Positions 1 to 64,000 of a stretch of 64,000 nucleotides of DNA are shown here, piece after piece. The DNA comes from Streptacidiphilus rugosus AM-16. GTDB lineage: Bacteria > Actinomycetota > Actinomycetes > Streptomycetales > Streptomycetaceae. Where the stretch lies: contig NZ_JQMJ01000004.1 of assembly GCF_000744655.1 (NCBI RefSeq), forward strand, positions 3,906,001 through 3,970,000, in the 5' to 3' direction. A program made the position numbers and the translations under genes. The notes under the pieces are model-generated. The model was not told the origin of the DNA. It saw nothing but the letters and a program-made list of their open reading frames with translations, and searched no databases. Each line of letters begins with the position of its first letter. Positions within the stretch are counted from its first letter, which is position 1.

Positions 1-15
1 ACAAGGCATCACATT

Positions 16-183
16 GTGGCACCACGTGGTGCCACATGGCCTCAAACAGACGCCATCACCAAGCACCCAACGGCATGCCTCACTGCGGTCCACCAGCCCG
101 ACATGGCCGATAGAACCACCCATGAGCTGCCAATTCGCGGCACTGAGCCAGAGCGACTTGCAGTGGTGCCATATTGGTGCCAT
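16..183. promoter_or_regulatory. Palindrome and direct-repeat operator array upstream of the HicB-like gene
   Basis: A perfect 20-bp palindrome, GTGGCACCACGTGGTGCCAC, lies at 16-35. Two direct copies of TGGTGCCAT lie at 164-172 and 175-183, exactly 11 bp apart, ending just before the start codon at 193. The palindrome contains the same TGGTGCCA core in both orientations. One-helical-turn spacing and position suggest autoregulation by the ribbon-helix-helix protein encoded next. Binding itself is inference. Confidence 0.6.
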
Positions 184-192
184 CTTGGAGAC

Positions 193-723
193 ATGGAACT
201 CACCCAGTACGTCGAAAACCTCCGCCGTGAGCTGACCACTGCGGCCGAGGTCGGCGGCGAGGACGCGCGCGCGCTCGCCGCCCGCCTCCTCCCCTCGCTC
301 GACGCCGCGGTGCGACTCACCCTGCTCGACGCGCTCTCCGCCGCCGCCGACGAGATCTCCTCCGAGCTCGCACCCGGCTCCGTCGACGTCCGGCTGCGGG
401 GCGGCGCGGCAGCCTTCGTCGTGACGCCGCCCGCACCGGCTGCCCCAGCCGCCGCAGACACCGCCACCGGCCCGGTCGAGGTGCGGCTGCCGTTCGCCGA
501 GGGCGACGACGCCGCCATGGTGCGGATCAACCTGCGGCTGCCCGCCAATCTCAAGGCCCTGATCGAGGACGCGGCCGCCGGCGGCGGGCTGTCCGTCAAC
601 GCCTGGATCGTCCGGGCAGCCGCCGCGGCGCTGACGGGCGAAGGCCGACGCGCCACCCGGCCCGCCTCCGTGCAGAAGCCCGAGCGGGTCGTCGGCGAGA
701 GCTACAGCGGCTGGGCCCGCTGA
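193..723 (+). CDS. HicB-like ribbon-helix-helix DNA-binding protein
   Basis: A 176-residue protein. The C-terminal part (about residues 115-155) reads MVRINLRLPANLKALIED followed by GLSVNAWIVRAA, the strand-helix-helix pattern of Arc/HicB antitoxin-type DNA binders. The N-terminal half is acidic and helical and may bind a partner or ligand. I chose the ATG at 193 because GGAG lies just upstream and the repeats at 164-183 would otherwise be inside the coding sequence; an in-frame ATG at 16 exists but starts within the palindrome. In actinomycetes this gene type commonly precedes a DUF4097 gene and a DrrAB-type transporter, as here. No HicA toxin gene is adjacent, so it is probably an operon regulator and not an antitoxin. 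Confidence 0.75.
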   Translation: MELTQYVENLRRELTTAAEVGGEDARALAARLLPSLDAAVRLTLLDALSAAADEISSELAPGSVDVRLRGGAAAFVVTPPAPAAPAAADTATGPVEVRLPFAEGDDAAMVRINLRLPANLKALIEDAAAGGGLSVNAWIVRAAAAALTGEGRRATRPASVQKPERVVGESYSGWAR

Positions 724-809
724 TCCCCGCACGACGGCAGATTCCCTCCCGACCCGGCGCCCAGCAGCGAGCCCACCGGCCAGAACCATTCTCAGCAAAG
801 GACCTTGAG

Positions 810-1699
810 ATGTCCGTATCGAACTTCGACACCCCGTTGCCGATCGCCGTCACACTCGACCTCTACGTCGCCGACGTCCGCTTCGCCGTCTCCGAGCGCA
901 CCGACACGATCGTCGAGGTGTGGCCCAGCGACGCGAACAAGGCCGCCGACATCAAGCCGCCGACAACACCCGCGTCGAGTACGACGCCGGCACCCGGACG
1001 CTGAGCATCGTCTCCAGGAAGCCCATCAACCGGTTCGTCAACTTCAGCAGCCGGCGCCCCGAGTCGATCGACGTCGTCATCCAGCTGCCCACCGACTCCG
1101 ACGTGCGCGGCGAGGCCGGGATCGGGGACTTCCAGGCCGACGGCGTGCTCGGCACGGTCCATCTCAAGACCGACCTGGGAACCGTCCGACTGGCCGAGAC
1201 CGGGCCGCTGACCCTGCGCGGTGGCGTCGGAGCGATCACCGTCGAGGGCGTCAACGGCTCCGCCAAGGTGCTCAGCGGCTCGAGCGACATCCGGATCGGC
1301 GCCGTGGACGGCAGCGCGGAGGTCTCCGCCGGCAACGGGAAGCTGCGTGTCGGCCTCGTGACCGGTCCCGCGAACCTCAAGGCAGCAAACGGCTCGGTGC
1401 ATGTCGACCGGGCACTCGCCGACATCACCGCCGTCAACTCCAACGGCGAGGTGGTCATCGGGGAGGTCGTGCGCGGCAAGGTCAACGCCACGTCCAAGAA
1501 CGGCGGAGTCGAGATCGGTGTCCGCGAGGGCAGCGCCGCGTGGCTGGAGCTGAGCACCCAGGTCGGCCACGTCTACAACGAGCTCGCCTCCACGGATGCC
1601 CCCGAGGCCGACGACCCCGTCGACAAGGTCGAGGTCCACGCGAGCACCAAACTCGGCGACGTCACCATCCGCCGCGCCCCGCGCCTGGAGGAGGCGTGA
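810..1699 (+). pseudogene. DUF4097 family beta-strand repeat protein, frameshifted
   Basis: The protein begins MSVSNFDTPLPIAVTLDLYV and would continue through a beta-helix-like body of repeated short strands ending IRRAPRLEEA, typical of DUF4097 proteins (~295 residues). The reading frame is broken: the first frame stops at 1004 while the body is in the next frame. The break is placed at about 956, where AAG|CCGCC is expected to be AAG|GCCGCC, so loss of a single G explains it. This may be a true mutation or an assembly error. AAGGA upstream supports the start at 810. The stop TGA (1697-1699) overlaps the GTG of the ABC ATPase gene. The function of the family is not established. Confidence 0.8.
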
Positions 1700-2676
1700 C
1701 CAGCGCAGCGGCCTCGCCGAGCGCCGGCCCGGCCACCGCCGCGCCCTCCGGCCTCCCCGCCGTCACCGCCCGCGGTCTGCGTAAGTCCTTCGGCGGCAGG
1801 ACGGTGCTCGACGGCATCGATCTGACCGTCCCGCAGGGCACGATCCTGGCCCTCCTCGGCCCCAACGGGGCCGGCAAGACCACCGCAGTCCACCTCCTCA
1901 CCACCTACCTCCGCCCCGACGCCGGCGAAATCCGCATCTCCGGTCACGACCCGGCCCAGGACCCGCAGGCGGTCCGCCGCTCGATCGGCGTCACCGGCCA
2001 GTTCTCCGCCGTCGACGGGTACCTCACCGGCCGAGAGAACCTCATGCTGATGGCCGATCTGCACCTGCTCCCCAAGCCCTTCGGCCGCCGCAGGACGGAG
2101 GAGCTGCTGGAACGGTTCGAACTGACCGAGGCCGGGGGGAAGCCGGCGTCGACCTACTCGGGCGGCATGAAGCGCAAGCTCGACCTGGCGATGACCCTGG
2201 TCGGCAACCCGGAGGTGATCTTCCTCGACGAGCCGACCACGGGCCTGGACCCCCGCAGCCGCCGCACCATGTGGGACATCATCCGCGGGCTGGTCGCCGA
2301 GGGGACGACCATCCTGCTGACGACCCAGTACCTGGACGAGGCCGACCAGCTCGCGCACCGGGTCGCGGTGCTGGACGGCGGCCGCATCGTCGCGGAGGGC
2401 ACGCCCGCCGAGCTCAAGGCGCGCATACCCGGCGGGCACATCGAGCTGACCTTCGCCGGCCGCGCCCAACTGGAGGCCGCCGCCCGGGTGCTCACGCCGA
2501 CCGGCCTCGACGAGGACGCGCTGACGCTCCAGCTCCCCGGGAACGGGCGGGTCAGCACCCTGAAGGCGCTGCTGCGGCAGTTGGAGGACGCCGCGGTCGA
2601 CGTCGACTCCCTCACCGTGCACACCCCCGATCTCGACGATGTCTTCTTCGCCCTCACCGGCAGAAAGGGAGCCTGA
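1696..2676 (+). CDS. DrrA-type ABC exporter ATP-binding protein
   Basis: A 326-residue nucleotide-binding subunit of the daunorubicin-resistance (DrrA) class of ABC-2 exporters. Walker A GPNGAGKT (about residue 54), signature YSGGM and Walker B VIFLDEPT are intact, followed by a switch-region histidine replaced by the TTQY motif normal for this class, and a C-terminal extension of about 80 residues ending in DLDDVFFALTGRKGA, also typical of DrrA. The GTG start at 1696 overlaps the stop of the preceding DUF4097 gene by 4 bp, implying translational coupling. It should energise the permease encoded 2 bp downstream to export a hydrophobic compound; the substrate cannot be told from sequence. Confidence 0.9.
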   Translation: MTSAAASPSAGPATAAPSGLPAVTARGLRKSFGGRTVLDGIDLTVPQGTILALLGPNGAGKTTAVHLLTTYLRPDAGEIRISGHDPAQDPQAVRRSIGVTGQFSAVDGYLTGRENLMLMADLHLLPKPFGRRRTEELLERFELTEAGGKPASTYSGGMKRKLDLAMTLVGNPEVIFLDEPTTGLDPRSRRTMWDIIRGLVAEGTTILLTTQYLDEADQLAHRVAVLDGGRIVAEGTPAELKARIPGGHIELTFAGRAQLEAAARVLTPTGLDEDALTLQLPGNGRVSTLKALLRQLEDAAVDVDSLTVHTPDLDDVFFALTGRKGA

Positions 2677-2678
2677 CG

Positions 2679-3524
2679 ATGAGCCAGACGACCACCGGCA
2701 CCGGCCGCGGCGTCGCCGACACCTCTTCCCACGCGCTCGTCCACGCGCGGATCATGCTGCGCCGCAATCTGCGGCACATGCAGCGCTATCCGTCCCTCAC
2801 CCTGATGATCATCATGATGCCGCTGGTGTTCCTGCTCCTGTTCGTCTACGTCTTCGGCGGAACGCTCGGGTCGGGTCTCGGCGGCGGGATGCCGGCCGGC
2901 CTGCACGGCGGCCGCACCGCCTACGCCAACTACGTCGCCCCCGCGATCATCTTGATGGCCGTGGCCGCCGCCGCGCAGGGCACCGCGATCGCCGTCGCAC
3001 AGGACATGACCGAGGGCGTCATCGCCCGCTTCCGCACCATGGCCGTCGCCCGGTCCTCGGTGCTGACCGGGCACGTCGTAGGAGCCACCGTTCAGACGCT
3101 GATCGGCGTGGTGGTCGTCACGGCAGCGGCCGTGGCCGTCGGCTTCCGCCCGCGCGCGAACGCGGCCGGGTGGCTCGGCGCCTTCGGCGTGATCCTGCTG
3201 CTGACCTTCGCCGTGACCTGGTTGTGCGTCGGCCTCGGGCTGTCGGCGAAAAGCGTGGAGACGGCGAGCAACTCGCCGATGTTCCTCATGCTCCTGCCAT
3301 TCCTCGGCAGCGGATTCGTCCCACCCGACTCACTGCCGACACCGATGCGCTGGTTCGCCGAGTACGAGCCCTTCACTCCCGTGAACGAGACGCTGCGCGG
3401 ACTGCTCACCGGGACGCGCATCGGCGACAACCTTCTGATCACGATCGCGTGGACCGTCGGCGTCGCCCTGCTGTCGTACGCCTGGTCCCGGCGGCTGTAC
3501 GAACGCGAGCCGAAGCCGCTCTGA
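2679..3524 (+). CDS. DrrB-type ABC-2 exporter permease
   Basis: A 281-residue integral membrane protein with an ABC-2 fold: cytoplasmic N-terminus, first helix around residues 38-60 (LTLMIIMMPLVFLLLFVYVF), then five more hydrophobic segments. The motif DMTEGVIARFRTMAVARSSV is the conserved cytoplasmic coupling stretch of DrrB-like permeases. The start follows the ATPase stop by 2 bp with GAAAGGGAG upstream, so the two subunits are cotranslated. Together with the ATPase it forms a drug or lipid exporter; substrate unknown. Confidence 0.9.
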   Translation: MSQTTTGTGRGVADTSSHALVHARIMLRRNLRHMQRYPSLTLMIIMMPLVFLLLFVYVFGGTLGSGLGGGMPAGLHGGRTAYANYVAPAIILMAVAAAAQGTAIAVAQDMTEGVIARFRTMAVARSSVLTGHVVGATVQTLIGVVVVTAAAVAVGFRPRANAAGWLGAFGVILLLTFAVTWLCVGLGLSAKSVETASNSPMFLMLLPFLGSGFVPPDSLPTPMRWFAEYEPFTPVNETLRGLLTGTRIGDNLLITIAWTVGVALLSYAWSRRLYEREPKPL

Positions 3525-3704
3525 TGCCCGAGCAGGAGCTTTTCGGCCGCCGCCCGATGCAGCCGAAGCAACTCGTGGCCGGGCGTCGACCCCTCTTCGC
3601 CGCGAGTTGCCGCCTGATGCGCCCCTCGCGTTCGAGGGGCGAGGCCCACGTACTCCTGGCGAAGCCGGGCTGAGGGTGCGTCAAGCGCACGGCTGAGCGG
3701 CGCC

Positions 3705-3779
3705 GGTCCGGAGAAGTTTGACCAGGCCGCGCACCGGAAGAAGAAGGGTTCCCGGGGCGGTCAGCCCGTCGGCCACGAC
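3705..3779 (+). pseudogene. IS5-family transposase fragment
   Basis: This stretch translates to PEKFDQAAHRKKKGSRGG followed by QPVGHD, which matches the C-terminal-half motif of the IS5-type transposase preserved on the other strand at 24960-25205 (EKTDQAANRRRKGRTGGRPVGHD). Homology stops 5 bp before the inverted repeat at 3785. It is a dead remnant. Confidence 0.65.
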
Positions 3780-3784
3780 GGGCC

Positions 3785-3819
3785 GGCTATGTTCACGAGA
3801 ACCGACAGCAGTTGTTCAC
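3785..3819 (+). repeat. Left copy of a 35-bp inverted repeat bracketing 3.8-8.55 kb
   Basis: Reads GGCTATGTTCACGAG then AACCGACAGCAGTTGTTCAC. The reverse complement of 8519-8553 matches at 33 of 35 positions. A second TGTTCACGAG lies at 3813-3822, partly inside this repeat, so the motif occurs twice in direct orientation. The GG-initial end resembles termini of some IS families (for example ISL3), but no transposase lies inside the pair. Confidence 0.8.
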
Positions 3820-3958
3820 GAGTTTGAGCGGCAGTTGATCTTCTGAGCATTCGAACAGACTGGGGTCGGCCTCGTGCAGCTGGCCCCCTGCCGTGTGGGC
3901 GGGAGGCCAGCGGGTCAGACCAGCTCTTGTGCAGGTGCCGGGCGGTACTGAGAGGCGG

Positions 3959-4837
3959 TCAGGCTTCGGGGACGTCCCGGCCGAAGGTCTCCAGGGTGAT
4001 GACGTCGGGTTCGGGGCCGCCGCGGACTCCGGTGTCGAGGGCGTCGAGGGCTGCGAGTTCGGCCGGGGTGAGCTCGAAGTCGAAGACGTCGAAGTTCTCC
4101 GCGATCCGCGTGGGGTTCACCGACTTGGGGATCGCCGAGCGGCCCTGCTGCAGATGCCAGCGGATCATGACCTGGACCGGGGTCTTGCCATGTGCGGCGG
4201 CGATCGCGGCGATCGTCGGGTCGTCGAAGGTGCTGGTGCCGGTGCCGCGGTAGCTGGTGATGCCGCCGATCGGGGACCAGGCCTGGGTGAGGATGCCGTG
4301 GGCGGCGTCGGCGGCCAGCACGTTCGGCTGGGTGAAGTACGGGTGCACCTCGATCTGGTTCACCGCGGGCACGATGCCGGTCTGCTTGAGCAGGGCGTCG
4401 AGGTGGTCGGGCATGAAGTTGCTGACGCCGATCGCGCGGACGCGGCCGTCTGCGAGCAGGGTCTCCAGGGCGCGGTAGGCGTCCTGGGTGAGGTCGAAGC
4501 GGCTGGGCAGGGCCTGGTGCAGGATCAGCAGGTCGATCTGGTCGACGCCGAGCTTGCCGGCGCTCTTGTCGAAGGCGTGGAGGGTCTGGTCGTAGCCGTA
4601 GTCGCTGATCCAGACCTTGGTCTCGATGAAGACCTCGTCGCGGGGCAGTCCGGAGTCGCGGAGGGCTTCGCCGACGCCGCGTTCGTTGGCGTACGCGGCG
4701 GCGGTGTCGATGAGGCGGTAGCCGGTCTCCAGGGCGGCGCGGACGGCCTGGGCGGTGACGTCCGGGGGTGTCTGGAAGACGCCGAAGCCGAGGGCGGGCA
4801 TCGTCACGCCGTTGTTCAAGGTCACGTTGAGGGTCAC
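3959..4837 (-). CDS. Aldo/keto reductase
   Basis: A 292-residue NADPH-dependent aldo/keto reductase with the AKR TIM-barrel signatures: GYRLIDTAAAYANERGVGEAL near residue 40 (catalytic Asp and Tyr), ETKVW with the active-site Lys, LILHQA where the catalytic His sits, GVSNF, and IPKSVNPTRIAENFDVFDFELT near the C-terminus for cofactor binding. Length is normal for 2,5-diketo-gluconate-reductase-like AKRs. I use the GTG at 4837 because GGAG sits 7 nt upstream; longer in-frame extensions are shadows. It is the last of three co-directional genes (MFS, alcohol dehydrogenase, AKR) divergent from an XRE regulator, a detoxification-type arrangement. Confidence 0.92.
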   Translation of the reverse strand: MTLNVTLNNGVTMPALGFGVFQTPPDVTAQAVRAALETGYRLIDTAAAYANERGVGEALRDSGLPRDEVFIETKVWISDYGYDQTLHAFDKSAGKLGVDQIDLLILHQALPSRFDLTQDAYRALETLLADGRVRAIGVSNFMPDHLDALLKQTGIVPAVNQIEVHPYFTQPNVLAADAAHGILTQAWSPIGGITSYRGTGTSTFDDPTIAAIAAAHGKTPVQVMIRWHLQQGRSAIPKSVNPTRIAENFDVFDFELTPAELAALDALDTGVRGGPEPDVITLETFGRDVPEA

Positions 4838-4878
4838 AGGGTTTCTCCGAGCGGTGGCTGGGCGGGGGTGAGGGTGGT

Positions 4879-5913
4879 TCAGGGGGTGACGAGGACCTTG
4901 AGGGCCTGGCGGTCGGCCATCGCGCGGTAGCCGTCGGGGACGCCGTCCAGGTCGACGGTGCGGTCGAAGACGCGGCCGGGTTCGATGCGGCCCTCCAGGA
5001 CGTCGGGGAGGATGTCGTCGATGTAGTGGCGGGCCGGGTCGACGCCGCCGGTCAGGGTGATGTTGCGCATGATCATGTCCATCCCGATCGGCCCGTCGGT
5101 GTAGGAGGGGACGCCGACCCGGCTGATCACGCCGCCGTCGCGGACGGCGGCGAACGAGGTGGTCAGGGTCTGCATGGAGCCGACGCATTCCAGGACGGCG
5201 TCCGCGCCGCGTCCTGCGGTGAGCTTGCGCACCTGCTCGGCGCCCTCCTCGCCGGTGGCCAGGACGACGTCGGTGGCGCCGAAGTCGACGCCGAGGGCGG
5301 TGCGGTCGGTGCGGCGGCCCATGAGGATGACCTGCTCGGCGCCCAGGCGCTTGGCCGCGAGGACCGCGCACAGGCCGACGGCGCCGTCGCCGACGATCGC
5401 GACGGTCGTCCCGGGCCGGACGTTGGCGGTGACGGCGGCGTGGTGGCCGGTGCAGAACACGTCGGTGAGCGTCATCAGCGAGGGCAGCAGCGCGGAGTCG
5501 GGTGCGACGGGCAGCTTGACCAGGGTGCCGTCGGCTTGGGGGACGCGGACGGCTTCGCCCTGGCCGCCGTCGACGCCGTCGAAGCCGTAGCGGCCACCGT
5601 GGGGGCAGGAGGTCTGCAGTCCGCGCTGGCACCACCAGCAGGTGTTGTCGGCGTAGGTGAACGGGGAGAGCACCAGGTCGCCGCGCTTGATGCCGGTGAC
5701 CTCGGCGCCGGTGTCCTCGACGATGCCGAGGAACTCGTGTCCCATCTGCCGGCCCGCCTGCGTGGTGGGGGCGGAGCGGTAGGGGTGCAGGTCGCTGCCG
5801 CAGATCGCGGCGCGCACGACGCGGACGATCGCGTCGGTCGGGGTTTGGATCACGGGGTCGGGGACGGTCTCGACGCGTACGTCTCCGGCGCCGTACATCA
5901 GGGTGGCTCGCAT
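4879..5913 (-). CDS. Zinc-dependent alcohol dehydrogenase
   Basis: A 344-residue medium-chain dehydrogenase. The catalytic-zinc motif AAICGSDLHPY (Cys about residue 38), GHEFLGIVEDTG, and a structural-zinc lobe with Cys residues in NTCWWCQRGLQTSC are visible; the Rossmann motif VAIVGDGAVGLCAVLAAK is near residue 170. The ATG at 5913 has AAGGAG about 10 nt upstream. It lies between the exporter and aldo/keto reductase genes, transcribed with them, and probably oxidises or reduces a small alcohol or aldehyde; the actual substrate is unknown. Confidence 0.93.
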   Translation of the reverse strand: MRATLMYGAGDVRVETVPDPVIQTPTDAIVRVVRAAICGSDLHPYRSAPTTQAGRQMGHEFLGIVEDTGAEVTGIKRGDLVLSPFTYADNTCWWCQRGLQTSCPHGGRYGFDGVDGGQGEAVRVPQADGTLVKLPVAPDSALLPSLMTLTDVFCTGHHAAVTANVRPGTTVAIVGDGAVGLCAVLAAKRLGAEQVILMGRRTDRTALGVDFGATDVVLATGEEGAEQVRKLTAGRGADAVLECVGSMQTLTTSFAAVRDGGVISRVGVPSYTDGPIGMDMIMRNITLTGGVDPARHYIDDILPDVLEGRIEPGRVFDRTVDLDGVPDGYRAMADRQALKVLVTP

Positions 5914-5977
5914 GGGATCAAATCTCCTTGAGGTGATCGGTGACGGCATCCGCTCGGGAGCGGGCGGCTGACGAGGG

Positions 5978-7363
5978 TCAGCTGCGCCGGGCACGGGCGA
6001 GGCCGATGGCGGCGGTGGCCGCGAGGAGGACGGCTGCGCCGATCAGGCCGGTGCGCATGCCGGTGGCAAAGGCGGGGCCGGCCACGAGGACGCCGTAGAC
6101 GGCGACGGCCAGGGCCCCGCCGAACTGGCGGAAGGTGTTCAGCACGCCGGAGGCCAGCCCCACGCGCTCGGCCGGGACGGCGGCCAGCATCAGCCCCGTC
6201 ATAGCCGGCACCGCCAGGGAGCCGCCGAGAGAGACGGGCATCAGCAGCAGCGCGACCAGCCACACCGGGGTGGTGGCGGGCAGCAGGAACAGCACCAGGA
6301 GGCCCGCGCCCATGACCAGCTGCCCGGCGATCATGGTGGGCTTGGCCCCGAACCTCCGGGTGACCGGGCCCGAGGCGAACGACACGCCGGCGGTCTGCAC
6401 GGTCATCGGCAGGAACAGCAGCCCGGTCGCCAGCGCGGACATCCCGCGGAAGCTCTGGAAGTACAGGCTGAACAGGAACGTCACACCGTAGAAGCCGAAG
6501 TTCAGCGCGAACCCGGCCACCAGAGCGGCGACGACCGGTCGGGACCGGAACAGGTCCAGCGGCATCATCGGGTGCCGGTTGCGGGCCTGATCGACCAGGA
6601 ACACCACCAGCGCCACAACCGCCGCCCCGAGCGCGACCAGGATCCAGGGGCCGGCGAAGCCGTACTGACCGCCCTCGATCAGGGCGTAGGTCACCGCACC
6701 CAGCGCCAGCACCGCGCTCACCTGACCGACCAGATCGAACGGAACCACCCGGCGCGGGGACGCGGCGGCTTTGGCCAGCAGCGCCAGCGCGACGACGCCG
6801 ACCGGGAGGTTGATGAAGAAGATCCACCGCCAGTCCCACCCGGCCAGCGCGCCGCCGACCAACGGACCCGCGGCAGAGCCGACGGAGCCGCCGACCGCCC
6901 AGATCGCCAGCGCCCCGGTCCGGGCGCGGGCATCGGGGTAGGCCTCGCGGATCAGCGCCAGCGTGGCCGGCATCATCACCGCCGCGCCGCCGCCCTGCAC
7001 GAACCGCGCGATCACCAGGACCGGAAGGCTGGGAGCGAAGCCGCAGGCCGCCGAGGCGACCAGGAACACCGCCAGACCCACGCCGAAGGCGCGCTTGGCG
7101 CCGATCCGGTCCGAGATCGCCCCGGCCGACAGCAGCAGCGCCGCGAGCATCAGGGTGTAGCCGTCCACGACCCACTGCAGCCCGCTGATGCCGCCGCCCA
7201 GGTCCTTGCCGATCGACGGCAGTGCGACGCTCACGATCAGCGCGTCCAGCGTGATCACGAAGAACCCCAGCAGCGCCGCACCCAGGGCGAACCGCGCCCT
7301 GGGCGAGCCGGTGCCCCGGCCCGGCGCGAGGGCCGGAGCGGCCATGCGGTCGATGCTGGACAT
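5978..7363 (-). CDS. MFS drug exporter, DHA2 (14-helix) type
   Basis: A 461-residue proton-coupled exporter. Hydrophobic segments begin with ALGAALLGFFVITLDALIVS, containing the DHA2 motif C-like LD at the first helix, followed by the antiporter motif A region DRIGAKRAFGVGLAVF and motif C GGSVGSAAGPLVGGAL. Length and helix count fit the EmrB/QacA class. ATG at 7363 is preceded by GCAGGAGG. First gene of the leftward operon MFS-ADH-AKR and divergent from the XRE regulator at 7503, which probably controls it. Confidence 0.92.
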   Translation of the reverse strand: MSSIDRMAAPALAPGRGTGSPRARFALGAALLGFFVITLDALIVSVALPSIGKDLGGGISGLQWVVDGYTLMLAALLLSAGAISDRIGAKRAFGVGLAVFLVASAACGFAPSLPVLVIARFVQGGGAAVMMPATLALIREAYPDARARTGALAIWAVGGSVGSAAGPLVGGALAGWDWRWIFFINLPVGVVALALLAKAAASPRRVVPFDLVGQVSAVLALGAVTYALIEGGQYGFAGPWILVALGAAVVALVVFLVDQARNRHPMMPLDLFRSRPVVAALVAGFALNFGFYGVTFLFSLYFQSFRGMSALATGLLFLPMTVQTAGVSFASGPVTRRFGAKPTMIAGQLVMGAGLLVLFLLPATTPVWLVALLLMPVSLGGSLAVPAMTGLMLAAVPAERVGLASGVLNTFRQFGGALAVAVYGVLVAGPAFATGMRTGLIGAAVLLAATAAIGLARARRS

Positions 7364-7444
7364 GGGTGCCTCCTGCGGTGAAGCTGCTGGTGAATCGCTC
7401 TCCAGACAACACCGCCCACCCCGCCGATTCGACGGTGAAAGGGA

Positions 7445-7496
7445 CCCCGCCAGGGTCCCCCAGGCGCGTGCCCTACCAGGGGTCCGGCCGTAGTGT
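7445..7496. promoter_or_regulatory. Direct-repeat operator candidate in the XRE/MFS divergent promoter
   Basis: CCCCGCCAGGG at 7445-7455 and CCCTACCAGGG at 7471-7481 form two related copies 26 bp apart; the first sits in an inverted repeat GGGACC-N7-GGTCCC (7441-7459). A -10-like TAGTGT at 7491-7496 lies just before the ATG at 7503, so the regulator mRNA may be nearly leaderless. The second copy would overlap the -35/-10 spacer. Confidence 0.45.
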
Positions 7497-7502
7497 CGAG
7501 GC

Positions 7503-8393
7503 ATGGACCGACGCAGCGAGATCCGCGACTTCCTCACCACCCGGCGCGCCCGCGTCACCCCCGAGCAGGCCGGCCTGAAGGTCTCCCCGCTCGCCGGTGC
7601 CCGCCGGGTCCCCGGGCTGCGCCGCGAAGAAGTCGCCCAGCTCGCCGGCGTCAGCCTCCCGTACTACACCCGGCTGGAGCGCGGCGACGCCCGCGGCGCC
7701 ACCGACGCCGTCCTGGACGCGATCGCCCGCGCGCTGCTCCTCGACGATGCCGAACGCGCCCATCTGTTCGACCTCGTCCGCGCCGCCAACGCCACGGCCG
7801 GCACCGCCGCCCAGAGCCGCGCCCCCCGGCGCCAACAACGGCCGGTCCGCCCAGAGCTGTGGAACATGCTGGAGGCCATGAGCGGCGTCCCCGCCTACAT
7901 CCGCAACGGCCGCCTCGACCTCCTCGCGGGCAACACCCTGGCCCGCGCGCTGTTCGCCCCGGTCTTCGACAGCCCGGCCCGGCCGGCCAACTCCGCCCGC
8001 TTCACCTTCCTCGACCCGGCCGCGCCCGAGTTCTACCCCGACTGGGACGCCGTCGCCGACCAGAACGTCGCCACCCTGCGCGCGGAAGTCGGCCGCAACC
8101 CCCACGACAAGGCCCTGTCCGACCTGATCGGCGAACTGTCCACCCGCGGTGACACCTTCAGCGCACGCTGGGCCCGGCACGAAGTCCGGCGCCATCGCGC
8201 CGGCGCCAAGCGCCTCAACCACCCCCTCGTCGGCCAGCTGACCTTCACCTACGAGACGATGGAACTCGCCGCCGATGAGGGCCTGTACCTCATCGTCTGC
8301 GGAGTCGCCCCCGGCAGCCGCGACGCCGAGACCCTCGACCTCCTTGCCAGCTGGAACACCACCGCACCAACGAGGTCACCGTCCAGTACCTGA
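7503..8393 (+). CDS. XRE-family regulator with MmyB-like ligand-binding domain
   Basis: A 296-residue protein. Residues ~5-85 form a helix-turn-helix domain (LRREEVAQLAGVSLPYYTRLERG); the rest matches the MmyB-like C-terminal domain, with WNMLEAMSGVPAYIRNGRLDLLAGN and the hallmark WARHEVR. This architecture is common in streptomycete regulators placed divergently to oxidoreductases and MFS exporters. The C-terminal tail after LLASWNT is unusual and Thr/Ser/Pro rich, so the last residues may be altered by the breakpoint of the flanking inverted repeat. It probably represses the MFS-ADH-AKR operon. Confidence 0.9.
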   Translation: MDRRSEIRDFLTTRRARVTPEQAGLKVSPLAGARRVPGLRREEVAQLAGVSLPYYTRLERGDARGATDAVLDAIARALLLDDAERAHLFDLVRAANATAGTAAQSRAPRRQQRPVRPELWNMLEAMSGVPAYIRNGRLDLLAGNTLARALFAPVFDSPARPANSARFTFLDPAAPEFYPDWDAVADQNVATLRAEVGRNPHDKALSDLIGELSTRGDTFSARWARHEVRRHRAGAKRLNHPLVGQLTFTYETMELAADEGLYLIVCGVAPGSRDAETLDLLASWNTTAPTRSPSST

Positions 8394-8518
8394 CGCGGCC
8401 ACAGCCCTCTCACAGGGTCGCACCGCGGACAGGTCAAGCCCACCAGCGGCTGACCGCGCGAAGCACATGGGCAGCCCATGAATTTCGAACACGCGCCCCG
8501 AGCGTGCCTCCCAAACCA

Positions 8519-8553
8519 GTGAACAACTGCTGTCGGTTTTCGTGAACAGAGCC
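8519..8553 (-). repeat. Right copy of the 35-bp inverted repeat
   Basis: Inverted partner of 3785-3819 with two mismatches. Similarity continues weakly a further ~13 bp inward (GTTTG cores). No matching target-site duplication is seen outside the two copies (left flank GACGGGCC, right flank AGAGCCTC). Confidence 0.8.
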
Positions 8554-8583
8554 AGAGCCTCTTGATCACTGCCCTGTCACGTT

Positions 8584-9012
8584 CTACGGGCGAGCGTAGG
8601 GCCGAGTCATGACCTCCATGTTGTGACCGTCCGGGTCGTCGAAGTAGGCGCCGCGACCGCCGAACCATCCGTTGGTCCGGCCCGGCTCGGTGTGGCCGGG
8701 GTCGGCGAAATAGGTGACGCCGACCGCCTCCAGGCGGGCGATCACTGCGTCGAACTGCTCGTCAGGGACGAGGAAAGCGTAGTGCTGTGACTGGATCGGC
8801 TCGTTCCTCTTCTCGTAGTAGTCAAGCGTCACGCCGTTGCCGAGGTCGACAGGCAGGAACGGCCCAAACGGCGCGCCGACCTTCAAGCCCAGGACCACGG
8901 CAAGGAACTCGGCCGACAGATGCCGGTCGCTTGCGTAGACAGCCGTGTGGTTCAGCTGGACGCCGGCCGTCGTCAGCTCGGCTTCATGCGGGTGCGGCTG
9001 GTCATAGGACAT
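8584..9012 (-). CDS. VOC-family (glyoxalase/dioxygenase-fold) protein
   Basis: A 142-residue single vicinal-oxygen-chelate domain protein: VQLNHTAVYASDRHLSAEFLAVVLGL starts the first beta-alpha-beta module with a metal-ligand His; QSQHYAFLVPDEQFDAVIARLEAVGV opens the second; YFDDPDGHNMEVMTRPY provides the distal His and Glu. Such proteins act as glyoxalases, ring-cleavage dioxygenases or drug-binding proteins; nothing here decides which. The ATG at 9012 is preferred because it follows a GGAGAT with usable spacing; the longer frame begins with low-complexity residues. Confidence 0.85.
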   Translation of the reverse strand: MSYDQPHPHEAELTTAGVQLNHTAVYASDRHLSAEFLAVVLGLKVGAPFGPFLPVDLGNGVTLDYYEKRNEPIQSQHYAFLVPDEQFDAVIARLEAVGVTYFADPGHTEPGRTNGWFGGRGAYFDDPDGHNMEVMTRPYARP

Positions 9013-9628
9013 CAGTGATGTATCTCCGGTCTTGGGATCCGCTGGAACGAGGCGCCGGATGCGGGCGCCGGGAACTAAGACTCGAAGAAAGGGCGGGCCT
9101 CTTGCCCGCCTCGGGCTCACGCCGAGGCCGGGAACCTCACTCGTGCGTGGCCCATGGCCGACCCGGCAGTCACCCGACCGACCTTAGCGATCACCACCGG
9201 CGAGGACAACACCATTCATCGGCCCATACTTCGTCCACAGTCGGATGAACCGCGGCCGCTTCTCGGGGCAGCCGAGGTCGGCGGACAACGACGCGTCACC
9301 GGCATCGCCCGGCACCCCGTGGTACGGCCTTCACCTTGCGCGGTGACTACCGCGCCGGTCAGGTGTCGAAGGTGCACAGCGAGCAGGGCCTCGCATCCGA
9401 TGCGCGGCACGGCTATTCGAAGCGGGCCTCCTCCGGCTCCGTCAGCCGCCGCAGGAGCGGCAGGGTGTCAGGATGACGGCCGGCGAGACCAGGAGGCCCG
9501 CGCCCAGGGTCAGCAGACAGGACCCGCCCGGCAGCGTGGCATGGACGTTGTCGGCGCCGAGCGAGGCGACGAGCGGGGCGCGCCCGCCCCGGCCGCGACC
9601 CACGGGACCGTCCGGCGATCGACTCCGG
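9013..9628. other. Non-coding or degenerate stretch
   Basis: No convincing gene. On the minus strand around 9413-9560 two frames jointly give a hydrophobic remnant (TLGAGLLVSPAVILTP and LPLLRRLTEPEEARFE) that looks like the decayed end of a membrane transporter. Confidence 0.45.
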
Positions 9629-9766
9629 GATCCACGAGTCGACCTGCCCAGCCCGAGCATCGACAAGTACCTGCTGTCGATCATCGCGCTCATCGTGGTG
9701 GTCTCGGCGATCCCGATCGGCCTGGAACTCTGCGGGTCCGCCGAGGCGGCGCGGACGGCACGCAGC
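9629..9766 (+). pseudogene. DedA-like membrane protein C-terminal remnant
   Basis: The short run SIDKYLLSIIALIVVVSAIP followed by IGLEL resembles the last transmembrane helix of DedA/SNARE-associated Golgi proteins. No upstream DedA domain is present in any frame, so only the tail survives. Identification rests on one helix and is tentative. Confidence 0.4.
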
Positions 9767-9966
9767 CACCTACTCCGCACGGACTCAGTCCACGAAGCTC
9801 CCCGGCTGACCCTTCCGATCTCGCCGAAGGCCACCAGGCGGCCGCTCGCCGACGATGGACCTGGGCAGTGCGCGCTCCGTCCGGCAGAACCCACAGACGA
9901 AAGGCACCCCTGCTGCGGACCGGGATCCGCGCTTCCGCCGCGTCAGGATGCCTTTGTCGGGCGGAT

Positions 9967-10419
9967 TCAGGGGCGTGGCCAGGGTCGGCCGTCGAGGTGC
10001 TCGATCGAGGTGTTGAGCCGCTTGAGGTAACCGGTGAAAGCGGAGATGTCCTCGCCGGTCCACCCGGCGAAGGTCTTGTCCAGGCCCGCGACCAGTTCGG
10101 CGCGAGCCTCCGTCAGTCGGCGCTCCCCCTGCGCGGTGATGCGGAACTTGCGCGCCATGCCGCCGTTCGCGTCAGGAATGCGCTCGGCGAGTCCCGACGT
10201 GACCAGGGCCGCGGTCTGCCGGTTGAGCGTCGAGGCGTTGAGCCCGAAGGCCTCGCTGAGCGCACCGATGCTCATCGGCCCCTCGACCAGCAGTCGGCTG
10301 AGCAGGATGTAGGCACTGCGCTCCAGGTTGGCCATGGTGCCCTTGGTGCGCGCCGCCATGTGCACGTGGCGGCCCAGCAGCATGAGCTCGAACTCGATCA
10401 GTTCGGTCGGTGTACCCAT
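9967..10419 (-). CDS. MarR-family transcriptional regulator
   Basis: A 150-residue winged-helix protein. The recognition region GPMSIGALSEAFGLNASTLNRQTAALV and wing LAERIPDANGGMARKFRITAQGERRL are typical of MarR, flanked by N- and C-terminal dimerisation helices. The ATG at 10419 is chosen because it gives the normal MarR length and leaves the palindromes at 10459-10544 in the intergenic region. Divergent from an MFS exporter, so it likely represses that exporter and itself in response to a toxic ligand. Confidence 0.92.
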   Translation of the reverse strand: MGTPTELIEFELMLLGRHVHMAARTKGTMANLERSAYILLSRLLVEGPMSIGALSEAFGLNASTLNRQTAALVTSGLAERIPDANGGMARKFRITAQGERRLTEARAELVAGLDKTFAGWTGEDISAFTGYLKRLNTSIEHLDGRPWPRP

Positions 10420-10458
10420 GTCGGTTCGGTGACCCCTTCCTCGCCCCGCCTTCCAGTA

Positions 10459-10544
10459 TGCACAGTGCAGCAGATGTTCGTGATGCATTGTTTGTGCATC
10501 AGGCATCACATATGTACTGTGCACACGACGTGCAGAGTGCACAG
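10459..10544. promoter_or_regulatory. Three palindromic MarR operator candidates
   Basis: TGCACAGTGCA at 10459-10469, TGATGCA-N7-TGCATCA at 10481-10501, and CTGTGCAC-N12-GTGCACAG at 10517-10544 fill the MarR/MFS divergent promoter. All contain TGCA or GTGCA half-sites. AAGGAG at 10565-10570 is the exporter's ribosome binding site. The sites are seen; binding by the MarR protein is inferred. Confidence 0.6.
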
Positions 10545-10576
10545 CTCGGCTTGATCCTCACGGCAAGGAGAACCGC

Positions 10577-12031
10577 ATGGACGGCTCACCGCCCCCACCC
10601 CGCCCCGGGCTCGTCGTCGGCGTGCTCGCCACGGCAGGCATCGTGGCCGCCCTGATGCAGACCCTGATCGTGCCGTTGATCGGCGAGTTGCCGACGCTTC
10701 TGCACACCTCCGCGGGCAACGCCTCCTGGGCCGTCACCGCGACACTTCTGGCCGCCGCCGTCACCACCCCGGCAATCGGGCGGCTCGCCGACCAGTACGG
10801 CAAGAAGCTGATGCTGCTTGTCTGCGCGGCCCCGCTGATCGCGGGCTCGGTCGTGTGCGCGACGGCCGGTTCCCTGGCCCCAATGATCATCGGACGAGGG
10901 CTGCAGGGGATCGGCGCCGGCATGGTGCCGATCGGCATCAGCGCCCTGCGCGACCTTCTGCCGCCGCAGAAGCTCGGCGGCGCGATCGCTCTGATCAGCT
11001 CGTCCCTCGGCATCGGCGGCGCGCTCGGCCTGCCGATCTCCGCGGCCGTCGCGCAGCACGCCAACTGGCACATCCTGTTCTGGGCCGCCGCAGCGCTCAG
11101 CGTCGTGGTCGGCCTTCTGATCTGGGCATTCATTCCGAACGTGCCCGCCCGCGCGACCGGCAGCTTCGACGTCCTCGGCGCTGCGGGGCTCGGCGGCGGA
11201 CTCGTCTGCCTGTTGCTCGCCATCTCCAAGGGCGCCGACTGGGGCTGGGGCAGCGGCATCACGCTCGGCCTCCTGGGCTCGGCCGTCGCCGTCCTGCTCC
11301 TGTGGGCGTGGTGGGAACTGCGCTGCAGCTCACCCCTGGTGGATCTGCGGGTCGCGGTGCGCGGCCAGGTGTTGCTGACCAACGCCGCCTCGATCGTGGT
11401 CGGCTTCGCGATGTACGCCTCGGCGCTGATCTCGCCCCAGCTCCTGCAGCTGCCGAAGGCCACCGGCTACGGCCTCGGCCAGTCCATGCAGGCCGCCGGC
11501 CTGTGGATGGCCCCGGCCGGCCTGATGATGATGCTGGTCTCCCCGCTCGGCGCCAAGCTCTCCGCCGCGCGCACACCGAAGACGACCCTTGTTGCGGGCA
11601 GCCTCGTCATCGCCGCCGGCTACGGCACCTCTCTGGCCCTCATGGGCTCGGTCTGGGGCCTGCTCGTCGTCTCGGTCATCGTCAACAGCGGTGTGGCGCT
11701 CGCCTACGGGGCCATGCCGGCGCTGATCATGGGTGCCGTGCCGCTCTCCGAGACGGGCTCCGCCAACAGCTTCAACACGCTGATGCGGTCCATCGGCACC
11801 ACTCTCTCGGCGGCGGTCGTCGGCGTGGTCCTCTCCCACATGACCACCCAATTCGGTCCTGTCTCCCTCCCCTCCCACACCGGCTTCCGCACCGGGATGC
11901 TCATCGGCTGCGGCGTCGCAGTCGTCGCCGCAGCGGTCGCAACCTGCATCCCAATGCGCAGGTCCGACGCAACGGCGACCCCATCCGCCGTTCCCGTTCC
12001 GGCTCCGGCATCGGCCGCGCCGCCGCCCTGA
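10577..12031 (+). CDS. MFS exporter, EmrB/QacA-like
   Basis: A 484-residue 14-helix MFS transporter. Helix 1 (VVGVLATAGIVAALMQTLIV), motif A-like ADQYGKKLMLLV and a glycine-rich motif C region (SSSLGIGGALGLPISAAV) are visible. The C-terminus is a Pro/Ala tail. AAGGAG lies 6 nt before the ATG. Divergent from and probably repressed by the MarR protein. The last ~30 bp overlap the start of a decayed short-chain dehydrogenase in another frame. Confidence 0.92.
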   Translation: MDGSPPPPRPGLVVGVLATAGIVAALMQTLIVPLIGELPTLLHTSAGNASWAVTATLLAAAVTTPAIGRLADQYGKKLMLLVCAAPLIAGSVVCATAGSLAPMIIGRGLQGIGAGMVPIGISALRDLLPPQKLGGAIALISSSLGIGGALGLPISAAVAQHANWHILFWAAAALSVVVGLLIWAFIPNVPARATGSFDVLGAAGLGGGLVCLLLAISKGADWGWGSGITLGLLGSAVAVLLLWAWWELRCSSPLVDLRVAVRGQVLLTNAASIVVGFAMYASALISPQLLQLPKATGYGLGQSMQAAGLWMAPAGLMMMLVSPLGAKLSAARTPKTTLVAGSLVIAAGYGTSLALMGSVWGLLVVSVIVNSGVALAYGAMPALIMGAVPLSETGSANSFNTLMRSIGTTLSAAVVGVVLSHMTTQFGPVSLPSHTGFRTGMLIGCGVAVVAAAVATCIPMRRSDATATPSAVPVPAPASAAPPP

Positions 12032-12180
12032 GGTGCGCCGCCGGCGGCGCGAGGGTCGCCGTCGCCTACCGCACTGCGCGGGCAGCCGAACGGCCGAACA
12101 GGTCGTCAAGGAGATCACTGCCTCCGGCGGCGCGGCGGGCACGGCCTGCGCCGCATCCAGGCGCGCGGTCCTGCGGGCAT
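12001..12180 (+). pseudogene. Short-chain dehydrogenase N-terminal remnant
   Basis: One frame gives GSGIGRAAALRCAAGGARVA followed by VAYR, the Rossmann glycine motif and beta-2 of an SDR; after a frameshift near 12093 the next frame gives AEQVVKEITASGGAAGTA, the expected alpha-C/beta-3 segment. It then stops. The fragment overlaps the end of the MFS gene and lacks a start and the catalytic domain. Confidence 0.65.
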
Positions 12181-12490
12181 GGTGAAGAACCTCGCCGTCA
12201 TGTACCGCGCGCTGCCGACGTGTCCGCCGCATCATCTCTCACTCGGCGCACGCGCTCGCGTCCGCGCGCCGTGGCCGTCGCCATGATCGGCGCTGGGAGT
12301 GAACCGATCTGCTTCTGGCTGCGACGCACCGAACCGACCGAGCCCCACCATCCGCCCTCGCTCGTGGAACTGACGCAGGCCATGGCGGGAGCGCATCCCG
12401 ACCGCGGAGCACCGACAGGACGTTCCAGATACCAGCGCGCGAAGACCGAACAGCACGACGGTCATGACGTCCAGGACCCGGTGCCCGCAC
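12181..12490. other. Intergenic, nothing recognised
   Basis: Overlapping frames here have no consistent protein-like pattern on either strand. It is probably decayed DNA following the SDR fragment. Confidence 0.4.
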
Positions 12491-12706
12491 TCAGCCCTCG
12501 GCCGGCACTTGCCCGTCACCACGGTGCGGAGGCAGCAGCGGATAGGCGCGCCGGGCCAGGAAGTAGCCCCCGAGGATCGCGGCCACATCGAACGGCCATC
12601 CGACAACCCACTGGCCCGTGACCAAGCGCGTACCCACGCAAGCCACCCCCTCCAACACAACAGTCGCCAGGAGCCAGACAGTCCACCGCTTCAACCTCAA
12701 GAACAT
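12491..12706 (-). CDS. Small two-helix membrane protein
   Basis: A 71-residue protein with two hydrophobic segments, WTVWLLATVVLEGVACVGT and FDVAAILGGYFLARRAYPLL, and a basic N-terminus. I use the ATG at 12706 since upstream in-frame residues are not membrane-like. No strong ribosome binding site is seen and no family is recognised. It may be a real small membrane protein or a fragment. Confidence 0.45.
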   Translation of the reverse strand: MFLRLKRWTVWLLATVVLEGVACVGTRLVTGQWVVGWPFDVAAILGGYFLARRAYPLLPPHRGDGQVPAEG

Positions 12707-13160
12707 GCCGCGCACTGTACGGTCAGCCACCGCCTGAAGTGAACTCGTCGCGAACCTCCCAAACCGCCGCTGATCAGCAAAAACATCGCACATCAGGGCC
12801 ACCCAGGCCCGCGGGAACGGCTAGGACGGCGGTGGCTCCGTCGGTGACCCAGGTTGGCACGTCGCCCATGTCCACCGGGGGTTCACCAGCATCCGAGCGG
12901 TGTGCGCCATGCCGACTACGAGTGGCGACCCGGGCATAGGGGCACACCAGGCAGCCTGCCGGCCGCAGGCCGACGATGTACTCCGTCCGGACGAGCTCGG
13001 CTGTGTCGTCGGCCCGGGAGGCGGTGCCTCGTCGCGTTACCGGGTGTCGGGTCCGCGCCGCGCCAGGAGACGAGCTCCTCATCGCCCGGGCCTCCGACCT
13101 TCAAGGCTTGGCTCGTACGCTGCGGACGCGCCCCCCACCTCAGCTGCCGAGCTCGCTGCG
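12707..13160. other. Intergenic, no supported gene
   Basis: Several overlapping frames on both strands remain open but none has a clear ribosome binding site or family pattern. The frame leading into the gene at 13161 stays open from 12900, so the downstream gene could start earlier. Confidence 0.4.
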
Positions 13161-13544
13161 ATGCTCACCAACCAGACCCTGGCGTGCGCCCCAGCGCGCG
13201 AGGCCCTGCTCGCGGGCGCCGGCTTCGACAACCTCGGGGGCGCCCTCGTCCCCGCGTCGCAGCACGTCGGCGTCTACCGGCGACGTGCACGCCGCATGGA
13301 GCAGAGCGGCCATCCGACGATCGGCTTCGACGAGACCGTGGAGATCCTCCGCCGGTTCGGCGACACGCAAGAACCCCGACCACCCGGCCGACATCGCCTC
13401 GGCACCGCCGCCATCGCCGTCGTCGGCACGTTCTCCTTCCGCGACTCGGCTCGATGCCTCCCCACCTGGGGCAACTTCGTCTACTTCACCATCCGGCCCC
13501 AGGCAGTGTCCCGTGGATCACTGCGTGAGGTAATTGGCCCATGA
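13161..13544 (+). CDS. Hypothetical protein coupled to the next gene
   Basis: 127 residues from the ATG at 13161; the frame is open back to 12900, so the true start is uncertain. The first half (LTNQTLACAPAREALLAG through TIGFDETVEILRRFG) looks genuinely coding, and the C-terminus reads VGTFSFRDSARCLPTWGNFV. The stop TGA overlaps the ATG at 13541 of the next gene (ATGA), so the two are likely translated together. No family recognised. Confidence 0.55.
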   Translation: MLTNQTLACAPAREALLAGAGFDNLGGALVPASQHVGVYRRRARRMEQSGHPTIGFDETVEILRRFGDTQEPRPPGRHRLGTAAIAVVGTFSFRDSARCLPTWGNFVYFTIRPQAVSRGSLREVIGP

Positions 13545-13846
13545 GCTACTTCATGTACGACGTCATGGGCGGGGCGATCGATGAGCCTGACCCTGAGGCG
13601 ATGAGGCAGGTGCTGGATGGCCTGGCGAACGCCGACGACGAGCATCCCGACGTGTCGCTGTCGCATGAGAGCGGGTGGTGCCTTAGCGCTTTCCGCAGCG
13701 GTCTGCTGATCTGGGAGAACACGGAGGACGGCTCCGTGGCCCCCGTGGAAATGCGCGAGGTCACCCGCGAGGAGATTCTCCGACTCTTCCAGCTGTTGGC
13801 GGCGGGTGACATCGCATCGATTGCGGCGCTTCCCTGGCGCCGGTGA
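13541..13846 (+). CDS. Small acidic hypothetical protein
   Basis: A 101-residue acidic, soluble protein (MSYFMYDVMGGAIDEPDPEA near the start, EMREVTREEILRLFQLLAAG near the end). Size, acidity and overlap with an unknown upstream gene recall immunity or antitoxin partners, but that is speculation. It ends next to an IS5 remnant. No family assignment is offered. Confidence 0.6.
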   Translation: MSYFMYDVMGGAIDEPDPEAMRQVLDGLANADDEHPDVSLSHESGWCLSAFRSGLLIWENTEDGSVAPVEMREVTREEILRLFQLLAAGDIASIAALPWRR

Positions 13847-14346
13847 AGGGCCGTCCCGCCAGGCTCGCGCCCACAGGAAGATCGCTGCCACGTGAAGTGC
13901 CGCAAGGCAGTGAACGGCGAGCTCGTCCGTGCGCATCGCGATCCCGCGCCACCGCTTGAGCCGGTTGATGCACCGCTCGACGGTGTTTCGGTGCCTATAT
14001 GCCCGGCGATCGAAACCGGGGGGCGTCCGCCTCGAGTGCCGCGCCGCTTGCGATTGGTGACCTGATCGGCGGGCTCCGGGATCACCGCCGTGATGCCGCG
14101 GCGACGCAGGTAGGTCCGGATGGCGCGGGATGAGTAGGCGCGGTCCGCACTCACGCTGTCCGGCTTGGTCCTGAGTCTTCCGCTCCCGATCCTGGGCACG
14201 CGACTGCCGGCCATGACTGCCTCGAAGAACAGCGAATCGTGCCGGTGTCCGGCCGCGACCATCAGGAACAGCGGACGGCACCGGCCGTCGGCTGCCAGGT
14301 GAACCCGCTCCCAGCCCTCCTCACTCAAGCCACCCCTGAACTCCAC
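13847..14346 (-). pseudogene. IS5-family transposase remnant
   Basis: Minus-strand frames give VHLAADGRCRPLFLMVAAGH, then VSADRAYSSRAIRTYLRRRG, and after a frameshift near 14010 the C-terminal RHRNTVERCINRLKRWRGIA. These are the DDE-domain hallmarks of an IS5-type transposase (second Asp, and Glu in NTVER). The N-terminal third and first Asp are missing. Confidence 0.8.
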
Positions 14347-14404
14347 ATCGGATCAAACGACCATCTCATCCACGAGACACCGCCTAGTCCCGGCGCCTGC
14401 CGGA

Positions 14405-15070
14405 TCACGAAGGAACGAGCGGATAACAGCTGCCGGAGGCGGTGCAGAGCTCGGGGAAGTCCGGGTTGCCCACCAGCCCGACGCAGCGGAAGACGACCAG
14501 GGTCGCGGCCGGCAGACCGGCCTCGTCGATCAGCGCCTGGTGCATCCGGTAGGAGTTGGAGCCCACGTTCGCGAGGTGCAACGGCCCGGTGTCCCCGGGG
14601 ATCGCGATGACCTCCAACACCTCGTCGGAGGCATCGGAGGCGCTCGTCTGGAGCGTGACGAACGAGGGGCGGGCCATGGTCAGGTCCCGTAGCCCGTCGG
14701 TCACCTTGCCGTCCACCACGTCCCCGCCCGCCACCCTGAACACCACGTCAACGCAGACGTGGCCGCCGCTCACCCACAACACGTCGGCCTCGTCACGGTC
14801 GTTGGAGTCGAGCTGGGTGACGGAGTAGGGAAAAGGGACGTCGCACCGCGTGTCCGCGTTGCGTGCCAGCACCGCGCCGACCCACCGGTCCACGGCGGTG
14901 GCCGGTCCGTGCACCGTGAGGTGTGACCAGGCAGCGGCCGGTGTGGAGCCTGATCTCGCGGCGGTCGGGGCCGGACGCGGGACCGCCCGCCCCTGCTTGC
15001 AGCCCACGAGTGAGACCGGGGCTGACAGGGCCAACAGGGCGGCGAAGAACATGCGCGGGAATCTGGACAC
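14405..15070 (-). CDS. Secreted lipoprotein, unknown function
   Basis: A 221-residue predicted lipoprotein: FFAALLALSAPVSLVGCKQG has a hydrophobic h-region and lipobox LVGC at about residue 22. The mature part has several Cys (TRCDVPF, HVCVDVVF, VFRCVGL, PELCTASGSCYPL) suggesting disulfides. The GTG at 15070 is chosen because GGGGGA lies 6 nt upstream and this places the signal peptide at the terminus. Family not recognised; likely envelope-associated. Confidence 0.7.
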   Translation of the reverse strand: MSRFPRMFFAALLALSAPVSLVGCKQGRAVPRPAPTAARSGSTPAAAWSHLTVHGPATAVDRWVGAVLARNADTRCDVPFPYSVTQLDSNDRDEADVLWVSGGHVCVDVVFRVAGGDVVDGKVTDGLRDLTMARPSFVTLQTSASDASDEVLEVIAIPGDTGPLHLANVGSNSYRMHQALIDEAGLPAATLVVFRCVGLVGNPDFPELCTASGSCYPLVPS

Positions 15071-15209
15071 CGCTTCCCCCAGCGGGTCGGAGCCGAGCCG
15101 ACGCGGCCGGCCGCTGCTGCGAGTGTGCTCCGCAAGCGGGATGGAGGGAACGGCTCCGGCGCTACCGGGAGGCAGCGCCGAGCTGGACGGCATTCCGTCG
15201 GCCTCCTAT

Positions 15210-15412
15210 CGGCCTGGGTACAGGGAGTCAGCCCAGGTGGTGGCACCGCGGTCCGGGACGTGGTCGATGTCCTCAGCCTCGAGGATCTCCAGCACGGTCG
15301 AGGCGCCGACCTTGATGCCGAGCGCAGCGAGTTCGCCGTGGACTCTGCGCTATCCCCATGAGGGGTTCTCGCGCACCAGGCGCGGGATCAGGAACCGGAT
15401 CGAGCGACCGTG
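15210..15412 (-). pseudogene. Integrase-core transposase fragment with stop codon
   Basis: Minus-strand translation gives PRLVRENPSWG, a TAG, then RRVHGELAALGIKVGASTVL and DHVPDRGATTWADSLYPGR. This is the conserved helix-turn-helix_21/N-terminal part of IS481/IS3-like integrase transposases, where the TAG replaces the Tyr of WGYRR. Catalytic residues are absent. It is dead. Confidence 0.7.
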
Positions 15413-15527
15413 AGCGGGCGGCTGGCTTCACTGCGCGCTACCAGATGCGCCCGGCCGCGGTGTGGACCGGCGCGCGCACGGCGGCAACGGCGTCCGGGCG
15501 TCGGCGGTCCGAGCCCTTGAGCGGTGA

Positions 15528-15857
15528 TCAGGCCGAGCGTGTCGAATCGGTCGGCCTGACAGGTGACTTCCCTGTGGGTTGCCTCCCCGAGCGCCGCTGC
15601 TTACGCCAGTGATGCAGGTCGTCGAGTGCGGTGATGCTGAGCGGAAACGGCCAGAAGACGGCGATGAAGACCCAGAGGAACACGGCCAGGGGAAGTCCCG
15701 ACACACCGTCCGGCATCCGCTCCTCGATCGCCGAGCGGAAACCCTTGAACAGCCAGCCCGGCCGCCCGTCCTTGATCGCGCCGTACAGTGCCCAGGCGCA
15801 CTGCCCGGTGACGAGATACAGGACGACACAGATGACGATGATGCGCAACGCCCCCAC
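15528..15857 (-). CDS. Small membrane protein
   Basis: A 109-residue protein with an N-terminal helix (LRIIVICVVLYLVTGQCAWA) and a second helix (LAVFLWVFIAVFWPFPLSI), separated by a charged loop, and a basic C-terminal tail. GTG at 15857 has AAGGAG upstream with good spacing. Not assigned to a family. Confidence 0.65.
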   Translation of the reverse strand: MGALRIIVICVVLYLVTGQCAWALYGAIKDGRPGWLFKGFRSAIEERMPDGVSGLPLAVFLWVFIAVFWPFPLSITALDDLHHWRKQRRSGRQPTGKSPVRPTDSTRSA

Positions 15858-15975
15858 GAGATGCTTCTCCTTCCCCGAGTGTGGGGCCAGCGTCCCACGC
15901 GGCGACTCCCGCCGCCCTCAGTGGAACTACTGAATCACGCACGTCAGCTCCCGCTGCCCACAAAGGCCGTGAGTC

Positions 15976-16479
15976 TCACCCTCCGGCTGTGTCCAGCTCG
16001 GCGATCAACCGAGGCCATGTTGCCGCGAAGCCCGGGTGCAGCCGCAGTGAGTCGATCTCGGCGGCGACGAACCACCGGTGGGCGGCCCCTTCGCCGTCAC
16101 CACCGTGCCGGGGAATCGGTCCAACGACGTCCGCGACGACGGTGTGGTAGGCCCATCCGCCGTGGTCGTCGACGAGAGTGAGGAGGGGGCGTAGTTCCGG
16201 AACGGCGCCGAGTTCTTCGGCGAACTCCCTGCGGGCTCCGTCCCACGGGGTTTCTCCGGCGTTCAGCGCGCCGCCAGGGATGCTCCAGGTGCGGCCGTAG
16301 TGAACCCGCCAGGAGCGACGCTGCAGCAGAAAGCGAGGACCCTGGCGCAGGAGAAGCCCTGCGGCACCGTGCGGCCCCCAATGCCGACATCCGCGCCGGT
16401 CCCTGATGTATCCGTGGCTGCCATCACCAGTTGTGTGTCCCACCTGACGCCGCCTCACCGGTTGCCGAACTCGCACCAT
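15976..16479 (-). CDS. Nudix hydrolase
   Basis: About 167 residues with a complete Nudix box GGALNAGETPWDGARREFAE then ELG (GX5EX7REUXEEXGU), preceded by beta strands GAAGLLLRQGPRFLLQRRSW and followed by a C-terminal helix with PRLIAEL. It should hydrolyse a nucleoside-diphosphate-linked substrate to clear or recycle it. The start is uncertain: ATG at 16479 is used, but a GTG about 35 bp downstream is possible. Confidence 0.85.
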   Translation of the reverse strand: MVRVRQPVRRRQVGHTTGDGSHGYIRDRRGCRHWGPHGAAGLLLRQGPRFLLQRRSWRVHYGRTWSIPGGALNAGETPWDGARREFAEELGAVPELRPLLTLVDDHGGWAYHTVVADVVGPIPRHGGDGEGAAHRWFVAAEIDSLRLHPGFAATWPRLIAELDTAGG

Positions 16480-17653
16480 ACTTCCCGGCGTCCCGCGGCT
16501 CGGCGGTCATCGGGCTCCCGCCACAGCGGTGCTCCTGCAGAACGAGTGATCTACCACGATCGGCTTGTTCAGAGCAGGAGGTAGGCCGGCGGCTCCCCGG
16601 ACGCCCTTGAGGGATCAGCCCGCGGAGCCGCCCCTCGCACCCCTGTCCCCCCACCAGCTCCGCGAGCACGCCCGCCGCAGACAGCCCAGCGCCCGCACTC
16701 CTCGACGTCACCCCGGACGCCCCGACCTACATCGCCTCACTCGCCAAAGCCCCGGGGCTCACCCGCTGCCGCAGCGCAGCGGCGGCCGCCCCTGCATACG
16801 CCGCTCGCGGCAGCGTTGCGAACAGTGCGGTCTTCTCGGGGACCGCGGGCATTTCGGCGTGCCGCTCGGGGCGGGCTCACTGGTGCTGCTTCCGCGGGCG
16901 GAACCCTTGGTATGGGCGTTCCTTGATGCAGTCACTGACTGTCTGCCGCGCACGGGAGCGGCGCGCCACGCCTCAGGAGGGGCGACGTTCGCGGCGGAAG
17001 CGCCGCAGCTACAGGGTCGAGGTACTCCGGGACAGTCAGGTCCGCCCCGAACAGCGCCCGCACCCTGTGCGGGCGCAGTCCCGGCGCGCCTACCTCCCAG
17101 CGACCTTTCGCCCCGCGCAGTCGGCCGACGGCGTCCCGGGATCGATCCATGTCGACAACGGCCGGCGTTCGTGGACACCTGGCAGCTTTGGGCAGCGGAA
17201 CGGTCAGATCCCCAACCACCCCAGACCTCCCCACGTCGGCCGCCGGGCAGTCCCCGACGGACCTCGCGCGGACCCCAGAAGCCATCCCCCGCTCCCCCAG
17301 GGCAAAGGCAGCGCCTGCTCCGCGGGCGCCTGCTCGCCGCGTGGCAGAGGACGTCCGATCACCGAACTGCACATGCTGCACAGCCGCGAGGCCTACTCGC
17401 GCTGCACATCAATGTTCGGCAGCACCGGCCCGGGCGATCCCGTCGGTCGTGAAAGTGGGTCGCCGCGGAAAGGGCCGGCGGGACCACGCCGGAGGTAGCG
17501 ACTCCGGACTGTGGTCCGTCCCAAGCAGTCGTATCAATCGCCTGGTCAGCGGCTCGGAGACGGGTGAGACGTCTCAACCCTCCCATGATCGTTGACGCTG
17601 CGGGGACAGCCCGGATCAACTGAACCCACATCACCACGAGCAAGGAGAAATCG
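16480..17653. other. Long intergenic region, no supported gene
   Basis: About 1.2 kb with several open but low-complexity, Arg/Pro/Ala-rich frames on both strands. None has a domain pattern or convincing ribosome binding site before the AAGGAG at 17642, which belongs to the next gene. Confidence 0.5.
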
Positions 17654-18133
17654 ATGAGGCTGATGAACATGGGTCTGCGCGCCGCGATGGTCGGCTCGGC
17701 CGCCGCACTGATGGTCGGGGTTCTCGCGGGGGAGGCGGGCGCGACCTCGAACAACATCGACAGTTGGAGCACCAGTACGCCCCCGGTCCGCTGCGTGCAG
17801 GCGCTGTGCCTGTACTACTCACCCAATGCCGAGGGCGCGATCTGGAAGAACGGCGAGGCGGGCGCCGGCGACCTCGGCTATTGGTCGTTCTACAACGACA
17901 ACGCTCCCGGCTCGAACAGCGGTGCCGGTGCGGGTCAGGAGGTACGCAACAACGCCGCCTCCGCCGAGAACGGCGCGACCAACTGCAGCATGGGCATCTA
18001 CGTCTACCCGGACAACTACGGCGACTCCAACGTGCTCGACCCGGGGCGCGGAGGAAACCTGACCTCCAACCTGCGGAACAACGAGGCCTCGGTGGCGCCT
18101 CTGGGGGTCCAGTACATCTACCAGTGCGGCTGA
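17654..18133 (+). CDS. Secreted peptidase-inhibitor I36-like protein
   Basis: A 159-residue secreted protein: signal peptide to about residue 32 (ALMVGVLAGEAGA), then CVQALCLYYSPNAEGAIW, the Cys pair and Tyr-rich strand of the I36 (SMPI-like) family, and further Cys in TNCSMGIYVYPDN and YIYQCG. Fold is expected to be a small beta sandwich with two disulfides. AAGGAG lies 6 nt upstream. Followed at 18236 by a lipoprotein gene; the same secreted-plus-lipoprotein order recurs downstream. Confidence 0.75.
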   Translation: MRLMNMGLRAAMVGSAAALMVGVLAGEAGATSNNIDSWSTSTPPVRCVQALCLYYSPNAEGAIWKNGEAGAGDLGYWSFYNDNAPGSNSGAGAGQEVRNNAASAENGATNCSMGIYVYPDNYGDSNVLDPGRGGNLTSNLRNNEASVAPLGVQYIYQCG

Positions 18134-18235
18134 CAAAGCGCTCACCGGCCTGCTCGGCTCCCGCCCGGGCAGGCCGGCCCTGACGGCTCACTATCCAAAC
18201 CACTGTAAAAACCCCAGGCCCAGGAGAAGCAACGG

Positions 18236-19228
18236 ATGACCCGACCCACCCGCCTGCAGGAGGCACGCGCGGCGTTCGGTGCCCTGGTCGTACTGGCCCT
18301 CGCCACGCTGGCGGGCTGCGCCACAGGCGGCGCGTCGGCGTCGACCGCCGCTCCGGTGCCGGTTGCCACCCCGCGCGTCACCGGCGACCTGAGCAGACTC
18401 CATCTGCCCATCGAGTCGTACATGTTGACGCCGCTCATGTCGGTCCAACGCCAGTGGCTCACCCAGATGGGCATCCGCTCCTGCCTCGCCCGCTTCGGTT
18501 TCGCCTACCCCGATCCTGGCCCGCAGCCCACGGAGGGCAGTCCGGCCCTGGCACAGGAGTCACTGCTGGCGCGGCGCTATGGCGTCACGGACCCCGGCCT
18601 TGTCCGCCGCTGGGGCTACCACCCACCGCGACCGGACAGCATCACGAAGGGCGCACCGGGAGGCATAGTCCTGCTGGCCGGTCTGCCTGCGGCCGAGCAA
18701 CTGGTCCTGACCGGCTACGATCCCGCGACGCGAGGCCCGGCCGCGGCCTACCAGGGCAAGGCACTGCCGGCGCAGGGCTGCCGGGGCGAGGCCGACCGGA
18801 ACCTGGGCGAACGGACCAACGAGACGACATCGGGTGGGCGTCAGCGTGCCGTGAACGGCGTCGACGGTCTGGTCCAGCAGCTCAAGGCGGCGAGCTTCCA
18901 GGCATCCATGGCCGACCCCCGCGTCGTGGGCGTCTTCAAGAGCCGGTCCGCCTGCATGAGGCTGGCCGGATACCACGAGACGAATCCCATGCTCGCACCT
19001 GAGATGTTCAAGCCCGCACCCGACCCGACGGCGGCCGAGATCTCCGCAGCGAAGGCGGACGTCGCCTGCAAGGTCCGCACCAACTTGGTGGGGGTGTGGT
19101 TCGCGGTTGAGTCCGAGTACCAGAACACGGCGATCGCGCAACACGCGGGGGATCTGGCCGGTGTGAAGGCCGCGCTCGCGAGCCAGGCCAGGACCATTCA
19201 AGCGCAGCTCGCTCGCACGCCGGCGTGA
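18236..19228 (+). CDS. Lipoprotein, first of two paralogues
   Basis: 330 residues; signal peptide FGALVVLALATLAGCATGGA with lipobox LAGC near residue 29. The mature protein is helical and has paired Cys motifs: IRSCLARFGFAYPDP, QGCRGEADRNL, SRSACMRLAGYHE and KADVACKVRTNLV. The downstream gene at 20186 shows the same pattern (LPxxSY opening, GCxG, DPRV, CMxAGY, ADVKCK), so they are paralogues. AGGAG precedes the ATG. Function unknown; likely a cell-surface partner of the preceding secreted protein. Confidence 0.7.
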   Translation: MTRPTRLQEARAAFGALVVLALATLAGCATGGASASTAAPVPVATPRVTGDLSRLHLPIESYMLTPLMSVQRQWLTQMGIRSCLARFGFAYPDPGPQPTEGSPALAQESLLARRYGVTDPGLVRRWGYHPPRPDSITKGAPGGIVLLAGLPAAEQLVLTGYDPATRGPAAAYQGKALPAQGCRGEADRNLGERTNETTSGGRQRAVNGVDGLVQQLKAASFQASMADPRVVGVFKSRSACMRLAGYHETNPMLAPEMFKPAPDPTAAEISAAKADVACKVRTNLVGVWFAVESEYQNTAIAQHAGDLAGVKAALASQARTIQAQLARTPA

Positions 19229-19249
19229 CTGGGGCCTGACCGCCCACCT

Positions 19250-19335
19250 GCGACCACGTTCGCCCAGATGCTCACCCTCCTCGACGGGGACCGTGTGCCC
19301 GGCTGGATCGCCGAGGCGAAAGCCGCAGGCCTGCT
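19250..19335 (+). pseudogene. ISL3-like transposase fragment
   Basis: Translation ATTFAQMLTLLDGDRVPGWI followed by AEAKAAGL resembles the late region of ISL3-family transposases. Only about 28 codons remain between two lipoprotein-module genes. Confidence 0.4.
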
Positions 19336-19432
19336 CATCATCTGCCTATGCCTTCGGCCGGCATCGGGGCGCCTTCCCAAGCCTCATTCTTCCCTTTGCG
19401 AAACCCGTCGTCCCGAATGACAAGGAAAACTG

Positions 19433-19897
19433 ATGAAAAGCAAGATGACGAAGTTGCTCACCGTGTCCACCATGGCCGTAACTCTGGTTGCCATTGGATC
19501 CGGAGAGGCATTTGCCGGATCAGTGACGTGGCAAGATGCCGCCTACAACCACGGCTGGTCCAGCAGCAGCTTCCTGACTGAGAACCCCTACAACAACTCC
19601 CTGCATCTTGGCGAGGTCGACGTACATTATTCTTACTGGACCGACACGGCGCACAGCGACGGCGGCTACACGGAGGTCAACGAGGGATCCGGCAACTGCC
19701 TCGACAGCAACTACAGCGGCCAGGCATACACGCACAACTGCCTGTCCGGAGACATGTACCAGAGGTGGTACGAGATTTCTACCAACAGCGGCTGGTGCCT
19801 GTGGGACCTGCAGACCGGCAAGGTCCTCGATGCCAACCCGACCGTGTACACGAACACGAATTATGGGGACGGCGACTCCTACCAGCGCTGGGAGTAG
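19433..19897 (+). CDS. Small secreted protein with lectin-like QxW repeats
   Basis: 154 residues with a signal peptide (MAVTLVAIGSGEAFA) followed by an aromatic, Asn/Ser-rich mature part. Two related stretches, GNCLDSNYSG...YQRWYE and GWCLWDLQTGKVLDAN...SYQRWE, look like beta-trefoil (ricin-type) repeats, suggesting glycan binding. The region is visibly more A+T rich than its neighbours and uses more AT-ending codons, hinting at transfer. AAGGA lies upstream. Occupies the same slot before a lipoprotein gene as the I36-like gene does at 17654. Confidence 0.65.
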   Translation: MKSKMTKLLTVSTMAVTLVAIGSGEAFAGSVTWQDAAYNHGWSSSSFLTENPYNNSLHLGEVDVHYSYWTDTAHSDGGYTEVNEGSGNCLDSNYSGQAYTHNCLSGDMYQRWYEISTNSGWCLWDLQTGKVLDANPTVYTNTNYGDGDSYQRWE

Positions 19898-20130
19898 TCG
19901 CTATTTTTCTGCGCCCGTGACGCGCAGATCCCGAACCGGTCTCCAGTGCCAGGTCGGGCGAAAACCGGTTGCCCTGCTGTCTCCGGCACTTCAAATGCAC
20001 CAAGTCGAGAGCCACAAGATCACCCCTGCGAACCAGGATGCCGAGGCACTTCGACTCACGTGAACGTCGAAGTCCCTGAGGATGGACGCCGGTGGTCTCA
20101 CGGGGCCGACACCTGGTCACTTCTGTACTC

Positions 20131-20157
20131 AGCCCCGGCAGGGTTACTGCCGGGGCT
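20131..20157 (+). terminator. Stem-loop terminator
   Basis: AGCCCCGGCA and TGCCGGGGCT form a perfect 10-bp stem with a 7-nt loop (GGGTTAC). It lies between the lectin-like gene and the second lipoprotein gene; no long U-tract follows, as is common in streptomycetes. Confidence 0.65.
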
Positions 20158-20185
20158 GCAGTCAAACACTCCTGAGGCTCAGCCA

Positions 20186-21148
20186 ATGAAGCACTATTTT
20201 CTAATCCCACTTCGCATCAGCTTCGCAGCAGCCTCCGCTGCAATTCTCGCCGCATGCGCTACGGCCATCAATTCCAGTCCGCCCCAGCTGCCGGCACCGA
20301 TACCCAGCGCGCCTGGCAATCCCTATCAGCCTGCCAACTTCCGCGCAGGTGAAGTTGCCGTCCGCGACGATGGAACCTGGACACTGCCGCTCGACTCCTA
20401 TGACAAGCCCGCAAATTGGCAGATCACAGGTGCAGCCATCAACAGCCTCGCTCAACAATGCATGACGCGGCTGGGCCTCAGCACCCCTGCGGCGTTCAAG
20501 TTCTCCGGGCCGCCGGCCGTTCCCCTGGCCGCCATCTACGGTGTGCTCTCGATGACGAGGGCGCAGTCCACCGGCTACCGAGTAATGCCCGACGGAATAC
20601 CAGCCACCGTGACGTCCTCCGCCGGGACGTCCCAGAAGGCTCAAGAGCAGGTGGCGGCCAAAGCATACTTCGGCGACCCGCAACACCACCACGCCGGCTG
20701 CGCCGGACAAGCCGTTGACGAGATCGGAATGCAGAAGGCATACGATGCCGCCGGGCTGGTGAACAGCCTTCGAGCCCAGGCCCGTTCCGCCGCATCGCGT
20801 GATCCCCGCGTTCAGCAGGTCAACACGGCCTGGAGTTCGTGCATGAAGGCCGCCGGCTATGCATACCCGGATCCGACAGTGCCTCCCCATGACAAGTCTC
20901 TGCTCGGTCGGGGCCTTCAGACACCACCCGGCGCCCAACTCCCGCCGCCGTCTCCGGCAGAGAAGGCTGCCGCAGTGGCAGACGTGAAGTGCAAGCGGAC
21001 GGTGAACTATGCAATTACGCTGGCACTGGTGAACGCTGCATATCAAAATCTTTTGATAGCACAGCAGTTCAGTGACCTTCAACGGGGGGAACAGGACTGG
21101 CGCTCTGCAGTAGAAGCCGCACAAAGGATCATTCCGAACGGCCGCTGA
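20186..21148 (+). CDS. Lipoprotein, second of two paralogues
   Basis: 320 residues; signal peptide ISFAAASAAILAACATAINS with lipobox LAAC near residue 22. Mature part shares with the 18236 product an opening LPLDSY segment, AGCAGQAVDEIG, RDPRVQQVNTAWSSCMKAAG and VADVKCKRT. The local sequence is more A+T rich than the surrounding. ATG at 20186 has GAGG upstream; the longer frame back to 19946 runs through the terminator at 20131 and is not used. Function unknown. Confidence 0.7.
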   Translation: MKHYFLIPLRISFAAASAAILAACATAINSSPPQLPAPIPSAPGNPYQPANFRAGEVAVRDDGTWTLPLDSYDKPANWQITGAAINSLAQQCMTRLGLSTPAAFKFSGPPAVPLAAIYGVLSMTRAQSTGYRVMPDGIPATVTSSAGTSQKAQEQVAAKAYFGDPQHHHAGCAGQAVDEIGMQKAYDAAGLVNSLRAQARSAASRDPRVQQVNTAWSSCMKAAGYAYPDPTVPPHDKSLLGRGLQTPPGAQLPPPSPAEKAAAVADVKCKRTVNYAITLALVNAAYQNLLIAQQFSDLQRGEQDWRSAVEAAQRIIPNGR

Positions 21149-21179
21149 CACATCCCAGACGACGAGACGCTCGAGACCT

Positions 21180-21433
21180 GATGCCGCTCATGACGAGCAG
21201 GTCGGCGTAGCGGCCGGCCTGCGGGGATCCGAGCCTCCGGTCCCACCTGAGGATCTCCGCCGGGGTTCGGGCGGCCATCGCGACCGGGTCCTGGTCGGTG
21301 AAGACACCGCCGGCCGCGGCGGAGGCAAGACGAGTGGCCCTCGGTTCGCCGAGGAGTAGCTCACCCTGCGGGTTCCCGCCCCGGATCAGCAGCCCTCCGG
21401 GCTCCGGGAACATCCGGTACGCGGGCATCGGGT
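21180..21433 (-). pseudogene. Amidohydrolase remnant with internal deletion
   Basis: Minus-strand frame gives DPMPAYRMFPEPGGLLIRGG, GELLLGEPRATRLASAAAGG, VFTDQDPVAMAARTPAEILR and AGRYADLLVMSG. These resemble scattered C-terminal motifs of metal-dependent amidohydrolases (the final 'AD-LLV' strand) but the metal-binding His residues between them are gone and the start is missing. Confidence 0.6.
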
Positions 21434-21628
21434 CGTTTTCCTCGTCCAGCTCGGAGCCGAAGAGGTCGTCCGTCTCCGAACTCCGGCGGCAACGAGACCC
21501 TGCTCGACTTCCCCCTGACCGGCACCCACCCGCAACCCCTCGAATGCCGGCCGGCGGCAGCGCATGGTCCGGCATCACCAACCCTCCTCAATGCGGGACT
21601 GATCAAGCTCTGCACGAAAGTCACCCGC

Positions 21629-21796
21629 GGTCCTGGTAGCCCGACGGCCCCGTTGGCCATGGTCTTCAAGCTAGTCGAGTCCGGCCAGGAGCGGTGGCGG
21701 GCCATCACCGGCGCCTCCCCCGTCGCCCTGGTCCGCTCTGGCGCCCAGTTCAAGAACCGCGTCCTGGTCGAGCGCGAGGGGGTCGCCGAAGCGTGA
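21629..21796 (+). pseudogene. IS256-like transposase C-terminal fragment
   Basis: Reads PTAPLAMVFKLVESGQERWR, VALVRSGAQFKNRVLVERE and stops at 21796. This matches the C-terminus of actinobacterial IS256 (mutator) transposases. No catalytic region is left. Confidence 0.55.
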
Positions 21797-21819
21797 ACAG
21801 CAGGACCTATGCTGCGGGG

Positions 21820-22500
21820 ATGATCAAGCCCATTGAACTCGTCATATTCGACTGCGACGGCGTGTTGGTCGACAGCGAGCGCATCGCCGCCCGCGTCCAG
21901 GTCGCCCTCGGAGCCGAGCTGGGTTGGCCGCTGACCGAGGACGAGGTCGTGGACCGGTTCATCGGGCGCTCGCACGCCGCCATCCACGAGCAGGTCGCTG
22001 CTCAGCTCGGCCCGGACACGGCCGCGGTCTGGTCGGAGAGGTTCGAGCAGCTCCATCGGGAGGCCGTCGACGCCGAACTCGCCCCCGTCGACGGCTTGCC
22101 GGAAGCGCTCGACGCGCTCACTCTGCCGACGTGCGTCGCTTCCAGCGGCTCCCACGACAAGATGCGGCACACCCTGGGCCGAACGGGACTCTATGATCGT
22201 TTCGCGGGTCGCATCTACAGTGCCAGCGAAGTCTCTCGCGGCAAACCCGCGCCCGACCTGTTCCTGCACGCCGCTCAGCAGATGGGTGTCGATCCCGAAG
22301 CCTGCGTGGTGGTCGAGGACAGCCAGCCCGGCGTCCACGCTGCCCGCGCCGCCGGAATGCGATCCTTCGGCTACTCCGGCGGGCTGACCTCGGCCGAACG
22401 CCTCGATGGCCGCGACACCATCGTCTTCCACGACATGCGCGAACTGCCGAATCTCATCGCCGAGCGGCGGGTCGGCCAGGCGCCCGTCGTCAAGGACTGA
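21820..22500 (+). CDS. HAD-superfamily phosphatase
   Basis: 226 residues with HAD motif I VIFDCDGVLVDSE (nucleophile Asp about residue 9), motif II CVASSGSH, motif III Lys in SRGKPAPDLF and motif IV VVVEDSQPGV. Architecture is of the beta-phosphoglucomutase/sugar-phosphatase (subfamily IA, cap C1) group, acting on small phosphorylated metabolites. The ATG at 21820 is preceded by GGGGA; an in-frame GTG at 21793 overlapping the IS256 fragment stop is an alternative. Lies alone between mobile-element debris. Confidence 0.88.
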   Translation: MIKPIELVIFDCDGVLVDSERIAARVQVALGAELGWPLTEDEVVDRFIGRSHAAIHEQVAAQLGPDTAAVWSERFEQLHREAVDAELAPVDGLPEALDALTLPTCVASSGSHDKMRHTLGRTGLYDRFAGRIYSASEVSRGKPAPDLFLHAAQQMGVDPEACVVVEDSQPGVHAARAAGMRSFGYSGGLTSAERLDGRDTIVFHDMRELPNLIAERRVGQAPVVKD

Positions 22501-22580
22501 CGGCTGCTCCCGCTTCGACCTGTCCGAGCCCATACCGCGCGGGCTTTTCGAGGAGGGTGAACGACTCGGTCAGAGCACCA

Positions 22581-22880
22581 GGGCGCGTTTCGGGTTGTGA
22601 TCAATCTGCCGGATCTGCTTCGTTGTGGAAGTGGGTGCGGTAGATCGTCTTGGGTGACGCGCGTGCAACTGGACGACGTGGAGTGGGAGTTCGCCGCAGG
22701 AGTTCGGCGCCTGGTCGACCGTCGCCAACCGTTTCCGGCAGTGGCGTGACGCCGGAGTGTTCGAGGCCCTGCTGGAGGGCCTGATCGCGGAAGCCGCGAG
22801 GCGGGGTGAGGTGGACCTGCCCCTGGTCAGCATCGACTCCACCACCGCGCGCGCCCATCACGACGCCGCCGCTCTTCCGA
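22581..22880 (+). pseudogene. IS5-family element, 5' fragment with terminal repeat
   Basis: The terminus GGGCGCGTTTCGGGTTGTGA (22581-22600) resembles the end at 24940 (19 of 24 positions). It leads into coding for PQEFGAWSTVANRFRQWRDA, GVFEALLEGLIAEAARRGEV and VSIDSTTARAHHDAA, the N-terminal part and first catalytic Asp of an IS5-type transposase. The remainder is missing. Confidence 0.75.
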
Positions 22881-23308
22881 ACGAAATTCCTGCTGCGCCA
22901 TGGAAGAGCCCGACAGCGGGCTGTTGCGCCCCCGGACATCCGGGTACACCCGGGGCAACGACCACGCGGCCTCGCATCGGCACCGCACACCAACGGGGGG
23001 AGCATGAACGGAAGTTCACTCAGGCCCGCAATCAGCCGCGGCGCCGCCGCAGCGGTGGCGCTGGCCTGCCTCGGAGCGTGCACGCAGACACACCAGCCGG
23101 AGCCTCGCGCCTCCGCCTCCGCTCCCCAGGGCACGCCACTGGACCGGATCCGACAGACGATCGTTCACGACGCCGTCGCGTCCGGGCACACGCCCGCGGG
23201 AGACCTGGTCGTGGCCTATCGTCAGGGACCGAACGCGGTCCTTCTCTGGCAGTGGGCTTGATCCGGTTTGACGGACACTCCTGATCAGGGGGCTTCGGCC
23301 CCGGAAGG

Positions 23309-23629
23309 ATGATGTCCATCATGGAGAGCATGGGGAAGAAGAAGCCGAGGCCCAGGCGCTCGTTCACGCCGGAGTTCAAGGCCGAGATCGTCGACCTGTG
23401 CCAGCACGGCGACCGGTCCGTCGGTCAGGTCGCGAAGGACTTCGACCTGACCGAGACCGCGGTGCGCGACTGGATCCGCCAGGCCGAGGTCAACGCCGGT
23501 CAACGGGATGGCCTGACCAGCGACGAACGCGAGGAACTGGCCCGGCTGCGGCGGGAGAACCGCCGCCTGCGCGAGGACGTCGAGGTTCTCAAGCGGGCCA
23601 CGGCTTTCTTCGCGAAGGAGACCCGGTGA
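23309..23629 (+). CDS. IS3 transposase OrfA
   Basis: 106 residues: helix-turn-helix FTPEFKAEIVDLCQHGDRSV...VAKDFDLTETAVRDWIRQAE, then a leucine-zipper-like coiled coil (ELARLRRENRRLREDVEVLK) and terminal RATAFFAKETR, the standard IS3 OrfA plan. It binds IS ends. Its stop overlaps the GTG of orfB (GTGA); no obvious A-rich slippery sequence is present, so orfB may be made by coupling and not by -1 frameshifting. Confidence 0.93.
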   Translation: MMSIMESMGKKKPRPRRSFTPEFKAEIVDLCQHGDRSVGQVAKDFDLTETAVRDWIRQAEVNAGQRDGLTSDEREELARLRRENRRLREDVEVLKRATAFFAKETR

Positions 23630-24498
23630 CGGTCCACCCGTTCATCGAGGCGGAGAAGCAGGCAGGTCACAACGTCAAACGAGCGTGTGAACTGCTCCAG
23701 GTCTCCCGTGCCGCCTTCTACGCCCGCCGCAACGGCGAGCCCGGTCCCCGCGCCGTCCGCGACACCGAGCTGACCTCGAAGATCACGGACATCCACGCGG
23801 ACTCCAGGGGAAGCTACGGAGCCCCACGCGTCCACGCGCAGCTCCAGCAGAGCGGCGACCGGTGCGGACGCCGCCGGGTCGCCAGGCTGATGCGCCAGGC
23901 AGGCCTTGAGGGTCGACACCGCCGCCGGCGCCACCGCACCACGATCCCGGACCCGCAGGCGGCCTCCCGGCCGGACCTGGTCCTGCGCGATTTCCAGCCC
24001 GACCCGACGGCCCTGGACGCGCGCTGGTGCGGCGACATCACGTACATCGCGACCGAGGAGGGCTGGCTCTACCTGGCCACGGTCATCGACATCGCCTCGC
24101 GTCGCGTTGTCGGCTGGGCCACCGCCGACCATCTGCGGACCGAACTGGTCGCAGACGCCCTGCGAGCGGCCTGCAGGACCCGCCGCCCATCGGCTCCGGT
24201 GATCTTCCACACGGACCGCGGCTGCCAATACACGAGTCACGAATTCGCCGCCCTAGCAAGAGACTTCGGCGTCCGCCTGTCGGTTGGCCGGACCGGGCAG
24301 TGCTGGGACAACGCGCTCGCGGAGTCGTTCTTCGCCACCCTGAAGCGGGAGCTGATCGGCGACCGAACATGGCCGAGCCGGGCGGCTGTCCGCTCCGCGA
24401 TCTTCGAGTGGATCGAGGGCTGGTACAACATACGCAGGCTGCACAGCAGCCTCGGCTACCGCACTCCCGCCGGCTACGAGAACGTCCTGGCGGCCTGA
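23626..24498 (+). CDS. IS3 transposase OrfB (DDE integrase core)
   Basis: 290 residues: HTH_21 region (YGAPRVHAQLQQSG), then integrase core with DDE residues in RWCGDITYI, FHTDRGCQYTSHEF and CWDNALAESFFATLKRELI, ending YRTPAGYENVLAA. All motifs are intact, so the copy could be active. GTG start at 23626 overlaps the orfA stop. Confidence 0.93.
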   Translation: MTVHPFIEAEKQAGHNVKRACELLQVSRAAFYARRNGEPGPRAVRDTELTSKITDIHADSRGSYGAPRVHAQLQQSGDRCGRRRVARLMRQAGLEGRHRRRRHRTTIPDPQAASRPDLVLRDFQPDPTALDARWCGDITYIATEEGWLYLATVIDIASRRVVGWATADHLRTELVADALRAACRTRRPSAPVIFHTDRGCQYTSHEFAALARDFGVRLSVGRTGQCWDNALAESFFATLKRELIGDRTWPSRAAVRSAIFEWIEGWYNIRRLHSSLGYRTPAGYENVLAA

Positions 24499-24939
24499 CC
24501 ACCACACCGAAGGTGTCCGTCAAAGCGGAGCAAGCTCACAGAGCACCACTCAGGAGATCTGCTGGGAGGAGTACCTCTCGGGAGGCCGCACAGGTCCGCT
24601 CTGCTACCCGAACGCGAAGCTGCCGACGGGATCGAAGCCGGCCCTCCAGAGCGTCTTCGGCCCCGCCTCCCTGGACCGCTGGGTGACCGTTCTCGCCGCC
24701 GCCGGCGAAGAGCCACGCGCCCTGACCTGCGGTGGCATCCGCATCGGGGTCACCAAGGTCGGCGAGCTCAAGACACCCGGCGGCGCACCTCTCGCCCTGT
24801 ACACCTACATCGCTCCCTGGCTCGCCGACGGGCCGCTCCAGCTAGAGGTGGTCCGCGCGAACGGGGTCGCCACCGACCGGATCACCCTTGATCCCGTGGA
24901 GCCCGACCAACCACGTGACTACGTCAGGAACTGTGGCTA

Positions 24940-25475
24940 GGGCGCATATCGAGTCGTGATTAAGAGGGGGCTTGGGCCAGCTCTTTGATCCAGATCATGG
25001 AGGCGCGTAAGTGGAGGCCGGCGAGGTAGCTCTCGGGGGTCTTGTCGTACCGGGTGGCGATGCCTCGCCAGGCCTTCAGCTTGTTGATCAGGCGCTCGAC
25101 GGTGTTCCGCTCCTGGTAGAGCTCGGCGTCGTGGCCGACCGGACGACCGCCCGTGCGGCCCTTCCTCCTCCGGTTGGCGGCCTGGTCGGTCTTCTCCGGA
25201 ATCACAGCCTTGATCTGGCGTTTTCGCAGGTGGGTTCGGTTGCCGCGGGCCGAGTAGGCCTAATAGGCGCCCAACGGGTCCGCGGACCCGGATCTTCTTC
25301 AGCACCGGGATGAACTGCGGGCTGTCCGCAGCCTGTCCTGCGGTCAGGATGAACGCCAGTGGGCGGCACTTGCGGTCCGCGGCCAGGTGCACCTCGCTGG
25401 TCTGTCCGCCCCGGGACCGACCCAGGAGAGCCTGCTTCAGTCGCCCCGCCGCTGCGCAGTCACCAAGAGAAACGG
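24940..25475 (-). pseudogene. IS5-family transposase 3' fragment with terminal repeat
   Basis: Minus strand: RSRGGQTSEVHLAADRKCRP near 25440, a deletion/frameshift near 25260, then IPEKTDQAANRRRKGRTGGR, ERNTVERLINKLKAWRGIA and stop TAA at 24960. The terminus at 24940-24963 begins GGGCGCATATCGAGTCGTGA and resembles the one at 22581. The N-terminal domain is absent. Together with the 5' fragment this marks at least two independent IS5 insertions. Confidence 0.8.
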
Positions 25476-25539
25476 TGTCTGAGCATTGCTCACCGCTCCG
25501 GCAGATCAAGCCCGATCGGGAGCGGGATACCGCCGGGTC

Positions 25540-25815
25540 AGCGTCCCCGCCGCAGGTCCCTCCAGAAGGCGCAGCGCGCCCCCTCGTACTCGGTGGCGAC
25601 CGTGGTGTCCGGGCCCCTCTTGACGGCGGGGAAGAGGGAGCAGTTCGCCAGGGCGCGCTCGCCCTCGTCGGAATGGAAGCCGGCGACGTAGACCGGGGCC
25701 TCGACGTTGGAGGCGTCGGGGGCGACGCGGGTGATGGCCGCGCCGACGTCAGAGCGGCCGACCAGGACAACGGGGCCGTCCACGCTTCCGGCGAGGGTGG
25801 TCCAGCCCAGTCCCT
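25540..25815 (-). pseudogene. Alpha/beta hydrolase fragment
   Basis: Minus frame reads GPVVLVGRSDVGAAITRVAP, NVEAPVYVAGFHSDEGERAL. This corresponds to the nucleophile-elbow region of alpha/beta hydrolases, but the expected GHSYGG is GRSDVG, and there is no start, lid or catalytic His. Adjoins the truncated IS5 piece. Confidence 0.65.
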
Positions 25816-25854
25816 GAGGTTTGGCGATGGCCCGGCCCCACCTATCCTCAAGAC

Positions 25855-26337
25855 ATGAGCACGGTCGAACCGGGCGCGACCCCGGACTGGCGGACAGAGG
25901 GCGTGCGGGTCGTTCCGGGCGACGCACTCGACCCGAACACTCCGCAGACGCCGGGGATGCACCGAGCCGCCGCGGTCACCCAGGCGCGAACGGGCTCGCA
26001 CAAGCTGTGGGCCGGCACGGTCACCATCCACCCAGGGGCGAGGACGGGGGCACACCATCACGGCGAGCTGGAAAGCGTGATCTACGTGATTCGCGGTCGT
26101 GCCCGCATGCGGTGGGGGGTGAACCTGGAGTTCACGGCCGAGGCCGGGGCCGGAAGCTTCATCTTCGTCCCACCGTTCGTACCCCACCAGGAGATCAACG
26201 CCCTCGACGACCAGCCTCTCGAGTGCGTCGTGATCCGCAGCGGTCAGGAACCCGTCGTGGTCAATCTGGACATCGCCGGGATCGCCGAGCCCGAGACCGT
26301 TCCGTGGGTCGATCCCGCCCACCCCACAGTCGGCTGA
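25855..26337 (+). CDS. Single-domain cupin
   Basis: 160 residues with cupin motif 1 GARTGAHHHGELESVIYVIR (metal-ligand HxH and Glu) and motif 2 FVPPFVPHQEINALDDQPLE (His). A small metal-binding beta barrel; cupins of this size act as isomerases, oxygenases or ligand sensors. ATG at 25855; the region before it is weakly Shine-Dalgarno-like. No operon partner is evident. Confidence 0.85.
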   Translation: MSTVEPGATPDWRTEGVRVVPGDALDPNTPQTPGMHRAAAVTQARTGSHKLWAGTVTIHPGARTGAHHHGELESVIYVIRGRARMRWGVNLEFTAEAGAGSFIFVPPFVPHQEINALDDQPLECVVIRSGQEPVVVNLDIAGIAEPETVPWVDPAHPTVG

Positions 26338-26506
26338 CCACGACCGGTTCCGCCGCCGCCCTCGTTTTCACTCTGGCCGGCTCCGGCGCCTTCACCACCG
26401 TCACCAGCGTCGGCACGGGCCCGTACGCCACCAGGCGCTCTCACCGGCCGCACCGATGACTGGGGCGCAGTTCCACAGCCCGGCGCCATGACGACTACGT
26501 CGTCGG

Positions 26507-27076
26507 TCAGATCGGCATGGCGAAGCGCCGGTCCACGTGGACCCGGGCGAACTCGCTCCTCAGCTGGTCCTCGTCCGCGAGCGGAGCGTGTCCGAAGACC
26601 AGCATGGGCCGGATTCGGGGCCGGGGCTGGGCGATCGCGAGGCCCGGCTCGGCCGGGTCGGTGTAGTGGAAGGCGTAGACGTGCAGGTAGTGGTCGCTCT
26701 CGGCGAAACCCATCGAGCGATACCAGGCGAGGGTGCCCGCGTCGTCCCGGGTCCAGGCGTCCAGCGTGGTCGCCCCTGCGGATCGGGCCCAGTCCTGGGT
26801 CCGCTCCAGAAGCCGCCGCCCCAGGCCCCGCCGCCGGTGGTCGGGGTGGACCGCGACGGTGTCGATGCTCGCCAGGTCACCGTCAATGTCGGTGTCCATC
26901 AGGGCGACCACCGCGCCGGTCTCGTCGACCACGACGAGCTCCAGGCCAGGGGCCTGGATGGCGGGCTTGGACGGGACGACCGCGTCGTAGAAGGAGGTGT
27001 CCAGGAAAGCGAGCACCCGGCAGCGGAGCCAGGAGGTCTCGTCAGCCGGCGTGTACTCGCGAATGAAGTAGTTCAA
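26507..27076 (-). CDS. GNAT-family N-acetyltransferase
   Basis: 189 residues. Acetyl-CoA motif A is DTVAVHPDHRRRGLGRRLLE near residue 75 (RRGLGRR pyrophosphate loop) and motif B YRSMGFAESDHYLHVYAF. A 50-residue C-terminal extension follows. TTG start at 27076 with AGAGGA 7 nt upstream. Substrate unknown. Confidence 0.88.
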   Translation of the reverse strand: MNYFIREYTPADETSWLRCRVLAFLDTSFYDAVVPSKPAIQAPGLELVVVDETGAVVALMDTDIDGDLASIDTVAVHPDHRRRGLGRRLLERTQDWARSAGATTLDAWTRDDAGTLAWYRSMGFAESDHYLHVYAFHYTDPAEPGLAIAQPRPRIRPMLVFGHAPLADEDQLRSEFARVHVDRRFAMPI

Positions 27077-27852
27077 GATCGTGATCCTCTGCAGGCGTGA
27101 AGGAGTGTGGTCGGCGGCTGCAGAATGTCGTGATCACAGCGGGGATCATGCCCCGGGGCGTCGGGATCGGCAAGAGGATTTCCCGCGCGGCCTCGGTCCT
27201 TCGACAGCCAGTCGGGCTGTCGGGGTGGGACCAGCAAGGGTCCCCTGTCTCACGCGGGCGGCGAACCACCGCGTCTCGAGCGCCGGGAGGTTCCACCGCC
27301 GGCCAGCCGTGCGGGCGGCGCTTCCGCGCGCTCGCGGGATCGGCGTGAACCCCGGACCGCGTCCGAGGGCAGTACGAACACTGCGGCGATCCGCGCACGC
27401 CCCAGGCCGGCGGCCGCTGACTCCGGCCCGGCGCCGACGACGCGGGTCGCGTCCGCCCAGCGCGGCAGCACCTGCTCCGGCAACAGGACACGCGTCGACA
27501 AGCACCGCAGACACCGCACCCGTACGGACCGACGCCTGGCCCGAAAGCTGACGCCCACGATGACAGCTCGAATCGAGCTGCCTCCACCGCCGCAACCCGC
27601 CCGGACAAGCACGCGGCAGCCGGCACCAGTCCACGCCCCCTGGAGCCGACGGCAATCCGAAAGGGCCCGCCCTGCCGGCGGCCGGCGGCCGATCACGATC
27701 GTCGCCCTGATGGCCAACCCGGATCTGGTCGCGTGACGCCCGGGAGTTCTGGGGTTGCACACCATTCGTGCGTCAACTACCGGCATGACCTGCGGGTTTT
27801 CGGCCGGAAATCGGTCTGTGAGAAACGCGGGTGACGTCGCATCGTCAAATCC
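27077..27852. other. Intergenic region, no supported gene
   Basis: Long Arg/Pro-rich frames exist on both strands but show no domain. A minus-strand run VLLPEQVLPRWADATRVVGA looks protein-like near 27470 but lacks a credible context. Confidence 0.4.
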
Positions 27853-28389
27853 ATGGGGAGATCCGGGGAGGGAAAGCGCTCGTGCCAGCGCTGCCAGAGC
27901 ATCGGTGACGACGTAGAGGAACGCGGCCGTGCCATCCCCTTGGGCTGGCTGTGCGATCGGCACTGGGCGCAGGCCGTGCAGATTGCCGCGGCTGCCGACG
28001 ACTCCGTCTGGCGGCCTGAGGACGACCCCGACGACGTTGCCTTCCACGAACCGCACCGGTGCCCCGACTGCCGGGCTCCGCTCACCTACTACACCACCAA
28101 CTTCGGCCTCAGCATCGCACTGGAACCCTCCGATGCCCCCGCGAAGGACATCCCGTCCCGGTTCCGTTGGCGCCTCCACACCACCACCGCCCGCAACTCC
28201 AAATGCGTGATCATGCTCACGGCAGTCCATCTCGGCGGACTCGAACCAGCCCCGGACGAACCGGTGCGCCCCACCCACCGAGCCGTCTGTCCCGCACCCG
28301 CCGCCCGCGAGCAGGTCTTCGACGAACAACTCCGCGACCTCGCGCGGTCCCGCCGCCGACTGGCCCGCCCCGTTCAGGACACCGGCTGA
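27853..28389 (+). CDS. DUF6083-like zinc-ribbon protein
   Basis: 178 residues. N-terminal CQRC...CDRHW and HRCPDCRAPLTYYT motifs look like two zinc ribbons; a middle domain (LSIALEPSDAPAKDIPSRFR, RWRLHTTT) and a terminal HRAVCPAP motif fit streptomycete DUF6083 proteins, whose role is unknown. The C-terminal tail is helical and basic. The ATG at 27853 is used though no strong ribosome binding site is seen. Confidence 0.65.
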   Translation: MGRSGEGKRSCQRCQSIGDDVEERGRAIPLGWLCDRHWAQAVQIAAAADDSVWRPEDDPDDVAFHEPHRCPDCRAPLTYYTTNFGLSIALEPSDAPAKDIPSRFRWRLHTTTARNSKCVIMLTAVHLGGLEPAPDEPVRPTHRAVCPAPAAREQVFDEQLRDLARSRRRLARPVQDTG

Positions 28390-28545
28390 CACGCGTGCGC
28401 ACCCAGGAGGGGAGACGCCGGCGGGCGACCTCAGAAGCCCTTGCAGTACCGCATGCGCTCGGCGAGTTCCTGCAGGTCAGGTGTAGCCCCGGGCCGGTCG
28501 ATGGAGCCTTGGGCCGTGGGGATTTCGCGTCGGTGGAGGTGTCAG

Positions 28546-28743
28546 ATGACGTCGGTGTCGGGCCTGCTGGAGGAACGGGAACTGACCGCCCGTGAGCGCG
28601 TTCAGGTGCTGCAGGCGGAGGTGGACCGGCTGCTCACCGAGCTCGGGCAGGCCGCCCGGACCAGGGTGATGCGGTGGAAGCGGCCCGCAGCTGCTGGAGC
28701 AGCGGCCTGGCCGCGTCCCGGTCCGGCATTCCGGCGGCGGTGA
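28546..28743 (+). pseudogene. Coiled-coil protein truncated by an IS remnant
   Basis: ATG at 28546 follows a strong GGAGGT. The first ~38 residues, MTSVSGLLEERELTARERVQ then VLQAEVDRLLTELGQAAR, are a coiled coil like the N-terminus of small proteins often found next to streptomycete transposases. Coding homology ends near 28670 where an IS5 remnant begins. Confidence 0.5.
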
Positions 28744-28895
28744 CCATCACGGCCGGCAGCAAGCCGAGGCGGTCGACCACGACGTGCCGCTTGCGGCCGT
28801 TGATGTTCGTGCCCGCGTCGTAGCCGCGGCTTGAGGCGGGCACCGAAGCGTCCGCCTACACCGACTGGGAGTCGGCAATCGCGGCGGTCGGCTCC
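28680..28895 (-). pseudogene. IS5-family transposase remnant with stop codon
   Basis: Minus strand gives AAIADSQSV, a TAG, ADASVPASSRGYDAG, then NINGRKRHVVVDRLGLLPAV and DRDAARPLL. This is the first catalytic-Asp block (DSQSVK) and the NGRKRH motif of IS5-type transposases; the Lys codon AAG has become TAG. Neither end is preserved. Confidence 0.8.
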
Positions 28896-28916
28896 GGATT
28901 CCGGCCGGCCTCACGG

Positions 28917-29267
28917 TCACAATTGGACCGATATGGTTCCGCGCAGCTTGGCCAGCGCCTCGTTCAGGAGGATCTCGCCGTCCTCCTGGCTGCGGCGTTC
29001 TCTGACGTAGGCCATGTGCGTCTTGTACGGGGCGTTGCTCACCGCGCCGGGACTGTTGTCGGGGTCGGGGCCGGCAGGGAGGCCGCACTTGGGGCAGTCC
29101 CACTCCTCGGGGATCGCGGCTTCGATGGCGAACTGAAGCTGGGTGCGGTGGCCGTTCCCGCACCAGAACGACGCCGCCGTCCGCGGGGCGAGGTCTCCAC
29201 GCTCAGACTCCCCCATCGGCCCCGAGCCGATCCGGGAGCCCCTGATACCGCTGCTGCCCTGTGCCAA
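28917..29267 (-). CDS. rbpA: RNA polymerase-binding protein RbpA
   Basis: 116 residues. Begins GSSGIRGSRIGSGPMGESER, the RbpA N-terminal tail with the conserved basic linker, then a zinc-ribbon-like core SFWCGNGHRTQLQFA...IPEEWDCPKCGLPAG with CxxxH...CxxC, and the C-terminal YKTHMAYVRERRSQEDGEIL then LNEALAKLRG sigma-interaction domain. RbpA binds RNA polymerase and primary sigma factors and stimulates open-complex formation. TTG start at 29267 with AGGAGA upstream. The core shows several differences from the usual housekeeping form (GNGHRTQLQF), so this is probably a second paralogue. Confidence 0.93.
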   Translation of the reverse strand: MAQGSSGIRGSRIGSGPMGESERGDLAPRTAASFWCGNGHRTQLQFAIEAAIPEEWDCPKCGLPAGPDPDNSPGAVSNAPYKTHMAYVRERRSQEDGEILLNEALAKLRGTISVQL

Positions 29268-29643
29268 CGTCCGCTCTCCTCTGCCACTGTTTCCATGCGT
29301 TGGATGTGCATGAAAAGGGCCAGCGTACGGGCACGTCAGTGCCCGGGCTCCTTCGGCCCCGCCCGATCGAGGGCAGCAGGGTGAAAGTGATCTTCGGAAG
29401 GGACGGTTCCGCGACGGCAGCAGCGCGCTCGGGATAGATCATCGTCCGGTGTAGGCCGCGTCAGCGACCCTGTCCAGGAGCGCCTTGCGGTGGGCGGGTC
29501 TGGCGGCGGGGCGGTCGAACTGCCGGAGAATGTGCCGCGCGGCCTTGCCGAGGAACTCGGCAGGGCTCCGCAGCGTCTGCCCTGGAGGAGGCGGGACCCC
29601 ACGGCGGGGCCGTGGGTGCGGGCACCGGTGCGGGGAGGACTGC
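29268..29643. other. Intergenic region with a C-terminal scrap
   Basis: Minus-strand 29439-29590 encodes SPAEFLGKAARHILRQFDRP, AHRKALLDRVADAAYTGR and a stop, which looks like the tail of a lost protein. No complete gene. The upstream side of 29643 carries GGGGAGGA for the next gene. Confidence 0.4.
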
Positions 29644-30240
29644 GTGAGCAAACGCGAGGCGGCGCTGGCGATGGGGGCTGCCGACGAGCTGGGCGGGTAT
29701 CGAAGACTCGCGGTCCCGGGATCCACGGTCGGCGACGGGTTCTTCATCGCGGTGGGCGTGCTCATGATGGGAGCGGCGAGCTACGAACTGGTCCACGATG
29801 TTCCCCGCTGGCCCGAGGTTCTGATCAAGACGCTGTGTCTGGTCATGGGCCTGGGCATGGCCGGCCTCACCTGCTGGCCCCGGTTCGAACGACGCGCGGG
29901 CGGCCCGATGACGCACCTCTACTGCTTCGAGGAGGGTTTCGTCATCGCCGGCCGCGACTCGATGCGCGCGGTCCGCTGGTCGCACGTCACCGTCACCGCC
30001 GAGAGGTGGGAGTCGGGAACCGGCGACAACCGCGAGTCGGGCACGCGCCGCACCCTACAAGCACCCGACGGCACCGTGCTCGTCCACTTCACCGGTCGTG
30101 AACCCGAACAGGTCGGCGGCTACGGCGTGCAGCTCCTCCACCAGGCGGCCGTCGACCGCGAAGACACCCGCCCGCTGCCCGATCCACCATCGAACGACCG
30201 GATCGAGCTCTCGGACCGCCGCAAAGCGGAAGAACGGTGA
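29644..30240 (+). CDS. Two-helix membrane protein with PH-like C-terminal domain
   Basis: 198 residues. After a short cytoplasmic N-terminus two hydrophobic segments (FFIAVGVLMMGAASYELV and LIKTLCLVMGLGMAGLTCW) are followed by a soluble domain LYCFEEGFVIAGRDSMRAVR...VTVTAERWE, a beta-rich pattern seen in bacterial PH-like domains. GTG at 29644 has GGGGAGGA upstream. No family name is certain. Confidence 0.65.
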   Translation: MSKREAALAMGAADELGGYRRLAVPGSTVGDGFFIAVGVLMMGAASYELVHDVPRWPEVLIKTLCLVMGLGMAGLTCWPRFERRAGGPMTHLYCFEEGFVIAGRDSMRAVRWSHVTVTAERWESGTGDNRESGTRRTLQAPDGTVLVHFTGREPEQVGGYGVQLLHQAAVDREDTRPLPDPPSNDRIELSDRRKAEER

Positions 30241-30420
30241 CGCGCGCGCCGTAAGGACCGCCGCCGGCGCGAGCAGGACGCCGTCGCGGCCGGGCTACGT
30301 GCGCTGGCCGAGGTCGACAAAACAGCCGCCGAGATCGCGGACTTCGTCGCCGCGCTGTGCCGACGCGAGGGCTGCACCGGGCGCACCGCCCCGCGTCGGC
30401 TGCGTCGCCGCCCCTTGGTC

Positions 30421-30451
30421 GGCCGTCCGTCGGTGCTCCGGACGGACGGCC
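30421..30451. terminator. Stem-loop terminator, possibly bidirectional
   Basis: GGCCGTCCGTC and GACGGACGGCC form a perfect 11-bp stem with a 9-nt loop. It sits between the convergent membrane-protein gene (ends 30240) and the GH92 gene (ends 30497). Confidence 0.75.
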
Positions 30452-30496
30452 GATCAGGTGGGTGTGGGTCGGTGGGTCACCGGCTGCTGGACCGCG

Positions 30497-33400
30497 TCAG
30501 GGCAGGGTCCAGTTCTGGGCGCCGGTGCCGTTGCAGGTGTAGAGCTGGAGTTGGGTGCCGGGTGAGGTGGAGGAGCCGGGGTCGTCCAGGCACTTGCCGG
30601 ACTCGGGGTTGATCAGCGAGCTGTTCGCGCCCGGTTTCCACTGCTGCGCGCCGGTGCCGTTGCACGTGTACCACTGGACGAGGGTGCCGTTCGCGGTGCC
30701 GCTGGAGGCGACGTCGAGGCAGCCGCCGACCACCCGCACGGTGCCGTCGGACTCGACCGTCCACTGCTGGGCAGCGGTCCCGTTGCAGCCCCAGATCTGG
30801 ACCCGGTTGCCGTTGGACGCGGCGCCGTTGTTGTCGTCGGCGCACAGGTTCGATCCCGCTCCGGAGACGATCGCACCGGTCGGCGGGGCGCTCGCGGTGG
30901 TGAACCCGATCGCGAAGATGTGCAGAGCGCCCTTGGAGGTGTCGGAGGGCAGGCGGACGTCGGCGACCGTCTTGCCGGAGGTCAGAGCCACGGGTGCGGT
31001 CGCGAAGACGTAGGTCTTCACGGGGTCGGTGGAGGCGCCGGCATGGTTGCGGTAGCTGGCGGTCACTGCGGTGGTATTGCCGGAGAGCGGTGTGGCCGAG
31101 CCGCCGTTCAGCGTCCAGTCGGAGAGGGAGACGGCCATGGACTGGCTGGTGCCGTCGGTGTAGTCGACGGTGGCGGTGCCGGTGGAGGGGCCGTTGTTGG
31201 AGGAGCCGAGGAAGGAGATCGCCCCGGTGCCCGAGATCGGGACGGTCTGGCCGTTGGCGGTGTAGTTGTCGGGCTGCCCGGCTGCGGCTCCGGGCCAGGT
31301 GAAGGAGGTTCCGGCGGCACTGACCGTGGAGCCCGGGTTGACTCCGGCGGCGGACAGGGCGGCGGCGGAGTAGCTGTAGCCGCTTCCGTCGAAGTCGGCC
31401 GACGAGGAGGCGGAGTCGGCCGATACTCCCGTGTTGGTGTAGCCGGGCGCGCCGGGGTAGGAGGGGGGTGCGGCGGATGCGGCGGACGCCCAGGCGGAGT
31501 TCGCCGTGGTGCCCAGGGTGAAGGTCAGCGTGCCGCCGCTGGTGATGCTGCCGGTGGGTGCGGCCGCGCTGTTCCATGCCGAGCCGTTCCAGCTGGCCGA
31601 CTGGACATAGGGGGCGTTGTCGGCGGCGTTGTCGCCGTTGACCGTCAAGGTGTTGCCGCTGGGCAGGGTGACGACCGCCTGGGTGAACAGCGGGCTGCCG
31701 AGTGCAAGGTCGGAGGTGCCGGGTGTCTCCGGGTACATCCCCAGGGCCGACCACACGTACCAGGAGCTCATCTCGCCGAGGTCGTCGTTGCCGGCCAGGC
31801 CCGAGGGGCTGTCGGTCCAGATCTGGTCCTGGACCTGCCGCACGACCTGCTGGGTGAGGTAGGGCCGGCCGATGTAGTCGTACTCCCAGGGGATGTTCAG
31901 GCTGGGCTCGTTGCCGAGGTCGGTGTAGCCGTTCGCGCCGGTCAGTGAGGACAGGTCGGTGGTGAGGTAGTTCGCCATCGCCGCGTTGCCGCCCATCGCG
32001 GTCGCCAGCCCGTGCACGTTGAACGGCACCATCGGCGTGTACTGCCAGGCGTCGCCCTCGACGAAGTTGCTGCCCGAGGTCGCGGAGAATCCCGCCGTCC
32101 ACGAGCCCGACTTGTCACGGGGCTGGATGAACCCCGTTCCGGCGTGGAACAGGTTGCGCCAGTCCTGCGCCCGGTTGGCGAAGGCGGTCTGATTTGTGGT
32201 GTCGCCGAGCGCGCCGGCCAGGGCCGAGACGGCGAAGTCCGCCGTGTCGTACTCGAGTGTCGTGGAGGCGGGGCCGTAGAAGTTGCAGCAGCCGTAGCTT
32301 CCGTCGCTGGGCAGGTAGCCGAGCTGCTCCAGGTAGGTCAGGCCGGGCCGGTTGTTGTTGGCGTCGGTCGCCTCCGCGACCATGTCGGTGAGCGCGGTCG
32401 CGCTGTCGAAGGCGGTGGCCCCGAAGGCGTGGTAGTCGGCGAGGATGGCGTCGGCGGGATCGCCGACCATCACGTAGGTCTCGCCGTTGTTCTCGGACCA
32501 CTTGGGGAACCGGCCGGTCTGGGCGTAGTCGTCGACCATCGACTGGGCGGTGTCCGAGGCGGCCTGCGGGTCGATCAGCGCCTCGAGTTGGGCCTGCGAA
32601 CGGTAGACGTCCCAGCCGGAGTAGTTGGCGTAGGCGGCGCCGTGGCCGGAGTCGACGACGTGGGTCTTGGAGTCGAAGCCGTAGTACTGGCCGTTGGTGT
32701 CACTGATGACGTTGGGGTGGAGCAGCGAGTGGTACAGCGCGGTGTAGAAGACCGTCTGCTGAGCGGTCGTGCCGCCCGCGACGGAGACCCGGCCGAGGAG
32801 GGAGTTCCATGCCTGCTGGGCGCTGTTCGCGGTCCCGGTGAAGTTCCATCCGGGATTCTCGGCCGTTCGGTTGGCCACCGCGTTCGCGGTGGAGACGTAG
32901 GAGATGCCCACCTTGGCCTGGACGACCTGCGTGCTGGTGGTGTTGAACGTGACGTAGCCGTCCTTGGCGGCCGTCTGCGGGGTGGCGGTGCCGGCTTTCT
33001 TCGGCGGGGCCCCGTGGAGGGTGGGGTGGTTCTGCCGTTCCGCCTGGCTCTGGCCGGGGCGGGCGCCTGCTGCCGGGGGTTCCGTGGCTTTGACGGCTTG
33101 TGTGCCGTTGGAAGTGAACGGCTGGTCGAAGACCATGTCGAAGTAGACCGTGTAACTGTTGCTCGCGCCGCAGAAGGAACCGCTGGTGACCTGTCCGCTC
33201 ACCTCGTTGTTGTTCACGACGGTGAACTGGGTGTTGGAGGCACCGTTCTGACTGCCAGCCAGTTTGAAGACGAGATTGGCCTGGGCGGTGGCCGGAAAGG
33301 TGAAGCGCGCCATGCCGCTGCGGGTGGTGGCGGTGAGTTCGGTCTTGACGCCGTTGCTCAGCGACACCGCGTAGGAGCCGGGCGAGGCGGACTCGGCGGA

Positions 33401-33799
33401 GTGGGAGAACCCGTCCGTGGCGCTGGTGTTGACGGAGCCGACGGTCGGCAGGACAGGGATGTCGCCGGCGGCGCCGCATCCGGGACCGGCGATGTGGGTG
33501 AGGCTGAACCCGGTGATCGAGGAGTCCTTGTACTCGTATCCGCCGCCGTCCGGCCGGGACGGAGTGTCAGGACTCCACTGCACCATGCCGAACGGCGCAT
33601 CGGCCCCGGGGAAGTCGTCGGCGGAGTTCGACGTGCCGATGAACGGGTTGACGAGCGAGGCCGGCGCGGTGACCAGCGCCGGACGGGCGTGACCCGCCGG
33701 CCGTGACTGCGCCGACGCGGGGACGGCGCCGGTCGCCAGCAGCACCCCGGCTGCCAGCAGGGTTAAGGCGCCCCGGCGCCTCTGACGTGGGTGTCCCAT
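30497..33799 (-). CDS. Secreted GH92 alpha-mannosidase with CBM13 domain
   Basis: 1,100 residues. Signal peptide to about residue 32 (LTLLAAGVLLATGAVPASA), GH92 N-terminal beta domain beginning ASLVNPFIGTSNSADDFPGA, (alpha/alpha)6 catalytic domain with GGGYEY, FPKWSENNGE, DLGNEPSLNIPWEYDYIG (catalytic Glu region) and GLAGNDDLGEMSSWYVWSAL, a Ser/Ala-rich beta domain, and a C-terminal ricin-type CBM13 with QQWTV, QQWKP and QNWTL QxW repeats. GH92 enzymes are calcium-dependent exo-mannosidases releasing mannose from mannosides. I start at the ATG at 33799, which has GGGAG upstream, not the one at 33832. LacI-type operators lie at 33853 and 34037. Confidence 0.95.
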   Translation of the reverse strand: MGHPRQRRRGALTLLAAGVLLATGAVPASAQSRPAGHARPALVTAPASLVNPFIGTSNSADDFPGADAPFGMVQWSPDTPSRPDGGGYEYKDSSITGFSLTHIAGPGCGAAGDIPVLPTVGSVNTSATDGFSHSAESASPGSYAVSLSNGVKTELTATTRSGMARFTFPATAQANLVFKLAGSQNGASNTQFTVVNNNEVSGQVTSGSFCGASNSYTVYFDMVFDQPFTSNGTQAVKATEPPAAGARPGQSQAERQNHPTLHGAPPKKAGTATPQTAAKDGYVTFNTTSTQVVQAKVGISYVSTANAVANRTAENPGWNFTGTANSAQQAWNSLLGRVSVAGGTTAQQTVFYTALYHSLLHPNVISDTNGQYYGFDSKTHVVDSGHGAAYANYSGWDVYRSQAQLEALIDPQAASDTAQSMVDDYAQTGRFPKWSENNGETYVMVGDPADAILADYHAFGATAFDSATALTDMVAEATDANNNRPGLTYLEQLGYLPSDGSYGCCNFYGPASTTLEYDTADFAVSALAGALGDTTNQTAFANRAQDWRNLFHAGTGFIQPRDKSGSWTAGFSATSGSNFVEGDAWQYTPMVPFNVHGLATAMGGNAAMANYLTTDLSSLTGANGYTDLGNEPSLNIPWEYDYIGRPYLTQQVVRQVQDQIWTDSPSGLAGNDDLGEMSSWYVWSALGMYPETPGTSDLALGSPLFTQAVVTLPSGNTLTVNGDNAADNAPYVQSASWNGSAWNSAAAPTGSITSGGTLTFTLGTTANSAWASAASAAPPSYPGAPGYTNTGVSADSASSSADFDGSGYSYSAAALSAAGVNPGSTVSAAGTSFTWPGAAAGQPDNYTANGQTVPISGTGAISFLGSSNNGPSTGTATVDYTDGTSQSMAVSLSDWTLNGGSATPLSGNTTAVTASYRNHAGASTDPVKTYVFATAPVALTSGKTVADVRLPSDTSKGALHIFAIGFTTASAPPTGAIVSGAGSNLCADDNNGAASNGNRVQIWGCNGTAAQQWTVESDGTVRVVGGCLDVASSGTANGTLVQWYTCNGTGAQQWKPGANSSLINPESGKCLDDPGSSTSPGTQLQLYTCNGTGAQNWTLP

Positions 33800-33852
33800 G
33801 TCTGGAGCTCCCTTCTCGTTTGCCAAGCTCATGACAGGCCTTGCGGCAGTTT

Positions 33853-33864
33853 GACAACGTTGTC
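33853..33864. promoter_or_regulatory. LacI operator, GH92 promoter copy 1
   Basis: Perfect palindrome GACAACGTTGTC, 54 bp upstream of the GH92 start. The CG-centred LacI-type palindrome recurs at six other positions around the sugar-uptake genes. Confidence 0.8.
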
Positions 33865-34036
33865 GTGGCGCAAATCGTGGCCCTACCCGGTCAAACTGTC
33901 AAGGCAGCCAACGCAACGAGCCCACGGGGATCACCAGGACCTGCGCCCGCGCGGCCGTCGGCTCTCGCCCGAATCCTTCTTGCCGAGCCCAAAGGCGACC
34001 TCCGCCAGGGTCTCGACGCCAGCCGGGGGGTCATTT

Positions 34037-34050
34037 TGATAACGTTGTCA
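34037..34050. promoter_or_regulatory. LacI operator, GH92 promoter copy 2
   Basis: TGATAACGTTGTCA, one mismatch from symmetry with the consensus. It is 184 bp from the first copy, allowing repression by looping; that is inference. Confidence 0.7.
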
Positions 34051-34051
34051 C

Positions 34052-34180
34052 AACAGCGCGGCATCCGGATCGCATCGCGTTGAAGACGTCGCGCAGGTCG
34101 ACTTTCGCCGGCCGGCCGGTGGACTTCCGGGCGCAGAAGCGGACGAGACGGCCTCTGTCCCCGGTGAGGGCGGCCGCAGA
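34052..34180 (-). pseudogene. Possible IS5-type transposase N-terminal scrap
   Basis: Minus strand reads KSTGRPAKVDLRDVFNAMRS then GCRAVV, reminiscent of the 'GRPxxxDLRxVxxAI...SGC' start of IS5-type transposases. Very short; the assignment is tentative. Confidence 0.3.
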
Positions 34181-34283
34181 GTTCTCACTTACGGCAGAAC
34201 CGTCTGAAAGCGGCAGGAATGGAGGACTCCCCCGCTGCTCAAGGCGGTTGCCGGTCCGTAACGCGGTCGGGTCGCGGGAGCGA

Positions 34284-35240
34284 TCAGAACCGCGCGGCGG
34301 ATTCCTGTCCGCGCTGATCGGCTCCGAAGGCCGCGAGCTCCTCGACGGTGGGCGGATCGGCGCCGGGCCGGGTGCAGGTGATGGCCGAGACCAGAGAGGC
34401 CTCGTCCAGCACGTGACCCAGCTCGTCGCTTGCGATCCGGCGCAGTGACCCGGAAGCGTCGGCGCCGAGGAGCCCGCGGCGATCGAGGGCGCCGAGCAGG
34501 CCCGCCGTGAAGGCGTCACCCGCGCCGACCGTGTCGGCGACCGGCACCCGCAGGGCGGGCCGCTCGACCGGGCCCGCGGCGCAGAGCCCGAACGAGCCCT
34601 CGCCGCCCAAAGTCACGATGACCAGGGAGGGGCCGAGGGCGAACCATTCCCGGGCGACGTCGGCGGCGCCGCGTCCCGGGTGCAGCCAGGCGAGGTCCTC
34701 GTCGCTGACCTTGACCACGTCGGCGAGGGCGACCAGAGCCTCGATCCCCGGCCGGGCCTGTTCGGGCGAACCCATCAGTGACGGGCGGCAGTTGGGGTCG
34801 TAGGAGATCGTGCAGCGGCCTCGGGACCGCTCCACCAGGGCGCGGACCGAGGTCGAGCCTGGCAGGAGCGTCGCCGCGATCGAGCCGGTGTGCAGGCACG
34901 CCGTGGCGGGGTGGACCTTCGGATCGGGATCCTGCGGGAATCGCCAGGCGATGGCGAAGTCGTAGCTTGCGACGCCGTTCGCATCGGGGCGCGCGAGCGC
35001 GGTGCTGGTGGGCAGGTCGTCGACCGGGTCGTCGAGGAGGCGGACCCGGCTCCCGGCCAGGTGCCGGGCCAGCATCTCGCCGTGGGGGTCGGCGCCGTAG
35101 CGGGTGAGCAGGGCGACATCGACGCCCAGGCGGCCCAGGCCCACGGCGACGTTGGCGGGGCTGCCGCCGGGATGGGCGGCGCTCGCGCCGTCGGGGGACT
35201 CGACCAGGTCGATGACGGCTTCGCCGACGACAGAGATCAT
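34284..35240 (-). CDS. PfkB-family sugar kinase (fructokinase-like)
   Basis: 318 residues. Opens MISVVGEAVIDLV, has the PfkB signature 1 region GGSPANVAVGLGRLGVDVAL near residue 25 and the ATP/anion-hole motif DTVGAGDAFTAGLLGALDR with catalytic Asp near residue 238. ATG at 35240 has AAGGA upstream and lies 33 bp after the AGE-isomerase stop, so the two are cotranscribed. In this setting it most probably phosphorylates fructose delivered by the isomerase. Confidence 0.9.
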   Translation of the reverse strand: MISVVGEAVIDLVESPDGASAAHPGGSPANVAVGLGRLGVDVALLTRYGADPHGEMLARHLAGSRVRLLDDPVDDLPTSTALARPDANGVASYDFAIAWRFPQDPDPKVHPATACLHTGSIAATLLPGSTSVRALVERSRGRCTISYDPNCRPSLMGSPEQARPGIEALVALADVVKVSDEDLAWLHPGRGAADVAREWFALGPSLVIVTLGGEGSFGLCAAGPVERPALRVPVADTVGAGDAFTAGLLGALDRRGLLGADASGSLRRIASDELGHVLDEASLVSAITCTRPGADPPTVEELAAFGADQRGQESAARF

Positions 35241-35273
35241 GCGGTGTCCTTGGGTGGCTCGGGTCGGACGGGT

Positions 35274-36524
35274 TCAGGCCAGGGAGCGGCGCAGCGCCTC
35301 GGCCATCGCGGGTACGGCGGGCAGGCGCGGGATGAGGGTGGCCTGGACGGCGTGGTAGGCGTCGGGCTTGCCGGGCCATACGGTCGCGGCGGGCCGGTTG
35401 TCCGGCGTGAGCTCGTGGTGCCAGCTGCCGTGCTCGCGGTCGAGGAAGAAGTCGGCGGCGTGCTGCCACAGGCCCTGGTACCAGCGCTGGTATTCGTCGT
35501 TGCCGGTCGCCTTGTGCAGGACGGCTGCGGCGCCGATCGCCTCGGCGAGGACCCAGTGCATTCGGGCCCGGACCACCGGGTGGCCGTCCCAGTCGACGGT
35601 GTAGACGAATCCGGGCTCGCCGTCGGCGTGCCAGCCGTCGCGGATCGCGGCGTCGAACAGTGCCTCGGCGTCCTCCAGCATCCAGGCAGGCGGGTTGGGC
35701 AGGCTCGCGCGCAGGGCGAGCATGAGGCGGGCCCATTCGAACCAGTGGCCGATGGTGGCGCCGAAGGGCCGGAACGGGTCGTCGAGGTGGTCGTCGTTGT
35801 ACTCCAGGACCGGCCGCCAGTCGGCGTCGAAGTGCTCGACCAGGCGCCAGTTCGCCGCGCGGGCGTGTTCGTGGACCACGAACCGGCAGATGCGCAGGGC
35901 CCGTTCGTGCCAGACGGGCTGCCCGGTCACGTCGCCGGCGGCGAGGAAGGCCTCGACGGCGTGCATGTTGCTGTTGGCGCCCCGGTAGGACTCGCACCAC
36001 TGCCAGGCCGGGTCGAAGGACTCGACGAGCAGGCCCGCCTCCTCGTCCCAGAAGTGCTGCTCGATCACCTCCAGCGCCTCGGCCAGCAGTTCGGCGGCCC
36101 CCGGCCGCCCGGCGGCCGCAGCGCTGGAGGCCGCGAGAACGACGAAGGCGTGCGCGTAGGCGGATTTGCCCCCGGCCCGTGGACGCCCCTCGCGGTCCAC
36201 ACCGGTGAACCAGCCCCCGTGCTCGGCGTCGCGCAACAGGCCGCGCAGCGCTGCCAGTCCGTGGTCGACCAGCTCGGCCGCGTCCGGGTCGCCGAGGAGG
36301 TGGGCAAGGGCGAAGACGTGCGTCATCCGGCAGGTGATCCACGTGTGCACCGGGCCGTCGCCCTGGACGACGCCGTTCTCGTCGAGCCAGCCGAACCCTC
36401 CGCCCGGCAGCCGGGCCCCGCGGGCGAAGCCCAGCAGCCGGTTCTGCTCCGCGACCAGCCACTGCGCGTCGCCGGGCATGCCGGTCGGTGCGGGCACGTG
36501 GTCGATGATGGATTCGGAGGTCAT
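35274..36524 (-). CDS. AGE-family sugar isomerase (mannose isomerase-like)
   Basis: 416 residues of the N-acylglucosamine 2-epimerase (alpha/alpha)6 fold: PGGGFGWLDENG, TWITCRMTHVFALAHLLGD, GGWFTGVDREGRPRAGGKSA, EHFWDEEAGLLVESFDPAWQ (as IEQHFWDEE), YRGANSNMHAVEAFLAAGDV and DREHGSWHHELTPDN include the conserved Arg, Trp and His of the D-mannose/sulfoquinovose isomerase (YihS) branch. The reaction inferred is mannose to fructose. AGGAG precedes the ATG at 36524. First gene of a two-gene operon with the kinase, behind two LacI operators. Confidence 0.9.
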   Translation of the reverse strand: MTSESIIDHVPAPTGMPGDAQWLVAEQNRLLGFARGARLPGGGFGWLDENGVVQGDGPVHTWITCRMTHVFALAHLLGDPDAAELVDHGLAALRGLLRDAEHGGWFTGVDREGRPRAGGKSAYAHAFVVLAASSAAAAGRPGAAELLAEALEVIEQHFWDEEAGLLVESFDPAWQWCESYRGANSNMHAVEAFLAAGDVTGQPVWHERALRICRFVVHEHARAANWRLVEHFDADWRPVLEYNDDHLDDPFRPFGATIGHWFEWARLMLALRASLPNPPAWMLEDAEALFDAAIRDGWHADGEPGFVYTVDWDGHPVVRARMHWVLAEAIGAAAVLHKATGNDEYQRWYQGLWQHAADFFLDREHGSWHHELTPDNRPAATVWPGKPDAYHAVQATLIPRLPAVPAMAEALRRSLA

Positions 36525-36614
36525 CGTGCTCCTAGGGATAGAGGCCGGTGGGGGCGGGCGGCAGCCGGCCACCGAACGAGCGGCAGCGGCCGCCGAAGTG
36601 GATGCAACCGCAGG

Positions 36615-36647
36615 GATAGCGTTGTCATGGCGATAGACAACGTTGTC
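36615..36647. promoter_or_regulatory. Pair of LacI operators before isomerase-kinase operon
   Basis: GATAGCGTTGTC at 36615-36626 and perfect GACAACGTTGTC at 36636-36647, with centres 21 bp apart (two helical turns), 90-125 bp upstream of the isomerase start. Confidence 0.8.
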
Positions 36648-36726
36648 GGCCCATCCAAGGGTCAGCATTTGCGGAGCGGACGGATTTGTCAACGCCCACG
36701 CGGCGGGCGAACTGCTCAGCCCCAGC

Positions 36727-37761
36727 TCAGGGCTGGTGTTCGCCCGAACCGCGGGGGATCAGCCGGGTGGGGACCACGATCCGCTGGACCTGCGCCTGCT
36801 CGCCGCGCATCCGGCGGAACAGCAGTTCGGCGGCCATGCGGCCCATCAGGGCGGGGTCCTGGGCCACGACGGTGACCGGCACGGGGAGCATGTCGGCGAG
36901 TTCGAAGTCGTCGAATCCGATCAGGGCCGGCCGCTCCGGGCGCGGAGCGAGGTCGCGCAGGGCAGCGACGGTGGTGCGATTGTTTCCGCAGATCAGGGCG
37001 GTCACGGGGGCAGGCCCGGAGAGCATCGCGTCCAGGGCGAAGCGGATCCCGATCGGGTCCGGCTTGCCCATCGCGATCCAGGTCTCGTCGACGGCGAGGC
37101 CGGCCGAGGCCATGGTCTCGCGGTAGGCGGCCAGGCGCTCGGCGGCGGTGAAGATGTCGGGGGCGTCGCCGATGAAGCCGATACGGCGGTGACCCTGGCG
37201 CAGCAGGTGGCCCACGGCGTCCGCAATGCCGCCGCGGTTGTCGGCGAGGACGGTGTCCACCTCCAGGCCCGGCATCGGCCGGTCCACGCTCACCACCGCA
37301 GTACCCGCCGCCAACTCCGGTGCCAGGTAGCCGTGGTCGACGGAGGTCGGCACCACGATCAGTCCGTCGACGCGGCGGGCGCAGAAGTCGAGCGCCACGT
37401 CCCGCTCCCGCGTGGCGTCCTCCGCCGACGAGCCGGTCAGCAGCAGCGAGCCGTGCGCCCGCGCGACGTCCTCGACGGCCCGGCTGAGCGACGAGTAGAA
37501 CGGGTCGGCCAGGTCCTCCAGGACCAGGCCCACGGAGCTGGTACGGGCGCCCTGGCGCAGCAGCCGTGCGCCGTCGTTGCGTCTGAAGCCCAACTCCTGG
37601 ATGGCCGCCAGGACCTTGGCGCTGGTCTCCTCGCTGACCCCGTGCTCGCCGTTGACCACGCGTGACACCGTCTTGAGCCCGACCCCCGCGGTGGCCGCGA
37701 CGTCCTTCATGGTCGGACGCGCGGGCGTCGGGGAGATCGGCTGTTCCGCGTTGGCTGGCAT
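36727..37761 (-). CDS. LacI-family repressor of the mannoside locus
   Basis: 344 residues. N-terminal HTH TMKDVAATAGVGLKTVSRVV with hinge NGEHGVSEETSAKVLAAIQELGFRRN; periplasmic-binding-like effector domain from SVGLVLEDLADPFYSSL to PVTALICGNNRTTVAALRD and ALIGFDDFELADML. ATG at 37761 puts the HTH ~22 residues in, normal for streptomycete LacI proteins. Located between the isomerase operon and the ABC importer it should control; imperfect operators in its own promoter (37825-37847) suggest autorepression. Confidence 0.93.
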   Translation of the reverse strand: MPANAEQPISPTPARPTMKDVAATAGVGLKTVSRVVNGEHGVSEETSAKVLAAIQELGFRRNDGARLLRQGARTSSVGLVLEDLADPFYSSLSRAVEDVARAHGSLLLTGSSAEDATRERDVALDFCARRVDGLIVVPTSVDHGYLAPELAAGTAVVSVDRPMPGLEVDTVLADNRGGIADAVGHLLRQGHRRIGFIGDAPDIFTAAERLAAYRETMASAGLAVDETWIAMGKPDPIGIRFALDAMLSGPAPVTALICGNNRTTVAALRDLAPRPERPALIGFDDFELADMLPVPVTVVAQDPALMGRMAAELLFRRMRGEQAQVQRIVVPTRLIPRGSGEHQP

Positions 37762-37824
37762 CTGCTCCAACCGTCCCTTCCGGCGACAAGGCCTGTGGAT
37801 CTGCAGTGTTGGCTGCCCAGCATA

Positions 37825-37847
37825 GATAACGTTGCCACAACGTTGCC
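37825..37847. promoter_or_regulatory. LacI operators in the LacI gene promoter
   Basis: Two overlapping weaker copies: GATAACGTTGCC (37825-37836) and CACAACGTTGCC (37836-37847), 11 bp apart. Both share the AACGTTG core. Confidence 0.6.
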
Positions 37848-38145
37848 GTGCAGCCCCCGGGATCGTGATCCCCCGTGCCGGGGCCGGGATCAGCATCGGG
37901 CAGGCCGACTTCAAGGAGGCCACGTGTCAGCATGACGCGACCCCCACCAAGGTCCGCCGCTGCCCCCGGCGCTCACTTCCCTCCTGGTCAGGCCCCTGCA
38001 CGCAGAGTGAGGACCGTTCGCCGCGGCTCGGGTCCGCCGTCGGGATCGGGTCCCGCCCTCGCGGGGCCGGGCCAGGACGTCCCGGCCGATCGGTCGCAGC
38101 AGTCTCTTGACACTCTCCACACACCTGCGTTCCACTTCTCCGGCA

Positions 38146-38157
38146 GACAACGTTGTC
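38146..38157. promoter_or_regulatory. LacI operator of the ABC importer operon
   Basis: Perfect GACAACGTTGTC, 158 bp before the GTG of the ATPase gene. A near copy lacking one base, GACACGTTGTC, follows at 38174. Confidence 0.75.
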
Positions 38158-38314
38158 ACTGGACGCCGGCCCGGACACGTTGTCGGGAGGCGTCGCCATC
38201 ACGCCGCACCAAGGGGCCGACGCTCGGGCCCGGAACGTCGCACCGCAGGCCGGTGCGACGGATCCGCCCCGTGCCGGGAGGCAAGTCCCCACCGAACGAT
38301 CCAAGGAGGAACCC

Positions 38315-39145
38315 GTGTCGGAGCCATTGCTGGAAGCACGCGGCGTGGTGAAACAGTTCGGCCACGTGCAGGCCCTGCAGGGGGCCGACTTCACCGCCTA
38401 CGCCGGTGAGGTCGTCGCCCTGATCGGTGACAACGGCGCGGGCAAGTCCACGCTGGTCAATGTGCTGTCGGGGGTCATCGCCCCGGACAAGGGCGAGGTT
38501 CTCCTGGGCGGCGTGCCGGTGAGGTTCGCAGGCCCCCAGGACGCTCAGCGTCAGGGTGTGGAGACGGTCTATCAGGACCTCTCCATGGCACCGGATCTGG
38601 ACGCGCCCACCAACCTCCACCTCGGCCGCGAGATCCTGCGCGGCGGACTGCTGGGGCGCCTCGGCGTCCTGGACCGGCCCGCGATGCGCACCGCGGCGGT
38701 CAAGGCCTTCGCCGAGCTCGGGGTGACCCTGAAGGATCCGACCGCGCCCGTGGCAACGTTGTCGGGCGGCCAACGTCAGTCCGTCGCGGTCGCCCGGGCC
38801 GTCGCCTTCGCCAACAAGGTCATCTTCATGGACGAGCCGACCGCGGCCCTTGGCGTCGTGCAGCGCGCCCGCGTCCTGGAGACCGTCCGCCGCGTCGCCG
38901 AGCGCGGCATCTGCGTGGTGCTCATCAGCCACAACATGCCCGAGGTGCTGTCGGTCTCCGACCGCGTCGAGGTGCTGCGGCTGGGCCGGCGGGTCGCCTC
39001 CTTCAAGGCCGCCGACACCAGCATCGAGGAACTCGTCGGCGCCATGACCGGCTCGCTCGACCGCGACCTGGAGAACTTCGCTGCCACCGGCGCCACCCGC
39101 TCCACCGGCTCCGAGGGCGCCCGCAACACGGAGGAAGCACGATGA
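38315..39145 (+). CDS. Sugar ABC importer ATPase, single-domain (FrcA-like)
   Basis: 276 residues with one ABC domain: Walker A LIGDNGAGKSTLVNVL near residue 40, Q-loop VYQDLS, signature LSGGQRQSVAVARAV, Walker B VIFMDEPTAALG, switch His in ISHNM. Typical ribose-class importers carry two fused ABC domains (~500 residues); the single-domain form matches the FrcA fructose/mannose/ribose type. GTG at 38315 with AAGGAGGA upstream excludes the longer frame. Ends ATGA overlapping the permease start. Confidence 0.9.
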   Translation: MSEPLLEARGVVKQFGHVQALQGADFTAYAGEVVALIGDNGAGKSTLVNVLSGVIAPDKGEVLLGGVPVRFAGPQDAQRQGVETVYQDLSMAPDLDAPTNLHLGREILRGGLLGRLGVLDRPAMRTAAVKAFAELGVTLKDPTAPVATLSGGQRQSVAVARAVAFANKVIFMDEPTAALGVVQRARVLETVRRVAERGICVVLISHNMPEVLSVSDRVEVLRLGRRVASFKAADTSIEELVGAMTGSLDRDLENFAATGATRSTGSEGARNTEEAR

Positions 39146-40191
39146 CCACCACCACGACCGAGGGCGTCCAGCAGACCGGCACCCCGCAGCAGGCCCCCAG
39201 GAGCGGCATCCCGCCGTGGCTGCGCAAGGTCGCCTCGATCAGCGAGGTGTGGACCTTCGTCATCCTGGTCGCCCTGGTCGCGGTCTTCTCGACAGCCGCC
39301 CCCGGCAAGTTCTTCACCGCCTACGACCTCACCCAGATCGCCGTGAACGCGGCCATCTACCTGGTCCTCGGCGTCGGCATGACCTTTGTCGTCATCACCT
39401 CCGGCATCGACCTGTCCATCGGCTCCGTCCTGGTACTCGCCGCGGTCGCCGCCGGTGAGTACAACCTCCACAACGGCGGACCGGACGCGAACTGGACCAC
39501 GGTCGCTGTCTGCATCGCCATCGCCCTCGTCGTAGGCACGCTGTGGGGCGCACTGCAGGGCCGGCTGGTCGCGACCGGCAAGGTGCCGCCGCTCATCGTC
39601 ACCCTCGGCGGACTGGGCACCGCGCTCGGCATCGCCGAGCTGATCACCGGCGGGCAGGACCCGGCCGGTGCTGCCGCCTCCAACCTGCAGAACACCCTCG
39701 GCTACGGCAAGCTCTTCGGCATCCCGTGGCTCGTGATCCTCGCCGCCGCCGTCACCCTGGTCTTCGGCCTCGTGCTCACCCGCACCCGCTTCGGCACCTA
39801 CACCCTCGCCATCGGCTCCAACGCGGCCGCCGGACAGCGCGCCGGCATCCGGGTGGGCCGGCACCTGGTCAAGGTGTACGCGCTGATGGGCCTGCTGGCC
39901 GGACTCGGCGCGGTGATGTGGCTCGCCTCCTTCGGAACCACCTCCATCGCCGGCCACTCCAGCGACAACCTCAAGGTCATCACCGCCGTCGTCCTGGGCG
40001 GCACCAGTCTTTTCGGCGGACGCGGCAGCGTGCTCGGCACCGTCATCGGCGTCTTCATCCCCGCCGTGCTGACCACCGGTCTGATCGTCGTCGGCGTCCA
40101 GCAGTACTGGCAGGACGTGGCGGTCGGCATCGTCCTGGTCGCCGCCGTCTACGTCGACCAGGTGCGTCGCAAGACCCGCGAACGCGTGTGA
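39142..40191 (+). CDS. Sugar ABC importer permease (RbsC/FrcC-like)
   Basis: 349 residues with about ten hydrophobic segments; contains the family hallmarks VGMTFVVITSGIDLSIGSVL (near residue 78), VATGKVPPLIVTLGG, YAIGSN-like TLAIGSNAAAGQRAGIRV and AVVLGGTSLFGGRGSVLGTV. Starts inside the ATPase stop (ATGA). Homodimeric channel subunit of a sugar importer. Confidence 0.93.
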   Translation: MTTTTTEGVQQTGTPQQAPRSGIPPWLRKVASISEVWTFVILVALVAVFSTAAPGKFFTAYDLTQIAVNAAIYLVLGVGMTFVVITSGIDLSIGSVLVLAAVAAGEYNLHNGGPDANWTTVAVCIAIALVVGTLWGALQGRLVATGKVPPLIVTLGGLGTALGIAELITGGQDPAGAAASNLQNTLGYGKLFGIPWLVILAAAVTLVFGLVLTRTRFGTYTLAIGSNAAAGQRAGIRVGRHLVKVYALMGLLAGLGAVMWLASFGTTSIAGHSSDNLKVITAVVLGGTSLFGGRGSVLGTVIGVFIPAVLTTGLIVVGVQQYWQDVAVGIVLVAAVYVDQVRRKTRERV

Positions 40192-40328
40192 ACTCCGGCG
40201 GCGGCGCGACGGCCTCCCGGGCCACCCCCACCGCGCCGCCCCCGGTCCTCGACTCCTCTCCGACCCGCCGTCAGGGCGGGAACCCCCACCCGGCGCCATC
40301 GGTGCCCTAGTCAGGAGAACGAACCGTC

Positions 40329-41348
40329 ATGTCCAGAACCCCCACCCGCCGCCACCTGCTCGCCGTCGCCGTCGCGACCGTCGCCCTGGCCACCACCGCC
40401 GCCTGCAGCTCCTCCGGCAGTACCGCCTCCGGGTCCGGCTCGGGCTCCTCCGCCGCGGCCGGCGGCACCTCCGGCAAGAAGATCGCGCTGATCACCGGCG
40501 TGAAGTCCGACCCGTTCTACATCACCATGACCTGCGCCGCGCAGGACGAGGCGAAGGCCAAGGGCCTGCAGTTCATCGCCGACGGCTCCGCGCAGTGGGA
40601 CGTCTCGGTCCAGCGCCCGCTGATCGACTCCGTCGCCGCGTCGCAGCCGAACGGCCTGATGATCTCGCCGGTCGACACCAACGCCCTCACCCCGTCGCTC
40701 AAGCAGATCCAGGGCGCCGGCACGAAGATCGCACTGGTGGACACCTCCGTCACCGATCCGTCCGTCGGCATCAGCCGCATCTCCTCCGACAACGAAAAGG
40801 GCGGCCAGGTCGCCGCCGACGCGCTGGCCAAGCAGATGGGGGACAAGGGCTCGGCCATCGTCATCAGCGTCAAGCCGGGCATCTCCACCACCGACGACCG
40901 CATCAAGGGCTTCACCGAGGAGATGACCAAGTACCCGAACATCAAGGTGCTGCCGACCCTCTACGACAACGACGAGCCCGCCACCGCGGCCTCCCAGATC
41001 CAGTCCACCCTGGCCGCCCACCCCGACCTCGGCGGCGTCTTCGCCGGCAACACCAACACCGGCCAGGGCATCGCCACCGGCCTGTCCCAGGCCGGCAAGC
41101 AGGGCCAGGTCAAGGTCGCGGCCTTCGACGCCGAGCCCGACGAGGTCGCCGCACTGAAGAACGGCAGCCTCCAGGTGCTGGTCGCCCAGGACCCCGCCGC
41201 GATCGGCCGCGAGGCCGTCGACCAGCTGGCCGCAGCCTTCAACGGGCAGCCGGTCCAGGCGTCCGTCGGGACCACGATGGTCGCCATCACCAAGGACAAC
41301 ATCAACGACCCCGGCGTCTCCAAGTACGTCTACAAATCCGGCTGCTGA
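40329..41348 (+). CDS. Sugar-binding lipoprotein of the ABC importer
   Basis: 339 residues. Signal peptide with lipobox TAAC near residue 26 (VATVALATTAACSSSG), Ser/Gly linker, then a periplasmic-binding-protein type 1 fold: KKIALITGVKSDPFYITMTC, QPNGLMISPVDTNALTPSL, ISRISSDNEKGGQVAADAL, VFAGNTNTGQGIATGL, VAAFDAEPDEVAALKNGSLQ. Belongs to the ribose/fructose-binding class. CAGGAG upstream. Order ATPase-permease-binding protein is a complete importer; the sugar is inferred to be mannose or fructose from the locus. Confidence 0.92.
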   Translation: MSRTPTRRHLLAVAVATVALATTAACSSSGSTASGSGSGSSAAAGGTSGKKIALITGVKSDPFYITMTCAAQDEAKAKGLQFIADGSAQWDVSVQRPLIDSVAASQPNGLMISPVDTNALTPSLKQIQGAGTKIALVDTSVTDPSVGISRISSDNEKGGQVAADALAKQMGDKGSAIVISVKPGISTTDDRIKGFTEEMTKYPNIKVLPTLYDNDEPATAASQIQSTLAAHPDLGGVFAGNTNTGQGIATGLSQAGKQGQVKVAAFDAEPDEVAALKNGSLQVLVAQDPAAIGREAVDQLAAAFNGQPVQASVGTTMVAITKDNINDPGVSKYVYKSGC

Positions 41349-41365
41349 GCCACCCCCATAGACCC

Positions 41366-41404
41366 GGGCGGGCGGACCCCGATCCCCCGTGAGTCCGCCC
41401 GCCC
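41366..41404 (+). terminator. Stem-loop terminator of the importer operon
   Basis: GGGCGGGCGGAC and GTCCGCCCGCCC pair perfectly over 12 bp around a 15-nt loop, 18 bp after the binding-protein stop. Confidence 0.75.
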
Positions 41405-41613
41405 CCGAGCCCGACCGGACCTGCAGTCATCGGTGCCGGCGACCCTCCACACGAGATCTGTCCCCAACTGGTCCGGGCCCCGGATCCGCTGCGACCAATC
41501 CCCCTCAGAGTCGCCCGCTCCTTTGCCAAGTCATCGCAGACATCGCGTCGCGGCGGAGCCGGTCCTGCGTGGGGCCCTTGCGGCTCGCCCGGGAGGACGG
41601 ACGTCGCCTGCGA

Positions 41614-42153
41614 TCAGCCCCCGTTGATGAGACGCACAATCCGAGCCGTCGCGGCGTTCAGCTCACTGGTTCCCGCCAGGATCTCCGCGTTTGCCTTGAT
41701 CATGAGTGTCGCGTTCGTGGTGGCGACGCCGGCCTTGCAGTCAGTGGCGGCCTGTCGGTACTTGTCGAGGGCAGCGGACCAATGGTGTTGCGCCTGCGCA
41801 TCGGGGATCGGCGCGTAGGACTGCGCGCGAGAGACATCGGTGGAGAGGCTGGTGCAGTCGCTGCCGGCGACGGTGGGTTTGACGAATCCGTCGATGTTTC
41901 CCAGGTCGGAGGAGATCCAGTTGGCTTGGCCCTGGCCGCCGCCGTACCACCAACTGGAGACCTGGTCGCGGGTGCTGCTCGGGGTCGGCCGACCGGTACC
42001 GCCAATGACGACGCTTTTGGCCGTGACGCCGACGCTCGGGTTGCCGGTCACGGCGTGCGTCGGGCTGGGCGGCCCAGGCGTGCTGATGCTGGCGCAGCCG
42101 CCGAGCATGATCGCCGCAGCCAGGGTGGCCAGGAGGCCGGCGGGTGCGCGCAT
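41614..42153 (-). CDS. Lipoprotein of unknown function
   Basis: 179 residues: signal peptide AGLLATLAAAIMLGGCASIS with lipobox LGGC. The mature protein has a Ser/Thr/Pro linker then a helical region with two Cys (GSDCTSLST, ATDCKAGVAT) likely disulfide-bonded, and a C-terminal helix. ATG at 42153 has AAGGGA upstream. Faces the importer operon convergently across the terminator. Family not recognised. Confidence 0.7.
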   Translation of the reverse strand: MRAPAGLLATLAAAIMLGGCASISTPGPPSPTHAVTGNPSVGVTAKSVVIGGTGRPTPSSTRDQVSSWWYGGGQGQANWISSDLGNIDGFVKPTVAGSDCTSLSTDVSRAQSYAPIPDAQAQHHWSAALDKYRQAATDCKAGVATTNATLMIKANAEILAGTSELNAATARIVRLINGG

Positions 42154-42820
42154 GGTGGATTCCCTTCGTGGTGATGCAGGGAGCGTGGCATCGACGACTG
42201 GGGCCGGTGAGGCCTGTGGTCGGATTGAGGCCGTACGGTGACCGATGGTTTTCGGGTTCTTCGCCGCCCGGTCGCGGAGGCACTGCCCATCTGGGAGACC
42301 GACGCAGCCGACCTGCGGCTCCACCGCCCGGACTGTCGGATGGCTACACGGTTGGCTGCGGTGCCGCCCTCGTGGGCTCTTCGGACGCCGACTTTCGGCG
42401 TCCCGCGGTGGAGTCCTTGGAGGTCACGTTCAACTGAGGCGAGGTCGACCCGCACACGCCCACGCTCACCGACGCTGAACCCGGCTCGGCGGTCGGGGAG
42501 ACCCTTCCGTGGCCACTGAGACGCAGGTCACGGGCTCTTTGTGGCGTGACGCACCTTACCGGCGGTAACGCTTGCTCCTCGTGTGAGGACCGTGTGACGG
42601 TGCAGGAGGCAGGCGGACAGAGAGCCTGCCGGGAGCCTGGTGTTCCGGCGCACGACGCGCCGACCTGTCAACCACCGGATCGCTCCTCCTGCCTCGCTCG
42701 GGCAACGCCCGAACGCCATTGGATGCAGGGATCCTCGCGTATGCGACGCCGAGTGTCGGCGAACGCCTGGTTCCGTGCGGCCTGCGGCGTCCTGGGCAGT
42801 TCCGTCGACATTGGAGTGTC
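42154..42820. other. Intergenic region before the SLT gene
   Basis: Nothing supported. A plus frame ending DGYTVGCGAALVGSSDADFR then RPAVESLEVTFN looks like a decayed tail near 42437. A c-di-AMP riboswitch was looked for and not seen. Confidence 0.4.
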
Positions 42821-43756
42821 ATGCGACACCGTGTGCGTCCTTCTTTCCTCCCCCGCCTGAACGAGCGTCTCGCCGCCGTGCGCCTGAACAAGCGCCTGGC
42901 CGCCGGCGTCGGGGCCGCCCTCCTCGTGAGCGGCGCCGCCACCGGCACCGCCGTGGCCCTGACCGGCAACGACTCGCACTCGGCGACCCAGGCTTCCGCC
43001 GTGGCCAGCACCCAGGCCGCCGCCCGCGCGGCCACCGACGCCGCCAACCGCTCCGAGCAGCGCGCCGCCCTGAACGCCAAGGCCGCCGCCGACGCCAAGG
43101 CCAAGGCCGACGCCGCCGCCAAGGCCAAGGCCGCCGCCGCCGCCAAGGCGAAGGCCCAAGCGCAGGCTGCCGCCGCCGCCAAGGCCAAGGCTGCCGCCGC
43201 CGCCAAGGCGAAGGCCCAGGCCGACGCCGCCGCACATGCCAAGGCCGCCCAGGCGAAGGCCCAGGCGCAGGCCGCCGCCCAGGCGAAGGCCCAGGCGCAG
43301 GCCGCTGCCAAGGCGGAGGCCCAGGCGCAGGCGCAGGCTGCTGCCAAGGCGGAGGCCCAGGCCCGGGCCGCTGCCGCCGCCAAGGCGAACGCCGCCGCCG
43401 CTGCTGCCGCCGCGACGCCGACCTACAGCAACGACCTCAGCGGCTGGATCGCCCAGGCCCAGGCCGTCCTGGCTGCCCACGGCGACCACGTCCCGCCGGC
43501 CGCCGCGATCGAGGCCCGCGCCATGACCGAGTCCTCCGGCAACCCGAGCGCGGTCAACAACTGGGACTCCAACGCCGTCGCGGGCACCCCGTCCAAGGGT
43601 CTGATGCAGGTCATCGACCCGACCTTCGCGACCTACGCACTGCCGGGTCACATGGACATCATGAACCCGGTCGACAACATCATCGCCGCGGTCCGCTACG
43701 CGAACGCCACCTACGGCGCCTTCGAGAACATCGCGTACGGCAAGAGCGGCTACTAA
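42821..43756 (+). CDS. Secreted lytic transglycosylase with Ala/Lys-rich repeat
   Basis: 311 residues. Basic N-terminus and a signal-anchor helix (LAAGVGAALLVSGAATGTAV), then about 120 residues made almost only of Ala, Lys, Gln and Glu in AKAKAQAQAAA-type repeats, predicted a long helix or coiled coil, then a C-terminal SLT-like domain: IEARAMTESSGNPSAVNNWD (catalytic Glu), GLMQVIDPTFATYALPGHMD, NIIAAVRYANATYGAF. It should cleave peptidoglycan outside the membrane; the rod may span or bind the wall. ATG at 42821 with GGAG upstream. Confidence 0.88.
   Translation: MRHRVRPSFLPRLNERLAAVRLNKRLAAGVGAALLVSGAATGTAVALTGNDSHSATQASAVASTQAAARAATDAANRSEQRAALNAKAAADAKAKADAAAKAKAAAAAKAKAQAQAAAAAKAKAAAAAKAKAQADAAAHAKAAQAKAQAQAAAQAKAQAQAAAKAEAQAQAQAAAKAEAQARAAAAAKANAAAAAAAATPTYSNDLSGWIAQAQAVLAAHGDHVPPAAAIEARAMTESSGNPSAVNNWDSNAVAGTPSKGLMQVIDPTFATYALPGHMDIMNPVDNIIAAVRYANATYGAFENIAYGKSGY
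43105..43410 (+). repeat. Ala/Lys-coding low-complexity tandem repeat
   Basis: Imperfect repeats of GCCAAGGCC/GCCGCCGCC and GCCCAGGCG units coding the AKA/AQA rod inside the transglycosylase gene. Copy number could vary between strains. Confidence 0.8.
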
Positions 43757-43816
43757 CGGAGGTCAAGGAGACGCAGGTTCGTCTTCTGTCGTACTGACCG
43801 CGTTTTTCGCAGCTCG

Positions 43817-43850
43817 AAGGCCGTTTCCACCGAGAGGTGGGAACGGCCTT
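43817..43850 (+). terminator. Stem-loop terminator
   Basis: AAGGCCGTTTCCACC and GGTGGGAACGGCCTT form a 15-bp stem (one G-T pair) with a GAGA tetraloop, after the transglycosylase gene. Confidence 0.85.
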
Positions 43851-43986
43851 CCGCGTTGGAGGTCGCCATCCCGCTCACGGCGGGCGCCCTCGATCTGATG
43901 CGGGACTGTCCGAACTTCGATCAGAGACACCCGACGTTGCGCCATGCGATGATCACCTGAAGGCCACTCGGGGGAGGATCGTCATC

Positions 43987-44763
43987 GTGTCCATGCTTGG
44001 GATCGGCATCACCTACCTCGGGGGCCCCACCGCCCTGATCGAGACCGGTGGCCTGCGGCTGCTGGTGGACCCTACGTTCGACCCGCCCGGCGAATACCGG
44101 ATCGGCTCACGAACCCTGACCAAGACCACGGGGCCCGCGCTGTCCGCGGCGCAGATCGGCAGCGTGGACGTGGTGCTGCTCTCCCACGACCAGCACCCCG
44201 ACAACCTCGACCACGCAGGCCGCGCGTACCTGCTCCGCGCACCGCTCGCCCTGTCCACCCGCTCGGCCCAACAACGACTGGGCGGACCCGTCAGGGCATT
44301 GTCGAGCTGGGAGAGCCACGAGGCGGCACGCCCCGGGGGCGGCACGTTGCGGATCACTGCCGTGCCCGCCCTGCACGGGCCCGAGGGCTCCGAACCGCTC
44401 GTCGGGGAGGTCACCGGTTTTGTACTGGACGGCGACGGACTACCCGCTGTCTATGTGAGCGGGGACAACGCCTCGCTCCGTCTTGTCACCGAGATCGCGG
44501 AGCGGTTCGGCCCGATGGACGTGGCCGTGCTGTTCGCCGGCGCCGCGCGCACTCCGCTGGTCCCGGACGCCCCGCTGACCCTCACCAGCATGCAGGCCGC
44601 GCAGGCCGCGGAACGGCTCGCCGCCCGCCACGTCGTGCCTGTGCACTTCGAGCACTGGGCCCACTTCACACAGGACGCCGATACCCTGCGCGGCGCCTTC
44701 GCGACTGCTGGTCTCGCCAGCCGCCTCCACCTGCCCACACCCGGTGGTCGCATCCAGCTCTGA
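43987..44763 (+). CDS. Metallo-beta-lactamase-fold hydrolase (UlaG-like)
   Basis: 258 residues: ITYLGGPTALIETGGLRLLV and DPTFDPPGEY open the MBL fold; the metal motif is LSHDQHPDNLDHAG (HxxHxDxxDH variant), followed by VPALHGPEG with a distal His and VHFEHWAHF near the end. GTG at 43987 has GGGGAGGA 8 nt upstream, better than the ATG at 43993. Substrate unknown; possibly a lactonase or phosphodiesterase. Confidence 0.85.
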   Translation: MSMLGIGITYLGGPTALIETGGLRLLVDPTFDPPGEYRIGSRTLTKTTGPALSAAQIGSVDVVLLSHDQHPDNLDHAGRAYLLRAPLALSTRSAQQRLGGPVRALSSWESHEAARPGGGTLRITAVPALHGPEGSEPLVGEVTGFVLDGDGLPAVYVSGDNASLRLVTEIAERFGPMDVAVLFAGAARTPLVPDAPLTLTSMQAAQAAERLAARHVVPVHFEHWAHFTQDADTLRGAFATAGLASRLHLPTPGGRIQL

Positions 44764-45546
44764 ACCGATCTCCGTCAGTCGTGCGCACTACCGTCGGGGG
44801 CACAGCAGACCTTGGCAGCGGGAATGATACGGGCATGGATCCGGGCGAAGGACCACGCCCCAGCGGCTCCTTCAGCCGGTACCGCTCCCCTGCGAGGTGG
44901 GCTCGAAGCGTCCGATGCACGGGGCTTCGCGATGTAGGCACAGATGCTGATCGTGCTTCAGCTGCTGCTGCTGCGGCTGCGGCTGCGGCTGCGGCTGCGG
45001 CTGCGGCTGCCCAAGGTTCCCGGGGCCGCAGCCCGGCGGCACCGTTCCTGACGTTTCCTCTTGTGCCTCCTCCGGAATGGCGCCAACGGCACAGCTCGTT
45101 CGCGTAGCGGTCCTGCTCCATGCACGGACAACGCCGGTTGTGAACGGTCGGCGGCGACGTGGCCGCCACCTGGGTCGTCATCCGGTGGATCATCGACGCC
45201 CAGTCGGACGAGGCCCATCACCTGCGCATGCAGGCCTGCCGTGTCAGGCACAGCCTGATCTGCACGCCGTGTTCCTGAAGGGCGGCGGTCGGGTCCCGGT
45301 CGAGCTGTTCGATCGGCGCGTCGAGGTTGAACGCCAAGCCAGGGCGGCGTGTGCCGCGTCACACCCTCCAGGGCCGCCCAAGTTGTCTACGTCACAGCCA
45401 AAATGTCCTATTCGTGTGCATTCTCGAACGGGATCGCGACGTCGAAATGGCGCCCCTAGGCGCCCACTTGGGCGTGAACCCGCGCAGTGACCCAGGACAC
45501 AGCAGACCTGACGTGCCCACCTGTCCCCCTGAAAAGGTGCCCCGTG
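44764..45546. other. Intergenic region with microsatellite
   Basis: No gene supported. It contains the hexanucleotide tract at 44961-45010. Around 45140-45270 one plus frame (VAATWVVIRWIIDAQSDEAH) is protein-like but lacks a start. Confidence 0.4.
44961..45010. repeat. Hexanucleotide GCTGCG microsatellite
   Basis: Four GCT units followed by about six GCGGCT units in tandem, a simple-sequence repeat of ~50 bp outside any supported gene. Confidence 0.85.
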
Positions 45547-46731
45547 ATGACCGCTTACCTCTGTCCTCCCGCCGTGATCCACGGCGAGCACACCGTGCAG
45601 ACCGACCAGATCGTCGCCGAGGTGCGCGACCGGCTTCCGCACGCGGCGTGGGAGCCGCGCATCGACGGCATCGCAGCCAGTACGGGCATCGGGTCCCGCG
45701 GGTGGATGCTGCCGCTGGAGGCCGCCGTCGCGCCCGGCAGAGACGGCGGCCTGCGGGCTGTAGGCGTCGGCCCAGCCCAAGAGGCCCTGGCACGGGACGG
45801 GTTCACCCAGCAGGAAGTGGACCGCGTCATCGCCGCACTCGAGGCACTACCCACGCCGCAGACCGTCCAGGAGCGCACCTCACCGGCCTGGGAAGCCGTG
45901 CGGTCCTACGGCGAACGTGCGGCGCGTGGGGCCCTGCAGATCGCCGGACTGGACCCCGCGGACGTCGACTGCCTGATCACCAGTCACTCCACCACCCCGG
46001 CGCTGCCGGGTCTGGACGTCGCGCTGGCCAACGAACTCTCGCTCCGCAACGACGTGATGCTGCTGCCGGCCACGCAGTGGGCGTGCATAGCAGGGACCCG
46101 CTCCCTGGCGCTGGCGGCGGATCTGGTCGCCGCAGACCCCGACCGGGTGGTCCTGGTCGTGATCTCGGAGGCGCTGAGCACGACCTACCAGCCCGCGGAC
46201 GACACGCTGGAGTCCCTCATCGTCCGGTTGCTGTTCGCGGACACCGCGGTGGCCGCGGTGGTGACGGGCCGCCCGAGGCGCGAGTCGGTGCTGCGACTGG
46301 ACTCCGCCTGGCACCACACGCTGCCCGGCACCCAGGATCTCCACCGCCTGGACACGCGGTCGGACGGCACCCACTTCGTGATGGACCGGCGCGGTCCGCG
46401 CGCCGTGCAGGAGACGGTCACCGCGATGTGGGAGTGGCTGCGCCTGCGCTACCGGGACGATCCGAAGTCCTGGCACCCCGATCTGCTGCTGGCGCACCCC
46501 GGCGGGACCCGGGTGCTGGAGTACATGGAGCAGACGATGCCCGACGCATGGCCGTCGGGACTGCTGGACTACAGTCGGGAGAGCTACACCAGCGGCAACC
46601 GGGGAGGCGCCGCCGTGTTCGACATCATGCGGCGGGCGCACGACGCCGGGCAGAGCCCGGGCAGTCGCGCCGTCCTGTTCGCGGCGGCACCGGGCCTCAC
46701 GGCCACCGCCCTGGAAGGCGAGTGGCTGTAG
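45547..46731 (+). CDS. Type III polyketide synthase
   Basis: 394 residues, normal for chalcone-synthase-like PKS. Catalytic triad visible: Cys180 in ATQWACIAGTRSLALA, His317 in LLAHPGGTRVLEYME and Asn351 in SYTSGNRGGAAVFDI. N-terminus carries PPAVIHGEHTVQTDQIV and IASTGIGSRGWMLPLEAAV as in bacterial PhlD/RppA-type enzymes. ATG at 45547 has AAAAGG upstream. It condenses malonyl-CoA units on an acyl-CoA starter; product unknown. No methyltransferase, P450 or other tailoring gene is adjacent. Confidence 0.93.
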   Translation: MTAYLCPPAVIHGEHTVQTDQIVAEVRDRLPHAAWEPRIDGIAASTGIGSRGWMLPLEAAVAPGRDGGLRAVGVGPAQEALARDGFTQQEVDRVIAALEALPTPQTVQERTSPAWEAVRSYGERAARGALQIAGLDPADVDCLITSHSTTPALPGLDVALANELSLRNDVMLLPATQWACIAGTRSLALAADLVAADPDRVVLVVISEALSTTYQPADDTLESLIVRLLFADTAVAAVVTGRPRRESVLRLDSAWHHTLPGTQDLHRLDTRSDGTHFVMDRRGPRAVQETVTAMWEWLRLRYRDDPKSWHPDLLLAHPGGTRVLEYMEQTMPDAWPSGLLDYSRESYTSGNRGGAAVFDIMRRAHDAGQSPGSRAVLFAAAPGLTATALEGEWL

Positions 46732-46776
46732 CGCGGACCCGTGCGGCCCGTACGGGGACCTACGGCCGCAACCAGG

Positions 46777-48939
46777 TCACTTCGCGGCTTCCGCCCAGAC
46801 CACCTTGCCGGTCTCCGTCCATCGCACCCCCCACCGGGTGGTGAGCTTGTGCACGACGTGCAGGCCACGGCCGCCCTCGTCGAGGAGGCCGCCGCGACCG
46901 AGACGCGGCCTGCCGTTGCCGGTGTCGCCCACCTCGTACAGCAGGCCGTGACCGGCCCTGCTCACCCGTACCGTGATGGGACCGGCGGCGAATCGCACCG
47001 CGTTCGTGACCAGCTCGCTGACCAGCAGCAGCGCGTTGTCCCGCGTGTCGTCCGCGGTGCCCCACTGCCGCAGCAGTGCGCAGACCTGCGCGCGGGCACG
47101 GGCGGGGGTGTCGTCGCGGGCAGGTAGCCGCCAGGTCGCGGTGTCCCCCTTGCGGTAGCCGATCATCCGTGCGAGCAGCAACGTCACGTCGTCGCGCTGG
47201 CGCGCGGGCGCCAGCGCGGAGACGACGCGCCGGGCCGCCTGTTGCAGGGGCTCCCAGGGGTGGATCGTGGACACGATGTCCGCCAGCCTGCCGATGCCCT
47301 CGTCGATCGACATGGCCGGGTCCTCCACCAGGCCGTCCGTGTAGAGCGCGAGCAGCGAGCCGGGGGGCGTGTCGAACGTGTGCACGCCGAACGGCTCCCG
47401 CAGTGCGAACTCGGCTCCGAGGCCGGGGTGCGGGAGGACCGGAAGCGGGCTCGCGCGCCCGTCCGGGGAGAGCAGGACGGGCGGGAGGTGGCCGGCGCTG
47501 GACACCGCCACCTGGTGGCTGACCGGGTCGTAGAGGGCGATGCAGCAGGTTGATCCCAGGGCGCTGTATCCGGCCGCCAGCCCAGACTCCGCGTCGTCCA
47601 ACAGTGTCACCGTCTCGTCCAGGCGCTCCAGCACCTCGTCGGGCGCCAGCCCCGCGGACAGCAGCGCGCGGGCCTCCATGCTCAGCTGGCCCATGGCCGC
47701 CGCGGCTCCCAGACCGTGCCCGACGACGTCACCGACCACCAGCGCGTTACGGCCGTCCGGCAGCGGGAAGCTGTTCACCCAGTCGCCGCCGACGCCCGCG
47801 CTGTCGGGGGTGGCCGGCTGGTAGACGCTGGCGATCTCGATGGTGTCACCGCCCGTGCGGGGCAGCAGTCGCCGTTGCAGCGCCAGCACCTGCGTGTGCT
47901 CGCGCTGGTGCTGGCGGGCCAGGTCGACATGGTGGGCCGTCCTCGCCACCAGTTCCTGCAGGTCGAGCAGCTCGCTGTCGCGGAAGGGACGATCCGCCCG
48001 CCGCCAGACCTCCGCCACGCCCAGTACGACCGGCGGCGCGCCGTCCAGGACCAGCGGTATGCACGCCACACCGGCGGACCGGTCGGCGGGCACCAGGGCG
48101 CGCATCACTCGCGGACTGCCGAACACCTGCTCGAGCGCCTCCCGGTCGGGTACGACGATGGCCTGCGGCGCGTCGTCCCGCCGGACCGCCTGCGCCAGCA
48201 GGCGGCTCGCGTCGTTGGGAAGCTCGTCGCCCGGAGTCGCATAACCCTCGGGCCACGCCCGATCAGGCACCAGGGCCGCCCGCCGCAGCCGGATGTGCCC
48301 CTCCCCCTGCCCGGTGATTCCCTCGCCCGTCCACACGGCATAGTCGAGGTCGACAGCGGCCACGTCTCCCCAGGCCAGCAGGGACTGCGCCAGTGACTGC
48401 GCGGTCTCGCCGATGTCCAGCGAGGTGCCGATGGCGGTCTCGGCCGCGTACAGGTGCAGCCTCGTGGCCATGGCGATCAGGGAGACCGTCAGACCCTCCC
48501 GGGGCTCCGCGGCGGGCAGGATACTCATCGAGACCACCAGCTCCGACCCGTCGCCTCGGCGCAGGCGCTGGATGCGCGCGACGTGCGCTTCACCGGTCTC
48601 CAGTACCTGGCGCAACCGCCGCGTGACGGTCGGTACGTCCCCACGGGGCAGGAGATCGACGAAGGGACTCCCGACCCCGGCGTCCACACCCGCGAACACG
48701 GGGGCGTCCAGATTGCAGCGGGTGATACTCAGATCCCCGTCCAGACTGACCGCGCCGAGAATCTGGTCGTGACGGCCGTCCGCCGAGTTGCCGGGCAGAC
48801 CTTCGCGTGTGGCGCGGTCACCCTGCGCCTGGGCAGGACCGGCGGCCGCTCCCGCTCCGCCGCGTGGGAGGCTGCGCTCCAGGGCGCTGCTGACCAGGTC
48901 GAACGGCGACGAGGACGAGGGAGAGGGTGTGGAGTCCAT
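46777..48939 (-). CDS. SpoIIE-type PP2C phosphatase with PAS, GAF and HATPase domains
   Basis: 720 residues. PAS-like domain ~60-160 (DLSITRCNLDAPVFAGVDAG), GAF domain ~165-335 (GTSLDIGETAQSLAQSLL ... LVLDGAPPVVLGVAEVW), PP2C/SpoIIE domain ~355-575 (YQPATPDSAGVGGDWVNSFP, GDVVGHGLGAAAAMGQLSME, LYTDGLVEDP) and an anti-sigma-factor-like HATPase ~585-715 (LLLVSELVTNAVRFAAGPIT, GRGLHVVHKLTTRWG). Such proteins reverse or impose phosphorylation of anti-anti-sigma factors in stress or development signalling. ATG at 48939 with GGGAG upstream. Convergent with the PKS gene. Confidence 0.92.
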   Translation of the reverse strand: MDSTPSPSSSSPFDLVSSALERSLPRGGAGAAAGPAQAQGDRATREGLPGNSADGRHDQILGAVSLDGDLSITRCNLDAPVFAGVDAGVGSPFVDLLPRGDVPTVTRRLRQVLETGEAHVARIQRLRRGDGSELVVSMSILPAAEPREGLTVSLIAMATRLHLYAAETAIGTSLDIGETAQSLAQSLLAWGDVAAVDLDYAVWTGEGITGQGEGHIRLRRAALVPDRAWPEGYATPGDELPNDASRLLAQAVRRDDAPQAIVVPDREALEQVFGSPRVMRALVPADRSAGVACIPLVLDGAPPVVLGVAEVWRRADRPFRDSELLDLQELVARTAHHVDLARQHQREHTQVLALQRRLLPRTGGDTIEIASVYQPATPDSAGVGGDWVNSFPLPDGRNALVVGDVVGHGLGAAAAMGQLSMEARALLSAGLAPDEVLERLDETVTLLDDAESGLAAGYSALGSTCCIALYDPVSHQVAVSSAGHLPPVLLSPDGRASPLPVLPHPGLGAEFALREPFGVHTFDTPPGSLLALYTDGLVEDPAMSIDEGIGRLADIVSTIHPWEPLQQAARRVVSALAPARQRDDVTLLLARMIGYRKGDTATWRLPARDDTPARARAQVCALLRQWGTADDTRDNALLLVSELVTNAVRFAAGPITVRVSRAGHGLLYEVGDTGNGRPRLGRGGLLDEGGRGLHVVHKLTTRWGVRWTETGKVVWAEAAK

Positions 48940-49142
48940 ACGGCTCCCTCAGCAATCCCCGGCGCAGAGCCGGGACCGTGTTCCGAGCCGTGCGACGGGC
49001 CACGGAATGCCTGAACGCACATCTCATTCAATAACACGGGAAGCGGCTTGCCCACACCGGAGAATCGTGCTGCGCACGCGAACAGTGAACAGGTAGCCAC
49101 CAGATCCCGTCCTGACCAGCGGCCGCGACGTGGGTCTGGCCA

Positions 49143-49584
49143 GTGGGACCGCCCGCCTACGGCCCCCGGCGCACCCGTGCCTCCGCAGTCCGGTACGCAC
49201 AGACGCTGCACCGGATCACCGCCGTGGCCGCCACCCCGGCTTTCCAGGGCGGCGTGAACGTGACGGTGGCGACGGTCGACCGGACCGACGCCACCGGCAG
49301 TCATGCCGCGCAGGCGTCGGTCCCGGCCGCGACGCAGGCGGGCGACCCTGTGGTGATCTGGGTCGACCGGAACAACGTCCCGCAGGCGGCTCCGACCGCG
49401 GCCGGGGAGAGCGCGGGTAACGCCGCGGCGTACGCGGTGGCGATCTACGCCGGCTCCGCCACCCTCCTGGCCAGCGCCTACGCCTGTGCCCGGCATGCGA
49501 TGAAACGGGCGTGTGGACCGGTCATGGGAGGAGGAATGGGCTCTGGTCGAGCCTCAGTGGAGCCGCTGGAACCGCCGGGGCTGA
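49143..49584 (+). pseudogene. Rv1733c-like membrane protein remnant, frameshifted
   Basis: Plus frame reads NVTVATVDRTDATGSHAAQA, AGDPVVIWVDRNNVPQAAP, a C-terminal helix AAAYAVAIYAGSATLLASAY and then, after a frameshift near 49510, RSWEEEWALVEPQWSRWNRR and a stop at 49584. This is the C-terminal half of Rv1733c-type transmembrane proteins; the N-terminal half is missing. Confidence 0.65.
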
Positions 49585-49626
49585 ACCGTCATGGCCGAAG
49601 CGCTGGGGCGGGCCGGTGGGGCGGCT

Positions 49627-50010
49627 TCACGGGCCGAGGAGAAGGTGCTGGACGAGCACGGCGCCCACCGTCGCCGCCAGTGACCAGCCCAGGAGGCGGG
49701 CTCGCAGCGTCCCGTAGCGGGCGACGTACTCCCGCTGCATGGCGCGGCTTCGTTCGGCCAGGTGGCGGATGGAGTTCCGGGAGGCGTCCAGACGGTCGGC
49801 GGTGCAGACGCGGATCACTTCATCACGCTGGGCGGCGGTCAGCCGCGGGAGCTTCTCGGTGAAGCGGTGCGCGGCGGACCGTGCGTCCGTGGTCTCCGCC
49901 TGCCAGACCAGGAACAAGTGACATGGCAAGCCCTCCGGTTTCCGAACAAGGGCCGGCGCCGCAGCGACAGCATCGCTGACGTGCCACGGGGCGATCACTC
50001 GCATTGTCAC
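49627..50010 (-). CDS. Hypothetical protein with C-terminal membrane anchor
   Basis: 127 residues: CHLFLVWQAETTDARSAAHR, a charged helical middle (FTEKLPRLTAAQRDEVIRVC; RDEV..) and a C-terminal helix RLLGWSLAATVGAVLVQHLL. Predicted tail-anchored. Start uncertain (GTG at 50010 used; internal starts possible). Family unknown. Confidence 0.5.
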   Translation of the reverse strand: MTMRVIAPWHVSDAVAAAPALVRKPEGLPCHLFLVWQAETTDARSAAHRFTEKLPRLTAAQRDEVIRVCTADRLDASRNSIRHLAERSRAMQREYVARYGTLRARLLGWSLAATVGAVLVQHLLLGP

Positions 50011-50372
50011 TCGCGTCGGTTCCCGGTTCCCGGTGCCCGGCGAGCGCGGCCGGACCGACTCCGTTCGATCGACCCCCGCCGTCCTTCCGCCGTTCGGCCG
50101 ACTGAGTCAGCGAAAGCTCCGACCCGCGAGGAGCCGGCGTGCAAAGGGCTGGAGACGAGCTTCGAAGCGAGACGAACGGTTGCCAGGAGCGACGCTCCTC
50201 CCCCATGGCGCTCCGCCCTCCCACGGACTGCAGCGACACCGTGCAGGAAGCCTCTCGCTTGAAGGGCCTGGTGCTTTCCGGCTCGCGCAGCAGTCTGACC
50301 TCCGGCATCGCCCCCCGGGCGTGCGTACCCCGCCCGGGTGCTTCAGGTCGACGCCACTGCGGGCGTATCGTC
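50011..50372. other. Intergenic region
   Basis: No gene or clear signal found between the tail-anchored protein and the dienelactone hydrolase. Confidence 0.4.
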
Positions 50373-51122
50373 ATGGCCATGGGCTTGCTTGACTCTTGGA
50401 CGGAAGGCAGTCACACGGCCGACGGCATCACTCGTCCGACGTACCGTCAGGGCAGCGGGCCCGGCGTGATCGTCGTCCATGAGATTCCTGGGATCACGCC
50501 CGGGGTCGTCGGGTTCGCCGAGAAGGTGGTGGCCCGAGGGTTCACCGTGGTGCTGCCGTCGCTCTTCGGCCGCCCCGGGGGCCCGGCGAGTGTCGGGGAG
50601 TCGCTGCGCAGCATCGCCGGCATCTGCGTCAGCAAGGAGTTCAGCCTGTTCGCGCTCGGGCGGACGACGGGAGCCGCGCCATGGCTGAGGTCCCTCGCCC
50701 GGACGCTGCACGACGAGCTCGGCGGACCCGGCGTCGGGGCCGTCGGGATGTGCTTCACCGGCGGCTTCGCGCTCGCGATGCTCGCCGATGCGCCGATCGC
50801 GGCGCCGGTGCTGGCCCAGCCCGCGTCGCCCGCTCCTCTCGGCCGTGCCCGCGCGGCCGACCTCGGCCTCAGTCCGGCCGACCTCACCGCGGTGAAGGAC
50901 AAGGTCTCCGCCGGATGCCAGGTACTCGGCCTCCGCTACGACCGCGACCCGGCAGTCGGCACGCGTTTCGACAGCCTTCGCAGGGAACTGGGCGACGGGT
51001 TCATCGCCGTGGAGTTCCCGGGGCGGCAGCACTCGACCCTCACCGAGCATCTGCAGCCCGAGGGCGTGGAGCGGGTGCTCGGCTTCCTCGAGGAGAAGCT
51101 GACGGCGGCGACCCGGTCCTGA
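50373..51122 (+). CDS. Dienelactone hydrolase-family protein
   Basis: 249 residues of the alpha/beta hydrolase DLH class: VIVVHEIPGITPGVVGFAEK near the N-terminus, nucleophile Cys127 in VGMCFTGGFAL, and the distal catalytic His in EFPGRQHSTLTEHL. DLHs open dienelactones or related esters. ATG at 50373 (another ATG 6 bp on). No ribosome binding site is evident, so the mRNA may be leaderless. Confidence 0.88.
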   Translation: MAMGLLDSWTEGSHTADGITRPTYRQGSGPGVIVVHEIPGITPGVVGFAEKVVARGFTVVLPSLFGRPGGPASVGESLRSIAGICVSKEFSLFALGRTTGAAPWLRSLARTLHDELGGPGVGAVGMCFTGGFALAMLADAPIAAPVLAQPASPAPLGRARAADLGLSPADLTAVKDKVSAGCQVLGLRYDRDPAVGTRFDSLRRELGDGFIAVEFPGRQHSTLTEHLQPEGVERVLGFLEEKLTAATRS

Positions 51123-51189
51123 ACGCTAGGACGAACACTCGCACGTACTCGTCTCTGGATCGACGGCGCGCGGGCACAGCGCCGGCGGG

Positions 51190-52731
51190 TCACCGCACCG
51201 GCTCGTCGGACGACGGGCCGGCGAGTCCCAGCGCGCACACCGCGCCGAGCGCGCAGACGACGGCCGTCGCGCGGAAGATGTCGCTGTACTCGGTGTGCAG
51301 CGCCATGTGCAGCGCGTGCTGGTAGGTCGGCCAGGCCTGCGCGAAGCCGGCCGTGCCCGGAATGGGCATGTTCAGATGGGCCGTCAGCGTCCGGAAGCGG
51401 TGCAGCCCCCACGCCGACAGCGCGGCCACGCCGACCAGCATCCCGACGGTCCGGGCGATGACCACCGAGGCCGAGGCCGTGGTGTGCTGCGCCGGGTCCG
51501 TCGCGTCCAGCACCGCCCCCGCCGTCGGAGCGATCACCAGGCCCAGGCCCAGGCCCACGATCACGAGATCGGTCTGCACCATCGGCAGCGGGCCGAGGTG
51601 GGCGGTCAGCGCCGCCAGGGGCCAGGCCGCGATCAGGGCGTAGCCGCCGGCCGCCACCGTCATCCCGACCCCGGCGACGACCGAGTGCCCCAGTCGGCGC
51701 CCGGCCAACCCGCCGAGGACGGCGCCCGCCGGCAGAGCCGTCAGGAACCACATCAGCAGCAGCGCGCCCCCCACCGAGCTCTCGCCCAGAAGCGACTGCG
51801 CCACCAACTCCCCGTCCACCAGGGTGACCAGCAGCGCCACCCCGGCGCAGAAGCTGATCGCCGTCGCCGCGGCGAAAGGGCGCCGCCGGATCCGCCCGGT
51901 GTCGAGCAGGCGGACCTGGCTGCGGCGCTCCCACAGCACAAAGACCGCCAGCGCCACCGCACTGCCGAGCAGCATGGGCGGGCCCCAGCTCGGGAGTACC
52001 GACCGCTGCGGGTCCTGGTTGTCCAAGGCCGCCACCAGCAGCGCGAGCGCCGCCGCCAGCAGCAGGCCGCCGACCAGGTCCGTACGCGGCTTCCCGGCGT
52101 GATCGCCCGACTCGGGCGCCGCCTCCGCGGGCACGGTGGAAGCGGGCACGGTGAACCGGGTCACCGCCGCCGCGGCCAGCACGAGCGGGACGTTGACCCA
52201 GAACACCCCGCGCCAGCCCGTCAGCGCCGCAACGCCGGCCCCGTACAGCGGGCCCAGCACGCTCCCGAGCTCCTGTGCGGCGCCCACGGAGCCGAGCGCC
52301 ACAGGTCTGGCCCGGCCGTGGAACAGGCGCGCGGTCAGCGCGAGCGAGACCGGCAGCAGCCCACCCGCGGCCGCGCCCTGCACCAGCCGCCCCGCGACCA
52401 GCAGGGGCAGGCTGTGGGCGCTCGCGGTGAGCGCCGAGCCGACCGCGAAGACGACGAGGCAGCACTGCAGCACGCGCCGCGGCCCGAACCGGTCCGCGGT
52501 CTGTCCCAGCAGCGGCATGGCGGCGACGTAGCCGAGCAGGTACGCCGTGACGATCGCCGTGGCCCGCTCCAGATGGTTGAGCGGGATGCCGAGCTCGTCG
52601 GTGATCGGGTTCAGCAGGGTGACGATGACGTACGCATCCAGCGAACCGAGCAGGGTGACCACGCCGGTGACGCCGAGGACGGCGTGCCGCCGGGCGGGCG
52701 CCGCCGTTCCGGCGTCGTCGACGACCGTCAC
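51190..52731 (-). CDS. MFS transporter, P55-like partner of the lipoprotein
   Basis: 513 residues, 14-helix DHA2-type MFS: helix 1 VLGVTGVVTLLGSLDAYVIV, motif A GQTADRFGPRRVLQCCLVVF, motif C GAAQELGSVLGPLYGAG. GTG at 52731 overlaps the TGA of the upstream lipoprotein gene (GTGA), so the two are cotranslated. Lipoprotein plus MFS in this order is the arrangement of mycobacterial lprG-p55, which exports triacylglyceride-linked lipids and drugs; a similar role here is inference. Confidence 0.88.
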   Translation of the reverse strand: MTVVDDAGTAAPARRHAVLGVTGVVTLLGSLDAYVIVTLLNPITDELGIPLNHLERATAIVTAYLLGYVAAMPLLGQTADRFGPRRVLQCCLVVFAVGSALTASAHSLPLLVAGRLVQGAAAGGLLPVSLALTARLFHGRARPVALGSVGAAQELGSVLGPLYGAGVAALTGWRGVFWVNVPLVLAAAAVTRFTVPASTVPAEAAPESGDHAGKPRTDLVGGLLLAAALALLVAALDNQDPQRSVLPSWGPPMLLGSAVALAVFVLWERRSQVRLLDTGRIRRRPFAAATAISFCAGVALLVTLVDGELVAQSLLGESSVGGALLLMWFLTALPAGAVLGGLAGRRLGHSVVAGVGMTVAAGGYALIAAWPLAALTAHLGPLPMVQTDLVIVGLGLGLVIAPTAGAVLDATDPAQHTTASASVVIARTVGMLVGVAALSAWGLHRFRTLTAHLNMPIPGTAGFAQAWPTYQHALHMALHTEYSDIFRATAVVCALGAVCALGLAGPSSDEPVR

Positions 52732-53429
52732 GACGACGGGGCGGTGATCGCGGCCGGTGCGTCGAAGTCGGAGAACGAGGCCGTCACCGAGCCGCTGCCC
52801 CCCGACGCGGTCTGCACCGGGAAGGAGACCTTCACGAGCTGCGACGAGGAGACCGTGAGCCACAGGTCTCCCTGCTCGCTCTGCGAGTCTCCGGGCACCA
52901 GCGTGGCCAGCACCGACTGCGCCAGCAGTGCCTTCACGTGGTAGACCGCCTGCCCGTCCAACGTCTCCCGATCCACGGTCCGGGCGGCGGTCGCCGTCCG
53001 GAGCAGCTTCACGACGCCCTTGTCGGGGTCCAGGATCGCCTCGGGGTCGTAGAGCGAGGCGGCGACCGCGAGCGGGACCTTGCTGTAGCCGCCCGTCGCA
53101 CCCTTGATGTAGGCGGTGGAGCCGACGATGACGAAGTCGATCTCCACCAGCGTGCCGCTCTCCGACACGGACGCGTGGCCCTGCGCGTTCCCGGCCCGGG
53201 TCAGCTGCCCGGTGGCGCTGCGCAGCGCCAGACCCGCGATCTGGCCGCTCGCATCGATCGAGAACCGCAACGACCGCACCGCGGTCATCGCCGTCGCGCC
53301 ACTGCTCAGCAGTTGCCCCGCCGCCGGAAGGTTGCTTGTCTCCGTGCTGCCGCCGCCACCGCTGGAGCAGGCGGCGAGCGGGAGCGCGAGGACGACCATG
53401 ACGGCCGCCAGGGTCCTGGGGGTTCGCAT
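52728..53429 (-). CDS. LppX/LprG-family lipoprotein
   Basis: 233 residues; lipobox LAAC near residue 21 (AVMVVLALPLAACSSGGG). Mature part follows the LppX_LprAFG half-barrel pattern: LLSSGATAMTAVRSLRFSID, GTLVEIDFVIVGSTAYIKGA, YSKVPLAVAASLYDPEAILD, VDRETLDGQAVYHVKA, LWLTVSSSQLVKVSFPV. These proteins carry lipids in a hydrophobic cavity. A TAGCAT hexamer ends 9 bp before the ATG, suggesting leaderless translation. Operon partner of the MFS gene. Confidence 0.88.
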   Translation of the reverse strand: MRTPRTLAAVMVVLALPLAACSSGGGGSTETSNLPAAGQLLSSGATAMTAVRSLRFSIDASGQIAGLALRSATGQLTRAGNAQGHASVSESGTLVEIDFVIVGSTAYIKGATGGYSKVPLAVAASLYDPEAILDPDKGVVKLLRTATAARTVDRETLDGQAVYHVKALLAQSVLATLVPGDSQSEQGDLWLTVSSSQLVKVSFPVQTASGGSGSVTASFSDFDAPAAITAPSS

Positions 53430-53534
53430 AGTCGGATGCTAGAGGCGGTGCGCGGTCAGCGGCAGTGGTTGCGCAGCACTGGAGCACGTGAACTGACGGG
53501 ACATCACCCGCGGTGCCGGATCGCAGCCGACAGG

Positions 53535-54545
53535 TCAGGAGCTTTCCCGGAGCACCAGGCGGGTCGGCAGGATGAGCGGGGTGGGCTCCTCGCCCTCGAT
53601 CAGGGCCAGGAGCATGCGCGCCATCTCCCGGCCCAGCTGCCGTACCGGCTGCTGAACCGTTGTCAGCTGCGGTGTGGTCAGTCGGGCGACCGGCGCATCG
53701 TCGAAGCCCACCACCGACACGTCCGCAGGCACGCTGCGGCCTGCTTCGCGCAGTGCGCGCAGCGCGCCCGCGGCCATGTTGTCGTTCGCGGCGAAGATGG
53801 CGTCGAGCTCGGGATGGAGTTCGAGCAGCCGTTGCGTGGCGGCATGGCCGCCGGGCTCGGTGAAGTCGGCCTCGGCGGTCCGCGAGGCGTCCAGCCCGGC
53901 CACCGCCAGTGCCTCGCGGTAGCCGTGCAGGCGCTGGACGGCGACGTCCGTGTCGAGCATGCCTGTGACGGTGGCGAGGCGACGGCGGCCCCGGGCGATC
54001 AGGTGCTCGGCCGCGAGCCTCGCGCCGCCGCGGTTGTCGGCATCGGCGTACCACCGGGGCTCACCGTCGAGTGGGCGGCCGCCGTAGACGACGGGAATGT
54101 CGAGCTTGCCCGCGAGGCGGTCCAGTGGGTCGTCTCCGTGCAGGGCGAGCAGCATCAGGCCGTCCGCGCGACGGGAGCGAAGGATGCGTTCGAGTCGGGA
54201 GCGGCCGTGGACCGAGTCGGCCAGCACCAGCATCAGCACCAGGTCGGTACGTTCCAGGGCAGCGCTGACGCCGACGATGATCTGGGCGAAGAAGGGATCG
54301 GCGAACAGCTCGGGGTCGTGGTGCGAGACGGCGAGGACCACCGCGCCCGCCTGCTGGGTGGCCAGTGCCCGCGCGGTGGGGTTGGGGACGTAGTCCAGTT
54401 CTCGCACGGCGCGCGCCACCGCCTCGCGGGTGGCTCGACTGACGTTACCGCTGCTGTTGATCGCGCGGGAGGCGGCCGCGCGGGAGACGCCGGCAACGCG
54501 CGCGACCTCGTCGAGCGTGGGACGGCGCTTCTGCGGTGTGGTCAC
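53535..54545 (-). CDS. LacI-family regulator (CelR/CebR-like)
   Basis: 336 residues: HTH PTLDEVARVAGVSRAAASRA with hinge NSSGNVSRATREAVARAVRE, then effector domain (VVLAVSHHDPELFADPFFAQ, VVYGGRPLDGEPRWYADADN, AIFAANDNMAAGALRALREA, VVGFDDAPVARLTTPQLTTV). Divergent from a GH6 cellulase; two identical LacI-type palindromes lie between. It should release the operators on binding a cello-oligosaccharide; the inducer is inferred from the neighbour. Confidence 0.92.
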   Translation of the reverse strand: MTTPQKRRPTLDEVARVAGVSRAAASRAINSSGNVSRATREAVARAVRELDYVPNPTARALATQQAGAVVLAVSHHDPELFADPFFAQIIVGVSAALERTDLVLMLVLADSVHGRSRLERILRSRRADGLMLLALHGDDPLDRLAGKLDIPVVYGGRPLDGEPRWYADADNRGGARLAAEHLIARGRRRLATVTGMLDTDVAVQRLHGYREALAVAGLDASRTAEADFTEPGGHAATQRLLELHPELDAIFAANDNMAAGALRALREAGRSVPADVSVVGFDDAPVARLTTPQLTTVQQPVRQLGREMARMLLALIEGEEPTPLILPTRLVLRESS

Positions 54546-54576
54546 GGCCAGATGCTACCCGCGGCGGCAGAAGAAC

Positions 54577-54590
54577 TGGAAGCGCTTCCA
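54577..54590. promoter_or_regulatory. LacI/CelR operator copy 1
   Basis: Perfect palindrome TGGAAGCGCTTCCA, 32 bp upstream of the regulator's start; same GCGC-centred type as known CelR/CebR boxes (TGGGAGCGCTCCCA). Confidence 0.85.
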
Positions 54591-54666
54591 CTTCGGTGTT
54601 CAACTTGTTGACACACAACGGGCATGGACCCACTATTTCGCACGGGTTCTGAAGGGAATCCAGTTC

Positions 54667-54680
54667 TGGAAGCGCTTCCA
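54667..54680. promoter_or_regulatory. LacI/CelR operator copy 2
   Basis: Identical TGGAAGCGCTTCCA, 90 bp from copy 1 and 32 bp before the cellulase start codon, overlapping the expected core promoter or leader. Confidence 0.85.
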
Positions 54681-54711
54681 CTTGCTCGCCTTCACCCACG
54701 AAGGAGTCACC

Positions 54712-56040
54712 TTGCAACCTCGCAGCCACCGGGGGCCGTTGGCCGCCGCCACAGCACTGGTCCTCGGCGTCGGCCTGTCGCTGCTCGCACCGGGCACGGC
54801 CTCGGCCTCCCCCACGTCCCGCGCGCTGACTCCTGGCACCCGGTTCTTCGTGCCGCCACCTGTCGCCGGCGCGGTACAGCAGATCACGGGGCTGGTGAAG
54901 TCCGGCGACCTCAAGGACGCCGAGCTGCTGGCCGGGATGGAGGCCGTCCCGTCTGCCGTGTGGCTCACCGGCGGGACACCCGCACAGGTGGGCAATCAGG
55001 TGCGGACCACCCTGGCCGAGGCGGCGGCGGAGCAGGCCGAGCCGGTGTTCGTCGTCTACGACATCCCCGGACGCGACTGCTCCGAGTACTCCGCTGGCGG
55101 GGCCGCCGACCAGGCGGCGTACGAGGGCTGGATCGACGCGGTGGCATCGGCCGTCGGCAGGGCTCACGCCGTGCTCCTGGTCGAGCCGGACGCCCTGGGC
55201 AACGAGCCCTCCGACTGCAATCTCCCGGTCAGCGCCTACCCCCACTCCGATGACGAGCGCACCGCCGAAGTCGGGTACGCGGCCGCTGCCCTGGAGAAGG
55301 ACCCGAACGCCCGCGTCTACCTGGACGGCACCAACCCGCACTGGCAGGCCGTCGGCACCATCACTCGGCGGCTGCTCTCCGCCGGCGTCCTGGGGACCCA
55401 GGGCTTCTTCCTGAACGTCTCGAACTTCCGCACCAACGCCGAGTCGCAGGACTACGGATCGTGGATCTCCGACTGCATCGCCATGACCAGCGACAGCTCG
55501 CACTGGGCCTTCGGTCACCCCGAGTACTGTGCCAGCCAGTACTATCCGGCCACCGTCGACGACTTCAGCACATGGGGCCGGACCTCGGCCTGGTACGACC
55601 AGAACCTGGGAGGCGCGGTGCCCACCACCCACTACGTGGTCGACACCAGCCGCAACGGTCAACCGGTCAACACCATGGCCCAGTACGGCGCCGCACCGTA
55701 CAACCAGAGCGCGGCCACCGTGGCCACGCTGATGCAGGGCAATTGGTGCAATCCGACCGACGCGGGCCTCGGCGTCCGTCCGACGGCGAACACCGGGGTG
55801 CCCTTGCTCGACGCCGACCTGTGGGTGAAGACCCCGGGCGAGTCGGACGGCGGGTGCGACGCCCTGGGCGGCGTGCGAGCCTGGGACTACGGCGCTTACT
55901 CCCTGCCGGGATGGCCGACCGACGCGGCTTCACAGGCGCAGTTCGACCCCCTGTGGGGTCAGGTGGACCCGGCGGCGGGAGCGTGGTTCCCCGCGCAGGC
56001 GCTCCAGTTGGCGCGCCTCGCGTCGCCGAGGCTGGGCTGA
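54712..56040 (+). CDS. Secreted GH6 cellulase
   Basis: 442 residues; signal peptide to about residue 33 (ALVLGVGLSLLAPGTASA), then a GH6 barrel: FVVYDIPGRDCSEYSAGG with a catalytic Asp, HAVLLVEPDALGNEPSDCN, VYLDGTNPHWQAV, FFLNVSNFRTNAES, YDQNLGGAVPTTHYVVDTSR, WCNPTDAGLGVRPTANT and LDADLWVKTPGESDGGCD (typical GH6 end with catalytic Asp and Cys). TTG start at 54712 is chosen because AAGGAG lies 5 nt upstream; upstream in-frame codons run through the operator. No carbohydrate-binding module. Predicted endo- or exo-acting on cellulose. Confidence 0.93.
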   Translation: MQPRSHRGPLAAATALVLGVGLSLLAPGTASASPTSRALTPGTRFFVPPPVAGAVQQITGLVKSGDLKDAELLAGMEAVPSAVWLTGGTPAQVGNQVRTTLAEAAAEQAEPVFVVYDIPGRDCSEYSAGGAADQAAYEGWIDAVASAVGRAHAVLLVEPDALGNEPSDCNLPVSAYPHSDDERTAEVGYAAAALEKDPNARVYLDGTNPHWQAVGTITRRLLSAGVLGTQGFFLNVSNFRTNAESQDYGSWISDCIAMTSDSSHWAFGHPEYCASQYYPATVDDFSTWGRTSAWYDQNLGGAVPTTHYVVDTSRNGQPVNTMAQYGAAPYNQSAATVATLMQGNWCNPTDAGLGVRPTANTGVPLLDADLWVKTPGESDGGCDALGGVRAWDYGAYSLPGWPTDAASQAQFDPLWGQVDPAAGAWFPAQALQLARLASPRLG

Positions 56041-56114
56041 GCCGAGGGACGCGCACGCACCTGCCGCGGCGTCCCGTCCCGGGGCGCCGCACCCGGTGTC
56101 CTGATCGGCGGGCG

Positions 56115-56672
56115 TCAGGGCGCGGACCAGTTGTTCGCCTGATCATGCGGAACAGGCCGTGCCACGGTGCCGGCCTGGCCCGCGCGGGTGACACGGGTCT
56201 GGAGGATGAGATCGCGCGGCTCGGTGAAGCCGAGGCCGCGGTAGAGCGCCTCGCCGCCGGAGGTGGCGGCCAGGCGCACCGTCGTCGCGGCCGTCTCTTC
56301 GGCGAACCAGTCCAGCAGAGCCCCCATGCACGCACGGGCGAGTCCGCGGCCGCGGAAGTCCGGTGACGTGACGACGTTGGCGATCTCGCCGCGCCGGCCG
56401 CTGCGGTTGCGGGGGCTCGGGGCGTGGTCGTCGACGGTGCCGACGGCACAGCTGACCACCCCGTGGGCAGGCAGTGCGGCGACGAACGCGGCGAAGGTGT
56501 CCGTCTGCTCCATGCGGCGGGCGAACCAGGCGGCGGCGTCACCTCGCCAGCTGGGATCGGCGTCGACGTCCTCACCCATCTCCGTCATCATCAGTGCACG
56601 GAGCTCGACCAGGCGGCCGACGTCTGCCGGGTCGGCGCGCCGGATCAGAACGCGGTCATCGGTGTCGGTCAC
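56115..56672 (-). CDS. GNAT-family N-acetyltransferase
   Basis: 185 residues. LIRRADPADVGRLVELRALM start, acetyl-CoA motif ANVVTSPDFRGRGLARACMG near residue 105, and LAATSGGEALYRGLGFTEP as motif B. GTG at 56672 with AAGGAG upstream. Substrate unknown. Confidence 0.88.
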   Translation of the reverse strand: MTDTDDRVLIRRADPADVGRLVELRALMMTEMGEDVDADPSWRGDAAAWFARRMEQTDTFAAFVAALPAHGVVSCAVGTVDDHAPSPRNRSGRRGEIANVVTSPDFRGRGLARACMGALLDWFAEETAATTVRLAATSGGEALYRGLGFTEPRDLILQTRVTRAGQAGTVARPVPHDQANNWSAP

Positions 56673-56751
56673 GGCAGTCTCCTTCTCCGGCTGCGAGTAC
56701 GGTGCGCAGCGCCTGTCGGAACCGGCAGGCGCGAGACCGGGTGCGGTCGGT

Positions 56752-57483
56752 TCACCGGTCGTCGGTTACCTGCTCCGCCGCATCCGACGGGGTCTTTCCT
56801 TGGCCTTCGTGGGTGGCGGCGGTCTCGACCGCCTGCACCAGCCGCATGGAGCGCTTGAGCCCCTCGCGGTCGGGCATGGCGCAGATGCCGGTCAGGATCA
56901 GTTCCAACCGGACGACCAGGTCGGCGAAGAGGGACGGGGCATCGGCGGGTCGGTCGGGCGCGGCCCAGCGCCACAGCGCGTCGAAGTAGGCGGCACGGAT
57001 CAACTCCCCCGCTGTCTGCGCGCCGACATCGTCGCGGATCTCGCCGGACCGCTGTCCCTCCTCGATGACGAGGGCGAACTGGCTTGCCAGCGCCCGCTCC
57101 TCCAGAACCGGTCCGCCCCATTTCACCCAGGCCAGGGTGTAGACCCGGCCGGCTGCCGGCGATCGTTCGTAGGAGTCCGCCATCACCCGCATGATCAGGA
57201 CCAACCGCGCGGTCGCGGGCTGCTCCAGGAAGGCCCGGTCGGTGAGCGCCTGGGCGATCTCCTCGCGGCGGAGGACGCTCCAGGCGTGGATGAAGTCCTC
57301 CTTGCGCGGGAAGTGATTGAAGACCGTTTGACGGGCGACGGCCGCGGCTCGGGCGATGTCGTCGTAGGTCGTCTCCTCGAATCCCCGTGCGACGAAGAGT
57401 TCGGTCGCCACCCTCAGCAGACGTTCGCGGGTGTCGATCTTGCGTTGCTCCCGCGGCGCCGGTGCATCGCGCTCGCCACTCAT
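56752..57483 (-). CDS. TetR-family repressor
   Basis: 243 residues: HTH RERLLRVATELFVARGFEET then TYDDIARAAAVARQTVFNHF, then an all-helical ligand domain. Divergent from an SDR gene with a perfect dyad in between, so it likely controls that gene and itself. ATG at 57483. Confidence 0.92.
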   Translation of the reverse strand: MSGERDAPAPREQRKIDTRERLLRVATELFVARGFEETTYDDIARAAAVARQTVFNHFPRKEDFIHAWSVLRREEIAQALTDRAFLEQPATARLVLIMRVMADSYERSPAAGRVYTLAWVKWGGPVLEERALASQFALVIEEGQRSGEIRDDVGAQTAGELIRAAYFDALWRWAAPDRPADAPSLFADLVVRLELILTGICAMPDREGLKRSMRLVQAVETAATHEGQGKTPSDAAEQVTDDR

Positions 57484-57529
57484 GCGCCTCCCCCATCGCT
57501 CTCGATTCGACCGGACTGTTGCCAGTCAT

Positions 57530-57551
57530 ACTCTAGTGAGTGTACTAGAGT
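57530..57551. promoter_or_regulatory. TetR operator candidate
   Basis: ACTCTAGT-N6-ACTAGAGT, a perfect 8-bp inverted repeat 46 bp upstream of the TetR start and ~170 bp upstream of the SDR start. Confidence 0.7.
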
Positions 57552-57720
57552 CCATCGAATGGAGAGAGCTGTGCGCAAACCTGGCATGGGAAGCCACGGG
57601 GCGAATACACTCGGATGTACTCCAGTACAGAAAGTGCTTGCAGGTTGGGCCGACTCAGCGGAACGACGCGGCTGCTCCACCACCGGACGGCCCGATCCAC
57701 ACCGACGAAGGAGAACACCG

Positions 57721-58464
57721 ATGACAACGCACACCCAGCGCAAGGTCGCCGTCGTGACCGGAGGGTCACGCGGCATCGGCCGGGGCTGCGTGGAACGGCT
57801 CGCCGAGGACGGGTTCGCTGTCGTCGTCGGCTACGCCACCAATGCGGCCGAGGCGGGTGACGCCGTCGCCGCGGTCACGGCACGCGGGGGCGAGGCCCTG
57901 GCGGTGAGCGCCGACGTGGGCGACGAGAGCGCGGTCGCGGCCCTGTTCGACGCAGCCGAGGAAGCATTCGGCGGTATCGACGCGGTCGTCCACGCGGCCG
58001 CCCGCATGACCCTGGCGCCGCTGGCAGACTTCGACCTCAAGGAACTCGACGAGATGCTGCGGATCAACGTCCGCGGTACCTACCTCGTGGGCCAGCAGGC
58101 CGCACGCCGGCTGCGTCCCGGCGGCTCGCTCGTCAACTTCTCCTCCTCAGTCATCGGGCGCGCCCTGCCGAACTACACCGGCTACGCCGGGAGCAAGGGA
58201 GCGGTGGAGGCGATGACCTTCATCCTCGCCCACGAACTGCGCGGCCGTGAGATCAACGTCAACGCGATCGCCCCCGGCCCGACCGGCACGGCGATGTTCC
58301 TTGAGGGCAAGACGAAGGAGCAGATCGAGTTCTTCACCAAGGCGGCGCCCCTGGAACGACTCGGTACGCCCTCCGACATCGCCCAGGCGGTCGCCTTCCT
58401 CACCAGCCCCGCGGGGCACTGGGTGAACGGGCAGACGATCAGGGTCAACGGCGGGCTCCACTGA
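57721..58464 (+). CDS. Short-chain dehydrogenase/reductase
   Basis: 247 residues, classical SDR: VAVVTGGSRGIGRGCVERLA (TGxxxGIG), AVVHAAARM at the NNAG position, catalytic Ser in SLVNFSSSVIG and YxxxK in YTGYAGSKGAVEAMTF, C-terminal WVNGQTIRVNGG. Reduces a keto substrate using NAD(P)H. AAGGAG precedes the ATG. Under likely TetR control. Confidence 0.93.
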   Translation: MTTHTQRKVAVVTGGSRGIGRGCVERLAEDGFAVVVGYATNAAEAGDAVAAVTARGGEALAVSADVGDESAVAALFDAAEEAFGGIDAVVHAAARMTLAPLADFDLKELDEMLRINVRGTYLVGQQAARRLRPGGSLVNFSSSVIGRALPNYTGYAGSKGAVEAMTFILAHELRGREINVNAIAPGPTGTAMFLEGKTKEQIEFFTKAAPLERLGTPSDIAQAVAFLTSPAGHWVNGQTIRVNGGLH

Positions 58465-58516
58465 GTCGCGAGGCAAGGGGCAGGGCAGGCCGGCCGCAGG
58501 GTCGTCCCCGTCCGCC

Positions 58517-58732
58517 TCACCGACCGGGACCTGTCAGCGGGGACTCGATGGTGAGCCGCAGCTCCGAGTCCATCGCCTCCGCGAGACGCGCCACCATGTC
58601 CATGGTCGGATTCAGACGCCCGGATTCGATCCTGGAAACGACGGACTGCGCCGTTCCTGCTGCCTCGGCGAGCTGCGGCTGGGACCAGTTCAGCTCCTCG
58701 CGACGCCTGCGGATCAAGCGACCGACGTTCAC
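58517..58732 (-). CDS. Small XRE-family DNA-binding protein
   Basis: 71 residues, essentially one helix-turn-helix: RREELNWSQPQLAEAAGTAQ then SVVSRIESGRLNPTMDMVAR. GTG start at 58732 overlaps the stop of the Uma2 gene by 4 bp (GTGA). Probably autoregulates the pair. Confidence 0.85.
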   Translation of the reverse strand: MNVGRLIRRRREELNWSQPQLAEAAGTAQSVVSRIESGRLNPTMDMVARLAEAMDSELRLTIESPLTGPGR

Positions 58733-59310
58733 AACGGACCCGCGTCGTCGTACAACGGTAGATCCGAGGTGTCGATGCGGAGCTGCCCGATGGGGATCGT
58801 GTCACCGAAGGCGTAGGTGACCTGGTTGTCGTAGACCCGCCGCCCGTTCTTGGCGACGATCTGCCAGAGGTGGCGGGCGGTGCCGTTACGCGGGTCGACG
58901 ATGAGGTAATCGGGAATGCCCATGGCTGCGTAGTCGGCGACCTTCTTCACGTAGTCGTTGTCCGGATTGGACCCTGACACGATCTCCACGGCCAGGGAGA
59001 TCTCCCTAGGGTCGAGCGGGCTGGTGGTGTTCATCGCCTCTTCGGCGACGACCACGATGTCGGGGATCCGGAGCTTGCCCAGGTGCTCGTCGTCGGTATC
59101 GGTGCTCTCGAACGCCGCCAGCGGAGCCGGCGGCTGGGCGTCGAGCTGGCGGACGATCCGTTTCGCCACGAGGCCGTGCTGCGGCACCGGGCGCATCATC
59201 ATGACGATCTCGCCGTCACTGATCTCCCCGAAGCGCCCCGTCTCGGCAGCGAGGTGGTCCCGCAGGTCTCGCAGGTGCCGGTAGATCTGCTCCGTCGTCT
59301 CCACGCCCAA
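58729..59310 (-). CDS. Uma2-family (DUF820) endonuclease-fold protein
   Basis: 193 residues with the PD-(D/E)XK-like Uma2 core: LRIPDIVVVAEEAM, ISLAVEIVSGSNPDNDYVKK (Glu and Lys of the nuclease fold), ADYAAMGIPDYLIVDPRNG. Start at TTG 59310 or GTG 59304; the latter would be leaderless behind a -10-like TACGGT. Uma2 proteins are very common in actinobacteria, usually without known role. Coupled to an XRE gene. Confidence 0.88.
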   Translation of the reverse strand: MGVETTEQIYRHLRDLRDHLAAETGRFGEISDGEIVMMMRPVPQHGLVAKRIVRQLDAQPPAPLAAFESTDTDDEHLGKLRIPDIVVVAEEAMNTTSPLDPREISLAVEIVSGSNPDNDYVKKVADYAAMGIPDYLIVDPRNGTARHLWQIVAKNGRRVYDNQVTYAFGDTIPIGQLRIDTSDLPLYDDAGPL

Positions 59311-59317
59311 ACCGTAG

Positions 59318-59333
59318 ATGACTTATACGTCAT
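59318..59333. promoter_or_regulatory. Operator candidate for the Uma2/XRE pair
   Basis: ATGAC-N6-GTCAT inverted repeat (ATGACTTATACGTCAT) immediately upstream of the Uma2 start, in an otherwise GC-rich region. Confidence 0.5.
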
Positions 59334-59562
59334 ATTCGGATGAACCCGCCGCCGAGCCAGGTTCGCGGGCGTCTCGGGCGTCGGTCCAGCGCACCGACCC
59401 CGCCGGGTCTTCTGTCGTGAGTCCGGCCCGGTCTCCGCGACCACGGGTGTGACCCGACAGCGTGTCAGTTCCCGGGCGGACGTCGGTCCGAGCCGCGTGA
59501 TCCATAGTGGGAGCAAAGCGGCCTCACCCTGCTGGGGCTCCTCCACGAGAGCGGAGACCGTC

Positions 59563-59697
59563 ATGGACGACCGTTCCGACACGACACCCGGCCGACGGGC
59601 ACTCGGTGGTCATCCTGCAAGCGTCGACGGCTATGGCTTGACGCTTGTGGCCGGCCCGCAGACCGGCGACGGCCGGGTGACTGTCCAGCGCGGGTGA
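59563..59697 (+). CDS. Small ORF coupled to LtrA
   Basis: 44 residues (MDDRSDTTPGRRALGGHPAS ... TVQRG). GGAGA lies upstream and the TGA stop overlaps the GTG of the next gene, the layout of a leader or coupling ORF. No family; could be chance. Confidence 0.35.
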   Translation: MDDRSDTTPGRRALGGHPASVDGYGLTLVAGPQTGDGRVTVQRG

Positions 59698-60866
59698 GCG
59701 CCACGTCCGGGTCCGAGGTGGCCGGGGAGGAGCAGCGGGCCGGCTGGTTCGAGCTGTTCTTCGACCTGGTTTTCGTGGTGATCGTGAGTGTGCTGGCCAC
59801 AGGACTGCACGGCGACCCCGGGCCCGGCGCCTTCGGCACGTTCCTGGTGCTGTTCTTCCCGGCCTGGTGGGCCTGGGTCAATCTGATGCTGACTGTGAAC
59901 ATGTTCGGCTCGGCGGGGGCCCGAATCCAGGCGATGCTCGTCGGCGCGATGCCCGGTCTCGGATTGATGGCGGCTGCCGGACCGGCCGGGCTGGGCAGCC
60001 GGGCGTGGGCGTACGCGCTCGGTGCGGCCTGGGTGCGGCTGGCGTACTTCCTGCTGTGGTGGGGCCGCGTGCGCAGTGGCGCGGTGGCCGTGCCGCTGTG
60101 GCGGCCGGTGGTGTACGGGCTGGTCACGGCCGGGCTGTGGGCCGCTTCGGCCGCACTGCCCGCCCCGGAGCGGTTCGTGCTGTGGGGTGTGGCGATCGCC
60201 CTGGAGGTGGTGCTGCTGGTGATCCGGGGCGAGCCTGAGCGCAGCCTGGTGCACAGCCTGCTCTCCATCGAGCACATGGTCGAGCGGATCGGCGGCTTCG
60301 TGGTGATCGTGCTCGGCGAGAGCGTCTTCACCATCGTGGTGTCCCTGACCGGGCACTTCACCGAGGCGTCGGCCCTGGCCGCTTTGTTGGGCTTCCTGGT
60401 GGTCGCCCAGCTCGGCGCGGTGTTCTTCGTGTGGGGCACCGCCGCCGCGGCCCGCGGCCTGTCCCAGGCCCAGCTCGGGGGCGCGCTGGAGGCGATCCGC
60501 GACAGCGTGATGTACCTGCCGTTCCTCCTGGTCACCGGTATCACCGCGCTCGCCGCGGCGCTGGGCACGGCCGTCGCCGCACCGGGGCATGTGCTCCCGA
60601 CCGGCGCGTGCTGGGGGCTGTGCGGTGGCGTGCTCGCCTTCTACAGCGCCAACGCCGCGATCTCGCTGCGCTTCGGCGACCAGGTGCGGACCGTGCTGGG
60701 CTGGTACCTGCCCTGCCTCCCGCTGGTCCTCGGCGTCCTGCTGCCCGCCGCCCTGCTCTGGCCGGCCTGGGCGGCGGTAGCCGTCGCGGCCGGTCTGGTG
60801 TTGGGCTTGACCGAGCTGGTCAAGCTGCGCAGGGCCAAGGCCAGGCGAGCGTTGGTTGCGCCCTGA
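59694..60866 (+). CDS. ltrA: Low-temperature-requirement protein A (LtrA)-family membrane protein
   Basis: 390 residues with about ten hydrophobic segments. Signature near the N-terminus AGWFELFFDLVFVVIVSVLA, then FFPAWWAWVNLMLTVNMFGS and VERIGGFVVIVLGESVFTIV (the LtrA GE motif), in agreement with the family. Function of LtrA is unclear. GTG start at 59694. Confidence 0.9.
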   Translation: MSATSGSEVAGEEQRAGWFELFFDLVFVVIVSVLATGLHGDPGPGAFGTFLVLFFPAWWAWVNLMLTVNMFGSAGARIQAMLVGAMPGLGLMAAAGPAGLGSRAWAYALGAAWVRLAYFLLWWGRVRSGAVAVPLWRPVVYGLVTAGLWAASAALPAPERFVLWGVAIALEVVLLVIRGEPERSLVHSLLSIEHMVERIGGFVVIVLGESVFTIVVSLTGHFTEASALAALLGFLVVAQLGAVFFVWGTAAAARGLSQAQLGGALEAIRDSVMYLPFLLVTGITALAAALGTAVAAPGHVLPTGACWGLCGGVLAFYSANAAISLRFGDQVRTVLGWYLPCLPLVLGVLLPAALLWPAWAAVAVAAGLVLGLTELVKLRRAKARRALVAP

Positions 60867-61082
60867 TGACGGACTCCCTGGTGCGGTACAGACGCCAGTC
60901 GTTCCAGGGTCGATGGCACCGCGTCAGGCCCGGCGCTCGATGGACGCCGAGCCGGGCTCACCGTCACGCCCGCCTCGACCACGCCGACCCGGAGTTTGCT
61001 CCCCTTTCGCGGAGTGGCGATCTCGTCGCCGTCGCTCGCCTTCTATGGTCGAAGAACTGCCTACCACCGGGGGAGCGCACCG

Positions 61083-62210
61083 ATGACCCGAACCAGGACC
61101 ACCCTCGACGACGTCCTCGACGAGCTGCGGCGGCGCCGAGCCGAGTTCCACGAGCAGCGGTTCGTGTCGGCCGACTTCGTCGCCCGGCTGAAGGAGATCG
61201 GCGTCTACCGGGCGGCGACACCGCGGCGCTTCGGTGGCGACCCGATGCGGCCAGCCGACTTCCTGCGCTTGGTCGAGAGGATCTCCACGGTCGACGGATC
61301 GGCCGGCTGGGTTGCCGCCTTCGGCTGCCAGACCACCTACCTCGGGTCGCTGCCGCTGGAGTCGCTCGAGGAGATCTACGCCGACGGCCCGGACGTCGTC
61401 TTCGCCGGTGCGCTCCATCCCGTGCAGGAGGCCCGCCGGACGGCGGACGGCTTCTCCGTCAGCGGACGGTGGAAGTTCGGCAGCGGCTGCAAGGCCGCCG
61501 AGGTGCTCTGTGTCGGCATCCCCGGCGACGACTCGACGGACGGCAAGCCGCGGGGGGCAGTGGTGCGGCCCGCGGACGTCACGATCGTGGAGGACTGGGA
61601 CGTCATCGGTATGAGGGCGACGGGCTCCTTCGACCTGGTCCTCGACGAGGTGCCGGTGCTGGAGCGGCGCACCTTCATCAGGGGCGGCGCGCCGACCATC
61701 GACGAGCCGGTCTACCGCTACCCCCCGATCGCCTACGCGGCCCAGGCGCTGTCCGTCGTCTCCGCCGGCGTCGCCCGGGCCGCGCTCGACTTCGCCGAGG
61801 AGACCGGTGCCGGGCGTGTCGGGATCACCGCGGCGCCCCGGCTCGCCGACCGGGCGTACTACCGCGCGGGCGTCGCCGAGGCCGAGGCGATGCTGCGATC
61901 CGCGCGCGCCTACTTCTTCGAGGCCGCGGAGGAGGCGTGGGACAGCGTGGCCGACGGAGCGGCCGTGCGGGACGACCTCAACGCCCACCTGCGGCTCTCG
62001 GCGGCCCATCTCGCCCGCACTTCCGCCGAGGTGGTCACGAAGGTGGTCGGCCTGTCCGGCACCGCGCCGATCTTCACCGGCCACCCCCTGCAGGAACTGC
62101 TCGGCGATGCCCTCGTGCCACAGTCGCACGCCTTCCTCGGTCCGATGATGTACGACGCAGCGGGCGCGGTGCTGATGGGCCTTCCTGCCACGGTGCCGGC
62201 TTTCCGCTGA
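61083..62210 (+). CDS. Acyl-CoA dehydrogenase-like flavoprotein (HsaA/group D monooxygenase type)
   Basis: 375 residues. N-terminal helical domain with ARLKEIGVYRAATPRRFGGD, central FAD-binding beta region VSGRWKFGSGCKAAEVLCVG and MRATGSFDLVLDEVPV, and a C-terminal helical bundle with SGTAPIFTGHPLQELLGDAL. The group includes flavin-dependent monooxygenases using a separate flavin reductase and true acyl-CoA dehydrogenases; the lack of the catalytic Glu signature favours the former. GGGGGAG precedes the ATG. Confidence 0.85.
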   Translation: MTRTRTTLDDVLDELRRRRAEFHEQRFVSADFVARLKEIGVYRAATPRRFGGDPMRPADFLRLVERISTVDGSAGWVAAFGCQTTYLGSLPLESLEEIYADGPDVVFAGALHPVQEARRTADGFSVSGRWKFGSGCKAAEVLCVGIPGDDSTDGKPRGAVVRPADVTIVEDWDVIGMRATGSFDLVLDEVPVLERRTFIRGGAPTIDEPVYRYPPIAYAAQALSVVSAGVARAALDFAEETGAGRVGITAAPRLADRAYYRAGVAEAEAMLRSARAYFFEAAEEAWDSVADGAAVRDDLNAHLRLSAAHLARTSAEVVTKVVGLSGTAPIFTGHPLQELLGDALVPQSHAFLGPMMYDAAGAVLMGLPATVPAFR

Positions 62211-62505
62211 CGGCGCGGCCGGCACTCTTGGGTCCGATTGGGCCTGGACGCTGTTCGTCGGTCCCGGGCCCCGCAGATCCCGGCCCACACCCCCGCGACG
62301 GACGACCGGGAAGTCACAACCGCCTACGCCGTGCCGGACTGCTCGCAACGCCGGCGAGTAGCCACCGGCAGTCTGTGCCGCGACCGCTCGGCTGCCCTGG
62401 GGCTTGGGGCTGCCAGTCACTTCGCATGCACATCTGTCCGAGCGGCAGGGCATTGCGGAGGCTCGCAGCCTGCGGTTGCGTCACGTCCGGATGGTCGACC
62501 GCCGC
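62211..62505. other. Intergenic region
   Basis: No gene, repeat or clear terminator found between the flavoprotein gene and the convergent transporter gene. Confidence 0.4.
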
Positions 62506-64000
62506 CTACACCTCCACGTTCGAGCCCATGATCACCGTTCGGTCCTGCGGCAGCTGGAAGTAGGTGGCCGCGGCCGAGGTGATGTGGGAGGTCGCGATGA
62601 ACAGACGCTTTTGCCACTTGGGCATCGTCCGCTCCGCGCCGGGCGTCAGCTCGATCTTGGAGAGGAAGTAGGTGCAGGTATCCACGTCGATGCGGCCCTC
62701 GGTCTGTTCCTCGGTGAGGAGGGCCAGCGCGGCCGGGACGTTCGGGGTCTCGATGTAGCCGAACCTCGCGGTCACCTGGATGATCCCGTCCCCGCCGCTG
62801 CCGAGCGCGTCGACGACCATCCGTTCCTCCGGACGGATCCTCGGGACGGGCTCGGTGCGGATCGCCACGACCGCGAGGTGCTCGTGGCGCACGTGGTTGT
62901 GCTCGACGTTGGCCCGTAGCGCGAGTGGCACCGTCGTGGAGGAGCGGTTGAGGAAGATCGCCGTGCCCGGAACGACCCGTACGACCTTGTCGGACTCCAT
63001 CTTGTCGACGAAGGGTCGCAGCGGGCCCTCCAGCCGCTCGCGGTTCTCGGAGACGATGTCACGGCCGCGGCGCCAGGTGGTCATGATCGCGAAGGCGATC
63101 AGGCCGATCAGCAGCGGCAGCCACGCACCATGGACGATCTTCGTCAGGTTGGCGGCGAGGAACATCAGGTCCCCCGAAAGGAGCACGGCGCCGCCGACGA
63201 AGATCCACGGCAGGGGGATCTTCCACCGCTGCCGGGCGACGTAGAGGAAGAGCACGGTGGAGATGGTGATCGTCGCCGTGACCGCCATCCCGTAGGCGAA
63301 GGTGAGTCGCGCCGAGGACTGGAAGGCGAAGATCAGGCCGAGCACGGAGACCATCAGCAGCCAGTTGATCCACGGGACGTAGATCTGTCCGATCGTCTTC
63401 TCGGACGTGTGGGCGATCCGCAGGCGCGGCAGGTAGCCGAGCTGTGCGGCCTGGGACGCGACCGAGAAGGCGCCGCTGATGACCGACTGCGAGGCGATGA
63501 CGGTCGCGACGGTGGACAGCACGACGAGCGCGACCCGGGCCCAGCCAGGGGCCAGCAGGAAGAACGGACCGCTGATGTTCGCCGGGTCCTTGAGGACGAG
63601 GGCGGCTTGGCCGAAGTAGCTCAGCGTCAGCATCGGGAGCACCAGGAAGGTCCAGGACCGGCTGATCGAGCGGCGGCCGAAGTGGCCCATGTCCGCGTAG
63701 AGCGCCTCCGCGCCGGTGAAGGAGAGGACGACCGCCGCGAGCGCGAAGAACGCGATGTCGAAGTGGTGGAACACGAAGCCGAGTGCGTACGTGGGAGACA
63801 GCGCGCGCAGGATGGCCGGCTCGTCGACGATGCCGCTGACCCCGAGCGCACCGATGACAAGGAACCAGACGACCATGACGGGCCCGAACAACTTGCCCAC
63901 GGCCTCGGTGCCGCGCTTCTGACCCAGGAACAGCAGCACGGCGATGACTGTCGTGATCGGAATGACCAGGTCGTGCAGGCTCGGATCGACAATCTTGAGG
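62506..64000 (-). CDS. kup: Kup-family potassium transporter, 5' end beyond the window
   Basis: The visible C-terminal 498 residues include multiple transmembrane helices (VMVVWFLVIGALGVSGIVDE, GFVFHHFDIAFFALAAVVLS, GAEALYADMGHFGRRSISRS, ASQSVISGAFSVASQAAQLG, RIAHTSEKTIGQIYVPWINW) and the conserved cytoplasmic C-terminal domain (RVVPGTAIFLNRSSTTVPLA, ending DRTVIMGSNVEV). These are Kup signatures; the transporter imports K+ with H+. About 130-150 N-terminal residues with the start lie past 64000. Confidence 0.93.
   Translation of the reverse strand, partial: LKIVDPSLHDLVIPITTVIAVLLFLGQKRGTEAVGKLFGPVMVVWFLVIGALGVSGIVDEPAILRALSPTYALGFVFHHFDIAFFALAAVVLSFTGAEALYADMGHFGRRSISRSWTFLVLPMLTLSYFGQAALVLKDPANISGPFFLLAPGWARVALVVLSTVATVIASQSVISGAFSVASQAAQLGYLPRLRIAHTSEKTIGQIYVPWINWLLMVSVLGLIFAFQSSARLTFAYGMAVTATITISTVLFLYVARQRWKIPLPWIFVGGAVLLSGDLMFLAANLTKIVHGAWLPLLIGLIAFAIMTTWRRGRDIVSENRERLEGPLRPFVDKMESDKVVRVVPGTAIFLNRSSTTVPLALRANVEHNHVRHEHLAVVAIRTEPVPRIRPEERMVVDALGSGGDGIIQVTARFGYIETPNVPAALALLTEEQTEGRIDVDTCTYFLSKIELTPGAERTMPKWQKRLFIATSHITSAAATYFQLPQDRTVIMGSNVEV

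Follow-up and report, generated by a model that had tools for sequence, protein, structure and literature searches.

In 2021, Ohashi et al. reportedly characterized SsManR of Streptomyces sp. SirexAA-E as a regulator that responds to mannose and mannobiose, and a unique palindrome of 12 bp is said to occur at four places, two of them before alpha-1,2-mannosidase genes. GlyR2 of Clostridium thermocellum is described as a repressor of the LacI family that responds to mannobiose and controls a mannanase gene (PMC10766802). The lmuKAIZYX island of enterohaemorrhagic E. coli is described as having an ABC importer related to mannose importers, a D-lyxose/D-mannose isomerase whose product is fructose, and a kinase that phosphorylates fructose (PMC10128022). 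Here, we analyzed a stretch of 64,000 nucleotides from Streptacidiphilus rugosus AM-16 (the window). Its sequence points, with high probability, to a regulon for the use of mannose or mannosides that is governed by a local ManR-type repressor of the LacI family.

Cluster genes and candidate operators

The regulator scored 61 bits against the PF00356 helix-turn-helix model (cut-off, 27) and 103.9 bits against the periplasmic-binding-protein-like sensor domain PF13377, which places it in the LacI family. The GH92 protein, judged by eye from its N-terminal sequence to be secreted, exceeded the cut-offs of both GH92 Pfam domains (PF17678, 219 bits; PF07971, 489.5 bits), as befits a GH92 alpha-mannosidase, and scored 92 bits against PF00652; its nearest solved structures are GH92 alpha-1,2-mannosidases. 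The AGE-family isomerase matched the NCBIfam D-mannose isomerase NF051846 over nearly its full length with 541.9 bits but missed the cut-off of 600, so we call it only a probable D-mannose isomerase. Likewise, the PfkB kinase is termed a probable fructokinase because it obtained 135.8 bits against NF006957 and did not reach the cut-off of 450. The best NCBIfam matches of the importer ATPase were ATPases of the galactofuranose, arabinose, and ribose types, all below cut-off; the permease scored 164 bits against the ribose permease model, below its cut-off, and the best solved match of the sugar-binding protein was 5dkv (215 bits).

Table 1. Genes and candidate operator sites of the cluster, in window coordinates
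Feature	Position	Strand	Remarks
Secreted GH92 exo-alpha-mannosidase	30497..33832	-	C-terminal ricin-B-type lectin domain; Pfam
Exact operator GACAACGTTGTC	33853..33864	.	20 bp upstream of GH92 start codon
Second GH92 operator GATAACGTTGTC	34038..34049	.	1 mismatch; 185 bp from 33853 site
PfkB-family sugar kinase, probable fructokinase	34284..35240	-	PF00294
AGE-family aldose-ketose isomerase, probable D-mannose isomerase	35274..36524	-	PF07221, 392.8 bits
Operator variant GATAGCGTTGTC	36615..36626	.	2 mismatches; ahead of isomerase-kinase operon
Exact operator	36636..36647	.	Ahead of isomerase-kinase operon; 21 bp from 36615 site
LacI-family regulator, 344 aa	36727..37761	-	PF00356, PF13377; start taken as ATG at 37761
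Weak operator GATAACGTTGCC	37825..37836	.	2 mismatches; 63 bp upstream of lacI
Weak operator CACAACGTTGCC	37836..37847	.	2 mismatches; 11 bp from 37825 site
Exact operator	38146..38157	.	157 bp upstream of importer ATPase start
Importer ATPase, 276 aa	38315..39145	+	Single ABC domain; PF00005
Importer permease, ribose type	39142..40191	+	PF02653
Importer sugar-binding protein	40329..41348	+	PF13407

The first-pass annotation had named seven places carrying a 12-bp palindrome or a close variant, always in intergenic DNA and with paired sites 11 or 21 bp apart. We recovered all seven as GACAACGTTGTC or copies with ≤2 mismatches, the one given at 34037 belonging properly at 34038 (a 14-mer, TGATAACGTTGTCA, starts at 34037 and contains the 12-mer). 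All lie within the gaps 33833-34283, 36525-36726, and 37762-38314, and the spacings were as described (21 bp for 36615/36636 and 11 bp for 37825/37836). Three sites are exact, one has a single mismatch, and three have two. The palindrome has a central CG and an AACGTT core, with weak copies lying 63 and 74 bp upstream of lacI, the nearer of which (37825) is a candidate site of lacI autoregulation. Since the 12-mers at 37825 and 37836 overlap by one common base, two dimers could hardly occupy both simultaneously. We counted against the regulon model that three of the seven sites carry two mismatches, two of these overlapping, and that a scan restricted to sigma-70-like promoters found none in the region.

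A further one-mismatch copy, GGCAACGTTGTC, absent from the earlier list, is present at 38752. It falls within the ATPase gene, where the codons spell out the ABC signature (V-A-T-L-S-G-G-Q); we therefore rejected it as an operator and took it as a coding coincidence. Paired operators stand 185 bp and 21 bp apart in the window, compared with 176-198 bp in five loci of other genera and other values in relatives. As these spacings have no common helical phase (phases computed by hand), we do not claim DNA looping.

Rarity of the motif in the genome

The exact 12-mer occurs at three places in the 9,002,860 bases of the genome, all within the cluster. The pattern GAYAACGTTGTC was found at four places, again all in the cluster, vs none when read backwards; with ≤2 mismatches, there were 543 places genome-wide and 236 for the backward control. 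The first-pass annotation had judged the density of sites to be far beyond chance, and indeed seven were seen in 4.3 kb vs 0.26 expected (≤2 mismatches; Poisson P ~1e-8). A genome scan with a degenerate pattern spanning all seven sites returned 12 matches, of which 8 fell in the cluster, namely the seven sites and 38752. Equal abundance of the motif in coding DNA, which it had named as grounds for abandoning the idea, was not what we found: elsewhere in the genome there are 15 one-mismatch places, 12 inside called genes and 3 outside, and no two of them are within 20 kb of each other. To control for the post hoc choice of motif, we ranked all 4096 12-bp palindromes in the three intergenic regions. 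The 12-mer ranked first, with 7 places at ≤2 mismatches, and in 60 Markov resamples the best count for any palindrome never exceeded 5. Among the open-licence papers listed, none concerned the 12-mer motif, and text matches to it appeared unrelated, as judged from titles and the openings of abstracts.

The regulator and its motif in related genomes

A site with ≤1 mismatch lay close to lacI in 76 of the 80 named relatives and was exact in 75; across the upstream regions of these 80 lacI genes, the same 12-mer was the best palindrome with 75, the runner-up having 2. Five same-genus genomes (G002, G006, G008, G009, and G011) have a one-mismatch copy before lacI at a similar distance. Within the family, the exact motif was present in 24/28 genomes with the LacI ortholog vs 2/15 without it (Fisher P = 5e-6, a value inflated by shared descent). 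Against the model, we counted that 10 of 37 genomes without a LacI ortholog nevertheless carry an exact copy. The regulator is 58-78% identical to relatives in the same group and 60-67% identical to Streptomyces relatives, and the recognition helix GLKTVSRVVN was found in 28 of the 29 proteins for which this part was read, its own included, the remaining one having F for L.

Exact sites also precede genes for mannan breakdown. In ten same-family genomes, 16 of 25 exact-site stretches had the site before a GH92, GH76, GH47, or GH5 mannanase gene, and all 16 were on another contig or >300 kb away from lacI. Because gene starts were called at the earliest possible codon, several genes of relatives begin too early and some sites fall inside a called 5' end; the placement of the sites was checked for the hydrolase genes. 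In the 11 GH92 cases among these stretches, the site lay ahead of where homology within the protein begins, and GH92 genes 78-94% identical in G001, G002, G005, G006, G008, and G011 had an exact site just upstream. At three order-level loci, the site was inside the coding sequence proper and was left out of the operator count. In G073 and G074, with LacI proteins 56-59% identical, we read six exact-site stretches out of seven sites; that none of them adjoins a mannan gene counts against the model.

We then surveyed GH92 genes in the genus, reading 30 of the 34 loci found and accepting an upstream site with ≤1 mismatch. Such a site was upstream of 15/23 GH92 genes in those other genomes that have the regulator, 0/5 in genomes without it, and one of the two in the window's genome; the second GH92 gene of this genome and the 8/23 same-genus genes without a site count against the model. 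The earlier proposal that the motif is the operator of this LacI protein gains support in that the motif accompanies the protein across the family, lies near lacI, and, at sites elsewhere in relatives, mostly precedes genes of mannan-degrading enzymes. We infer binding, the effector or inducer, and the sign of control (repression vs activation) from these sequence patterns.

The isomerase was present in 1/14 same-genus genomes and, family-wide, in 9/394 genomes, two of these matches being weak or partial. Five genomes from two other genera have the lacI, isomerase, kinase, and importer ATPase genes together, with a pair of operator variants separating the divergent arms. The permease and binding protein are also present at four of these five loci; the fifth contig runs to only 6,730 bases. 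Because the grouping recurs in these genera, the link between LacI and the module is no accident of this locus, in line with the annotation's placing of isomerase, kinase, and importer in one regulon; by the same observation, we dropped the idea that the isomerase-kinase pair is unique to the window species. In these two genera, the operator takes the forms TGACATCG, TGACACCG, or TGACAACGAT, and it may have changed together with one recognition-helix residue (L to I). Elsewhere, a ROK kinase gene lies ≤6 kb from lacI in 49 of the 80 named relatives, instead or as well. The branches by lineage would be a ROK kinase next to lacI (Streptomyces-type) and an isomerase-fructokinase operon (the window species and the two other genera). 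One orthologous LacI and a near-frozen operator may govern mannose use across these actinomycetes while the catabolic branch varies by lineage, a generalization to which we give slightly less than even credence.

Alternative readings, proposed regulon, and known systems

The regulon could instead serve fructose or another ketose, with the isomerase running in reverse or acting on another sugar. The importer subunits do look like those of ribose-type systems, and the kinase like fructokinases, but in relatives the regulator's sites repeatedly stand before genes of mannan hydrolases, enzymes that release mannose, and the best NCBIfam model of the isomerase is D-mannose isomerase; we consider this reading unlikely. 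The same isomerase match argues against a sulfoquinovose route like that of E. coli YihS-YihV, which we regard as very improbable. Residues 21-413 of the isomerase match structures of YihS, the nearest solved isomerases, one of them labelled sulfoquinovose isomerase, and E. coli YihV is likewise a PfkB-family kinase. However, the best solved match of the kinase is fructokinase 7fca, with 244 bits vs 36 for sulfofructose kinase, and among the seven clustered genes scanned we recognised no sulfoquinovosidase, aldolase, or reductase.

The sites might also be bound by one or more other LacI paralogs sharing the operator, the neighbouring LacI being only one regulator. We scored 17 LacI-like matches in the genome, and some paralogs in relatives have an exact motif close by: just before a 46% identical paralog in G002 and 0.1-0.9 kb behind a paralog of ~48% in the order-level genomes G074, G077, G079, and G085. 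The motif is thus not strictly private to this LacI ortholog, which we counted against the model. Nonetheless, it occurs exactly nowhere else in the window's own genome, its presence follows this ortholog across the family, and the closest paralog in the genome (50%) has the helix SPMTVSRVV instead of GLKTVSRVVN and no such palindrome ahead of it, so that binding by paralogs seems quite unlikely. That the cluster of motifs reflects chance or base composition has a negligible probability. An initial window scan at ≤3 mismatches, with 43 matches vs 23 expected, leaves some room for it, but against it stand the density of exact and one-mismatch sites, the reversed control, the rank of the palindrome, and the conservation of the motif between genera.

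The mannose regulon would operate as follows. Without inducer, a LacI dimer on the palindrome TGACAACGTTGTCA and its variants would keep gh92, the isomerase-kinase operon, lacI, and the importer operon low. Trace mannose or a mannose-containing disaccharide would enter and reach the sensor domain, releasing the repressor. Secreted GH92 could then trim mannose off alpha-mannans or N-glycans, the ribose/fructose-type ABC importer would take it up, the isomerase would convert mannose to fructose, and the PfkB kinase would yield fructose 6-phosphate for glycolysis. We infer which sugar is transported and what exactly the enzymes do, with effector and activities assigned from family membership.

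The lmuKAIZYX island has in common with the proposed regulon an importer, an isomerase leading to fructose, and a fructose-phosphorylating kinase, but it is controlled by the two-component system LmvR/LmvK rather than a LacI repressor, and the passages describing it mention no secreted mannosidase (PMC10128022). GlyR2 differs from the window LacI in belonging to another phylum and in regulating other enzymes (PMC10766802).

The cluster would constitute a nearly closed, testable regulon, with one regulator and seven sites in 4.3 kb serving four transcription units. We predict that mannan-degrading enzymes are under the control of this regulator group in many Streptomyces and relatives, and that in some lineages mannose is sent via fructose beside, or in place of, mannose 6-phosphate. 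The genome also has a type I mannose-6-phosphate isomerase gene, located outside the cluster. The operator may be usable for finding mannan-use genes of unknown function.

The SsManR regulon of Streptomyces SirexAA-E, as reported, appears to be matched by that of the window, which would share with it the LacI ortholog group, the 12-bp palindrome, and GH92 targets; Streptomyces orthologs of the window LacI carry the same site. The few palindrome copies before alpha-mannosidase genes that are reported for the ManR type have their counterpart here in three exact copies, one of them before GH92. Unlike the SsManR regulon as reported, that of the window forms a cluster, to which an isomerase-fructokinase operon and a ribose/fructose-type importer belong, and it is the isomerase-fructokinase branch under this operator that is distinctive of the window regulon.

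The palindrome in its own genome

The seven copies of the 12-bp palindrome that the first-pass annotation had assigned to one LacI operator are all present (three exact, one with one mismatch, and three with two), and all seven lie between genes, as it had claimed. In the 9.0-Mb genome that contains the window (G000; the window is C4:3906001-3970000), the exact word occurs at three places and GAYAACGTTGTC at four, each within the cluster, and the reversed control of the latter gave 0. With up to two mismatches, 543 places were found genome-wide versus 236 for the reversed control, so that looser variants alone are little proof outside the cluster. A degenerate pattern admitting all seven sites returned 12 places genome-wide, 8 of them in the cluster, where the eighth match is coding. 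Since the motif had been picked after its sites were seen, we compared it with every other 12-bp palindrome (4096 in total). None scored higher in the three intergenic regions, where the motif has 7 copies at ≤2 mismatches; any palindrome reached at most 5 occurrences in Markov resamples (n = 60).

A second importer of G000 (L070; ATPase 77% and permease 72% identical to those of the window) adjoins a LacI paralog (50%) whose recognition helix, SPMTVSRVV, differs from that of the window's LacI. No window-type operator was found by this paralog at the locus examined.

Features of the window's cluster and of related loci (L, locus read in G000 or a relative)
Location	Feature	Details
33853, 34038, 36615, 36636, 37825, 37836, 38146	12-bp palindrome copies	Window positions
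36727..37761	lacI	Minus strand
	lacI, AGE-family isomerase, PfkB kinase, GH92 mannosidase	In that order, minus strand
	Importer ATPase, permease, binding protein	Plus strand, divergent from lacI
Window 24937-26322	Mechanical ORF translation	Stretch resembling a transposase fragment by eye
G000:C4:1191500-1196480	L070	Second importer
G000:C3:295690-297096	L174	Second GH92 gene of G000
L303:1159-5612	LacI (43%) near isomerase-kinase pair	
L100-L103, L106-L109, L111, L123, L124	Exact site before GH92	n = 11
L110, L120	Exact site before GH76	n = 2
L125	Exact site before GH47	n = 1
L115, L136	Exact site before GH5 mannanase	n = 2; basis, solved mannanase structures
L113	Exact site	GH3
L121	Exact site	Putative glycoside hydrolase family
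L122	Exact site	lacI with ROK kinase
L104	Exact site	LacI paralog with importer genes
L112	Exact site	Protein with F5/8-type domains
L105	Exact site	Methyltransferase
L114, L137	Exact operator at gene start	Family-5 solute-binding proteins, two genomes of genus g11
L126	Exact site	
L116 (G081)	Exact site	GH92 with ROK kinase
L138 (G077)	Exact site	Enoyl-CoA hydratase
L139 (G077)	Exact site	Gluconolactonase/melibiase-like pair
Three of five module genomes	Inter-arm 14-mers	TGACATCGTTGTCA + TGACACCGTTGTCA
One of five	Inter-arm 14-mers	TGACATCGATGTCA + TGACATCGTTGTCA
One of five	Inter-arm 14-mers	TGACAACGATGTCA twice

Conservation with the LacI ortholog and targets in relatives

The window's LacI was matched in 110 of the 120 genomes searched. 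At the best 80 named loci among the matches listed, which include many Streptomyces and are hence non-independent, we surveyed the interval running from 400 bp ahead of the LacI match start to 40 bp past it. A site with ≤1 mismatch lies by lacI at 76 of these best 80 (75 exact) and is absent from the survey interval at the other four (L197, L212, L247, and L255). When palindromes were ranked over the upstream regions of these 80 loci, GACAACGTTGTC was exact in 75 and the runner-up in 2. The exact word was found in 41 of 72 genomes, drawn from the 120. With orthology set at E 1e-105 or better, hand counts placed it in 31/35 genomes with the ortholog versus 10/37 without and, within the family, in 24/28 versus 2/15; Fisher tests of this association are inflated by shared descent. 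Four family genomes carry the ortholog but not the exact word: G012, where a one-mismatch site precedes a GH92 gene, and G014, G016, and G031, which carry variant operators.

Forty stretches around exact sites, from 14 genomes, were read; in the remaining exact-word genomes, the sites read were those near lacI only. Twenty-five belong to ten same-family genomes and comprise all their counted exact sites except the lacI-adjacent ones, among which L122 is covered. Mannan-hydrolase genes follow 16 of these 25, all more than 300 kb from lacI or on a separate contig, and in 11/11 GH92 cases the site is upstream of the protein's homologous part. Among the remaining nine (L104, L105, L112, L113, L114, L121, L122, L126, and L137), the site at L105 likely reflects chance, and L126 received no assignment. 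The solute-binding proteins at L114 and L137 are perhaps manno-oligosaccharide importers.

Four order-level genomes (G073, G074, G077, and G081) supplied the remaining 15 stretches. Further neighbours of exact sites in G081 encode a lectin-domain protein, a GH3 enzyme, and a solute-binding protein, and both sites at L119 and L127 fall within coding sequence. None of the six stretches read in G073 and G074 (one more G073 site lies outside the six) adjoins a mannan gene, the neighbours being ECH, 3HCDH, GGDEF, WhiB, epimerase, and HAF-repeat genes. In these two genomes the motif is therefore uninformative on mannan.

The Pfam GH92 model recovered 34 genes in 14 genomes of the genus, and the 30 loci listed were tested for upstream sites. 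A site with ≤1 mismatch precedes 15/23 listed genes in genomes other than G000 that carry the LacI ortholog (L172, among the 23, is truncated by a contig end) versus 0/5 in G003, G004, and G013, all without it (Fisher P = 0.013 for the loci listed), and one of the two GH92 genes of G000. The second one, L174, is without the window operator.

Conservation with LacI and the targets in relatives support the first-pass reading of a single LacI regulon: the palindrome itself is confirmed, and it is the predicted operator of the local regulator.

The isomerase-kinase-importer module elsewhere

In the phylum, 21/396 genomes had an isomerase match, roughly half of these being weak; in the family, 9/394 did, with two matches weak or partial. 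In five of those family genomes (G014, G016, G031, G041, and G047), it adjoins a LacI ortholog (57 to 58%) and the kinase, with the importer ATPase divergent and two operator-like 14-mers between the arms. Permease and binding protein were found in four of the five; the fifth contig, that of G047, has only 6,730 bases and ends within the kinase. The recurrence of this functional set in other genera, with its order shuffled, is our best evidence that the isomerase goes with the kinase, importer, and regulator. The recognition helix reads GIKTVSRV in the five module LacI proteins versus GLKTVSRV. At these loci (L298-L302, in G031, G016, G041, G047, and G014), a centre-proximal operator base change accompanies the L-to-I change, a possible covariation of operator and regulator.

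AGE-kinase pairs without the window-type LacI occur at L303-L306, indicating that the pair also moves independently. At L303, a different LacI (43%) lies near a pair 73% and 61% identical to the window's, and the palindrome GATAACGTTATC lies upstream; this locus may represent a sister regulon whose operator has shifted. Kitasatospora loci L182 and L183 combine GH92, importer genes, and a LacI ortholog with two sites, and the isomerase was not recognised in these loci as read.

Proposed regulation and known systems

LacI-family proteins usually repress, and sugar releases them. The sites 20 bp before the gh92 start and those 63 and 74 bp before lacI are consistent with repression and autoregulation. 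LacI would then repress gh92 and its own gene from upstream sites until a sugar inducer relieved it. Since mannan hydrolases make up most of the readable targets of the regulator in the family, the inducer is most likely mannose or a mannobiose. A LacI-regulon survey lists ManR groups for mannose and mannosides (PMC4052901), and an E. coli study describes a mannose importer-isomerase-kinase route (PMC10128022). As G000 also encodes a type I mannose-6-phosphate isomerase and a ROK kinase with 65% identity to the lacI-neighbouring ROK kinase of a relative, the isomerase route probably adds to the usual mannose route rather than replacing it. The genome-wide search found no site with ≤1 mismatch near that ROK gene.

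In Streptomyces SirexAA-E, Ohashi and colleagues reportedly described in 2021 four copies of a 12-bp palindrome, two of them lying before alpha-1,2-mannosidase genes, and a regulator, SsManR, said to respond to mannose and mannobiose. If that description holds, the window would contain a relative of the SsManR regulon, with the clustering, the isomerase-fructokinase operon, and the importer operon as its new features.
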